From a virus, in IMG/VR virus record IMGVR_UViG_3300042691_014828, positions 1 through 33,834 of that record: a stretch of 33,834 nucleotides of DNA, one strand, 5' to 3'. The notes under the pieces were generated by a model. That model was not told the origin of the DNA and did not search any database. It worked only from the letters and a program-made list of their open reading frames with translations. Every line of letters starts with the position of its first letter. The first letter of the stretch is position 1. A program made the translations under genes and the position numbers. Of this stretch, positions 1-33,834 are shown one piece after another.

Positions 1-395
1 GAAACATCTTGCATCCATTTACCATCAGATGCACGAAGAACTTGTTTCCCTGGATAATCTACCGTTACATTTTTATTAAATAAAATTTTAAATAAAAACT
101 TATAAGATGCTTCAGAACCTTTAGCGAGATAATGATCTTTTATTCTACTTAGAATAAATCTCTGATCGCCATAATTAGGGTCAATGAATTGACTGGCTAA
201 TTCGTTTTTAAAATACTTAATAAAGTCATCTAAAGTATTGTCTACATCACGTATTTGATATACATCTTTTTTCGTAGTTTCCAAATATTCGTAATACGCT
301 TCAAGAAAAGCAACGAATGTAGAATAATCCTCCCTGATGAACTCAGGGAGTTGATTAGCTACTAAACTAGAAATCTTAGGTTTTGTGATTGCCAT
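1..395 (-). CDS. Baseplate/tail structural protein, N-terminal part (runs off the window)
   Basis: The ATG at 395-393 overlaps the gp6 stop by one base (TAATG), and the frame is open to the window edge, giving about 131 N-terminal residues. They begin MAITKPKISSLVANQLPEF and continue with IREDYSTFVAFLEAYYEYLE. An opening with FV(A/R)F(L/I)EAYYE is, as I recall, typical of the large structural protein that follows gp6 in marine T4-like phages, the position held by gp7 in T4. It is probably a wedge or peripheral baseplate component translated together with gp6. Direct similarity to T4 gp7 cannot be claimed from this fragment, and the C-terminus lies beyond base 1. Confidence 0.75.
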   Translation of the reverse strand, partial: MAITKPKISSLVANQLPEFIREDYSTFVAFLEAYYEYLETTKKDVYQIRDVDNTLDDFIKYFKNELASQFIDPNYGDQRFILSRIKDHYLAKGSEASYKFLFKILFNKNVTVDYPGKQVLRASDGKWMQDV

Positions 396-2230
396 TATGA
401 ACGACTTGTAGTGAATGTATAATTCTTACCTGCACGAGTATCTCCATTAATAGTTTCATCGGCAATAGCAGTGACTGTCAAATGATCACGAGCAATTTCA
501 GCAATTTGAGAATATGCAGATACCACATCATATGATGATGGGCGAATTGATATCTCAAAATCAGCATCAACAATTCCAGTTATATGAAGATTTTTAATAT
601 TAAGTATTCCACCAGCATAATCAACAGTTCCGATAGAAGGATCTAGTATAATTTTCTCAGCAGATGTTCCTAGGTAATATAATCTAATATTACCAGAACC
701 ATCATCATCCAAGTAATTAACCAAGTCACTTCCGTAAATATAGAAACCATTAGAATATATGTTATTTTGAGCAAGTCCAGTCGTATAAATTGGATTAATA
801 ATATCAATTATATACTGAGCACTAACATTATAACGTGGTGAAATTTTACGACGAATTAGAACTTTCATATTACTATTGACAATACTATTATCACACATAT
901 CAATTAGACGACTTAATTTAGAATGGCGAAAGACGCTATCAAATTTTTGCAAGTCTACATCATCATATGAGTAAATAGTGTTTATAACTAAATTCTGAAT
1001 GTCGCTGGCACTTTTTATTGTTTCTCTTGGATTATAGTATACTGATATATCTAAAGAGATATTTAAATACTCTGGGTCTAGAATCTCTGGACTAACTGAA
1101 ACTACATTCTTTGGTCCAAGTATCTCAGTTATGATTATTGACTTTTGTTGAACTGTTAATTTTGTTGAACTTTTAGGTTTAACGCAAATAAATGTTTTAC
1201 CATAGATGGGAGGATTATTATCCTCACCTCCCCATACTGCAACAGATTTAGCATCAGCAAAATTGTTATAGATTAAAGTTTTATAGTCATCCACAGTTAC
1301 GGCACGATTTTGCGCAGAATAATATTTTGGAGCATTAAATTTAATACTCTCTACACCTTCTGATGCGCCACCACCAGAAGCTGGTGATACTACAGATACT
1401 GATGTTGTCGCTCCAGAATATGGAGGAGTTCCACTATATGTAAATGATCTAGCTCCATTTGCAATATCTAAATTAGAAACCATATACTCTATGTTTACTA
1501 TATTACCATTACTTAAACCTGCACTTAAGATATCATCTCCAAAAACCAATTCATATAACCCATTGTCTATCTCTTTAATCCAATATGCTCTGGTTGTTTG
1601 ATTGACATCCATTAGAGATGATGCCAATGTAAATGTATTAAATTCTGAACTTGTAGAGTTTTGTTGCACACGAACTTTTAATGTATCTAAATCTACATTG
1701 ACGTTTGGAATAATAAAACGAGTTCCATCAGCAACAGTATACTTGTTTGTTAAATACGTGCCCTCATATAAAATAACATTTTGTATGTTATATGATGATG
1801 CTGAACCAGTAACATTCAAAATTTCTCTATTGTAAAATGTTAATGTTGATCCATTAGCAACGCTTGAGAATATAGTATATGCTGGAATTGATACAGTATT
1901 TGGTCCAACACTACTAGAAGTAATATTAATATTAACAGTAGCAGTAGCACACTTTGCTGATTTTGGAGTATATCCAAGCATCTTTGCTAAAGAAACAACA
2001 CTATTTCTTTTAACTGCAGAATCCAAAAATAACTCATTTACAGCTAAGTTATTATAAAGAGCATTGTAATGTGTATTGTATGCTAAAATATCTAACAATA
2101 CAGAAAGACCAGAACCTTCAAAGTCATAATCTGAAAATTCAGATTGTCCTTTAAGGAACTCTTTTAAATTATTTTTGATATTATCAAAATCTAATTCTGT
2201 TACATTTATTTTATTATTCTTTTGAGCCAT
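395..2230 (-). CDS. gp6: Baseplate wedge protein gp6 (gpJ-like)
   Basis: A 611-residue baseplate wedge subunit. In T4, gp6 dimers form the inner ring joining wedges around the hub. The N-terminus carries the family signature: a TELDFDNIKNNLKEFLKGQ segment, then a Gly-Ser-Gly turn, LLDILAYNTHYNALY and NELFLDSAVKR, which resembles the gpJ/Mu gp47 fold shared by contractile-tail baseplates. The length is close to T4 gp6 (about 660 residues). The start overlaps the gp25 stop at 2230 and the stop overlaps the next gene at 395, so gp25, gp6 and the following protein are probably translationally coupled. Identity is strong; nothing is truncated. Confidence 0.93.
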   Translation of the reverse strand: MAQKNNKINVTELDFDNIKNNLKEFLKGQSEFSDYDFEGSGLSVLLDILAYNTHYNALYNNLAVNELFLDSAVKRNSVVSLAKMLGYTPKSAKCATATVNINITSSSVGPNTVSIPAYTIFSSVANGSTLTFYNREILNVTGSASSYNIQNVILYEGTYLTNKYTVADGTRFIIPNVNVDLDTLKVRVQQNSTSSEFNTFTLASSLMDVNQTTRAYWIKEIDNGLYELVFGDDILSAGLSNGNIVNIEYMVSNLDIANGARSFTYSGTPPYSGATTSVSVVSPASGGGASEGVESIKFNAPKYYSAQNRAVTVDDYKTLIYNNFADAKSVAVWGGEDNNPPIYGKTFICVKPKSSTKLTVQQKSIIITEILGPKNVVSVSPEILDPEYLNISLDISVYYNPRETIKSASDIQNLVINTIYSYDDVDLQKFDSVFRHSKLSRLIDMCDNSIVNSNMKVLIRRKISPRYNVSAQYIIDIINPIYTTGLAQNNIYSNGFYIYGSDLVNYLDDDGSGNIRLYYLGTSAEKIILDPSIGTVDYAGGILNIKNLHITGIVDADFEISIRPSSYDVVSAYSQIAEIARDHLTVTAIADETINGDTRAGKNYTFTTSRS

Positions 2231-2622
2231 TATCGTGTTCTTTCCAATACTATATTAAGAGTGATTGGTCTTTCTGTATTGATAACCTTAAAATTTATTG
2301 TCACATCAACACCATTATCATTCGGTTTATAATTTACAATCACATCAATAACTTCAACTCTTGGTTCGAAACTATTAATCATATCAATAATCGACTTTCG
2401 CATAGAAGAGGCAACAACTGGTGATTGTGGCTCGAATAAAAGTCGCTTTAATGGCGACCCAATTTCACTATGAAATGGACGCTCATAATTAGAAGTTAAT
2501 ATAAGGTTTTTAAGTGATGTTTTTATTGCACTATCGTCATATCGACGTGAGATATCTTTAGTCACTGGATTAGCAGTGAAATTTAAATCTAAATCTGAGA
2601 ATAGTCTTGTATTTCTTGTCAT
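2230..2622 (-). CDS. gp25: Baseplate wedge protein gp25 (lysozyme-like fold)
   Basis: A 130-residue homologue of T4 gp25 (132 residues), the conserved wedge component that contacts the sheath and initiates sheath assembly in contractile tails. Family features are the early FSDLDLNF segment, KNLILTSNYERPFHSEIGSPL, LLFEPQSP in the middle, the characteristic EPR triad in NSFEPRVEV, and a final beta-strand with ITLNIVLER. It precedes gp6 with a one-base stop/start overlap, a pairing common in contractile tail clusters. A T-rich box lies right before its ATG, but no convincing Shine-Dalgarno sequence is visible. Confidence 0.93.
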   Translation of the reverse strand: MTRNTRLFSDLDLNFTANPVTKDISRRYDDSAIKTSLKNLILTSNYERPFHSEIGSPLKRLLFEPQSPVVASSMRKSIIDMINSFEPRVEVIDVIVNYKPNDNGVDVTINFKVINTERPITLNIVLERTR

Positions 2623-2633
2623 CTTATTATTTA

Positions 2634-2915
2634 TTAGTTTACTAAGACGTTGGGGGAGCCAGAAGCAATCATATCACCACAGCTTAATCTATCTCCAACC
2701 CTAGCTAGTGGTTTACCATTGACTAAAACATTTGGAGAACCCATAGCAGTAAATGATGGGTGAAATTTTTTACCGCAGATGTGAATTGGCCAAGCCATCC
2801 CAATAGTATGGGCAGGCAAACCACCTATTAGAACATTTGAAGATCCTTGGTAGGTTGGTCTTGGGAAGAAACAATGTCCTGCTGACATGGATCCAATTGT
2901 TGCTGCTACTGACAT
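2634..2915 (-). CDS. PAAR-repeat spike tip protein
   Basis: A 93-residue PAAR protein, which forms the sharp cone at the tip of the central tail spike and normally binds a metal ion. The sequence has the alternating pattern of small prolines and glycines of the family: GHCFFPRPTYQGSSNVLIGG, PAHTIGM, IHICGKKFHPSF, GSPNVLVNGKPLARVGDRLS and a final ASGSPNVLVN. The His/Cys residues (GHC, PAHT, HIC, FHPS, SCGD) are candidate ligands. It lies two genes after gp5, whose C-terminal beta-helix it is expected to cap. T4 itself uses gp5.4 for this role. Confidence 0.9.
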   Translation of the reverse strand: MSVAATIGSMSAGHCFFPRPTYQGSSNVLIGGLPAHTIGMAWPIHICGKKFHPSFTAMGSPNVLVNGKPLARVGDRLSCGDMIASGSPNVLVN

Positions 2916-2924
2916 ATAATTTCC

Positions 2925-3599
2925 TTAGTTTAACTCTGGATAAACAGTTTTAGCTTTTATTCCTGCAGTTCCATTGGCAACTGAAGAAAGAAAATATTGA
3001 TTGACTAAAGCAAAATTCTCATTTAGAGTGAAAGTCCAGTCACTGAAAGTTATGTATGAATTATACGCTGGATTTCCTATTGGATTGCTAGAACCCCATG
3101 GAGCAGCAGCACCCCCACCACCAACTGATGAATATTCATAGTGATTAACTCTAATAGTTATAGATTTGGTTCCAGCTGGTGGTGATATGTATTCATATAC
3201 TGCAGTGTATTGTTCTGGTAAATTAGCAAAACGAGAAACTGTTCCGTATGTTTTTACGTTATAATTATTTGTTATATCTGTATTGTCTTCGCTATATTTT
3301 AGGTATTTGATAAGTCTATCAAACATATCTGGAAATTCGCTTCTTATTGTAACTGTTTTTGGTTGAGTTATGACAGCACTAAAATCTGGTGGTGCTGTGA
3401 TACCCAACATCTGAACATTGATAATATAATATGCATAGTATGTTATAGCCTCGGCAGTACCAGCAGAATCTACTCCAGCTAAAACAATTGGTACTGCTGG
3501 ATTAGTTTCAGTTCCAATAAATTCTGTTAATTCATAAGGAAGTGTTCCTCCTTCTGGATTGGCAGGATCTGCTGCACCACTTGGTCCACGTATTGGCAT
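2925..3599 (-). CDS. Unknown, probably virion protein between spike and PAAR genes
   Basis: A 224-residue protein I do not recognise. It starts MPIRGPSGAADP and is rich in Gly, Ala, Ser, Thr, Tyr and Asn with beta-type alternation, including a Gly/Ala stretch (SSVGGGGAAAPWGSSN) near residue 165. There is no signal peptide, membrane segment, cysteine or obvious catalytic motif. It sits between gp5 (ends 3612) and the PAAR tip (starts 2915) in a tightly packed late operon, so a structural or assembly role at the tail tip is inferred from position only. Confidence 0.7.
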   Translation of the reverse strand: MPIRGPSGAADPANPEGGTLPYELTEFIGTETNPAVPIVLAGVDSAGTAEAITYYAYYIINVQMLGITAPPDFSAVITQPKTVTIRSEFPDMFDRLIKYLKYSEDNTDITNNYNVKTYGTVSRFANLPEQYTAVYEYISPPAGTKSITIRVNHYEYSSVGGGGAAAPWGSSNPIGNPAYNSYITFSDWTFTLNENFALVNQYFLSSVANGTAGIKAKTVYPELN

Positions 3600-3611
3600 A
3601 ATTATTTTCCT

Positions 3612-6600
3612 TTATACTAAAACAAATCCACCTGTTGGGAATGTTCCCGCATAGGTAGCATGATGATTCATTGTAAACATGTGTCCTTTATTTCCAGCTG
3701 GTCTACATGACACGTGAATCCAATATTGAGAACCATTGTATTCCATAATAACTTGGTTCCATGAAGGTAAAAGTTTAACAATTTCATTACAGATCTTAAA
3801 CGTCTCAGCCTTACCACCTGGAAACACGATATCAGCTGCGCATCCAATTGGGTGGTCACCACCTTCTTTCTGCGTACCCAAATCTCCTGGAGCACCACCA
3901 AATGGTGGACGACGGAAAGCTGAAGTAATGGTAAATTTACCAAATTTATCACGGATTGGATCAAGAACTTTTTCTGCCAATACTCTCATATTACATACAA
4001 TTTCTTGCGGTGTAATATTTCCACCATTAACATTATATGTAACACGTGGAATACGAACACCACCTTTGGTTAAATCACCAAGAGTGAAGTGCTTGGATAA
4101 CTTCATACCAGCACTAAATTGATCTGCTGGCATATTTCTAATTGCATCTAATCCAGCAACAGATCCTGGTGAACCAGCTGAATTTGCTGTTGGTTTTTCT
4201 GTCTGTGATGGATACTTACGTCCCTCAATATCGGACTTGCTAACTTCATTATTTTGAATTTTTCTATTTGCATATGCAGTAGGATTTCCAGTATCTGGAG
4301 AGTCAAAACCAGTTTCTGAACCACGAGTTGCCAGACCTGGTTTTGGTAAAGTAGAAACACCAGAAGTTCCACGAATCTCAATAGGTAGTTCAATATCTGC
4401 CTGTCCAGCTGCACGTGCAGGTAGAGCAGGTTTTGCTGCTGTGGCACCCAATGGTGATTGCGCAATTCCGCTATTAAGTGCAACGATTGCGCCATCAAGA
4501 GCAACCATGGCACCACCTTTAATGCTAACTGCGCCAGTTGCACCCAAAGCCACTGCTGCCAAAGATTTTAAGTTCAATAAACCTTTAGCTTCAACATTCA
4601 TGAACGCAGTAGATTTAATATGTGTAGCAAGTTTACTACTAATATTGACATTATTAGATGCATCAATATGTGTATCTAATTCTGACGTTAAGAAAATAGA
4701 ACCTTTAGTTGATGTATAATTTATATCAGAGTCTGCTTCAACAAAAAGACCTGCATCTGATTTTACATTCATATCTTTACCAGACTGAATATTTAAACCA
4801 GAATCAGATTTAATATTAAATTGTCCAGTAGACTCCATATTAATTCTAGATGCTTTTAAGTTAAATTCACCACCAACAGCTAAGTTTGAATTTCCACTAA
4901 CATTAATATTAGCATCATTATAGATGTTAATATTTGCAGCACCAGAAACTTCTAAATTAAAGATATTGTCTGTACGGACATTCAGTGCGCCATCGACAGT
5001 TACATTCAATGCACCTACAACATAAACATGTCCATTACGTTCAATAATTTCATATCCATCACCAACAATACGATTGACTTGGGTGCCGTTTGCATCCCAC
5101 TCAATAAATGATCCTGTTCTGTGATATAAATGAACACGTTCAGAACCTGGAGTATCATCAAACTCCATCACGTGTCCTGATTCAGTTTCTGTAACTTTAT
5201 TATAGGGGTAAGTTGCATTATATGGTACAGGAGATTGATCCCATGTTCCACCATTGGCAATCTTAACACCAGTCTTCATAGCTGCTTCTTTTTTAACAAC
5301 GTATGTTCGCCCTAAATTATTCCCAGCAGCTAGACGATTAGTATCAGGTTCATTTTTATATTTTGGATATACACCATTTGGATCTTGGAATCCAATATTC
5401 GGGTCGATTGAAAGACCAGTACTAATACTACCATCATCATTTGGCATACCTACTGCTGCAGCATTAGTTACTGTTGGTTCACCAGTAGTTTCTAATTTAA
5501 CAAGAAGACTTTTAGCTTGTCCTACAGGAGAGTTTGCTATTTTAAATAACTCATCTACAATAGCATTTTTGTTTGGGTTGGCGAGTCCTAACTGTGATAC
5601 CAATTCAGTGACAGTTCCTGATACATTAGTAATACCAAGATTACTAGCAATGTCTGTAATAGAACCACCAAAACTACTAAGTGAATTTAACTTAGTAGCA
5701 AATATGGTTTCTATAGAAGTAGCTTGGTTAATTGCACCATTTACTTGATTGGTAATAGCGGTGAATGGATTTGGAATACCATTAGTTAGCTGACCAGTTA
5801 AATTATTAATATTAATACCAGTGGCATTTGTTAATTGATTGGTTAGCTGACCAGTTAAATTATTAACATTAAGATTGTTAGATGCCAGATTTGCGATCTG
5901 CGCATTTAGACTGTTGGCAACATTGGTTGGTAATATATTACCACTAGCATCCAGAATGTTAGTTTTTAAACCACCAAGATTTTCATTGGCGAAACTAGTA
6001 ACAGTTGCTGATAAATCACCAAATTGTTGAGTTAGCTGATCGGTTAATCCACCAGAAAGATCAGATAAAGAAGCACCAAGATCAAATGATGATACTAAAT
6101 CTGTATATTCTGAAATCTGATCAGTAATTCCACTAACTAAGTCTGTTGGCAATTCACCAAGGATTCCATCTAAACCTAAACCCTCTAATGCATCTAAACC
6201 ACCAATTGCATCTAATCCTGGAATACTTGATAAACTAAATCCACCAATATTTAAATCACCAAGCCCACCACCAGTAACAGCACCAATTACATCACCTGTA
6301 ATGCTGCCAGCTTCTCTTGGTGTAGATTCAGCTGAATCATCTTTTGGTGTTATTTTAACAACACCATAATAATCAGTACCCATATCAATTTTATCACCGC
6401 CACCTAATGAAGCAGTAACAGCTGCTTTTGGCGATGTATTTCTAAAATCCCACTCTTGTTGGAGATGATCTTTTACAGTGCTCCATTTTGTGTGAACTTT
6501 ATTCCCAGATTTTGCATATCTTCCATTTTCGCCACCATATGGAAATCCAGGATGTTCTGGATCTTCAATTGATGCAAATTCAGCTGCCAAAGATCTACCA

Positions 6601-7436
6601 GCTTCTTTTAATAAAGTCTCATTAGATTTATTGGGGTTTCTGTAATATGCCAATAGCTTTGGGCGTTTACGCCCAAGTAAATATTCTTGACAGATAAGGT
6701 CTTGAATCTTCTCATTAAATGTTGTCGCAACATCAATGTTAAGTGACTTACATGCTTCCCTTAAAGTTACAGGAATACACTGATATTTACCAACGGCAAA
6801 TAATTTATCTGGTGAGTTTGGATTGAGTGCTTGGAATGCCATGATGTCTTTAATAGGCATCTTGGTTAGTGCAAGTTTCTGCCCACCTACGGAACCAGTT
6901 CCAGGTTTTGCGCCACTTCCACGATTAAACGCATCATATCCTGCAGCACCAGATTCACCCTTAGCGATTAATGCTGCTAGAGGACCAGTTATACTAGCTT
7001 CAGATTGTCCAACATTAGCTGGGGTATTATCATCTGGTTTAGTTCCAGCTGTGATTTCATCTGGAGTTTTTGTTTTATCTGTAGATAAATCAACCTCACC
7101 ATCAGCAGCTACAGTATTATTTTTAATTTCACCATTTTGAATGGCATCATCAGTTTGAAATGCACCACCAAGAGTCCCCAACATAATTGGTTGCTGCTGA
7201 TCTGGATCCATAAAAGTAATTAGAATCCAAGACCCCTCAACTGGACCAATAGGTGCTGTACCAACACCAGAAGTTCCAGCAGATGTAATAGGCATAACTG
7301 GGTATGCCCATGGCAAATCTGCAGTAGGTAATACAGTTTTATTTTCTGTATGTAATCCTACAATACGTACTTGGCATCTACCCAATTTTAATGGGTCATT
7401 TCTATTCTCAACACAACCAGTGTAATATGGTAACAT
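3612..7436 (-). CDS. gp5: Baseplate hub/spike protein gp5 with lysozyme-like and M15 peptidase domains
   Basis: A 1274-residue central spike protein, more than twice the size of T4 gp5 (575). Domains in order: an N-terminal OB-fold (about 1-95; YYTGCVENRNDP, GRCQVRIVGLHT, MDPDQQQPIMLGTLGG); a muramidase-like domain (about 150-330) with candidate catalytic Glu161 in AKGESGAAGY; a long low-complexity Gly/Leu/Asn/Thr linker (about 370-650); a VgrG/gp5-like triple beta-helix with short valine/asparagine repeats; and a C-terminal M15-type peptidase. The peptidase shows His1195 and Asp1202 in HPIGCAAD, Glu1232 and His1241 in WIHVSC, the expected zinc and catalytic set. The protein should puncture the envelope and cut both glycan and peptide bonds of murein during DNA entry. 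The linker encodes repeated NLTGQLTN units. Confidence 0.9.
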   Translation of the reverse strand: MLPYYTGCVENRNDPLKLGRCQVRIVGLHTENKTVLPTADLPWAYPVMPITSAGTSGVGTAPIGPVEGSWILITFMDPDQQQPIMLGTLGGAFQTDDAIQNGEIKNNTVAADGEVDLSTDKTKTPDEITAGTKPDDNTPANVGQSEASITGPLAALIAKGESGAAGYDAFNRGSGAKPGTGSVGGQKLALTKMPIKDIMAFQALNPNSPDKLFAVGKYQCIPVTLREACKSLNIDVATTFNEKIQDLICQEYLLGRKRPKLLAYYRNPNKSNETLLKEAGRSLAAEFASIEDPEHPGFPYGGENGRYAKSGNKVHTKWSTVKDHLQQEWDFRNTSPKAAVTASLGGGDKIDMGTDYYGVVKITPKDDSAESTPREAGSITGDVIGAVTGGGLGDLNIGGFSLSSIPGLDAIGGLDALEGLGLDGILGELPTDLVSGITDQISEYTDLVSSFDLGASLSDLSGGLTDQLTQQFGDLSATVTSFANENLGGLKTNILDASGNILPTNVANSLNAQIANLASNNLNVNNLTGQLTNQLTNATGININNLTGQLTNGIPNPFTAITNQVNGAINQATSIETIFATKLNSLSSFGGSITDIASNLGITNVSGTVTELVSQLGLANPNKNAIVDELFKIANSPVGQAKSLLVKLETTGEPTVTNAAAVGMPNDDGSISTGLSIDPNIGFQDPNGVYPKYKNEPDTNRLAAGNNLGRTYVVKKEAAMKTGVKIANGGTWDQSPVPYNATYPYNKVTETESGHVMEFDDTPGSERVHLYHRTGSFIEWDANGTQVNRIVGDGYEIIERNGHVYVVGALNVTVDGALNVRTDNIFNLEVSGAANINIYNDANINVSGNSNLAVGGEFNLKASRINMESTGQFNIKSDSGLNIQSGKDMNVKSDAGLFVEADSDINYTSTKGSIFLTSELDTHIDASNNVNISSKLATHIKSTAFMNVEAKGLLNLKSLAAVALGATGAVSIKGGAMVALDGAIVALNSGIAQSPLGATAAKPALPARAAGQADIELPIEIRGTSGVSTLPKPGLATRGSETGFDSPDTGNPTAYANRKIQNNEVSKSDIEGRKYPSQTEKPTANSAGSPGSVAGLDAIRNMPADQFSAGMKLSKHFTLGDLTKGGVRIPRVTYNVNGGNITPQEIVCNMRVLAEKVLDPIRDKFGKFTITSAFRRPPFGGAPGDLGTQKEGGDHPIGCAADIVFPGGKAETFKICNEIVKLLPSWNQVIMEYNGSQYWIHVSCRPAGNKGHMFTMNHHATYAGTFPTGGFVLV

Positions 7437-7437
7437 A

Positions 7438-8715
7438 TTATTTTCCGTCCAAATTCTTTAATGTTGAATCTTTAAATAATTCAATAATGCACTCATGTCT
7501 TTCTCTATCGATATAATGATTAACTGCTCCAATAATATAAGCACCTGATACATTAGTATCTAATGTATCGTCTTCGGTCTTTTTAATAGGTTGCATCTTA
7601 TCAATAGCCAATAAACACTTTTGCCCAACTGTATAATCCGATCTTCCAGGAACTGTAATTTCAATTTTACTTGAATCTGCTGAACGCATTAAAGAAATAC
7701 GTTTCTGAATAAATGTAGCATTAGTTACATCTTTTTTATCCGTGAAACTTCCATAATAGGTTGGTTTCGCCAAGATCATTGAACTATATTTGTAAATTGC
7801 ATTTTTAGAGAAAATTGGGTATGGGTTTAAATGCGCACCCTCATTATATGAATCTCTAATGTCGTGGTTATTAACAGTAACTAATTTAGTAGTAATATCA
7901 TATGCATACTGTCTAGATGCAAACATACCTTTACGTATATTATCAAGATAGTCATATGACTCAGGAATACGTATTTCTTTAATGCGTTTATATTGCTGTT
8001 CTGGATTGATAACAGATCCACCACCTGGAAGTTCATCACGTTTATAATTATCATAGTAAAACTCTTGAACAATATCATTGTTCGTATAAAGAGTCTCTAA
8101 TGAAACAAAATTATAACCTTGTCTGTTTTGAAAGAACACATAAGTTGGAGATTCATTAAAATTTAATGAATGGTCGCAAACATAATTTAAACTCTTAACT
8201 GGATTCCAAAAATTAGATATAAATTTAATTTCATTTCTAGTCTCTTCAACAAATTGCATTTTAGAATCAATTTGAAGACCAAACTCTTTACTAGACATAA
8301 TTTCTTTAACGATATCTGAGCATTTTCCTGACCATGCTTTACTTACTTTTTTATTTAAATCAATAACAGCATGTTGACTAATAAAATGCAACTCATAAGT
8401 AACACTTCTATCACCAAGAATTTCTTTATTTGCCATCTTAAACAAATAGAATCTACCTTCAATCGGTGTTTTTAAAGTTGGGGTTGATATTTTTATATCA
8501 ACAAATTCTTCACCAACTAATGGGAAGGTAGTTGCTAAGTCTAAAGAATCTTTAATAATCAAGGAACCAGTAATAAATGGCGAAAATAGATCTTCAAAAA
8601 CCTGAATACCAATTACTTGATTTGTTATATCTTGAAAAAATCCTGTAGAAGATACAATCTGTATCTTCTCGATATTTACATCACCAGCAAATCTTATTTT
8701 ATCAGCAGATCTCAT
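7438..8715 (-). CDS. gp27: Baseplate hub protein gp27-like (gpD fold)
   Basis: A 425-residue hub protein next to gp5, with which T4 gp27 (391 residues) forms the (gp27-gp5)3 complex. The N-terminal segment (GFFQDITNQV, QVFEDLFSPFITGSLIIKDS) and a central HFISQHAVIDLNKKVSKAW-type region resemble the tail-hub domain shared by gp27 and P2 gpD. The C-terminal part (ITVPGRSDYTVGQKCLLAI, YIIGAVNHYID, CIIELFKDS) matches the usual second hub barrel. It starts at 8715, sharing one base with the gp53 stop, and stops one base before gp5, consistent with one operon. The family is confident; the T4 gene number rests partly on position. Confidence 0.85.
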   Translation of the reverse strand: MRSADKIRFAGDVNIEKIQIVSSTGFFQDITNQVIGIQVFEDLFSPFITGSLIIKDSLDLATTFPLVGEEFVDIKISTPTLKTPIEGRFYLFKMANKEILGDRSVTYELHFISQHAVIDLNKKVSKAWSGKCSDIVKEIMSSKEFGLQIDSKMQFVEETRNEIKFISNFWNPVKSLNYVCDHSLNFNESPTYVFFQNRQGYNFVSLETLYTNNDIVQEFYYDNYKRDELPGGGSVINPEQQYKRIKEIRIPESYDYLDNIRKGMFASRQYAYDITTKLVTVNNHDIRDSYNEGAHLNPYPIFSKNAIYKYSSMILAKPTYYGSFTDKKDVTNATFIQKRISLMRSADSSKIEITVPGRSDYTVGQKCLLAIDKMQPIKKTEDDTLDTNVSGAYIIGAVNHYIDRERHECIIELFKDSTLKNLDGK

Positions 8716-9209
8716 TACACAATATCTTTAAACTGGTTTAAAATTCTTTGAAGTACTGCAGAAGAAATTATTTTTATTCTTCTCTTACCTTCATTAATAC
8801 GCTCTTCATATTGTGTATTTGATATAGATTCAGCTTGTGGATGATCAGAATCAACAATAAATCCAGCTACATTTTCATAATGGTGAGTAGAATTAGAATT
8901 CCCAGATCCATACTTATCAATTATGTATTTTTCTAATGAAGTTTGTGATAGTGGAAAATCATTTATATAATCATATCTTTCATTGACCAGCATAACAATC
9001 CAGTGATAGTATGGAGAACCATAAAATTTTTCTGAAATTATTTCTGGAGTTTCTCCATCTACAATATCATACTCATCATACAGATTGATATTAGCAAGTA
9101 TCTCTTTTCTGAATCTTACATTTTCTGTAATATCAGTTACAGCAATAACTGTTGTTTTATCGCCTATATTAAATTCATAGGCAATTGCGGGGAAATTATT
9201 AAAGTACAT
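8715..9209 (-). CDS. gp53: Baseplate wedge protein gp53
   Basis: A 164-residue homologue of T4 gp53 (196 residues), the wedge component added after gp6 that promotes docking of wedges around the hub. The most recognisable stretch is GETPEIISEKFYGSPYYHWI followed by VMLVNERYDYINDFPLS, the LysM-like core conserved from phages to type VI secretion relatives. It begins MYFNNFPAIAYEF. The start overlaps the stop of gp48 by one base at 9209 and the stop overlaps gp27 at 8715. Confidence 0.92.
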   Translation of the reverse strand: MYFNNFPAIAYEFNIGDKTTVIAVTDITENVRFRKEILANINLYDEYDIVDGETPEIISEKFYGSPYYHWIVMLVNERYDYINDFPLSQTSLEKYIIDKYGSGNSNSTHHYENVAGFIVDSDHPQAESISNTQYEERINEGKRRIKIISSAVLQRILNQFKDIV

Positions 9210-10231
9210 TATAGACCTGCCTGAATTTTATCTTTATCCATCAGTGAAAGTTCTCTGAAGGTCATTTGTATATTAATTTGAGTCGGAGACCCATCTTCAA
9301 ATGTATTAAATACTGCGTTTGGTGTGTAATTAACAGACATCTCAGTTAATACACAAGAGGTGTGTTTATGTATGTTTAAATTCTCAGAACCATTATTATA
9401 ATACATAATGTCAAATTCAGATGGATAGATATACAAAAATTTATTCGTATCTTTAAACTCTGGTTGCATATGAAGTTTAAATGCTTTAATAATATTCTGC
9501 ACATTTCTAGATTCTTGTGCATCTCTTGGAAAGAATTGATATTCAAATTGAAACGTGCGGAAATCAACACCTTTGAATACTTGTTCCTTGCGAGGGTTTG
9601 CTGCAAGACCAGTTGCAGCAGAAACTGCACCAGCGTTTGGTCCAAACATTAATCCAAGGGCAGCCGCACCAGTACCAGCCGCACCAGCAAGATCAGCACC
9701 ACTAAAATTACCAATAGCTTTCATAGCTGCTTCACCAAGAAGTGGAGCCATAACTGCAGTTGCGGTATCCTCCTCAGAAAACTGAGTTCCGTAACGTACA
9801 TTCAATTGGTTTGGGATATGAAGAGCGATAGCAGTTCTTAAGCGTTTCTGTGCACGAGTAGTAGTTCCAGCAATAGCTGCTGCAGCACCAAGACCAATTG
9901 CACCTGGAGCCGCAGCTATGGCAGCACCAGCAAGAGGTTTTCCTGCAGCAAAACCACCAACTAATCCTTTAAGAACAGTACCAGCTACTGCTCCAGCTAC
10001 TAATCCAGTTTTAGATAAATTTGAACCTATAAGAGCACCACGATCCCTAGTGAATGTAGTGTCGTCTGTTATTTGAACTCCACTTTCTGGATTCAGTAGC
10101 TTAGAAGATTCTGCTATACTAATATAAAAAATTACATAGTTTCCTCCATAATTTGGACTCATTAAATCCGATGGATAACTATGATTTGATATATCGTACT
10201 TAGAAGATTGGTATGTTGAGGCAGTTGCCAT
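9209..10231 (-). CDS. gp48: Baseplate tail-tube cap protein gp48
   Basis: A 340-residue protein matching the marine form of T4 gp48 (364 residues), the cap on the baseplate from which the tail tube is polymerised. Conserved blocks include SPNYGGNYVIFYISI near the N-terminus and FRTFQFEYQFFPRDAQES, LHMQPEF and YIYPSEFDIMYY in the C-terminal half. An Ala/Gly-rich helical region with possible amphipathic stretches fills residues about 75-210. I start at the ATG at 10231, preceded by AGGG with an 11-nt spacer. A GTG four codons upstream is also open but has no ribosome site. It is the first gene of the minus-strand tail operon, just downstream of late-type promoter boxes. Confidence 0.82.
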   Translation of the reverse strand: MATASTYQSSKYDISNHSYPSDLMSPNYGGNYVIFYISIAESSKLLNPESGVQITDDTTFTRDRGALIGSNLSKTGLVAGAVAGTVLKGLVGGFAAGKPLAGAAIAAAPGAIGLGAAAAIAGTTTRAQKRLRTAIALHIPNQLNVRYGTQFSEEDTATAVMAPLLGEAAMKAIGNFSGADLAGAAGTGAAALGLMFGPNAGAVSAATGLAANPRKEQVFKGVDFRTFQFEYQFFPRDAQESRNVQNIIKAFKLHMQPEFKDTNKFLYIYPSEFDIMYYNNGSENLNIHKHTSCVLTEMSVNYTPNAVFNTFEDGSPTQINIQMTFRELSLMDKDKIQAGL

Positions 10232-10260
10232 TTTCGTTTTCACCCTAAATAATTGGTGGT

Positions 10261-10285
10261 TATTTATACTCTCCTACTATTTATC
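10261..10285 (-). promoter_or_regulatory. Tandem T4-type late promoter boxes (NATAAATA)
   Basis: Reading the minus strand, TATAAATA lies at 10268-10261 and GATAAATA at 10285-10278, inside the short gap between the divergent gp48 and gp4 genes. TATAAATA is the T4 late -10 consensus recognised by gp55 RNA polymerase with gp33 and gp45, and a gp33 homologue is encoded in this window. Initiation would fall near 10255, leaving a leader of roughly 25 nt before gp48. The 7-mer ATAAATA is common by chance in AT-rich DNA, so the support is the location, not the motif alone. No equally good box faces the plus-strand genes. Confidence 0.6.
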
Positions 10286-10286
10286 A

Positions 10287-10727
10287 ATGTTTCATAAAAG
10301 ACTTTTTACTCCAATGTTTCCAGCAAAATATACTGGAGATCCTACGAACATCGTAATGCGTAGTTCATGGGAGACTAGATTTGCCTCATGGGTTGATAAA
10401 AACCCACAGGTAGTAAAGTGGAGTTCTGAAGAAACAATCGTACCATATCGTTGCCCAACAGACAACAAGATACATAGATACTTCGTTGATTTTAAGATAC
10501 AAGTGCAAGCTAAAGATGGACTACTTCGTACATATTTAATAGAAGTAAAACCACAGAAACAAACAATTCCGCCAATATTTCCAGGGAAACGAACTCAGAG
10601 ATATTTAACAGAGTCTTTAACCTTCATTAAGAACCAAGCTAAATGGGCAGCTGCACGTGAGTATTGTAAAGATCGTAACTGGGATTTCAAAATTATAACT
10701 GAACACGAACTGGGGCTGCCAGCCTAA
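10287..10727 (+). CDS. gp4: Head completion protein gp4 (nuclease fold)
   Basis: A 146-residue homologue of T4 gp4/gp50 (about 150 residues), which completes packaged heads before tail attachment. It has the TnsA-like endonuclease pattern: SSWETRFASWVDKNP, KWSSEETIVPY, then RYFVDFKIQV and the core strand YLIEVKPQKQT, so Asp (VDF) and Glu-x-Lys (EVK) form a PD-(D/E)XK-like site. The C-terminal KWAAAREYCKDRNWDFKIIT is also typical. It is the first gene of the plus-strand late block. No Shine-Dalgarno sequence precedes the ATG, but the N-terminus aligns with the family from the first residues. Confidence 0.9.
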   Translation: MFHKRLFTPMFPAKYTGDPTNIVMRSSWETRFASWVDKNPQVVKWSSEETIVPYRCPTDNKIHRYFVDFKIQVQAKDGLLRTYLIEVKPQKQTIPPIFPGKRTQRYLTESLTFIKNQAKWAAAREYCKDRNWDFKIITEHELGLPA

Positions 10728-10736
10728 ATAACTAAT

Positions 10737-11336
10737 ATGGCTACTAAAACACCTACTTTAATTGACGTTTTCGAAAGAAACAAATACAACTTGGACGATG
10801 TCGCCAAGAAATCACGCACATGGTTTCAACAACAAGTGTTATTGCTTAATCGACAGCGTTTAACCCCAAATAAAGTTTTAAATAGTAACGAGCAACAATT
10901 AAGAACTAGAGTGTCTCCTGGATTTATGTACATGTTTGCATATGATCCGAAATACAAAGAAACTCTACCTTACTATGATCGCTTCCCATTAGTTCTACCT
11001 TACAATACGTTCAAAGGTGGATATATTGGGTTAAATCTACACTATCTTCCACATCAACTTCGTATTAGACTTTTAGACAACTTAATGTCATTCGCCAATA
11101 ATACGAAAATGGATGAAACTACAAAACTTCGTTATTCTTGGCAACTAATTGATGGTGCATCGAGATATAAATTAGCGCAACCTTGTATTAAACAATACCT
11201 AGTAGAACATGTTCGCTCGCCATTTAGAAAGATTGACTCAAACGACTGGGCAACAGCTATGATGCTTCCAGTTGAAAGATTTGTTGGTGCTAGTAATGAA
11301 CAGGTTTGGGCAGACTCAAAAAGAATGGCACGATAA
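10737..11336 (+). CDS. Conserved unknown of marine T4-like phages, head/tail module
   Basis: A 199-residue protein with a compact conserved core: MFAYDPKYKETLPYYDRFPL, then GGYIGLNLHYLPHQLRIRLL. I recall this pattern from uncharacterised proteins of marine T4-like phages. In T4 the DNA end protector gp2 is the neighbour of gp4, so gp2 is a positional candidate, but I see no motif that proves it and the length is shorter than T4 gp2 (274). There is no signal peptide or membrane segment, and basic residues are spread throughout. The stop overlaps the next start by one base (TAATG at 11334-11338). Confidence 0.75.
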   Translation: MATKTPTLIDVFERNKYNLDDVAKKSRTWFQQQVLLLNRQRLTPNKVLNSNEQQLRTRVSPGFMYMFAYDPKYKETLPYYDRFPLVLPYNTFKGGYIGLNLHYLPHQLRIRLLDNLMSFANNTKMDETTKLRYSWQLIDGASRYKLAQPCIKQYLVEHVRSPFRKIDSNDWATAMMLPVERFVGASNEQVWADSKRMAR

Positions 11337-12043
11337 TGGCAAAATTAACGGAATTTATATCACAGATAAAACAAACTGGGTTATCAAGAACTAACCGCTA
11401 CAGCGTTATAATGAACCCACCAATGTCTTTGATGACAGGGCAAAATGCATTTGCTCAAAGTTTCCCAGATATACGACAGCTTTTGCTCTTCTGTGACCAA
11501 GTTCAACTTCCTGGTCTTAATTTATCTACTACTCAAAATAGAACATTTGGTGAATTCCGTGAAGTCCCATATGAAAAACTATATGGTGATTTAAATATGC
11601 AGTTCTATGTTGATACTGATTTAAATGTTAAAACATTTTTTGATACATGGATGAGTGCAGTACAAGATCCATATACAAGAACATTCTCATACTATAATGA
11701 CTACATTACAGACATTACAGTTGTTGTTGAAGACTTACAAGATGAGATGACATATGGTGTAACTCTATATGAGTGTTATCCCAAAACTATATCTCCAATT
11801 CAACTTGACTACGCTAACAAAGATGTAATGAAATTACAAGTAGCTATGAATTACAAATATTGGTTACCTGAAAATATGGCTAAGCCAGCACGTGGTGGTG
11901 TTAGCCCATTCACAAATGGTAATAGAAATTTTGGTGTTCCAGAATCATTTTTAAACGACTTCACTACATTCCAAGCTAACGTAAATCAAGTAAGCAATAC
12001 TGTTCAAGGTATAAGTAATTTTATTACTGGATTATTTGATTAA
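11336..12043 (+). CDS. gp54: Tail-tube-fold protein, probable baseplate tube initiator gp54
   Basis: A 235-residue protein with tail-tube family features: LLLFCDQVQLPGLNLSTT, YEKLYGDLNMQFYVDTDL and FFDTWMSAVQDP, then a Tyr-rich strand and QVAMNYKYWLPE. These resemble gp19/gp54, which share the tube fold. In T4, gp48 and gp54 are neighbours and gp54 seeds the gp19 tube. Here gp48 is about 1 kb away on the other strand, so the initiator role is preferred, but a second tube protein is possible. The start at 11336 overlaps the previous stop; a longer in-frame start at 11306 would run 31 nt into the preceding gene and is not needed. Confidence 0.7.
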   Translation: MAKLTEFISQIKQTGLSRTNRYSVIMNPPMSLMTGQNAFAQSFPDIRQLLLFCDQVQLPGLNLSTTQNRTFGEFREVPYEKLYGDLNMQFYVDTDLNVKTFFDTWMSAVQDPYTRTFSYYNDYITDITVVVEDLQDEMTYGVTLYECYPKTISPIQLDYANKDVMKLQVAMNYKYWLPENMAKPARGGVSPFTNGNRNFGVPESFLNDFTTFQANVNQVSNTVQGISNFITGLFD

Positions 12044-12366
12044 TGAATAATGAGTCGTGGATGAATAGTAAGTGGCGTCCAGCTATGGGTTGGACGTACA
12101 TGGCTATATGTATTCTTGACTTTGCTTTATTTCCGATTGCTTGGTCAATACTTCAAGCATCTTATAATGGACAAGTAACAAGTCAATGGGAACCACTAAC
12201 ACTTAAAGGTGCTGGTTTATTTCATATGGCAATGGGTGCTATTCTTGGAATTGCTGCTTGGACACGTGGACAAGAAAAGATTGCTGGGTTAACTGGAACG
12301 ATTTCACCAATAAATACTAGACCCACTTTAAGGGATCCAGAATTTCGTAATACAAGGAATGACTAA
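12043..12366 (+). CDS. Holin-like small membrane protein
   Basis: A 107-residue protein with two clear hydrophobic helices, about residues 15-38 (WTYMAICILDFALFPIAW) and 55-77 (LTLKGAGLFHMAMGAILGIA), and a polar C-terminal tail. The N-terminal KWRPAMGW motif followed by two membrane helices resembles the 3TM holin family first described for gene-transfer-agent release. It would permeabilise the inner membrane so that endolysin reaches murein. It lies in the late plus operon (TAATG overlap with the gene before, and a stop sharing one base with the next gene), while the GH19 endolysin is encoded elsewhere at 25487-26107. Confidence 0.65.
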   Translation: MNNESWMNSKWRPAMGWTYMAICILDFALFPIAWSILQASYNGQVTSQWEPLTLKGAGLFHMAMGAILGIAAWTRGQEKIAGLTGTISPINTRPTLRDPEFRNTRND

Positions 12367-12788
12367 TGTATCAATACAAAGCTAAAATACTAAAAGTCCT
12401 CGATGGAGATACAGTAGATATCGACTTAGATTTAGGCTTCAATATTGTTCTTTCGAACCAAAGAGTTCGCATGGCTGGCATCGATACGCCAGAATCAAGA
12501 ACAGTAGACAAAGAAGAAAAGATTCGTGGTAACTTATCTAAAAAGAAGTTAGCAGAAAAACTTCCTATTGGTTCTTATGTTACAATTGAAACTCAAAGGT
12601 CAGATAATAATGATGATAAGTTTGGTCGTATTCTAGCTATATTCATTCTTGAAGATGGAACTAGCTTGAATCAATGGATGATCGACAACAACTATGCAGT
12701 TCTTTATCAAGGTGAGAACAAAGAACTGGTGCAAGAAATGCACCAGTACAACAAGACAAAACTAATAGAACGTGGCGAATTAAAATAA
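12366..12788 (+). CDS. Thermonuclease (staphylococcal nuclease-like) domain protein
   Basis: A 140-residue single-domain SNase homologue. Family motifs are all present: VLDGDTVDIDLDLG with calcium-binding Asp residues, QRVRMAGIDTPES with the catalytic Arg, and DKFGRILA with the second conserved Arg, followed by LNQWMIDNNYAVLYQG. No signal peptide is seen, so it should act inside the cell or in the virion, not be secreted. It sits between the holin-like gene and the small terminase with one-base overlaps on both sides, so it is expressed late. Roles in host DNA degradation, packaging or virion DNA handling are all possible; the sequence does not decide. Confidence 0.85.
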   Translation: MYQYKAKILKVLDGDTVDIDLDLGFNIVLSNQRVRMAGIDTPESRTVDKEEKIRGNLSKKKLAEKLPIGSYVTIETQRSDNNDDKFGRILAIFILEDGTSLNQWMIDNNYAVLYQGENKELVQEMHQYNKTKLIERGELK

Positions 12789-13207
12789 TGAAAATTGATG
12801 ATAGATTATCGGAAGTATTTGATGTGACTCCTATCGCAGATTTAGCTAACGCAAAAGTTATTGATTCTGCCACGGGAGAAATTGTGCAATCTTCTGGCGA
12901 CAAAATTCAAGATGACTATGATAAATCTCGTGGAAATCTACATGGATTATTGGTGCAGGGGCAGGATGCACTAACGCATGCTCTCTCAGTAGCTAAGCAA
13001 TCTGAACACCCACGTGCTTTTGAAGTAGTGGGTAATTTAATGAAGCAACTAGCCGACGTAAATCAGCAATTGATGGATTTACACCAACAGAAGGCTAAAC
13101 TTGATGGTCCTAAAGCAGCCAAACAAGAAATAACTAATAATGCAATATTTGTGGGCAGTACCGCTGAATTGACAAAAATGATTAAGAGTATGAACAAAGG
13201 AGAATAA
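12788..13207 (+). CDS. gp16: Small terminase subunit gp16
   Basis: A 139-residue homologue of T4 gp16 (164 residues), the ring-forming terminase regulator that recognises DNA for packaging and stimulates gp17. Signature stretches are DDYDKSRGNLHGLLVQGQDA, AKQSEHPRAFEVVGNLMKQL and DVNQQLMDLHQQKAKLDG, the central coiled-coil hairpin of the family. The N-terminus (DRLSEVFDVTPI) is typical of the marine versions. The large terminase is not in this window. The start shares one base with the thermonuclease stop. Confidence 0.92.
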   Translation: MKIDDRLSEVFDVTPIADLANAKVIDSATGEIVQSSGDKIQDDYDKSRGNLHGLLVQGQDALTHALSVAKQSEHPRAFEVVGNLMKQLADVNQQLMDLHQQKAKLDGPKAAKQEITNNAIFVGSTAELTKMIKSMNKGE

Positions 13208-13211
13208 TACT

Positions 13212-13937
13212 ATGGCTTTACCTATTCAAAACACCCCAACCTACACGTTACAAATTCCTTCCAGTAAGGAAACATTAAAGTATCGTCCGTTCTTGGTTAA
13301 AGAACAAAAAGCACTTTTGTTGGCACAACAAAGCGAAGATTCTGTTGTTATGATCGACACTTTAAAAGAAATGATTCGTTCATGTGCTAAGACACCAATC
13401 AACGTAGACAAGTTAGCCGTATTTGATCTTGAGTATATCTTTAGTCAAATCCGTGCCAAGTCTGCTGGCGAATTTGTAGACCTATACATGTTCTGCGATG
13501 ATGATCATGGAGATGAAAACGAAAAGGCTAAGGCACTTGTTCGTATTGATTTGTCTCAACTACAAGTAGAGTTTAATCCAAATCATGTGGACAAGATCCA
13601 CCTTTTCGATAACTGTGGTGTAGTTATGCGCTACCCAACTATTGAAATCGTTAAAAAAATTGAACAGATGGGCGAGCAGCGTGAGGCTGAACTTGTATTC
13701 GATATCGTGGCTGAATGTATGGAATACATTTATGATGGTGACGATATTCATTATACAAAAGAACAAACTAAAGAAGAACTAAAAGAGTTCATCGAAAACT
13801 TGACGCAAGACCAGTTTCAAAAGATCGAGCAGTTCTTTGAAACGATGCCAAAACTTAGACATCCAGTAAATTATAAGTGCCCAGTATGTGGGAAAGAACA
13901 CAATAAGGTACTTGAAGGACTTAACAATTTTTTTTAA
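13212..13937 (+). CDS. gp26: gp26-like baseplate hub/tail assembly chaperone
   Basis: A 241-residue member of the T4 baseplate assembly family (T4 gp26, 208 residues). Recognisable stretches are YTLQIPSSKETLKYRPFLVK with EQKALLLAQQS, DKLAVFDLEYIFSQIRAKS and the GEF(V)DL strand. The C-terminus has CPVCGKEH, a small zinc-knuckle-like motif. The gene ends in a run of eight T (13928-13935), which, with the overlapping downstream frame, forms a candidate -1 frameshift site giving a longer product, as in the lambda G/GT and P2 E/E' chaperones that also precede the tape measure gene. It probably folds or delivers tape measure/hub components and is not in the mature tail. Confidence 0.85.
   Translation: MALPIQNTPTYTLQIPSSKETLKYRPFLVKEQKALLLAQQSEDSVVMIDTLKEMIRSCAKTPINVDKLAVFDLEYIFSQIRAKSAGEFVDLYMFCDDDHGDENEKAKALVRIDLSQLQVEFNPNHVDKIHLFDNCGVVMRYPTIEIVKKIEQMGEQREAELVFDIVAECMEYIYDGDDIHYTKEQTKEELKEFIENLTQDQFQKIEQFFETMPKLRHPVNYKCPVCGKEHNKVLEGLNNFF
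13928..13935 (+). promoter_or_regulatory. Candidate -1 ribosomal frameshift site (T8)
   Basis: The last sense codons of gp26 are AAC AAT TTT TTT before TAA. Bases 13928-13934 read T TTT TTT in the zero frame, a perfect X XXY YYZ slippery heptamer with both tRNAs re-pairing on UUU. After a -1 slip the ribosome reads TTT TTA ATG AAC and enters the 61-residue frame without a stop. The downstream ORF has no usable Shine-Dalgarno site (an AAGGA lies 17 nt from its ATG), which favours frameshifting or coupled reinitiation. No stimulatory pseudoknot was modelled. Confidence 0.55.
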
Positions 13938-14122
13938 TGAACCTTAGTCATGAGACGGCATTTAACCACTACAAAACGAACTTTGCATTAATGCAATACC
14001 ATAAATATTCGTTAGAAGAGTTGGATAACATGATGCCGTTCGAGCGAGAAATCTACGTTAGTATGTTGGTGCAGCATTTAGAAGAAGAAACTCAAAAACT
14101 AAAACAGAAACAAGCCACTTAA
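13937..14122 (+). CDS. Small tail assembly protein, possible frameshift extension of gp26
   Basis: A 61-residue frame containing QYHKYSLEELDNMMPFEREI and YVSMLVQHLEEE, a pattern resembling the second halves of tail assembly chaperones (a MMPFERE-type motif followed by an acidic helix). Its ATG overlaps the gp26 stop (TAATG) and it is in the -1 frame relative to gp26, so it may be made as a free protein by reinitiation or as a C-terminal extension through the T8 slippery run. It stops directly before the tape measure ATG at 14123. A tail chaperone role is inferred from position and motif. Confidence 0.75.
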   Translation: MNLSHETAFNHYKTNFALMQYHKYSLEELDNMMPFEREIYVSMLVQHLEEETQKLKQKQAT

Positions 14123-16243
14123 ATGCAAACAGTATTAGCTAATCAGCAGAATTCTCTGAACAAATTACTCGAACTGTCCAAACAGGATCGACTACTTCAG
14201 CTCATTCAGACTAAGGAAGCCTTCAATATTGATAAAGATGGCGATAAGAATCTTGAAGAACTCAAGAAAATTAATGCTTCTATCAAAGATTTAAACGAAT
14301 CAAGTAATGATAAGAACAAAGGTGGTGTTAATTCTAACGTCATTAAGTTGTTTACTGAAATTAAGAAAACTACCGAAGAGGTAAAACAATTAGCGCAAGC
14401 TGCAAGTCCTAGAAGTCCATTATCTAAAGAGCAAGCCAAAGATATAACTGGTAAGGCTATGGAACGTCGCCAGTTCAGAGGCATCGGCGATCGTGTTGGT
14501 GAGTTTAAATATAAGGCAAAAGACTTTTTTACGATGCGTGGCTTCTTAGATAAGACAGGCATTGTCAAACGTGGAACTGGAGGCGTATTCTCTGACATGC
14601 TTGATAAACGAGAAGAACGTCAAAAGTATGTTGCTTCTCGTCTTAAAATGGATCCAACAGCACGTCTACATGGCACAGAAAAAGCTAGTCAGATTTTCTC
14701 TCGTCAGTTTGATGAACAGCAGAACGTCCAACGTAACATTAGAAAGAATGAGTCTGCTCTTTCTACGTTTAAGAAACAAGGTTTCACTGAAGAACAGATC
14801 AAACGATCTGAAGAGTTTAAGAAAAGAGAAACTCTTGCTACTGATCTAGCTAAGGTTGACACTCGTGTTCGCCCTCAAGGATTTGATCCTAAAACTGGCT
14901 TAGTCAAACAACCAGTTATCTCTGCTATAAAGCCAGAAGTTATTACTGAAAAAGCTAAACCCAAATCAGCTAAGAAACAAGCAGCTGATGTTGGAGTTCC
15001 TGCATCTACCGATATTACTGAAAAAGCTAAACCCAAATCAGCTAAGAAACAAAAAGCTACAGCTTCTGCTGCAGTTAGCTCAGTTATCTCTGCTATTAAG
15101 CCAGAAGTTATTACTGAGAAACCACAAACACAAGAAGATCAAAAACGATCTGCTATAATTCTTCCATTCACTCAACCTAAAAAAGTAGATAAGAATGCCG
15201 AATCTGCTGCATCTGCACTGTCAGGTGAAGAAGCATCTCTTGAGCAAAATAAGAAGGTAGATGAAGGTAATGCTGTATTAAAACAGATTGAAGAAAACAC
15301 AAGAGGATCAGCTGGTGCCATTAAACCTGCACCAAAAGAAGAAGCTGGCGCAGGTGGAGGTATTCTGGATAGTATTATGGGATTCCTTGGCAATGGACTC
15401 ATGACTGCAGTCAAGTTCTTATTTAATCCAAAAAACCTATTAAAAGCATTCACTAAGTTCTTCGCACCAGCCATGATCATCGGGTCGCTTGTGAATGGTA
15501 TTATGGATGGATTTAAAGTATTCTCTGAAACTGGATCTATTGGTGAAGCACTAATTGCTGGTCTTGGTGGTGTTCTATCATTCTTAACATTCGGATTGTT
15601 TGATGCTGAAACTGTTAAGAATATAGTTAATGCTGTATCGGGATTCGTTACTGAATATATCGTAGAACCTATCACCAAATTCTTTAATTTCTTGGGTGAT
15701 GCATTCAATACGTATATCAAAGAGCCAGTAATGGCAGCATTTAGTACTGTGGCTGGCTTATTTGACGAATTCATTATTCAGCCATTAAAGACTGTATTTG
15801 AACCAGTAACTAAGTTTTTCTCTAATCTTAAAGATACTGTATTTGGCTGGTTTAATAATTTTGAAATTCCTGGAATTAGCTTCAGCATAGCGGGTAAAGA
15901 TTTTGGTGTTGGTCCATGGCGTCCATTTAAAGCAGAATCCGCAGCAATACCTGCAGGAACTAGTAATGCTGGTGCAGGACAAGGGTCATCTCAGTTTGCT
16001 GCAGTAGATCCAAGAAGAATTGATACAGCTACATCACCTCAAAGTGGTAATGCTGTTGCTAAACAATCTGAGCAAAACAAAGAAGCAAACATGGATGCTT
16101 CGAAACCTAACTCTGGTGGTGGGAATACTATTGTTTCTGCTCCAACTGTTAACAATGTTCAGAACACCCAACAAACTATCAAATTACAGCCACGTAATCG
16201 AGATAATTCTGTTAGTAGTTATCTGTCTAGCAGATACGCATAA
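14123..16243 (+). CDS. gp29: Tape measure protein (gp29-like)
   Basis: A 706-residue tail-length determining protein. The N-terminal half is charged and helical (about 1-300), followed by a Lys/Pro/Ala-rich repeat zone (about 265-340, unit KAKPKSAKKQ). A hydrophobic and amphipathic region at about 410-580 contains APAMIIGSLVNGIMDGF, a Gly/Leu segment and repeated KFFNFLG/KTVFEPVTKFFSNL helices. The C-terminus ends NTIVSAPTVNNVQNTQQTIK and SSYLSSRYA, the tail I associate with marine T4-like tape measure proteins. T4 gp29 is 590 residues, so the larger size implies a somewhat longer tail. It is last in the plus-strand late operon. Confidence 0.85.
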   Translation: MQTVLANQQNSLNKLLELSKQDRLLQLIQTKEAFNIDKDGDKNLEELKKINASIKDLNESSNDKNKGGVNSNVIKLFTEIKKTTEEVKQLAQAASPRSPLSKEQAKDITGKAMERRQFRGIGDRVGEFKYKAKDFFTMRGFLDKTGIVKRGTGGVFSDMLDKREERQKYVASRLKMDPTARLHGTEKASQIFSRQFDEQQNVQRNIRKNESALSTFKKQGFTEEQIKRSEEFKKRETLATDLAKVDTRVRPQGFDPKTGLVKQPVISAIKPEVITEKAKPKSAKKQAADVGVPASTDITEKAKPKSAKKQKATASAAVSSVISAIKPEVITEKPQTQEDQKRSAIILPFTQPKKVDKNAESAASALSGEEASLEQNKKVDEGNAVLKQIEENTRGSAGAIKPAPKEEAGAGGGILDSIMGFLGNGLMTAVKFLFNPKNLLKAFTKFFAPAMIIGSLVNGIMDGFKVFSETGSIGEALIAGLGGVLSFLTFGLFDAETVKNIVNAVSGFVTEYIVEPITKFFNFLGDAFNTYIKEPVMAAFSTVAGLFDEFIIQPLKTVFEPVTKFFSNLKDTVFGWFNNFEIPGISFSIAGKDFGVGPWRPFKAESAAIPAGTSNAGAGQGSSQFAAVDPRRIDTATSPQSGNAVAKQSEQNKEANMDASKPNSGGGNTIVSAPTVNNVQNTQQTIKLQPRNRDNSVSSYLSSRYA
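14913..15120 (+). repeat. Direct repeats inside the tape measure gene
   Basis: Two interleaved repeat units are visible. Unit A (about 40 nt, starting cagttatctctgctat) occurs at 14913-14952 and 15081-15120 with two substitutions. Unit B (39 nt, starting attactgaaaaagc) is identical at 14942-14980 and 15014-15052. They encode the AIKPEVITEK and KAKPKSAKKQ units. Near-perfect DNA identity suggests recent in-frame duplication, which is one way tape-measure length can change. Confidence 0.85.
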
Positions 16244-16268
16244 AAAATGGGAGCGCAAGGCTCCCATT
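16242..16268 (-). terminator. Intrinsic terminator downstream of gp32
   Basis: A 9-bp perfect stem (16246-16254 with 16260-16268, GC-rich core GGGAGC/GCTCCC) encloses a 5-nt GCAAG loop. On the minus strand it is followed by TTTTTT (16247-16242), giving a textbook terminator for the gp32 transcript. On the plus strand the hairpin lies two bases after the tape measure stop but is followed by CTCTTAAG, so it would be weaker in that direction though it may act bidirectionally. Confidence 0.85.
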
Positions 16269-16287
16269 CTCTTAAGTAGACTACTAC

Positions 16288-17211
16288 TTAATCTTCTTGT
16301 GCGATCTTCTCAAAGTAAGACATCACATCTTCGTCGTCATCCATCGGAGCAGGTTTGCTTGCCTTTGGAGTTGAAGCTGGCATAGAACTAGCTGGTGTTG
16401 GTGCAGCACGAACTGGACGATCTTCATCAGAAGCAATCTCTGCAGCAGATTTGCTAGCAAAAGAATCACCAGACAAAACCTCATTCAGTTTCTTCTTGAG
16501 TTCATCATAAGACTTAAAGTTCTTACGATCAGTAAACTCAGATAACTTAGTTTGAGAGTTTACAATTGCCAACAGTTTGTTTTCATCTTCTGAGACAGGA
16601 GAAGGATCAGCAAACACAGACTCATCATAGTTGGCATAACCATCTTTCTTACGCATACGCAGTTTGAAATTGGCACCTTCCCATAAGTCAAATACATTCA
16701 CTGGCTTTTCATCTTCGAAAGTTGGACGTGCTTTGTCCATGATCTTGTCAAAGATTTTCTTGCCAAATTTAAACAAGAATACCTTACCTTCGTTCTCTGG
16801 GTGTTTTGGATCAGACACAACCAAGACATTGGCAGTGAAAGATAACTTACGCTTTTGTTTACGAGCAATCTCTTTGTTGGCTTCAGAACCAGAGTTCCAA
16901 AGTTGAGTGTTCAATTCACCAACAGGATCATTCTCACCAAGAGTAGTCAGTGAGTTCTCGATATACCACTTACCAGTTGGTCCTTGGAAGCCATGAGAAA
17001 AGATACGAACCCATGGGAGTTCATCACCTTCTACACGTGGTAGGAATCTTAGTGTTGCTGTGCCGTTACCTGCTTTATCGCCTTCTAGACGCCAGAATCG
17101 GTCGTCAACGTAGGACTTGGTTTCGGATTGGGGGTTGGCAACTTTCTCGAAAGCATTGGCAATTGCACCAAAATCAGAGTTGCGCATTGAGCGGAGTTTT
17201 TGAATATCCAT
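16288..17211 (-). CDS. gp32: Single-stranded DNA-binding protein gp32
   Basis: A 307-residue homologue of T4 gp32 (301 residues), which coats single-stranded DNA in replication, recombination and repair. Visible blocks: the basic N-terminal self-association segment (MDIQKLRSMRNSDFGAI), the DNA-binding core (FWRLEGDKAGNGTATLRFLP, FSHGFQGPTGKWYIENS, FLFKFGKKIFDKI, NVFDLWEGANFKLRM), and an acidic Ser/Pro/Ala-rich tail ending DDDEDVMSYFEKIAQED that would bind gp59 and the polymerase. The protein has no cysteine at all, so the His-Cys3 zinc site of T4 gp32 is lost. A good ribosome site (AAAGGAAAC, 5 nt) precedes the ATG. Confidence 0.95.
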   Translation of the reverse strand: MDIQKLRSMRNSDFGAIANAFEKVANPQSETKSYVDDRFWRLEGDKAGNGTATLRFLPRVEGDELPWVRIFSHGFQGPTGKWYIENSLTTLGENDPVGELNTQLWNSGSEANKEIARKQKRKLSFTANVLVVSDPKHPENEGKVFLFKFGKKIFDKIMDKARPTFEDEKPVNVFDLWEGANFKLRMRKKDGYANYDESVFADPSPVSEDENKLLAIVNSQTKLSEFTDRKNFKSYDELKKKLNEVLSGDSFASKSAAEIASDEDRPVRAAPTPASSMPASTPKASKPAPMDDDEDVMSYFEKIAQED

Positions 17212-17221
17212 CGTATGTTTC

Positions 17222-17250
17222 CTTTGTATTAAAAATATTACTTTGTATTA
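17222..17250 (-). repeat. Direct 10-nt repeat in the gp32 leader
   Basis: TAATACAAAG on the minus strand occurs at 17250-17241 and again at 17231-17222, flanking an AT-only stretch and ending in the gp32 ribosome site (AAAGGAAAC). T4 gp32 represses its own translation by binding an AU-rich leader next to its ribosome site, so an operator function is plausible. The first copy overlaps the end of the preceding gene, so chance is not excluded. Confidence 0.35.
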
Positions 17251-17456
17251 GTATTGTGTTGAATCTGAATGTCATCGGTCATTTCAATATCATCATCAAA
17301 GATGTCATCATCAAAATCAATATCTTCATCAACATAACTATTTAGCGTTCTCATACCACCAGTTTTTTTACCGCTGGCATGTCTAGCTGGTTTCCCAGAT
17401 CGCCCACTAGATTCTTCTTCGAACTTCTTCGAATTTTTATGGTATGTCTTACCCAT
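17238..17456 (-). CDS. Small acidic-tailed protein between gp59 and gp32
   Basis: A 72-residue protein of unknown function, MGKTYHKNSKKFEEESSGRS at the start. The first 45 residues are basic with Ser/Gly; the rest is very acidic (VDEDIDFDDDIFDDDIEMTDD), an arrangement like a DNA-mimic or protein-binding tail. The ATG at 17456 is preceded by GAG with a 7-nt spacer. A longer in-frame opening to 17504 would run 47 nt into gp59 and is rejected. Lying between the gp32 and gp59 genes, it may act in replication, but this is only context. Confidence 0.75.
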   Translation of the reverse strand: MGKTYHKNSKKFEEESSGRSGKPARHASGKKTGGMRTLNSYVDEDIDFDDDIFDDDIEMTDDIQIQHNTNTK

Positions 17457-17457
17457 A

Positions 17458-18072
17458 TTATAACTCTTGGATCTCTTCTTTAAACTGATTGAAAACTGGT
17501 TCAACCTTACTCTTGTCGTACTTCACAAATCCCTTAACTTTTTCAATCTTTCGTATCTCATTCTCCCACAAGTATAACATGGTTGAATTTTGTTTCCAGT
17601 TGTCAATAAGGTTCATCATATCATCAAGTATCCTGACGGACTCAATACTTATTTGTCCACCAAGGAATAGCTTAAGTATACTTGGATAATTGTTGCAAGT
17701 AAAGTAAAAGATTGATTGTTCTTTTAACTTTTCCTTGTAAGCATACATAACAATCTTACTGCAATCATCAGAGAAGATCTTAGTGATAGACTGCTTGCGC
17801 TTCATCCATTCACCAAGATTACTCAATGCCTCTTCCGAGGAATACTGAGGATTCTCATTACCGTATGCAAAGTTAGCCACAAAGAATTGAATCAAGTCTT
17901 TATCCACTGGATACTTTCTTGCCAACTTCTCAAATATGTATCTATCATTACGAGCATTAAATGCTTCACGTGTGCCTTTAACACTACCACGATTCTTGAA
18001 CACGTCAAAGGTATCTCTAGTGAAGTGCAATTTAATAGCCATGTAATACTTGTATGCTTTAAATCCGTCCAC
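17458..18072 (-). CDS. gp59: Helicase loader gp59
   Basis: A 204-residue homologue of T4 gp59 (217 residues), which loads the gp41 helicase on gp32-coated forked DNA. Recognisable parts are MDGFKAYKYYMAIKLHFTRD followed by TFDVFKNRGSVKGTREAFNA, RNDRYIFEKLARKY, IQFFVANFAYGN and the C-terminal LDDMMNLIDNWKQN region, all helical as in the family. The T4 gene order 33-59-32 is kept, with one small membrane protein inserted after gp33. A possible internal promoter lies within it at 17675-17703. Confidence 0.92.
   Translation of the reverse strand: MDGFKAYKYYMAIKLHFTRDTFDVFKNRGSVKGTREAFNARNDRYIFEKLARKYPVDKDLIQFFVANFAYGNENPQYSSEEALSNLGEWMKRKQSITKIFSDDCSKIVMYAYKEKLKEQSIFYFTCNNYPSILKLFLGGQISIESVRILDDMMNLIDNWKQNSTMLYLWENEIRKIEKVKGFVKYDKSKVEPVFNQFKEEIQEL
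17675..17703 (-). promoter_or_regulatory. Possible internal promoter within gp59
   Basis: Minus strand TTTACT (17703-17698), a 17-nt spacer beginning TGCAA, then TATACT (17680-17675). The hexamers, the spacing and the TGCAA element match the promoter family found at 18711, 19090, 22484 and 29017. It would let the 72-aa gene and gp32 be transcribed separately from gp59. Being inside coding sequence, it needs transcript mapping. Confidence 0.45.
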
Positions 18073-18283
18073 TACGTGCTTTCCTACATGCTTCTTTCAT
18101 CTCTGCTGTGAAATCTGGAGAGATCTCAGCTAACGAACAATCAATAACTTTAACTCCATGCTTTGGTTGTGTTGAAGCAACGTAGAATCCAAATGCAATT
18201 AAAGCCAAAATAGAAATTACTACAACAATATCAAACGTCCAACTGGGCTTGTTTGGGGAGGTAGTTTTGTTCTCGAAATTCAT
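18059..18283 (-). CDS. Small single-pass membrane protein
   Basis: A 74-residue protein of unknown function with a short polar N-terminus, one strong transmembrane helix (TFDIVVVISILALIAFGFYV, about residues 17-36) and a roughly 35-residue polar tail with two cysteines (IDCSLAE, KEACRKARSG). I start at the ATG at 18283; a TTG two codons upstream has AAGGA at a 5-nt spacing and could be used instead. It overlaps the gp59 start by 14 nt and the gp33 3' end by about 50 nt, consistent with coupled translation in the gp33-gp59 operon. Confidence 0.72.
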   Translation of the reverse strand: MNFENKTTSPNKPSWTFDIVVVISILALIAFGFYVASTQPKHGVKVIDCSLAEISPDFTAEMKEACRKARSGRI

Positions 18284-18446
18284 TACCAATTTTATCCTTG
18301 AGTGACTTGTTAATCAAGCTAACGATATCTTTCGGTTCAAGATAGTTTTCTTTACAGTAGTCAAGAACTGCATCCATGTAAGGTTGCTTCTTATTCTTCA
18401 CCACGTCTTCAATGTAAAGAGAAAATTCATTGGCAGTTTTAAACAT
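18231..18446 (-). CDS. gp33: Late transcription coactivator gp33
   Basis: A 71-residue protein matching marine gp33: MFKTANEFSLYIEDVVKNKK, then YMDAVLDYCKENYLEPKDIV and a short C-terminal tail. In T4, gp33 (112 residues) bridges RNA polymerase to the gp45 sliding clamp so that gp55 can fire late promoters. I place the start at 18446, which overlaps the previous gene by only 8 nt and matches where related proteins begin. ATGs at 18500-18494 with a good AAGGA site would add up to 18 residues and overlap the upstream gene by about 60 nt. It lies directly before the gp59 region as in T4. Confidence 0.78.
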   Translation of the reverse strand: MFKTANEFSLYIEDVVKNKKQPYMDAVLDYCKENYLEPKDIVSLINKSLKDKIGNEFREQNYLPKQAQLDV

Positions 18447-18705
18447 TCTGCTTTGTGAGGTAGTAGTCGGCTGCTTTAATTGATCGCTGGACATCATCAT
18501 ATTCCTTCAGTTTAGTTTTATAGAGATTCCAAATCGGAGTATTCGTATTATCTGGATCCATATTGCGTTCAAATTTGTCAAGGAACAAAGTAAAGAATTT
18601 GTCAAGACGCATGCGTTCAACATACAGAGTATTTCTAGTTTGAACAATGCCGTTGAAGTCACGATCAGTTGCTTGAGATACGATTTGGGAGTAAGCGGGA
18701 TTCAT
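18439..18705 (-). CDS. Conserved unknown in the position of T4 dsbA
   Basis: An 88-residue, mostly helical, charged protein (MNPAYSQIVSQATDRDFNGI, then FTLFLDKFERNMDPDN and YKTKLKEYDDVQRSIKAADY). I do not recognise a domain. In T4 the gene just before gp33 is dsbA (89 residues), a DNA-binding protein of late transcription. The size and place match, but I see no sequence proof. The ATG lies only 5 nt after a TATAAT box and has no Shine-Dalgarno site, so its message is probably leaderless. Confidence 0.78.
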   Translation of the reverse strand: MNPAYSQIVSQATDRDFNGIVQTRNTLYVERMRLDKFFTLFLDKFERNMDPDNTNTPIWNLYKTKLKEYDDVQRSIKAADYYLTKQNV

Positions 18706-18710
18706 AATAT

Positions 18711-18739
18711 ATTATACCTTAAAAAGTTTTGCAAGTCAA
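18711..18739 (-). promoter_or_regulatory. Vegetative promoter, leaderless type
   Basis: Minus strand TTGACT (18739-18734), a 17-nt spacer starting TGCAA and ending AAGG, then TATAAT (18716-18711). Consensus spacing and hexamers make it a strong sigma-70-type promoter. Only 5 nt separate the -10 box from the ATG at 18705, so transcription should begin at or next to the start codon. The TGA inside TTGACT is also the stop codon of the upstream gene (18738-18736). Confidence 0.85.
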
Positions 18740-19083
18740 TTACGACGCATTGTTGCAATTTCAACAGCTTGTTCGTCGGTAAAGATAGGCACAGAGTTTG
18801 ACTTGTGCATGGTGCCAATACCTTTGATAGCGTTTCCAGTGTAGACTGGATTTTCTTTCTTGGCACAAACACCACCAGTAAATGGAAGACTTGGAATCTT
18901 AGGTGTCTCACGACAAGCAGGTGCTCCAAGCGAGTATGAGAACGCATCCGTCTTTGCTTGGATCGGTTTCTTGGGCTCATACTTCTTTAGTAGTGCTTCC
19001 CAGTCAGCTTGAACTTGACGTTGCTTCGCTGTAGGTTTCGATGGCTTGCGTTTTTTAAACGAGGTGTAAATCAAAGTAGTCAT
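18736..19083 (-). CDS. Conserved unknown of marine T4-like phages
   Basis: A 115-residue protein beginning MTTLIYTSFKKRKPSKPTAK. The N-terminal half is Lys-rich; a middle part has SLGAPACRETPKIPSLPFTG; the C-terminus GTMHKSNSVPIFTDEQAVEI followed by ATMRRN is a block I recall from small proteins of marine T4-like phages. Function unknown. The start at 19083 is 6 nt after a TATAAT box with no ribosome site, so a leaderless mRNA is expected; an upstream in-frame extension to 19137 would lie across the promoter and is rejected. Two cysteines (PACRE, GVCAK) are present, but no metal-site spacing is clear. Confidence 0.8.
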   Translation of the reverse strand: MTTLIYTSFKKRKPSKPTAKQRQVQADWEALLKKYEPKKPIQAKTDAFSYSLGAPACRETPKIPSLPFTGGVCAKKENPVYTGNAIKGIGTMHKSNSVPIFTDEQAVEIATMRRN

Positions 19084-19089
19084 GATGTA

Positions 19090-19118
19090 ATTATACCCTA
19101 AAGTATTTTGCAAGTCAA
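19090..19118 (-). promoter_or_regulatory. Vegetative promoter, leaderless type
   Basis: Minus strand TTGACT (19118-19113), a 17-nt spacer starting TGCAA and ending AGGG, then TATAAT (19095-19090), followed after 6 nt by the ATG at 19083. It is near-identical in design to the promoters at 18711 and 29017. No Shine-Dalgarno sequence fits between start site and ATG. Confidence 0.88.
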
Positions 19119-19121
19119 CAC

Positions 19122-19430
19122 TTATCGATAGTAGCAAAAAGGCACACTACGTTGGAAACCAAATTGATCAGTCACCACTGTATACTCGCAATATTGCTGA
19201 GGTTGTGGTGCATAAATCACAGGTGGCTGTTGCATGATTACAGGTGGCTGTTGCATGATTACAGGTGGTGTCTGCTGATAGATGACTTGAGGTTGTCCTG
19301 CTCTCTGCAATTGTTGAAATGCCCACAGACCAGCAATACCAGCAAGCGCACCTTGCTCACGTGGACCCCATGCAAATGCAGAACTACTAAAAACTAGACC
19401 AGCAACTACAGCTACAATAAATTTCTTCAT
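19122..19430 (-). CDS. Small exported Pro/Gln-rich repeat protein
   Basis: A 102-residue secreted or periplasmic protein. A classical signal peptide (MKKFIVAVVAGLVF, cleavage probably after SSSAFA) is followed by a Gly/Ala-rich helix (ALAGIAGLWAFQQLQRAG) and a Pro/Gln tract with tandem PPVIMQQ units. It ends in a compact segment with two cysteines (YCEYTVVTDQFGFQRS, PFCYY) that could form a disulfide. The start has AAGGAG with a 7-nt spacer. Tandem 21-nt DNA repeats encode the PPVIMQQ units. Function unknown; outer-envelope or periplasmic action is inferred. Confidence 0.82.
   Translation of the reverse strand: MKKFIVAVVAGLVFSSSAFAWGPREQGALAGIAGLWAFQQLQRAGQPQVIYQQTPPVIMQQPPVIMQQPPVIYAPQPQQYCEYTVVTDQFGFQRSVPFCYYR
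19219..19269 (-). repeat. Tandem 21-nt repeats encoding PPVIMQQ
   Basis: Two identical 21-nt copies (19219-19239, 19240-19260) and the start of a third, diverged copy (from 19261). The unit length keeps the frame and encodes seven residues. Such perfect tandem copies can change number by slippage, so the length of this Pro/Gln tract may vary among related phages. Confidence 0.9.
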
Positions 19431-19441
19431 TTTATTTCTCC

Positions 19442-19684
19442 TTAAATAAAGCGAACATTTTGACGAATCGTGCGGTTCAGACGAATAATCTGCCCCATTG
19501 TTTTGTGCAACTCTGCCTCAAACATCTGATACATTGGATCAGTTTTTGGAACTGCAGAATTTTCCAAACCATCTTGCAGACCTGTAGCCTTACCAACCAA
19601 TGCCTCTTTACGAGTCATCTTTTTGACCATGTCAGCGTCCACTAAGGCACGTTTACCAAAAACTAGCATTTCAACTTTTTCCAT
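19442..19684 (-). CDS. Small unknown protein
   Basis: An 80-residue basic helical protein (MEKVEMLVFGKRALVDADMV, then MTRKEALVGKATGLQDGLEN and a final HKTMGQIIRLNRTIRQNVRF). No family recognised. The ATG at 19684 has CGGAG with a 6-nt spacer, clearly better than the upstream TTG at 19708. It is the first gene after its own promoter at 19716 and is followed closely by the exported repeat protein at 19430, so the two probably form one transcript. Confidence 0.75.
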   Translation of the reverse strand: MEKVEMLVFGKRALVDADMVKKMTRKEALVGKATGLQDGLENSAVPKTDPMYQMFEAELHKTMGQIIRLNRTIRQNVRFI

Positions 19685-19715
19685 AATTAACTCCGTTTTC
19701 CTAGACAATAGAGTT

Positions 19716-19744
19716 ATTATACATCACCTACGAATTAAAGTAAA
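19716..19744 (-). promoter_or_regulatory. Vegetative promoter with a normal leader
   Basis: Minus strand TTTACT (19744-19739), 17-nt spacer, TATAAT (19721-19716). It lacks the TGCAA element of the other promoters, and here about 25 nt of leader with a Shine-Dalgarno site precede the ATG at 19684. It lies just after a terminator, so it starts a separate transcription unit. Confidence 0.75.
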
Positions 19745-19783
19745 CACCTATCTAGACGCTGGTAAGTTGTTGATTTATAAGGG

Positions 19784-19812
19784 AAAAATAACCCTACAGA
19801 GAGTAGGGTTAT
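19784..19812 (-). terminator. Intrinsic terminator
   Basis: A perfect 10-bp stem (19788-19797 with 19803-19812; ATAACCCTAC on the minus strand) with a 5-nt loop is followed on the minus strand by TTTTT (19788-19784). It sits just after the 71-aa membrane protein gene and ends the transcript coming from the ClpP/SleB/GroES region. Confidence 0.9.
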
Positions 19813-19816
19813 CGGG

Positions 19817-20032
19817 TTATTTCTTCAAATTTGCCGTATAGACGACGCAAACTGTGTCGGAATATCCGTAAGCGCACCTAACAGACATCGGGTCAATGCC
19901 CTTTACAATAGCAGATTCGATGTTACTTTTCATCGCAAGATCACGTTGCAAATTGTAGTGCGTTAAACACAAAACACTAGTGACCAAAACAATAACTGCA
20001 CCAACGATACATGTAATAAATTCAGCTTTCAT
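19817..20032 (-). CDS. Small membrane-anchored unknown protein
   Basis: A 71-residue protein with one N-terminal hydrophobic helix (ITCIVGAVIVLVTSVLCL, residues about 6-23) and a polar domain with IESAIVKGIDPMSVRCAYGY and SDTVCVVYTA. The motif of Ile-Asp-Pro followed by VRCAY and a second Cys recurs in small phage membrane proteins, as I recall; the two cysteines could pair in the periplasm. A strong AAGGAG site lies 5 nt before the ATG. Function unknown. It ends directly before the terminator at 19784-19812. Confidence 0.78.
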   Translation of the reverse strand: MKAEFITCIVGAVIVLVTSVLCLTHYNLQRDLAMKSNIESAIVKGIDPMSVRCAYGYSDTVCVVYTANLKK

Positions 20033-20041
20033 ATTTTCTCC

Positions 20042-20230
20042 TTACCATGAACCATCATCAACAACACCACGAACCCAAATTGGTCCGAGTGTCACATAAA
20101 TCCCACGCATGTTGGGATTCAAATCATCTGGATGTAGAAACTCAAATCTGAAATCCCAATGATATGGATTGATTACCAATCCAAACCACAAACCAGAATA
20201 ACGTACGTATTTACTTAATATCTTTAACAT
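20042..20230 (-). CDS. Conserved small unknown protein
   Basis: A 62-residue aromatic-rich protein: MLKILSKYVRYSGLWFGLVI, NPYHWDFRFEFLHPDD, then MRGIYVTLGPIWVRGVVDDG. The NPYHW and final VVDDGSW are typical of a small protein I recall from marine T4-like phages; function unknown. I choose the ATG at 20230 (20-nt overlap with the ClpP 3' end) because conserved relatives begin there; an in-frame ATG at 20260 would add ten residues. Neither has a strong ribosome site, so translational coupling to ClpP is likely. Confidence 0.72.
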   Translation of the reverse strand: MLKILSKYVRYSGLWFGLVINPYHWDFRFEFLHPDDLNPNMRGIYVTLGPIWVRGVVDDGSW

Positions 20231-20771
20231 CGTCGCAAATCCCATATTTTTTCGCTTCATTTGCGCTCAACCAAATATCTTGTGGTGGCAACAATACTTC
20301 ACGAATTTCTTTATCTGATAACCCAGTACATTTTTTGTAATGAGCAATCATGCGTTTGGTAGTTAAGTCGAACTCTTTAATTTGAGCAAACAACTCATGT
20401 TCTTTACCGAAAGCACCCCATGAATATTGGTGAGAGAGAATAGAAGTATTCGGTGTAAGAATACGTTGTCCCTTTTCACCAGCAATAAAAATCATTAATC
20501 CAGCAGAAGCAATTTGACCCAAGCCAATTGTTCTAATGGGAATGGCTGATCCACGCATTGTGTCAACCATAGCAAAAGCAGCATTCAAATCTCCACCTGG
20601 AGAGCAAATAATAAGATTAAGCATGTCTGGTCGTTCTTCAGCAAAGTTTGCTTCAAACACCCACTCAATTGCATTCTTACAAGTTGATAAACTTATCTCC
20701 TCCATCATCAGAAAGAAAGAATGTCTCGAAGCTGAATCGTCTTTCAGCTGGAGGTTTAGTTTTTCCATCAT
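20211..20771 (-). CDS. clpP: ClpP-like serine protease
   Basis: A 186-residue ClpP-family peptidase. The catalytic triad is intact: Ser89 in GQIASAGLM, His114 in SILSHQYSW, and Asp in PPQDIWLSANEA. The oxyanion/handle region CSPGGDLNAAF and the helix CKNAIEWVFEAN are typical. Host ClpP forms tetradecamers fed by ClpX or ClpA; the phage copy may replace or modify them. Starts are uncertain: ATG at 20771 (AAGG 11 nt upstream) or GTG at 20783. The RHSFFLMMEEIS strand before the usual core shows that the shorter start at 20708 would truncate the fold. This forces a long overlap (about 95 nt) with the wall-hydrolase gene. Confidence 0.88.
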   Translation of the reverse strand: MMEKLNLQLKDDSASRHSFFLMMEEISLSTCKNAIEWVFEANFAEERPDMLNLIICSPGGDLNAAFAMVDTMRGSAIPIRTIGLGQIASAGLMIFIAGEKGQRILTPNTSILSHQYSWGAFGKEHELFAQIKEFDLTTKRMIAHYKKCTGLSDKEIREVLLPPQDIWLSANEAKKYGICDDVKDIK

Positions 20772-21300
20772 AGTTTTTGCCACCTTCTTTATAAAAAATA
20801 TGTCGACCGATAGTAACTGTTTTCTGTAACTTCCATCCTGGATTTACATAATCAGCGTGATAATACAAAGCACCTTTAGTTATATCGTGTAGTTTCTCGT
20901 AGTTGGCATAAACGTATACAGCAACTTCTTTCGCTGACTGATACGATTCACTTCCTTTATTACTTTTGACTGCAGTACAGAACCAAGAAAATTGACACAT
21001 ACCTTGTGTCTTTTGTTTGACTACCCCACAGATGTCTTTTGGAAATCTTGGGTCTTCAACTCTATTTAAGGTCACTAGAGCAACGGCAACTTTGCCTTTC
21101 TCTGGTTCACTTCTTGCCTCATGGTAGATGTTGTCTGCCAAGCAATCAATTTGTTTCTTAGTATCTTTTGTTAATTCTGAATACGCAACATCAAGAATTT
21201 TATCATCCAGTGTAAAAATGTTATTTGATGCATATAATGTAGTTGCGATTATTGATAAAATCAATAAGCTGACAATTGCCAGTATCTTTTTAGTTCGCAT
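20677..21300 (-). CDS. SleB/CwlJ-type cell wall hydrolase
   Basis: A 207-residue protein with an N-terminal hydrophobic signal/anchor (about residues 5-24, ILAIVSLLILSIIATTLYA) and a SleB-type hydrolase domain. The domain shows CLADNIYHEARSEPEKGKVA with the catalytic Glu in YHEARSE, then VALVTLNRVEDPRFP, MCQFSWFC, ALYYHADYVNPGW and IGRHIFY. It should cleave murein from the periplasmic side. The last 37 residues after HIFY are Lys/Phe-rich, lie outside the domain, and are encoded where the ClpP gene overlaps. A strong AAGGAG site is 5 nt before the ATG. A lysis or superinfection role is possible alongside the GH19 endolysin. Confidence 0.88.
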   Translation of the reverse strand: MRTKKILAIVSLLILSIIATTLYASNNIFTLDDKILDVAYSELTKDTKKQIDCLADNIYHEARSEPEKGKVAVALVTLNRVEDPRFPKDICGVVKQKTQGMCQFSWFCTAVKSNKGSESYQSAKEVAVYVYANYEKLHDITKGALYYHADYVNPGWKLQKTVTIGRHIFYKEGGKNYDGKTKPPAERRFSFETFFLSDDGGDKFINL

Positions 21301-21322
21301 TGTATCTCCTTAAAACAGTTAA

Positions 21323-21352
21323 GGATTGCAGGATGTGTGTATCCTGCAATCC
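21323..21352 (-). other. Perfect 12-bp hairpin before the wall hydrolase gene
   Basis: GGATTGCAGGAT pairs completely with ATCCTGCAATCC around a 6-nt loop, in the gap between the stop-codon side of the 90-aa gene and the SleB ribosome site. Downstream on the minus strand the sequence is TTAACTGTTTTAAGG, so there is no clean T-run. It could be a weak terminator, an RNA-processing site or an mRNA-stabilising element. Confidence 0.6.
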
Positions 21353-21360
21353 AATCCCTA

Positions 21361-21633
21361 TCAGGTGGACTTCTTGCTAGTCTTTGTATCTAGTGGGATG
21401 TTTGAAACAAATCCATTAAGTACCGATGCTTTGGCAATAATTTCTTGTTCAGATGGGATAGTGGGAAATCCTGGATGATCAGGAATTGTACCACCATTGA
21501 GTTTAGCAGATTCGACTTTCTGTTGCCAGTCGTTGCTAATTTGTTCACGCTTACCGTAGTAGTCATCGTTAAGCATGTCTTTTGCCATCTTGAGAAGTTC
21601 AAGACGGATTTCAAATGGCGTGAGATTTGCCAT
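21361..21633 (-). CDS. Conserved small unknown protein of marine T4-like phages
   Basis: A 90-residue protein, MANLTPFEIRLELLKMAKDM, LNDDYYGKREQISNDW, then a Pro-rich middle and FPTIPSEQEIIAKASVLNGF with VSN. The pattern of FEIRL-LLK-AK followed by a C-terminal EIIAKA-LN-FVS block is one I recall from marine T4-like phages, without known function. AAGGAG with a 7-nt spacer supports the ATG at 21633 over the longer frame to 21696. Confidence 0.82.
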   Translation of the reverse strand: MANLTPFEIRLELLKMAKDMLNDDYYGKREQISNDWQQKVESAKLNGGTIPDHPGFPTIPSEQEIIAKASVLNGFVSNIPLDTKTSKKST

Positions 21634-21710
21634 AGTTTTTCTCCTTGTGTGTAAAAAGTTGTGTGTAATGGTGGTTTTTTTAACTGGCTCCACCAAGCCA
21701 GTAATACTAT
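21634..21710 (-). other. Intergenic leader with mutually exclusive small hairpins
   Basis: This 77-nt gap holds a 7-bp stem (21683-21689 with 21696-21702, ACTGGCT/AGCCAGT) whose loop CCACCA can instead pair with GGTGG at 21670-21674. Two copies of TTGTGTGTAA lie at about 21645 and 21658. No T-run follows on the minus strand, so it is not a standard terminator. The layout hints at a translational control leader for the 90-aa gene but is weak evidence. Confidence 0.3.
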
Positions 21711-21905
21711 TTAGGACTTTTTCTCTTCAGCTTTTTTCTTTGGAGTTGGCTTTGGAGAATCTGGAAGTGGAGGACACTTACCATTCTTATCTTTCTTAAC
21801 ACAGTTAGTGTTTTCTGGAGCAGGAGTTGCTGGTGCTTTAACTGGGTCTGCTGCAAAAGCAGAAAGTGCAAAAGTTGTAAGTACCAATGCGATTAAATGT
21901 TTCAT
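21711..21905 (-). CDS. Small exported Pro/Lys-rich protein
   Basis: A 64-residue protein with a clean signal peptide (MKHLIALVLTTFALSAFA, cleavage before ADPVK) and a short mature part rich in Pro and Lys, holding two cysteines (NTNCVKKDKNGKCPPLP) that could form a disulfide loop. It ends in a run of charged residues (KKKAEEKKS). The start has AAAGGAAAC at a suitable distance. Function unknown; it should act in the periplasm. It is the second small secreted protein in this region, after the one at 19122. Confidence 0.8.
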   Translation of the reverse strand: MKHLIALVLTTFALSAFAADPVKAPATPAPENTNCVKKDKNGKCPPLPDSPKPTPKKKAEEKKS

Positions 21906-21924
21906 AAGTTTCCTTTAAAGTTAA

Positions 21925-22197
21925 TTATTGATCTTCACGATAAATCGCTAAGATGTTTTCTTCGTCAATCAGTGCACGTTCAACATTACCGATCTTAACT
22001 GGTATGCACTTACCCCAATCAAGAACAATTTTATCGCCCTTGCGAACTTTCTTTACATCGTAACCGATCTCTAATACTTCAGCGAACTTAGTTACTTTAA
22101 CAGAAGCCGCACCCTCAAGAATAATGCCTGATTCAGTTTTTCGCTCATCAACTTTCACTTCAGCAATGTAAACTTTTTTACCCAATGGTTCAATCAT
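21925..22197 (-). CDS. groES: GroES-type co-chaperonin
   Basis: A 90-residue Cpn10-family protein: MIEPLGKKVYIAEVKVDERK followed by TESGIILEGAA, which is the conserved start of the mobile loop that contacts GroEL, then AEVLEIGYDVKKVRKGDKIV, the roof strand and LIDEENILAIY at the C-terminus. It should form a heptameric lid on host GroEL and, like T4 gp31, favour folding of phage capsid protein. GAGG lies 5 nt before the ATG. It directly follows the tmRNA terminator, so it may be transcribed by read-through or from a promoter I did not find. Confidence 0.92.
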   Translation of the reverse strand: MIEPLGKKVYIAEVKVDERKTESGIILEGAASVKVTKFAEVLEIGYDVKKVRKGDKIVLDWGKCIPVKIGNVERALIDEENILAIYREDQ

Positions 22198-22210
22198 AAT
22201 GTCCTCATTT

Positions 22211-22252
22211 AAAAAATTAATGATTGGTTATTCTGTTACGAGGAAACCAATC
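22211..22252 (-). terminator. Probable terminator of the tmRNA transcript
   Basis: On the minus strand GATTGGTT (22252-22245) pairs with AACCAATC (22229-22222) across a 15-nt loop, followed by ATTAATTTTTT (ends at 22211). The stem is AT-rich, so termination may be partial, which would let groES be co-transcribed. Part of this hairpin may also be the last helix of the tmRNA coding piece. Confidence 0.6.
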
Positions 22253-22478
22253 GAAACCCTAGTCAGCGTTTAGGCTGCCAATGCGTAGACAGAGTCGTTT
22301 GCATTTACTTTTTTGCTTGATTTACAGTCATCGCCTACTGTGTTGCCGTCGCCACTATCTACCCCTGTCGAAACCATGGCATCCCCATCATAAAAATTCT
22401 AAACAACTCTTATGGTGGAGATGGTGGGAGTCGAACCCACGTCCAGAAGTCCTTTGCTTTGAAGGAATTACAACAATA
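22222..22478 (-). ncRNA. ssrA: Circularly permuted (two-piece) tmRNA precursor
   Basis: Reading the minus strand, the acceptor piece comes first: a 5-bp hairpin, then a T-arm (GTGGG / TTCGACT loop / CCCAC, 22440-22424), acceptor strand CATCTCC and ACCA ending at 22413. After a 26-nt intervening segment comes the 5' end of the coding piece, GGGGATGCCATGGTTTCGAC (from 22386). GGGGATG (22386-22380) pairs with CATCTCC (22423-22417) over 7 bp, with G-U as the third pair, the alanyl-tRNA synthetase identity element. The tag frame 22302-22270 starts at GCA and encodes ANDSVYALAA then TAA, very close to the E. coli tag ANDENYALAA. RNase P and the host tail-processing enzymes would make two RNAs held by base pairing. 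It rescues stalled ribosomes with host SmpB, which is not encoded here. Confidence 0.93.
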
Positions 22479-22483
22479 CACTA

Positions 22484-22512
22484 ATTATACCCCACAATTT
22501 CTTGCAAGGCAA
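22484..22512 (-). promoter_or_regulatory. tmRNA promoter
   Basis: Minus strand TTGCCT (22512-22507), 17-nt spacer starting TGCAA, TATAAT (22489-22484). It belongs to the same promoter family as 18711, 19090 and 29017. Initiation near 22477 fits the start of the tmRNA acceptor piece, supporting the permuted order since there is no room for a normal tmRNA upstream. Confidence 0.85.
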
Positions 22513-22513
22513 A

Positions 22514-23167
22514 TTAGATGTTATATTTATTCTTATAGTCAAGTCTTAGTTTGCGAAACCCACCAATCCAGTTATCACGTTTCTCGATAAACCAACGAGG
22601 ATCATCATTATCAACAGCCATAATAATTACAAGTCTACCAACAGGAATGCCTGTTCTCTCTTCAAAGGCAACAGCGTATGCTGCAGTTTGCATAAAATAG
22701 TTATGAATATCATCACGATCTTTTGGTTTACTTGATGTCTTAAAATCTATGACACTAAGTTTACCTTGGAACTCTGCGATACAATCAACTGTTCCAGCGA
22801 CTTGTAAGTGGTCAGAATAGAGTGGATCTTCCAAGCAGTGAATTTTGTCGACTTTGTCAAGTAAGGGTTTAATGGAGTTGAACATTTCGAGGTCGAACAT
22901 GTCGGCTTCGAATAAGTTTCCTCGTAGGTAGTCTTCACAGTATCCGTGAATCCTTGTGCCTCTTGCTGATGCTTTTCCAGAGATTCGGTTTGCTTCTTCG
23001 TTTCCGACTCGCTTTCTCCACTCTGCGATTCCCTTTGCTGTGTGTAATCCTGTAACGGTAGTGACGCTTGGATAGGCTGAACCCGATGGAGTCTTGTAGA
23101 CTCTTGTTCCATCGGAGGATGTGGCACGTTCGAGTTTGGGTAAATCATGATGTATAAATGTCTTCAT
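22514..23167 (-). CDS. RecB-like PD-(D/E)XK exonuclease
   Basis: A 217-residue nuclease. The PD-(D/E)XK signature is clear: AGTVDCIAEF followed by KLSVIDFKTSSK, giving Asp, Asp and Lys in the expected order. The upstream SAYPSVTTVTGL and GKASARGTRIHGYCEDYL carry the His motif of RecB/Cas4-like relatives. The YFMQTAAYAVAFEER helix after the catalytic strand is also family-typical. Related proteins occur in marine T4-like phages and may process DNA ends in recombination or degrade host DNA. The stop is just upstream of the tmRNA -35 box. Confidence 0.85.
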   Translation of the reverse strand: MKTFIHHDLPKLERATSSDGTRVYKTPSGSAYPSVTTVTGLHTAKGIAEWRKRVGNEEANRISGKASARGTRIHGYCEDYLRGNLFEADMFDLEMFNSIKPLLDKVDKIHCLEDPLYSDHLQVAGTVDCIAEFQGKLSVIDFKTSSKPKDRDDIHNYFMQTAAYAVAFEERTGIPVGRLVIIMAVDNDDPRWFIEKRDNWIGGFRKLRLDYKNKYNI

Positions 23168-23887
23168 TTAGTTCCAATATTTCGAATAATCCATTTTGTT
23201 CCAATATTCTTCATTATTTCTATTCCAAAAATTTTTGATAAGATATGTAGCCATGCCAAAATATCCCATCTTCTTAAATCTTCTACTGTCCTGCCCAAAA
23301 TAATGATTCACCAATTTGAACTTTTTAACATCATACATCTTAGAGAGAAAGAAGTCTTCACTAGTTCCAAACTTGGCAGGAAATCCACCAAATTCTTCAA
23401 ACTTGTTTCTTCGTGTTAACATGTAAGCACCAACAGCAAATGGAACTTTATATTTCAATATGTTGTTAACTGCATTGAATAACATAAATCCAATTTGTGC
23501 AGTTAAATTACCATCATAACACTTCGCATACAATCCAATGAGATCTAAGTTATTATACTCTAATTCATTTACTGTGTCAAGTATAACTGTGTTAGAGAAA
23601 AATCTTACATCGCTATCAATAAACAGTATGTATGGAGTTGTTACTAATTTTGCGCCATTGTTCTTTGCAATAGAAACTGGTCCACCATCAATAACCTCAA
23701 CATTCAATTCACCCTTCATTATTTGAATAACTTCTCGTGTTTTGTCAGTTGAGCAATCAGCAATGATAATTTTAGTATTGCCTATCGATTGTTGACGTAA
23801 ATGCATTAATAAATGCGCAATATAGTTTTCTTCGTTCTTACATGGAACAACTATTGTGATTTTATCCTCTAAAGTATTTTTTGACAT
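23168..23887 (-). CDS. Family 2 glycosyltransferase
   Basis: A 239-residue GT2 (GT-A fold) enzyme: nucleotide-sugar binding start ITIVVPCKNEENYIAHLL, ADCSTDKTREVI, the DxD metal motif in LFIDSDVRFF, a conserved GGFPAKFGTSEDFFLSKM with the catalytic-type ED, and a short basic C-terminus. No clear membrane helix, so it is probably cytoplasmic or peripheral. The acceptor is not predictable; phage or host surface glycans are likely. It overlaps the 47-aa ORF upstream by 19 nt and is next to the LpxH-like and desaturase genes, suggesting a shared envelope role. Confidence 0.9.
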   Translation of the reverse strand: MSKNTLEDKITIVVPCKNEENYIAHLLMHLRQQSIGNTKIIIADCSTDKTREVIQIMKGELNVEVIDGGPVSIAKNNGAKLVTTPYILFIDSDVRFFSNTVILDTVNELEYNNLDLIGLYAKCYDGNLTAQIGFMLFNAVNNILKYKVPFAVGAYMLTRRNKFEEFGGFPAKFGTSEDFFLSKMYDVKKFKLVNHYFGQDSRRFKKMGYFGMATYLIKNFWNRNNEEYWNKMDYSKYWN

Positions 23888-24012
23888 TTACCTTCTACCT
23901 TAAAATTCTTAAACTTCAATTCAAACTTCATTGATGCCAAAGCGAATTCGCAACTCATCCGATCTTTGAATTCTAATTCAATTTTTCCTGGCTGATCCTG
24001 TGGATTATTCAT
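23869..24012 (-). CDS. Very small conserved-looking protein
   Basis: A 47-residue frame, MNNPQDQPGKIELEFKDRMS followed by CEFALASMKFELKFKNFKVE. It fills the only gap between the glycosyltransferase and phosphoesterase genes and overlaps both (19 nt and 8 nt). The short beta-type content (KIELEF, KFELKF) resembles tiny marine phage proteins I have seen described only as unknown. There is no ribosome site, so translation would be coupled. Moderate support. Confidence 0.5.
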   Translation of the reverse strand: MNNPQDQPGKIELEFKDRMSCEFALASMKFELKFKNFKVEGKCQKIL

Positions 24013-24787
24013 GTGCACTGCTACTAGTATTAACAACCACATCATCTTTCTCCTTAGTCCATGTTACTATTTCCCATCGACCATCATGATGCTCAACTAA
24101 TGCAGTACAAGATTCAACCCAATCACCATCATTCATATACATGACACCATCAATCTCTTTAATCTCGGCATGGTGTATATGCCCACAAATAACTCCATCA
24201 AACCCACGCTTCTTGCAATATCCCGCCAAGTTTTCTTCAAACTTGAATACAAAGTCTACTGCTTTTTTAACTTTATGCTTAAGGAACTTGCTAAGGCTAA
24301 AGTACCCAAAACCCATACGATGACGTATCCAATTATATTTGGAATTGATACTAAGAACGAAGTCATATGCTTTGTCTCCTAAGAATGCTATCCATGGTGC
24401 GAGTCTAGTAATTCCATCAAATAGATCTCCATGAACTACAAGATAGTGATTACCATCTACCCCTATATGTTCTGCTTGATTGCGTATTTCTATTGTACCA
24501 AAACTAAAACCATATGGTATCATTGGTCTTAAGAATTCGTCATGATTGCCTGCTACGTAAATCACTCTTGTGCCACGTTTAGCATGACCCAATATACGAC
24601 GTACTACGTTAGTGTGGCTTTGTCTCCATCGCCATTTGTTTTGTTGTATACGCCATGCATCTATTATATCACCCACGAGATATAAAGTCTCGCAGGTATT
24701 ATTTTTCAAAAAATTATTTAATTTATCAGCTTGACAATCACGAGTTCCTAAATGTACATCACTTATGAATATCGTTTTGTATTTCAT
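24005..24787 (-). CDS. LpxH-like metallophosphoesterase
   Basis: A 260-residue calcineurin-fold phosphoesterase of the UDP-2,3-diacylglucosamine diphosphatase type. All metal motifs are visible: SDVHLGTRDC, LVGDIIDAW, GNHDEF, VVHGDLFD and CGHIHHAE. The C-terminal YMNDGDWVESCTALVEHHDG is typical of the LpxH-like branch often found beside glycosyltransferases. It may hydrolyse a sugar-nucleotide lipid intermediate of the outer membrane; the true substrate is unknown. It overlaps the desaturase gene by 29 nt. This looks like a gene of host origin retained by the phage. Confidence 0.85.
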   Translation of the reverse strand: MKYKTIFISDVHLGTRDCQADKLNNFLKNNTCETLYLVGDIIDAWRIQQNKWRWRQSHTNVVRRILGHAKRGTRVIYVAGNHDEFLRPMIPYGFSFGTIEIRNQAEHIGVDGNHYLVVHGDLFDGITRLAPWIAFLGDKAYDFVLSINSKYNWIRHRMGFGYFSLSKFLKHKVKKAVDFVFKFEENLAGYCKKRGFDGVICGHIHHAEIKEIDGVMYMNDGDWVESCTALVEHHDGRWEIVTWTKEKDDVVVNTSSSAHE

Positions 24788-25487
24788 TTTTAATTTTTGC
24801 CAATTTAAATTTGTCTAGGATTGTTAACCACATCCAACCAATATCAAATTCAAACCATCTTCTACTTAATTTGGGGCTAGCAGGATTTAAGTGATGGTTG
24901 TTGTGCAGTTCTTCACCACCAATAATAATCCCCCAAGGACTAATGTTTCGACTTTGATCTTTAGTAGTTCCATTACGGTAACCTACCCAATGTCCTATTC
25001 CATTCACAACTCCTGCTGCCCAGAATGGAATCCATATCATCTGTATACCCCAAATTAACAATCCTACCCATCCAAATAGTAGAATATTAATAATCATCAT
25101 TAAGCTAACACCAAGTTTACTGTGTTTGGTGTAGACATTATTTTCTATCCAGTCATCAGGAGTTCCAACTCCATATGAATTAACCATATCTTTATCTTTA
25201 CTAGCATCATGGTATAAAAATGCACCTTTAAACAATACACGCCAAATACCGTACACATGAGGTGTGTGAGGATCACCTTCTTGATCACTATACCTGTGAT
25301 GTTTGCGGTGTATGGCTACCCATTGTTTCGTTACCATACCAGTGGTCATCCATAACCAGAACCTCATAAAATGACTCACAGCTGGATGAAATGTAACACC
25401 TCTGTGCGCTTGGGCTCTATGTAGAAAAAGTGTGACGCATAAAATAGTAATATGCGTCACAACTAGAACATATAAAAGTTCTAACAT
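24759..25487 (-). CDS. Membrane fatty-acid desaturase
   Basis: A 242-residue acyl desaturase. The three His boxes are present: HRAQAHR, HRKHH and HNNHH (within GEELHNNHHLN), the di-iron ligands of the delta-9 desaturase family. Hydrophobic segments around residues 3-22, 38-55 and 128-165 fit a four-helix membrane enzyme. It would introduce a double bond into host acyl lipids, changing membrane fluidity during infection. Its 5' end overlaps the endolysin stop and its 3' end overlaps the LpxH-like gene by 29 nt, so all are translated together. Confidence 0.9.
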   Translation of the reverse strand: MLELLYVLVVTHITILCVTLFLHRAQAHRGVTFHPAVSHFMRFWLWMTTGMVTKQWVAIHRKHHRYSDQEGDPHTPHVYGIWRVLFKGAFLYHDASKDKDMVNSYGVGTPDDWIENNVYTKHSKLGVSLMMIINILLFGWVGLLIWGIQMIWIPFWAAGVVNGIGHWVGYRNGTTKDQSRNISPWGIIIGGEELHNNHHLNPASPKLSRRWFEFDIGWMWLTILDKFKLAKIKNEIQNDIHK

Positions 25488-26107
25488 TAAGTTAGAAGGT
25501 GAATCGCTTCATTGTAATGTTTGATGCGATCCTCCAACCCAATGAAGCCACCATTAATCTTACGTGTCATGGTTTTAATATCACCAGAGTCCGCTTCTTT
25601 GTTTAATCCGTTTTTATTCCAAAACCAGATAGCTGACATTAAAGCAAAGTCACGATCTGCAGTAACCCAATCTGGATTTTCAAATATGTTTTGCCAGTCA
25701 TCAAACATTTCTTTGGCAAACGCCATATAGTTTGCTTTACCAGTTAATTGAATCGGACCACGTCCACGATATTTCCATCCATCACCTGAAGACTCTGGTC
25801 CATTACCCATACGACCACCATAAACTTTATTGGCAATCATTTCTGGCTTGCGTGCATAAGGTTGTGCTGACTCAAGTGTAGGGAAATACTTTTTAAAGAT
25901 ACCATTTAATCCCTGTGCAGAGTAATTAAGGTTTTCTTCAAATGTCGTCCAACCACCAGACTCATGTCCGCACTGAGCAAGGAATGCTGCAATGCGTTGT
26001 GGTGTATCAATGTTATATGTTGGGAATACATTATTCATTGCATCGACCCAACCCTGTGGGTCTTGTGCCCTTGGGAATAGATGTGCAAATTGGCTTGAGG
26101 TAATCAT
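25487..26107 (-). CDS. GH19-type endolysin
   Basis: A 206-residue glycoside hydrolase family 19 lysin. Recognisable parts: FLAQCGHESGGW with the catalytic Glu in GHES, then FEENLNYSAQGLNGIF, YGGRMGNGPESSGDGWKYRG, RGPIQLTGKANY and the C-terminal INGGFIGLEDR. The substrate is murein glycan in phage enzymes of this family. There is no signal peptide, so it should need a holin; the candidate is at 12043-12366. Complete in length; the start follows PhoH directly. Confidence 0.92.
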   Translation of the reverse strand: MITSSQFAHLFPRAQDPQGWVDAMNNVFPTYNIDTPQRIAAFLAQCGHESGGWTTFEENLNYSAQGLNGIFKKYFPTLESAQPYARKPEMIANKVYGGRMGNGPESSGDGWKYRGRGPIQLTGKANYMAFAKEMFDDWQNIFENPDWVTADRDFALMSAIWFWNKNGLNKEADSGDIKTMTRKINGGFIGLEDRIKHYNEAIHLLT

Positions 26108-26878
26108 TTAATCTCCTATGTCTTCGTATTTTAGTTTTGCTAGGATATAATCCTTAACAAGAGAACTGCGTACGATATCGTCGGGAGTAAATTCAACTCG
26201 AGTAAAAGCACCCATGTGATGGGCAATATCAAAAAATTTCAGAATTCCAGACATATCGTTCTTCTTCTTATTTAGATCTGTCTGACGATAATCGCCACAC
26301 CAAATGATCTTAGAACGATAACCAACACGAGTCATAACTGTGTCGATCTCTTCAAATGTTAAGTTCTGCATTTCGTCAACGATAATGATTGCATCATCGA
26401 ATGACATACCACGAATAAACGATGTAGAAATAAACTGGATATGTCCTTGTTCTTCTAAACGATCCCATGCATCTTTGCGACCAAATAAGGTGTCGCATAT
26501 TTGACGATATGGTTGTTGGTAAATTTCCATCTTCTCATTAACGTCTCCTGGAAGATGCCCCATCTCACGTGATTGTACGGCAGAACGTACTACAATAATT
26601 TTGTCAAATGGATTTCCTTTATCCATTACTTCTTCAATTGCTTTGTATAAAGCACAGAAGGTTTTTCCTGTTCCCGCAACTCCATGTAATGCTACGAAAT
26701 AATCACCACGTTTGTATGCATCAAAGAAAATCTTTTGATTATCTGTTAATGGTTGAAATGTTTTTAAGTCATCAAGTCTTAATTTTAAGTGATTGTTTAT
26801 TGTTTTGGTTGCTGATCTAGCAGATGGCTCACATTGTACATTATCAGGTGCTATTTTCTTTGCTGTTGCTCGAGCCAT
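26108..26878 (-). CDS. phoH: PhoH-family P-loop ATPase
   Basis: A 256-residue PhoH-like protein. The Walker A motif is GVAGTGKTFCALY and Walker B IIIVDEMQNL; the intervening VVRSAVQSREMGHLPGDVNE, IQFISTSFIRGMSFDDA and IIWCGDYRQTDLN are strongly conserved in phage PhoH. The biochemical role in phages is unresolved (ATPase, possibly RNA-related). It is common in marine phages and not specific to phosphate stress. The stop is directly before the endolysin start. Confidence 0.93.
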   Translation of the reverse strand: MARATAKKIAPDNVQCEPSARSATKTINNHLKLRLDDLKTFQPLTDNQKIFFDAYKRGDYFVALHGVAGTGKTFCALYKAIEEVMDKGNPFDKIIVVRSAVQSREMGHLPGDVNEKMEIYQQPYRQICDTLFGRKDAWDRLEEQGHIQFISTSFIRGMSFDDAIIIVDEMQNLTFEEIDTVMTRVGYRSKIIWCGDYRQTDLNKKKNDMSGILKFFDIAHHMGAFTRVEFTPDDIVRSSLVKDYILAKLKYEDIGD

Positions 26879-26887
26879 TAGTTACCC

Positions 26888-27130
26888 TTATATTTGTGAT
26901 GAGAAATTATTTAAATTACTTCCTGGAGTCTTTTCGTGAATCTTCTGCAGCACCTCCTTAAATCCTGTATCCTTTTTAAGGACAATATGGTCGCCAGTGA
27001 ATGCAGGTGCGCTAAGCAATGCTTGTTCGATATTGGGATTGTCAATAAGATATTGCTCTTTCTCAGCAATTTTCATAATTCTTCCGAACACTTCACCAGT
27101 GTCTTTGTTTCTAAAATCATACGATGGCAT
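26888..27130 (-). CDS. FmdB-like small regulatory-type protein without zinc cysteines
   Basis: An 80-residue protein beginning MPSYDFRNKDTGEVFGRIMK, which matches the first strand pair of FmdB-type proteins, followed by AEKEQYLIDNPNIEQALLSA and a final GFKEVLQKIHEKTPGSNLNN. The usual CxxC zinc ribbon of FmdB is missing; there is no cysteine at all. Similar proteins occur in marine T4-like phages. Function unknown. The start has AGGAG at a suitable distance. Confidence 0.8.
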   Translation of the reverse strand: MPSYDFRNKDTGEVFGRIMKIAEKEQYLIDNPNIEQALLSAPAFTGDHIVLKKDTGFKEVLQKIHEKTPGSNLNNFSSQI

Positions 27131-27160
27131 AATATCTCCTCTTTGTATTTAGCAAAATAA

Positions 27161-27772
27161 CTATGCTGGAATCATTTTGAATTTTACTTTATTTTCAGCT
27201 ACTAAAGCAATAGCCTTGTGGCTTTTACCACGCCAAGCAGATACGAACCAGCTTGGGATTGGTCTATTTGTCCAAACAGCAAATGGCTGTTTATCATTAA
27301 TGTAATAGTTATGGTATGCTTGGATAGAATCACCAACTACTTTATATTGCTCTGGCATACACTGTGGCATTGGTGTTGCAATATTGTCTGATATATTAGT
27401 TGGAGCATGAGACAAAAATGGAATCAATCTTTCTGCAACATGATGTTTTCCATAACGGAATGTATATTCTACCATAAGATCTCGCCATAGATTATACAGC
27501 CACCAGTAATTATCTATTGACTGTCGACACCAAATTCCAGATGGATGTTTCATATGTGATGCCATATACAAATTATCTTCACGAGAATCATCTAATTTCC
27601 ATCTCATGGCTTTACGACCAGAAATGGACTTACCCTCATACTCATAACCATCAAGAAGACGATGAGCAGTAGAAAGAAGTTGTGCGTATTCCAAAATCAT
27701 CTTAACGACATGTTTGTCGAGATGTTGTTTTGCACATTCCTTAGTATCTTCGTGGAGATAAAATATATTCAC
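27161..27772 (-). CDS. Conserved phage unknown with DKHVVKM motif
   Basis: A 203-residue protein I know only as a conserved phage unknown. It starts MNIFYLHEDTKECAKQHLDK and continues HVVKMILEYAQLLSTAHRLL, then HPSGIWCRQSIDNYWWLYNL, EYTFRYGKHHVAERL and QAYHNYYINDKQPFAVWTNR. Invariant-looking His, Trp and Tyr residues suggest an enzyme or nucleic-acid-binding protein. I use the GTG at 27772, which overlaps the previous stop (GTGA) and gives the N-terminus expected in relatives; a TTG five codons upstream is possible. Confidence 0.8.
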   Translation of the reverse strand: MNIFYLHEDTKECAKQHLDKHVVKMILEYAQLLSTAHRLLDGYEYEGKSISGRKAMRWKLDDSREDNLYMASHMKHPSGIWCRQSIDNYWWLYNLWRDLMVEYTFRYGKHHVAERLIPFLSHAPTNISDNIATPMPQCMPEQYKVVGDSIQAYHNYYINDKQPFAVWTNRPIPSWFVSAWRGKSHKAIALVAENKVKFKMIPA

Positions 27773-28236
27773 TTTAACATTTTCCAAAAATTAAAAGCCA
27801 TTGAGACTCTCTCACCATCACCATCGTTCGGTAAAACACGATGCATTAAATCATCAGGAAATAATAGTAACAACCCTGCATGGGGTTTAACTTGAAAGAT
27901 TTCTTTTTTAATTTCATACTCAAAGCTACCAGCATTTTCTGGAACTTGAAGATAAAGGACTCCACACATTTCATCAGTAGCACCTTTATCATGATCATGC
28001 CACTCATTATAATCACTGCCAGTATTGATATTATACCAGTAAGTTATATCTCCAGCAACACCAGCTGCAGCTTGAACTTGATCTATAATTTCTGCTGCCC
28101 ATGGATATGTTTTTTGATTACAACGATCACTTTGCCATCCACCTTTATTACTTCGTTTAACACATTCAGCCACACCACGTAATGATAAAACATTATTGAC
28201 GAAATTTTCTGGTAAGGTAAGTTCAACTAATCTCAT
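27769..28236 (-). CDS. 2OG-Fe(II) oxygenase-like protein 1
   Basis: A 155-residue member of the putative 2-oxoglutarate/iron dioxygenase family. The facial triad is suggested by WHDHDKG (His, Asp/His) and the distal His in DLMHRVLPNDGDGERVSMAF, with the Arg for 2-oxoglutarate. GVLYLQVPENAGSFEY and LLLFPDDLMH are family-typical strands. Likely a hydroxylase with unknown substrate. It overlaps the DKHVVKM gene by 4 nt and the membrane protein upstream by 4 nt. Two relatives lie at 30866 and 31447. Confidence 0.85.
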   Translation of the reverse strand: MRLVELTLPENFVNNVLSLRGVAECVKRSNKGGWQSDRCNQKTYPWAAEIIDQVQAAAGVAGDITYWYNINTGSDYNEWHDHDKGATDEMCGVLYLQVPENAGSFEYEIKKEIFQVKPHAGLLLLFPDDLMHRVLPNDGDGERVSMAFNFWKMLK

Positions 28237-28517
28237 AGCATTCTAATTAAACCAATTGTATCAATAGTTGTTAACAGAATGTAGTTAGCGAGCATGCCAA
28301 AAGATTTCCTAGTCCAACTAGCCCAAGCATACAAAGCACAGCCAAGGATCCAAACGGGATAAAGAGCCAGTAGAGGAGGGTTGGGGACTGTGAGTGCCAT
28401 AGTAATCGAGCACCCAATGCTAATAGCCCAAGCAAGAAGCTCAACAGCAAAGCGAATTCTGTTAGACTTAAAATCATCTTTAATCCATTGTAAAGTGGGT
28501 TGAAATATATCAAGCAT
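28233..28517 (-). CDS. Conserved small membrane protein
   Basis: A 94-residue protein with three hydrophobic segments (about residues 22-42, FAVELLAWAISIGCSITMA; 48-66, LLALYPVWILGCALYAWAS; and 74-91, GMLANYILLTTIDTIGLI) after a charged N-terminus (WIKDDFKSNRIRF). The whole pattern resembles a conserved marine phage membrane protein of unknown role, possibly a transporter-like or PnuC-like fragment, but this is not certain. It overlaps the nucleotidase by 8 nt and the oxygenase by 4 nt. Confidence 0.78.
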   Translation of the reverse strand: MLDIFQPTLQWIKDDFKSNRIRFAVELLAWAISIGCSITMALTVPNPPLLALYPVWILGCALYAWASWTRKSFGMLANYILLTTIDTIGLIRML

Positions 28518-29010
28518 GAGTCATTGCACGTATTTTTAGAATTGTGTGGTCAAGAGTGTGAATAGTATTCACGGAATACTCATGTAGTAGTCCCCATCCA
28601 CCTGCTTTATTGAATGGATCAATACAACCAACAGAGTCATCAATCAATATTGATGTAGGTGTCGCATACTTAGCTTTCTCTTGTTTGCTATGAACAAAAT
28701 TAGCTTTGTATGGAATGTTATGTTTGTCAAGCCATCTTTGTTTTTGGGACTTTGCTTCATTGGCTTGAAATGGCTCATGAGTTCCCATGGATGTAAGAAT
28801 CTCAATACGTACCCCATTTAATAGAGATACGTGATTGAGAAGCACTTGCGTATCAGGCATAAAATCTAGTTTCTCAAAAATCTTATGCGTTAATACAGAG
28901 TCACGAAATTTCTTTCGGTCTTCTTTTTGTGGATCGTATTTGGTGTACTCTTTGTTAAAATCAGCGAGTACACCATCCATGTCGAGGTAGAGTGTAATAT
29001 CAGTATTCAT
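28510..29010 (-). CDS. HAD-family 5'(3')-deoxyribonucleotidase-like phosphatase
   Basis: A 166-residue HAD phosphatase with motif I LYLDMDGVLADF (Asp10, Asp12), motif II Thr/Ser in EILTSMG, a Lys region (KAKYATP) and motif IV ILIDDSVGCI. This is the pattern of nucleotide 5'-phosphatases used in pyrimidine pool control. I place the start at the ATG at 29010, 6 nt after a TATAAT box; a longer frame to 29193 would cross the promoter and overlap the next gene. The mRNA is probably leaderless. Confidence 0.87.
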   Translation of the reverse strand: MNTDITLYLDMDGVLADFNKEYTKYDPQKEDRKKFRDSVLTHKIFEKLDFMPDTQVLLNHVSLLNGVRIEILTSMGTHEPFQANEAKSQKQRWLDKHNIPYKANFVHSKQEKAKYATPTSILIDDSVGCIDPFNKAGGWGLLHEYSVNTIHTLDHTILKIRAMTHA

Positions 29011-29016
29011 AGTATA

Positions 29017-29045
29017 ATTATACCTCAAATAAAGTTGCAAGTCAA
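29017..29045 (-). promoter_or_regulatory. Vegetative promoter, leaderless type
   Basis: Minus strand TTGACT (29045-29040), 17-nt spacer starting TGCAA and ending GAGG, TATAAT (29022-29017), then 6 nt to the ATG at 29010. The TGA in TTGACT is also the stop codon of the MazG-like gene (29044-29042). It is the same design as the promoters at 18711 and 19090. Confidence 0.88.
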
Positions 29046-29413
29046 ACGAATTTTGAGAAATCTGGTGGCTTCCAACCCTCTGGTTTAAGGATCTTTCCAT
29101 CTTCACGACGAATAACCTTACCAGTAATATGGTCAATTTTAGAGAGATTGCTTTTAGCACCTTCATCCCATGCACCTTCACAATCCCAACCACGAGATTT
29201 CATATAACCAATAATAACCCACATCATATCAAAGCATGCATCAAGTTGTTCAGCATCATCTAAATCTTCATAGGCATCTAGAAACTCTTGATATTCTTCA
29301 TCAATCAATTTCTTGTATAACGCTGACAGTGTATTTCGTGGAACAGGAGTTGATGCATGGTTCTGTCCGCAAGCTGCTAAAAATACTGAAACATCTGTAA
29401 AAGTTTTACTCAT
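29042..29413 (-). CDS. MazG-like nucleotide pyrophosphohydrolase
   Basis: A 123-residue all-alpha NTP pyrophosphohydrolase (MazG/HisE-like). The metal-binding motif is visible: Glu39, Glu40 and Glu43 in DEEYQEF, then Asp58 and Asp62 in LDACFDMMW. The C-terminal NLSKIDHITGKVIRREDGKI and LKPEGWKPPDF are typical of the small phage versions. It may remove abnormal or stress nucleotides and keep dNTP pools favourable. It lies between the nucleotidase and a 46-aa gene; the latter's stop overlaps its start (TAATG). Confidence 0.85.
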   Translation of the reverse strand: MSKTFTDVSVFLAACGQNHASTPVPRNTLSALYKKLIDEEYQEFLDAYEDLDDAEQLDACFDMMWVIIGYMKSRGWDCEGAWDEGAKSNLSKIDHITGKVIRREDGKILKPEGWKPPDFSKFV

Positions 29414-29553
29414 TATTCTATCATCCTTAATAGTTTTTTAATTTGTGCTTTTAATTCCTTGTTTTCTTCCTCAAGGTTAAAGCACTTTTTCATATAATGC
29501 TCAAGTGCAGTTTCTGCATATTCACACACGTTTGTTTCTACTGGTTCAGTCAT
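29413..29553 (-). CDS. Small coiled-coil protein
   Basis: A 46-residue protein, MTEPVETNVCEYAETALEHY followed by MKKCFNLEEENKELKAQIKK and LLRMIE. The C-terminal half forms a regular heptad pattern, so it should be a short coiled coil that dimerises. Both ends overlap neighbours in the tight style of this operon (ATGA with the AbrB-like gene before it and TAATG with the MazG-like gene after it), which supports it as a real gene. Function unknown. Confidence 0.7.
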   Translation of the reverse strand: MTEPVETNVCEYAETALEHYMKKCFNLEEENKELKAQIKKLLRMIE

Positions 29554-29753
29554 CTGTTTCTGTCCGTATCATAATAGTACTTACTATGTTCTTGTTGTTT
29601 TGAAAGACTCCATGTACCATCTTTATTATCAGTCCATGTAAGAACGTCGCCTTCTTTCCATCCAGCACCATCTAGTAAATCTTGAGGTAATGGCATAACT
29701 AAATCACCACTACCATCATCTGCTTCTTCAAGTGTAATAGTCCATGTTGTCAT
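29550..29753 (-). CDS. AbrB/SpoVT-like small DNA-binding-type protein
   Basis: A 67-residue protein whose first 50 residues (MTTWTITLEEADDGSGDLVM, PLPQDLLDGAGWKEGDVLTW, NKDGTWSLSK) follow the swapped-hairpin AbrB pattern: a strand, Pro-x-x-Leu, a helix, GW(K)EGD, then a strand. It may regulate transcription or be half of an antitoxin-like system, but no toxin gene is adjacent. The start at 29753 overlaps the previous stop as ATGA; an upstream TTG would extend it by three residues. Confidence 0.78.
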   Translation of the reverse strand: MTTWTITLEEADDGSGDLVMPLPQDLLDGAGWKEGDVLTWTDNKDGTWSLSKQQEHSKYYYDTDRNR

Positions 29754-29935
29754 AATACCCAATCCTCTGCGTAAGTTTCTGCATGTTCTAAAGTATCAAA
29801 GCTGGTTGAAAAAGAACTACCAGAGTCATTGGTGACAACAACTCGGTAATTACCCAATGTCAGATCTTTCATAACGACTGCACGTTTATTTGAGTCTTCA
29901 GAATAATACTCCGAAATAGTTTTTAACGCACTCAT
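29750..29935 (-). CDS. Small unknown protein
   Basis: A 61-residue protein, MSALKTISEYYSEDSNKRAV, then KDLTLGNYRVVVTNDSGSSF and FDTLEHAETYAEDWVL. The beta-strand pair and closing helix resemble a small conserved phage fold, but I do not recognise it. It overlaps the phosphoesterase stop by 4 nt (ATGA) and the AbrB-like start by 4 nt (ATGA), as expected of a genuine member of this operon. Confidence 0.72.
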   Translation of the reverse strand: MSALKTISEYYSEDSNKRAVVMKDLTLGNYRVVVTNDSGSSFSTSFDTLEHAETYAEDWVL

Positions 29936-30858
29936 ACTTCAACAACCTTTAATGTAAAATTATCGGCACGTGGTTCGTATTTAATATAACCACGAGGGTT
30001 ACAAACAACACGACACTCACCAATCATATAATCAAAGTCTTCATGAGTATGTCCATGAGTCCACAATTTGATTCCTGGACGATCAAGAATAAACTCAGAA
30101 AGATCGCTATGATATCCACCATTCATCAATGAGTCGTGAGCATAACGTGGATGACATGATTTGGTAGAAGGTGTATGATGACCAACTACAATAACAGTCT
30201 TCCATGGTGAAGTCTCAGAGTACATATGATCGATATACGCCAAACACTTAATGTGTGCATCAACGGCATCCTGTGGAGAGAAGGTAGAATCTTCTTCTTT
30301 CAATTTCATGCCAATATCGATATTATATCCTTGTTCATTTTTTTCGTAGTTACCATCAGCATCCTTCTTATACAAAGGAACTTTACGGTAAACTTTACGA
30401 GCAGAGTTTGCAATGATTTTAAAGTCATTCATAGAGTGACGGATGTACTCAAGTGTCATTGGATCATTGCGGTTCATATCAGTCCACAAAGTAGAACCAA
30501 TGAATACATGATCACCCAACTCGAATGTTTCTCGATCTAGGATGTGTAGATTTTTATTATGACCCAACTTACGCTTCAGTTCACTGTAAGTGTTGGCAAT
30601 GTCACCATGATACGATTCATGATTACCTGCAACGTAAATTACATGTGGGAATTCTGCGCATACTTCATGAAAGAAGTCGTGATACACTCGAGACTTTCCA
30701 CGCATGAAACCCATTTCGTCTTGACGACGATCATAGATGTCAAGATCATTTTCAACCAGAATGTCGCCTGAAAGAATCAGGACTTCTACGTCACCTGGAT
30801 TCTTTATGGACAATCCACCAAACTCCAAGTGCAAATCACTGCAAATTGCTATCTTCAT
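29932..30858 (-). CDS. Calcineurin-like metallophosphoesterase
   Basis: A 308-residue phosphoesterase with all five metal motifs: CSDLHLEFGG, LSGDIL, AGNHESYHG, VVGHHTPS and THGHTHEDF. Distinct from the LpxH-like enzyme at 24005: no C-terminal DWVES block, and a long insert (about residues 155-190, KVPLYKKDADGNYEKNEQG) before the fourth motif. Substrate unknown; nucleotides or nucleic acid ends are possible. I use the ATG at 30858 (MKIAICSD); an alternative at 30873 would overlap the previous gene by 8 nt. Confidence 0.87.
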   Translation of the reverse strand: MKIAICSDLHLEFGGLSIKNPGDVEVLILSGDILVENDLDIYDRRQDEMGFMRGKSRVYHDFFHEVCAEFPHVIYVAGNHESYHGDIANTYSELKRKLGHNKNLHILDRETFELGDHVFIGSTLWTDMNRNDPMTLEYIRHSMNDFKIIANSARKVYRKVPLYKKDADGNYEKNEQGYNIDIGMKLKEEDSTFSPQDAVDAHIKCLAYIDHMYSETSPWKTVIVVGHHTPSTKSCHPRYAHDSLMNGGYHSDLSEFILDRPGIKLWTHGHTHEDFDYMIGECRVVCNPRGYIKYEPRADNFTLKVVEV

Positions 30859-30865
30859 TTTATTA

Positions 30866-31444
30866 TCAAACATTAAAATTTATTGAAATGCTAATTCTAT
30901 CTTCATCACTTTTGTTTTTCTCAACCATGTGAAGTAGATTAGATCTAAAAATCACAAGCATAGATTCTTGTGGGGTGTAGGTGCACGTTTTATAGTTTGC
31001 TGGAACAGAAACAGAAGCAGGAAGAGGAAACATATCTGTATTAGCTTCTGAACTTCTAAAAGAAAGGTTGCCACAATCCTTAGGAGTTTTAACATAGTAA
31101 ACAACACTAAAGTGCGACTTAGCGTGCATATGATATTCTTGATACTCTTTTGGTGGTGCTAAATTTAACCAAGAGTCAATACAAACTGGATCTGAATCAA
31201 CACCATATTCTCTGGCGAATATTTTTACCTGTGACGCACATGCAGAAATCAAATCTGCAAATAAAGGATCAGATTTCATATCGTATAGATTCAAAGTGCT
31301 AAAGGTATCACACTTCCACTGGACATTTCTTTTTGGTGAATTGTCTCTTACATTATACACACACTGCGCATAAGAATCATTATTCGGTTTAAATTGATCT
31401 AAATGACTAATATCAATTAGAGTTGGAAACCACATCTCAATCAT
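30866..31444 (-). CDS. 2OG-Fe(II) oxygenase-like protein 2
   Basis: A 192-residue relative of the 2-oxoglutarate/iron dioxygenase family. Metal motif YHMHAKSHFSVVYYVKTP, then CGNLSFRSS, and the distal LHMVEKNKSDEDRISISINF with His and Arg. It begins MIEMWFPTLIDISHL, the typical N-terminus of the phage form. It lies 2 nt from its paralogue at 31447, so the pair probably arose by duplication or function together. Substrate unknown; protein or nucleotide hydroxylation are candidates. Confidence 0.85.
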   Translation of the reverse strand: MIEMWFPTLIDISHLDQFKPNNDSYAQCVYNVRDNSPKRNVQWKCDTFSTLNLYDMKSDPLFADLISACASQVKIFAREYGVDSDPVCIDSWLNLAPPKEYQEYHMHAKSHFSVVYYVKTPKDCGNLSFRSSEANTDMFPLPASVSVPANYKTCTYTPQESMLVIFRSNLLHMVEKNKSDEDRISISINFNV

Positions 31445-31446
31445 AA

Positions 31447-32019
31447 TTATGCTCCAATGTAATTAAGCGCAATAGAGATTCTTGTTGGATCTTCGTCTTC
31501 TGATAAATTTTGTTCAACATGGTGTGACATATAAGAAGGAAATAGCAGCAGAGTTCCTTGAATTGGTTTAACCCAATAACTTGGCCAGTTATTATCATTT
31601 ATTTCATTTGGAATAATGTAATGAGGTAACAGGTCTTGACGAGAGAATATAAGATTACCACAGTTATTGGGTGCACGAACGTATAAAACTGCAGATATAA
31701 GAGAAAATGGATGTTCATGGACCATGTTCCAACTATATTTTGGATTTACATTAAACCAATAGTTAGAAAGAACTGGGCTTTTATTAATGCCATATTCTCT
31801 AAACGCAGATGTTACTCTGATTTTAATTTCGTCAAATATGTTTTCTGCAAATGTAATATTAGGGTCTGTGAATGCTGGACTTTGCCACCCACCTCTATTT
31901 GATATAGCAACATCAGAGTTATCATTCTCCATTACAGATAAAATATGAGTATCCAAGCCAGCTGGGATTTCTAGCTTATCTGTAAATAAGCACGAGTGAA
32001 AAAGTTTAATTCCCTGCAT
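31447..32019 (-). CDS. 2OG-Fe(II) oxygenase-like protein 3
   Basis: A 190-residue member of the same family as the genes at 27769 and 30866. It shows SNRGGWQSPAF (also GGWQS in protein 1), the metal motif MVHEHPFSLISAVLYVRAP, CGNLIFSR, and the distal SHHVEQNLSEDED with RISIALNY. All predicted iron and 2-oxoglutarate residues are present. It overlaps the small gene upstream by 14 nt. Function unknown. Confidence 0.85.
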   Translation of the reverse strand: MQGIKLFHSCLFTDKLEIPAGLDTHILSVMENDNSDVAISNRGGWQSPAFTDPNITFAENIFDEIKIRVTSAFREYGINKSPVLSNYWFNVNPKYSWNMVHEHPFSLISAVLYVRAPNNCGNLIFSRQDLLPHYIIPNEINDNNWPSYWVKPIQGTLLLFPSYMSHHVEQNLSEDEDPTRISIALNYIGA

Positions 32020-32152
32020 TTTGTTCCTTATAATATCGATATAACTTCACACAATATGTAAATTGTTTTGGATAATGTTCAAAGTTAGGAAGATTATCAC
32101 CATAGTGATCTTCTAACTCTTGGTAGAGTTTTAATACTTCTTCATCACTCAT
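32006..32152 (-). CDS. Conserved very small protein
   Basis: A 48-residue protein, MSDEEVLKLYQELEDHYGDN followed by LPNFEHYPKQFTYCVKLYRY. The LYQELEDHYGDNLPNFEHYP stretch is one I recall as recurring among marine T4-like phages, with no known role. It overlaps the oxygenase at 32019 by 14 nt. The nearest promoter is about 110 nt upstream at 32269. Confidence 0.75.
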   Translation of the reverse strand: MSDEEVLKLYQELEDHYGDNLPNFEHYPKQFTYCVKLYRYYKEQNAGN

Positions 32153-32268
32153 TTCTTTTTCCAATGCGAGTGATGCCCTTTATTGAGAATCACTCCATTC
32201 CATATCATAGTTAGTGCCACACCGATCTGCTTAGTTGCAGCTTCCAAGTAGTATGACCGATAAGAACT

Positions 32269-32297
32269 ATTATACTCTAGCTTCTTTTGCAAAGCAA
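32269..32297 (-). promoter_or_regulatory. Vegetative promoter in a short non-coding stretch
   Basis: Minus strand TTGCTT (32297-32292), 17-nt spacer starting TGCAA, TATAAT (32274-32269). It carries the same TGCAA element as the other promoters but has about 110 nt of leader before the gene at 32152. The stretch 32153-32308 holds no gene I can support other than this promoter; a frame of 74 codons crossing it is rejected. Confidence 0.7.
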
Positions 32298-32308
32298 ATG
32301 TTTTTAGT

Positions 32309-32443
32309 CTAGTCTTGTAGCCTAGCTTGGGTATCGGCTTTTTGAGCCTTACGTTCCGTTTTCCAAAAAACACGTTTCCAGTCCTTTAAATGTTTCCACC
32401 ATTGAGGTGATTTAGTCAGGTTGCCCTGTTTTACATTCGCCAT
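32309..32443 (-). CDS. Conserved small basic protein
   Basis: A 44-residue protein rich in Lys, Arg and Trp: MANVKQGNLTKSPQWWKHLK, DWKRVFWKTERKAQKAD. A GGAG site lies 6 nt before the ATG. The WWKHL and FWK-ER-A-K pattern recurs in tiny marine phage proteins, as I recall; nucleic-acid or membrane binding is plausible. It overlaps the preceding gene by 32 nt. Confidence 0.75.
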   Translation of the reverse strand: MANVKQGNLTKSPQWWKHLKDWKRVFWKTERKAQKADTQARLQD

Positions 32444-32657
32444 ATAATTCTCCACCATAGTAGTTCAAGATTTCATCGATGTGCATAATCAATACTTGAT
32501 TATTCACCACATCGTCTGGATGTAACCAATAAGGATTCTCAGTTTCCATTGTATCAAAGTATTGTTTTAGTTCATTCTTCATGTAATCTCGTGCATCTGT
32601 GAGATTCAATCGTGTGATCGTATCCGCTGTTTCAAAATCAATTCCTAATTGTTTCAT
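32412..32657 (-). CDS. Conserved small unknown protein
   Basis: An 81-residue acidic protein, MKQLGIDFETADTITRLNLT, DARDYMKNELKQYFDTM, then ENPYWLHPDDVVNNQVLIMH and IDEILNYYGGE. The ENPYWLHPDDV block is one I recall as conserved among marine T4-like phages. No function known. Its 3' end overlaps the 44-aa gene. Confidence 0.8.
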   Translation of the reverse strand: MKQLGIDFETADTITRLNLTDARDYMKNELKQYFDTMETENPYWLHPDDVVNNQVLIMHIDEILNYYGGELYGECKTGQPD

Positions 32658-32669
32658 AATAACTCCAAA

Positions 32670-32864
32670 TTAACATTCAACATCTATATTACGACCTTTA
32701 TCCAAACCAAGTCGTATATTACGTGAGACTCGCTCTGCAATAATTCTATCAAAGTTTCGTTTATCAACTACCTTGCGATAATCTTCTTCTCGTTTATCCT
32801 GTAGCTGAACTCTTTGCATACGATCCAACTCTAGATTATGAGTGACAATGCTGGATACTTTCAT
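32670..32864 (-). CDS. Small basic unknown protein
   Basis: A 64-residue protein with high Arg/Asp/Lys content, MKVSSIVTHNLELDRMQRVQ, then DKREEDYRKVVDKRNFDRII and RVSRNIRLGLDKG. It looks wholly helical and basic. The ATG shares one base with the aldolase stop at 32864. No family recognised; RNA or DNA binding would fit the charge. Confidence 0.72.
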   Translation of the reverse strand: MKVSSIVTHNLELDRMQRVQLQDKREEDYRKVVDKRNFDRIIAERVSRNIRLGLDKGRNIDVEC

Positions 32865-33496
32865 TAGTATTTCCCCGATGCTAATACGATTTTACAAATG
32901 TGTTCTAATCTTTCTATGTGCTCATATGCACGCCATGGACTAGTATCTATGGCAACTACACCATGTCCTTTGATACCAACAATATCATAAGAGATATTAC
33001 CGTAGTCATCTAGCTGTAAGTTTTCATGGCAACGATCTGCTAATTCTTGACTAATGGGTGGAACATCTCCCACATTGGGTGCTACCTTTGTATATCGATT
33101 CAACTCTGGAAACGAATCACTAATCTTACTGAGATCAATACCAGCATGCATAGCTGCAATACAATAGGTAGGATGCACATGCACCACAACTCGAACATCT
33201 TCGCTGTGTTGACCCATATTCTTTTGTAATCCATAGTGCAAGGGTAATTCACCAGAAGGTTTTAGTTTACTACTGATATCGGAGTAATCCAATTCTATAC
33301 AGTACTGACTTAATAACGAACTGCCAAGACCAATCTTTTTAAACTGATCAGGTTGTAATGTTTGCTTACGTACTCCAGAGGGAGTGATGTAAAAGTGGTC
33401 TCGATCATGATGTCGAATACTAACATTACCATCTCTAGAGGTAATCCAATTACGCTTGTAAGCGTCAACCATAATATCACATATTGTTTCTAACAT
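32864..33496 (-). CDS. Class II aldolase/epimerase-like enzyme
   Basis: A 210-residue class II aldolase family protein. N-terminal WITSRDGNVSIRHHDRDHFY and TPSGVRKQTL match the phosphate-binding part; the zinc ligands are in VVHVHPTYCIAAMHAG (two His) and KGHGVVAID (third His), and the catalytic Glu is probably in PSGELPLHYGL. Relatives act on sugar phosphates such as ribulose-5-phosphate, fuculose-1-phosphate or methylthioribulose-phosphate, and sequence alone does not choose among them. It shares one base with each neighbour. A metabolic gene of host type. Confidence 0.88.
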   Translation of the reverse strand: MLETICDIMVDAYKRNWITSRDGNVSIRHHDRDHFYITPSGVRKQTLQPDQFKKIGLGSSLLSQYCIELDYSDISSKLKPSGELPLHYGLQKNMGQHSEDVRVVVHVHPTYCIAAMHAGIDLSKISDSFPELNRYTKVAPNVGDVPPISQELADRCHENLQLDDYGNISYDIVGIKGHGVVAIDTSPWRAYEHIERLEHICKIVLASGKY

Positions 33497-33711
33497 TATT
33501 CTATTCCAAAGTGATCTTTAATAAACTTTCCAGCAGTACTGGGTGCATCATATGCTTCGTTCAGTGTGTCAATCAAATCAACACATTCCTGTATAATCAT
33601 ACCAGCAAACCTTTCTGGATCTATTTGTAAAACAGATTGCATCTGACCATCCACTATCATTGTTTTATATGACTTGGATAGTTCGGCAAATTGTTTAATA
33701 CGTTCGTTCAT
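33496..33711 (-). CDS. Small conserved unknown protein with IIQEC/HFGIE
   Basis: A 71-residue protein, MNERIKQFAELSKSYKTMIV, then ERFAGMIIQECVDLIDTLNE and FIKDHFGIE. The pattern of a central IIQEC helix and a C-terminal HFG(V/I)E recurs in marine T4-like phages without known function. The gene upstream at 33708 ends with a similar IQEC...IKHKFGIE segment, so the two look like tandem paralogues. The start overlaps that gene's stop (ATGA). Confidence 0.82.
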   Translation of the reverse strand: MNERIKQFAELSKSYKTMIVDGQMQSVLQIDPERFAGMIIQECVDLIDTLNEAYDAPSTAGKFIKDHFGIE

Positions 33712-33834
33712 TCTATCCCAAATTTATGTTTAATTTCTTCTATACAATCTCGGCGAAACGCATCCTCAATCTGATCTCTATAGTCTTTATATCCAGGGGA
33801 AAGGTTTTCTACAACACCAATGCATTCCTGTATA
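33708..33834 (-). CDS. C-terminal part of a paralogue of the IIQEC/HFGIE protein
   Basis: The 41 readable residues start IQECIGVVENLSPGYKDYRD and end EEIKHKFGIE before TGA at 33710-33708. The IQEC core and IK-KFGIE end repeat those of the gene at 33496. The N-terminus is outside the window. Function unknown. Confidence 0.7.
   Translation of the reverse strand, partial: IQECIGVVENLSPGYKDYRDQIEDAFRRDCIEEIKHKFGIE

Follow-up and report, generated by a model that had tools for sequence, protein, structure and literature searches.

Does a T4-like phage encode its own ribosome-rescue RNA, and what would it gain from one? The question is raised by a 33,834-nt stretch of viral DNA (hereafter "the window"), for which a first-pass annotation had proposed a phage-encoded, circularly permuted (two-piece) tmRNA. 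The 33.8-kb window is probably a fragment, since related contigs reach 160-170 kb. The T4-like setting supposed by the annotation was borne out by gp32 (PF08804) and a member of the helicase loader family, both encoded in the window.

A two-piece tmRNA gene next to a nuclease gene

ARAGORN called a permuted tmRNA with the tag ANDSVYALAA on the minus strand at positions 22505-22179. Rfam covariance models matched the same region well above threshold, with 160.1 bits for beta_tmRNA (RF01850; minus strand 22526-22200, E 9e-50, gathering score 84) and 155 bits for tmRNA_permuted (RF04321; minus strand 22475-22270, E 4e-31, threshold 47), and the proposed gene was thereby upheld. The first-pass annotation had suggested the alpha_tmRNA and cyano_tmRNA models for such a search; neither was the best, the top-scoring model within the Rfam clan being beta_tmRNA (one lower-scoring clan member was absent from the list compared). 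An alpha_tmRNA or cyano_tmRNA origin was therefore rejected, and the suggested kinship to alphaproteobacterial or picocyanobacterial ssrA gave way to a betaproteobacterial type. Single-strand fold energy was set aside as proof of structure, the value for the window tmRNA being weak on its own (z -1.46; 14 of 200 shuffles were as stable).

The permuted order is evident from the position of the CCA end (22413), which precedes the 5' acceptor strand (22386-22380) on the minus strand. The acceptor piece (22413-22475, minus strand, its start taken from the RF04321 match) is the 3' tRNA-like part and comprises a P2 strand, the T-arm (22440-22424), the 3' acceptor strand (22423-22417), A73 and the CCA. 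It is followed by a 26-nt intervening segment (22387-22412) that is presumed to be excised and whose ends can pair over 8 bp, and then by the coding piece (22222-22386, placed from Rfam and the anatomy), which holds the 5' acceptor strand, TGGTTTCGAC, a pseudoknot region, the tag and a 3' hairpin. The 3' boundary of the coding piece, at 22222, was set from this 8-bp hairpin (22222-22252). The 7-bp acceptor stem, the G3-U70 pair, A73 and the T-arm are all present, and the tag frame (22270-22302, from ARAGORN and the anatomy) has a degron end and a TAA stop codon; the window tag is an ordinary degron. The acceptor-stem positions, the G3-U70 pair, the CCA end and the canonical tag with its TAA had all been given exactly in the first-pass annotation. 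At the level of sequence, these features confirm that the minus strand carries a complete, intact circularly permuted tmRNA gene.

Just before the acceptor piece, at precisely the position where a promoter had been proposed, the minus strand has a promoter-like site made up of the -35 element TTGCCT (22507-22512) and the -10 element TATAAT (22484-22489), with 10 of 12 consensus letters and a spacer of 17; in the window, our promoter script chose an equal-scoring site slightly upstream of this one. Taken alone, the site in the window is weak evidence, with one promoter-like site found versus 1.3 expected by chance. Across 78 distinct upstream stretches from the window and its relatives, TATAAT was the best -10 element in 49, and 43 stretches scored at least 10 of 12, as compared with none of 78 mononucleotide shuffles. 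We found no terminator-like site between the tmRNA and the GroES-type gene, suggesting that transcription probably continues into the genes beyond. Among 73 distinct relatives, 67 have an intervening segment whose ends can form at least 7 bp, versus ~4% of shuffles; for the short segment of the window itself, 35% of shuffles reached 7 bp, making this single case weak alone. The same end pairing occurs in 20 of 26 bacterial segments, and is therefore not specific to phages.

Conservation of the RNA and of its gene row

We collected related loci through two neighbouring genes rather than through the RNA, taking the best 80 of 164 loci for the nuclease and the best 80 of 192 for the ClpP-type gene. 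The alignment set contained 124 rows with full flanks, consisting of the window and 123 calls (86 of them unique). Parsing succeeded for 113 of the 124; one of the 11 dropped rows has an altered TTCGAC motif, and ten lack a match to the T-arm/CCA pattern, three of which, when read, proved to have no encoded CCA. Because the rows are related, their counts are counts of sequences and not of independent events, and because the parsing pattern itself demanded the first two stem G's and the CCA, these letters do not serve as tests.

All seven acceptor-stem pairs are standard in 113/113 parsed rows, and G3-U70 and the discriminator A are invariant in 113/113. Both sides change at acceptor pair 5 (G-C, A-U or C-G) and at pair 6 (U-A or A-U), and two-sided changes are seen at every one of T-stem pairs 1-4. 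The hairpin 3' of the tag has a 7- or 8-bp stem in 112 of the 113 rows (a raw count), with the pairing kept and the letters differing. Across 28 distinct ten-residue tag DNAs of relatives, the meaning of A-N-D and of A-L-A-A plus stop is constant, with codon changes at N2, D3, A7, L8, A9 and A10; position 6 is Y, F or W, and positions 4 and 5 are highly variable. Tags in the set that are not ten residues long are excluded from this count of 28, among them ANDAFFGEVRLAA of L127 and L177, two loci of the same gene row whose tag ends in GEVRLAA, breaking the ALAA end. The kept residues are presumably those used by ClpX (the LAA end) and by the SspB adaptor, as judged from work on the E. coli tag. 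Together with the model scores, the compensatory pairs in related contigs and the synonymous tag changes confirm that the predicted tmRNA signal exceeds chance. Separately, we observed that L152, L221 and L259, and perhaps seven more relatives, have a tmRNA without an encoded CCA (ACC, next base not A); the CCA of these three would need completion by a host enzyme, since the ACC lacks a following A.

The state of the tag bears on whether the RNA could act as a decoy that titrates host SmpB and so blocks rescue, for which the domain-only tmRNA form of phage DS6A offers a precedent (available parts of PMC4131195 and PMC11915505). The DS6A form has no tag, however, whereas the window-type tag is conserved at the protein level, making a decoy highly improbable.

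The usual upstream neighbour of the tmRNA gene is a PD-(D/E)XK exonuclease gene (phrog_298; 22514-23167 in the window, minus strand). On its other side is a gene for a GroES-type co-chaperonin (21925-22197, minus strand; phrog_3188; Pfam Cpn10 40.1 bits, cut-off 21.1; under the NCBIfam cut-offs), which starts 24 nt past the tmRNA hairpin. Further along the minus strand are genes for a cell wall hydrolase (Hydrolase_2; 20677-21300), found in the same order in relatives, and for a ClpP-type serine protease (20211-20768, with an inferred start codon at 20768; Pfam CLP_protease 105.4 bits); four genes separate the latter from the tmRNA. The recurring order is PhoH, GH19, nuclease, tmRNA, (GroES), small genes, cell wall hydrolase, ClpP, small genes, gp59 and gp32, with GroES often, not always, recognised between tmRNA and ClpP. 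Upstream of the nuclease, window positions 23168-25487 hold genes for a glycosyltransferase, an LpxH-like metallophosphoesterase and a DesA-type fatty acid desaturase; in L003, L028, L075, L096 and L101, long-tag tmRNAs are likewise followed, 2-3 kb downstream, by relatives of the first two of these genes.

A permuted tmRNA was present in 74 of the 80 nuclease loci (best 80 of 164), 72 of them called by ARAGORN and two, L140 and L202, added by Rfam; the L140 gene is interrupted by the contig end. The ARAGORN tmRNA lies within 1.5 kb downstream of the nuclease in 66 of the 78 loci with at least 600 nt there, and farther away in 6. ARAGORN and Rfam found no permuted tmRNA in the L143 and L181 loci. 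L142, whose long nuclease locus has no tmRNA or ClpP, has both elsewhere in its record, and L160, L203 and L204, searched by ARAGORN only, are on contigs that end ~700 nt or less from the nuclease. For the 71 nuclease loci with at least 4.5 kb downstream, ARAGORN and phmmer gave 63 with tmRNA and ClpP, 4 with tmRNA alone, 1 with ClpP alone and 3 with neither; inclusion of the Rfam match in L202, the ClpP-alone locus, brings the first class to 64 of 71. We do not claim this linkage as a statistical association, the loci being one group of related phages.

Compensatory changes, a kept tag and a recurring position over dozens of contigs speak against a functionless copy acquired from a host, an explanation to which we give next to no credence although the RNA belongs to a host-like family and gain and loss of tRNA genes is common in phages. 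That the RNA is often retained near one locus would also suit a role in counter-defence, whereby ribosome recycling is restored when host abortive-infection nucleases cut mRNA; mRNA-cleaving toxins do generate tmRNA substrates, and we consider this role unlikely.

Tags, bacterial relatives and named phages

A 19-base probe from the window RNA matched at least 120 virus stretches, and ARAGORN called a permuted tmRNA in 110 of 124 loci (the 120 probe loci listed, the window and three from named phages). Besides ten-residue tags, the probe matches listed included tags of ANDAFYGEERLAA type (13 residues, 15 rows), ANADTFDFSAMSFTG type (28-31 residues, 19 rows), ANTFEFKTFSVEEVASNDFAFELAA type (25-27 residues, 13 rows), AKTSTGEVTVSGK type (29 or 31 residues, ending LAV or FAV, 17 rows) and ANASNDEVFALAA type (9 rows). 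In L001, L002, L003, L004 and their groups, 13- to 31-residue tags, some with LAV/FAV ends, are thus carried on a core like that of the window. In a test whose sites are not independent, an excess of changes at third codon positions was seen for the ANDAFYGEERLAA type (p 0.0016) and for two lengths of the ANADTFDFSAMSFTG type (p 0.0035 and 0.0002), and was absent for the ANTFEFKTFSVEEVASNDFAFELAA, AKTSTGEVTVSGK and ANASNDEVFALAA types (p ~0.4); by this measure, a coding tag is supported for the FYGE and TFDF sets, and not for the TFEF, TGEV and ASNDE sets. A tblastn search for two long tags in named phages gave no match for one and only chance matches (E 9) for the other.

A quick tree was built from the RNA core after removal of the tag and the intervening segment; it comprises 124 rows, of which 40 are a random draw from this gene row, and its support is modest (164 columns, many open forks). 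Tag kinds are interleaved in this tree, and identical cores in L007 and L037 bear different called tags (that of L037 may be a miscall), suggesting that tags have been exchanged on a shared phage RNA core. The group that holds the window contains ten further rows, all of the window's gene row, and adjoins two long-tag rows. Of the 26 bacterial rows, 21 fall in one group and five among phage rows.

In the order to which Azonexus belongs, 22 of the 399 genomes searched scored above the permuted-model cut-off, 17 of these with more than 100 bits; the remaining five (48-53 bits) have standard tmRNAs by ARAGORN. The best-scoring chromosomal match to the window tmRNA in the 399 genomes was 77% identical over ~161 nt, and the seven top-scoring DNA matches were 71-77% identical. 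The betaproteobacterial permuted tmRNA (RF01850) agrees with the window RNA in gene order, in the stems, in the start of the tag and in the 3' hairpin. By contrast, the window RNA has a score of 160 bits, below the 299-328 bits of five Azonexus, Dechloromonas and related genomes, and carries S at position 4 of its tag, whereas nearly all sampled bacterial permuted copies have ANDE... tags. A pattern for the bacterial copy closest to the phage form had no match in the genome contigs. We conclude no more than that the phage RNAs resemble a lineage circulating among phages, with exchange now and then. In one bacterial genome (G274), a permuted tmRNA (L382) has an odd long called tag and is perhaps prophage-borne; the same genome has a weak second tmRNA match elsewhere.

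The tmRNAs of Mycobacterium, Streptomyces and Bacillus phages are likewise phage-borne rescue RNAs, and are one-piece; the Streptomyces phage matches share only a 33-base T-arm and acceptor stretch with the window. When window positions 12000-33834 were compared with named phages by megablast, the sole match was one of 33 bases, in three records labelled Listeria phage (OR847240.1, OR848174.1 and OR848209.1) that have this exact tmRNA T-arm and acceptor stretch in common with the window; the label may be unreliable, since one of the three is from wastewater and is marked unverified.

Two-piece ssrA genes in T4-like myoviruses were published in 2022 for Methylophilales phage Melnitz and Pelagibacter phage Mosig (MT647606) (PMC9004378, available part), and the novelty that the first-pass annotation attached to a phage two-piece tmRNA was thus overstated. 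The permuted tmRNA of Mosig resembles that of the window in belonging to a T4-like myovirus and in lying close downstream of a PD-(D/E)XK nuclease gene. It differs in that alpha_tmRNA is the best model of the clan, whereas the window RNA is of the beta type; in that it is followed by a gene for a late-promoter transcription accessory, whereas the window has GroES and ClpP types downstream; and in that Mosig, unlike the window, has no CLP_protease match. An alpha-type tmRNA at the same post-nuclease spot suggests that the position is perhaps older than the present RNA type, or that the RNA was exchanged in place. A glutamine riboswitch is reported with the ssrA of Melnitz and Mosig (PMC9004378, available part); at Rfam gathering scores, we found no riboswitch in the 8-kb Mosig locus and no glutamine riboswitch in the window, where tmRNA matches were the only ones.

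The named phages with the best matches to the ClpP-type protein of the window, Sinorhizobium jumbo phage Phosso (51% identity) and cyanophage BUCT-ZZ01 (56%), both have a tmRNA_permuted match above the cut-off; unlike in the window, their tmRNA and ClpP genes are far apart. ARAGORN calls the tmRNA of BUCT-ZZ01 and not that of Phosso. In BUCT-ZZ01, which infects Synechococcus elongatus, the permuted tmRNA (L311; ON615601.1 116952-117248) has the tag ANDETFSMALAA. Another Sinorhizobium jumbo phage, AP-J-162, is reported to have tmRNA, GroES and Clp proteins (PMC11242549, available part). Neither tmRNA nor ClpP was found in phage C48C1, and of the five large records obtained with the probe, three had a ClpP and two lacked it. 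Since Mosig and Acinetobacter phage BUCT628 have a permuted tmRNA without a CLP_protease match, tmRNA and ClpP are not obligate partners. In searches of the open-licence PMC literature, we recognised no report of the tmRNA-ClpP gene row or of long phage tags. As compared with what is published, the recurring row with GroES-type and ClpP-type genes and the swapping of tags are leads, and the parts worth following.

Partners and possible role in infection

The ClpP-type protein has a triad of S87, H112 and D163 (numbered from base 20765), which is kept in relatives (S in 81/81, H in 80/81, with one unread, and D in 81/81 sequences). It scores above the Pfam threshold for CLP_protease and is divergent, with 71.7 bits against the NCBIfam clpP equivalog cut-off of 308.6. 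Its best PHROGs family is head maturation protease (89.1 bits, versus 69.9 for ATP-dependent protease), its best NCBIfam matches are ClpP (93.7 bits) and head protease (62.8 bits), and PDB chains rank ClpP first. In T4-like phages, head maturation is carried out by another enzyme, gp21, and we therefore lean towards ClpP rather than a head maturation protease for this putative neighbour protease. The quality of its predicted structure was too low for further analysis (mean pLDDT 42.5).

SmpB was not found in any of 20 large records, 15 of them from this gene row, and the ClpB_D2-small domain (ClpX-type), which is carried by ClpX and ClpA, was not found in the 15 large records of this gene row; in both cases the records may be incomplete. 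These results suggest that the phage tmRNA probably requires host partners.

We favour, with a probability of about 0.65, a working two-piece tmRNA of betaproteobacterial type that would serve host-assisted rescue and tagging, raising rescue capacity and amino-acid recycling. A single transcript would begin ~7 nt after the -10 element, host tRNA enzymes would excise the intervening segment, and the acceptor and P2 helices would hold the two pieces together. Host alanyl-tRNA synthetase would charge the CCA end, and host SmpB would deliver the charged RNA to ribosomes that have stalled on broken messages, a situation expected to be frequent during phage takeover as mRNAs are cleaved. The ribosome would then shift to the tag frame, append A-ANDSVYALAA and be released. 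The LAA end would then direct the fragment into degradation by the Clp system, with host ClpX or ClpA acting together with either host ClpP or the phage ClpP-type protein, whose gene is on the same strand as the tmRNA. The phage would gain added rescue capacity and recycled amino acids in infection. As far as can be read from the DNA, the window tmRNA is ordinary in mechanism and of the published kind.

The first-pass annotation had offered two possible roles, replacement of host rescue and the marking of proteins for proteolysis, and the second is somewhat more plausible given the linked ClpP-type gene. For Melnitz it was proposed (PMC9004378, available part) that the extra tmRNA mainly tags host proteins for degradation in an early takeover, with their amino acids recycled. 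The sigma70-type promoter-like sites in relatives, the canonical degron and the ClpP-type gene in the same row are consistent with this proposal. A tmRNA acts on any stalled ribosome, however, with no choice of host messages, and we saw no selectivity element, making a takeover of this kind doubtful.

Beyond the host-assisted rescue that we favour, the tmRNA may, tentatively, be the tagging component of a phage-run rescue-and-degrade module in which tmRNA, co-chaperonin and ClpP form one row, with the RNA core a platform for exchangeable tags; we regard this as possible without holding it probable. If the phage does run such a module, tagged non-stop chains would be refolded or destroyed by phage parts plugged into host SmpB and ClpX. 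If the core is such a platform, tags of 13-31 residues, some of them LAV/FAV-ended, could send chains elsewhere than to ordinary ClpXP degradation, and the extended phage tags would be a natural variant set with which to explore roles of a tmRNA tag other than that of a ClpXP degron. If the tagging RNA and a ClpP are both supplied by the phage, phages would be taking over trans-translation and not merely tolerating it, and the purpose of phage tmRNAs would become testable.
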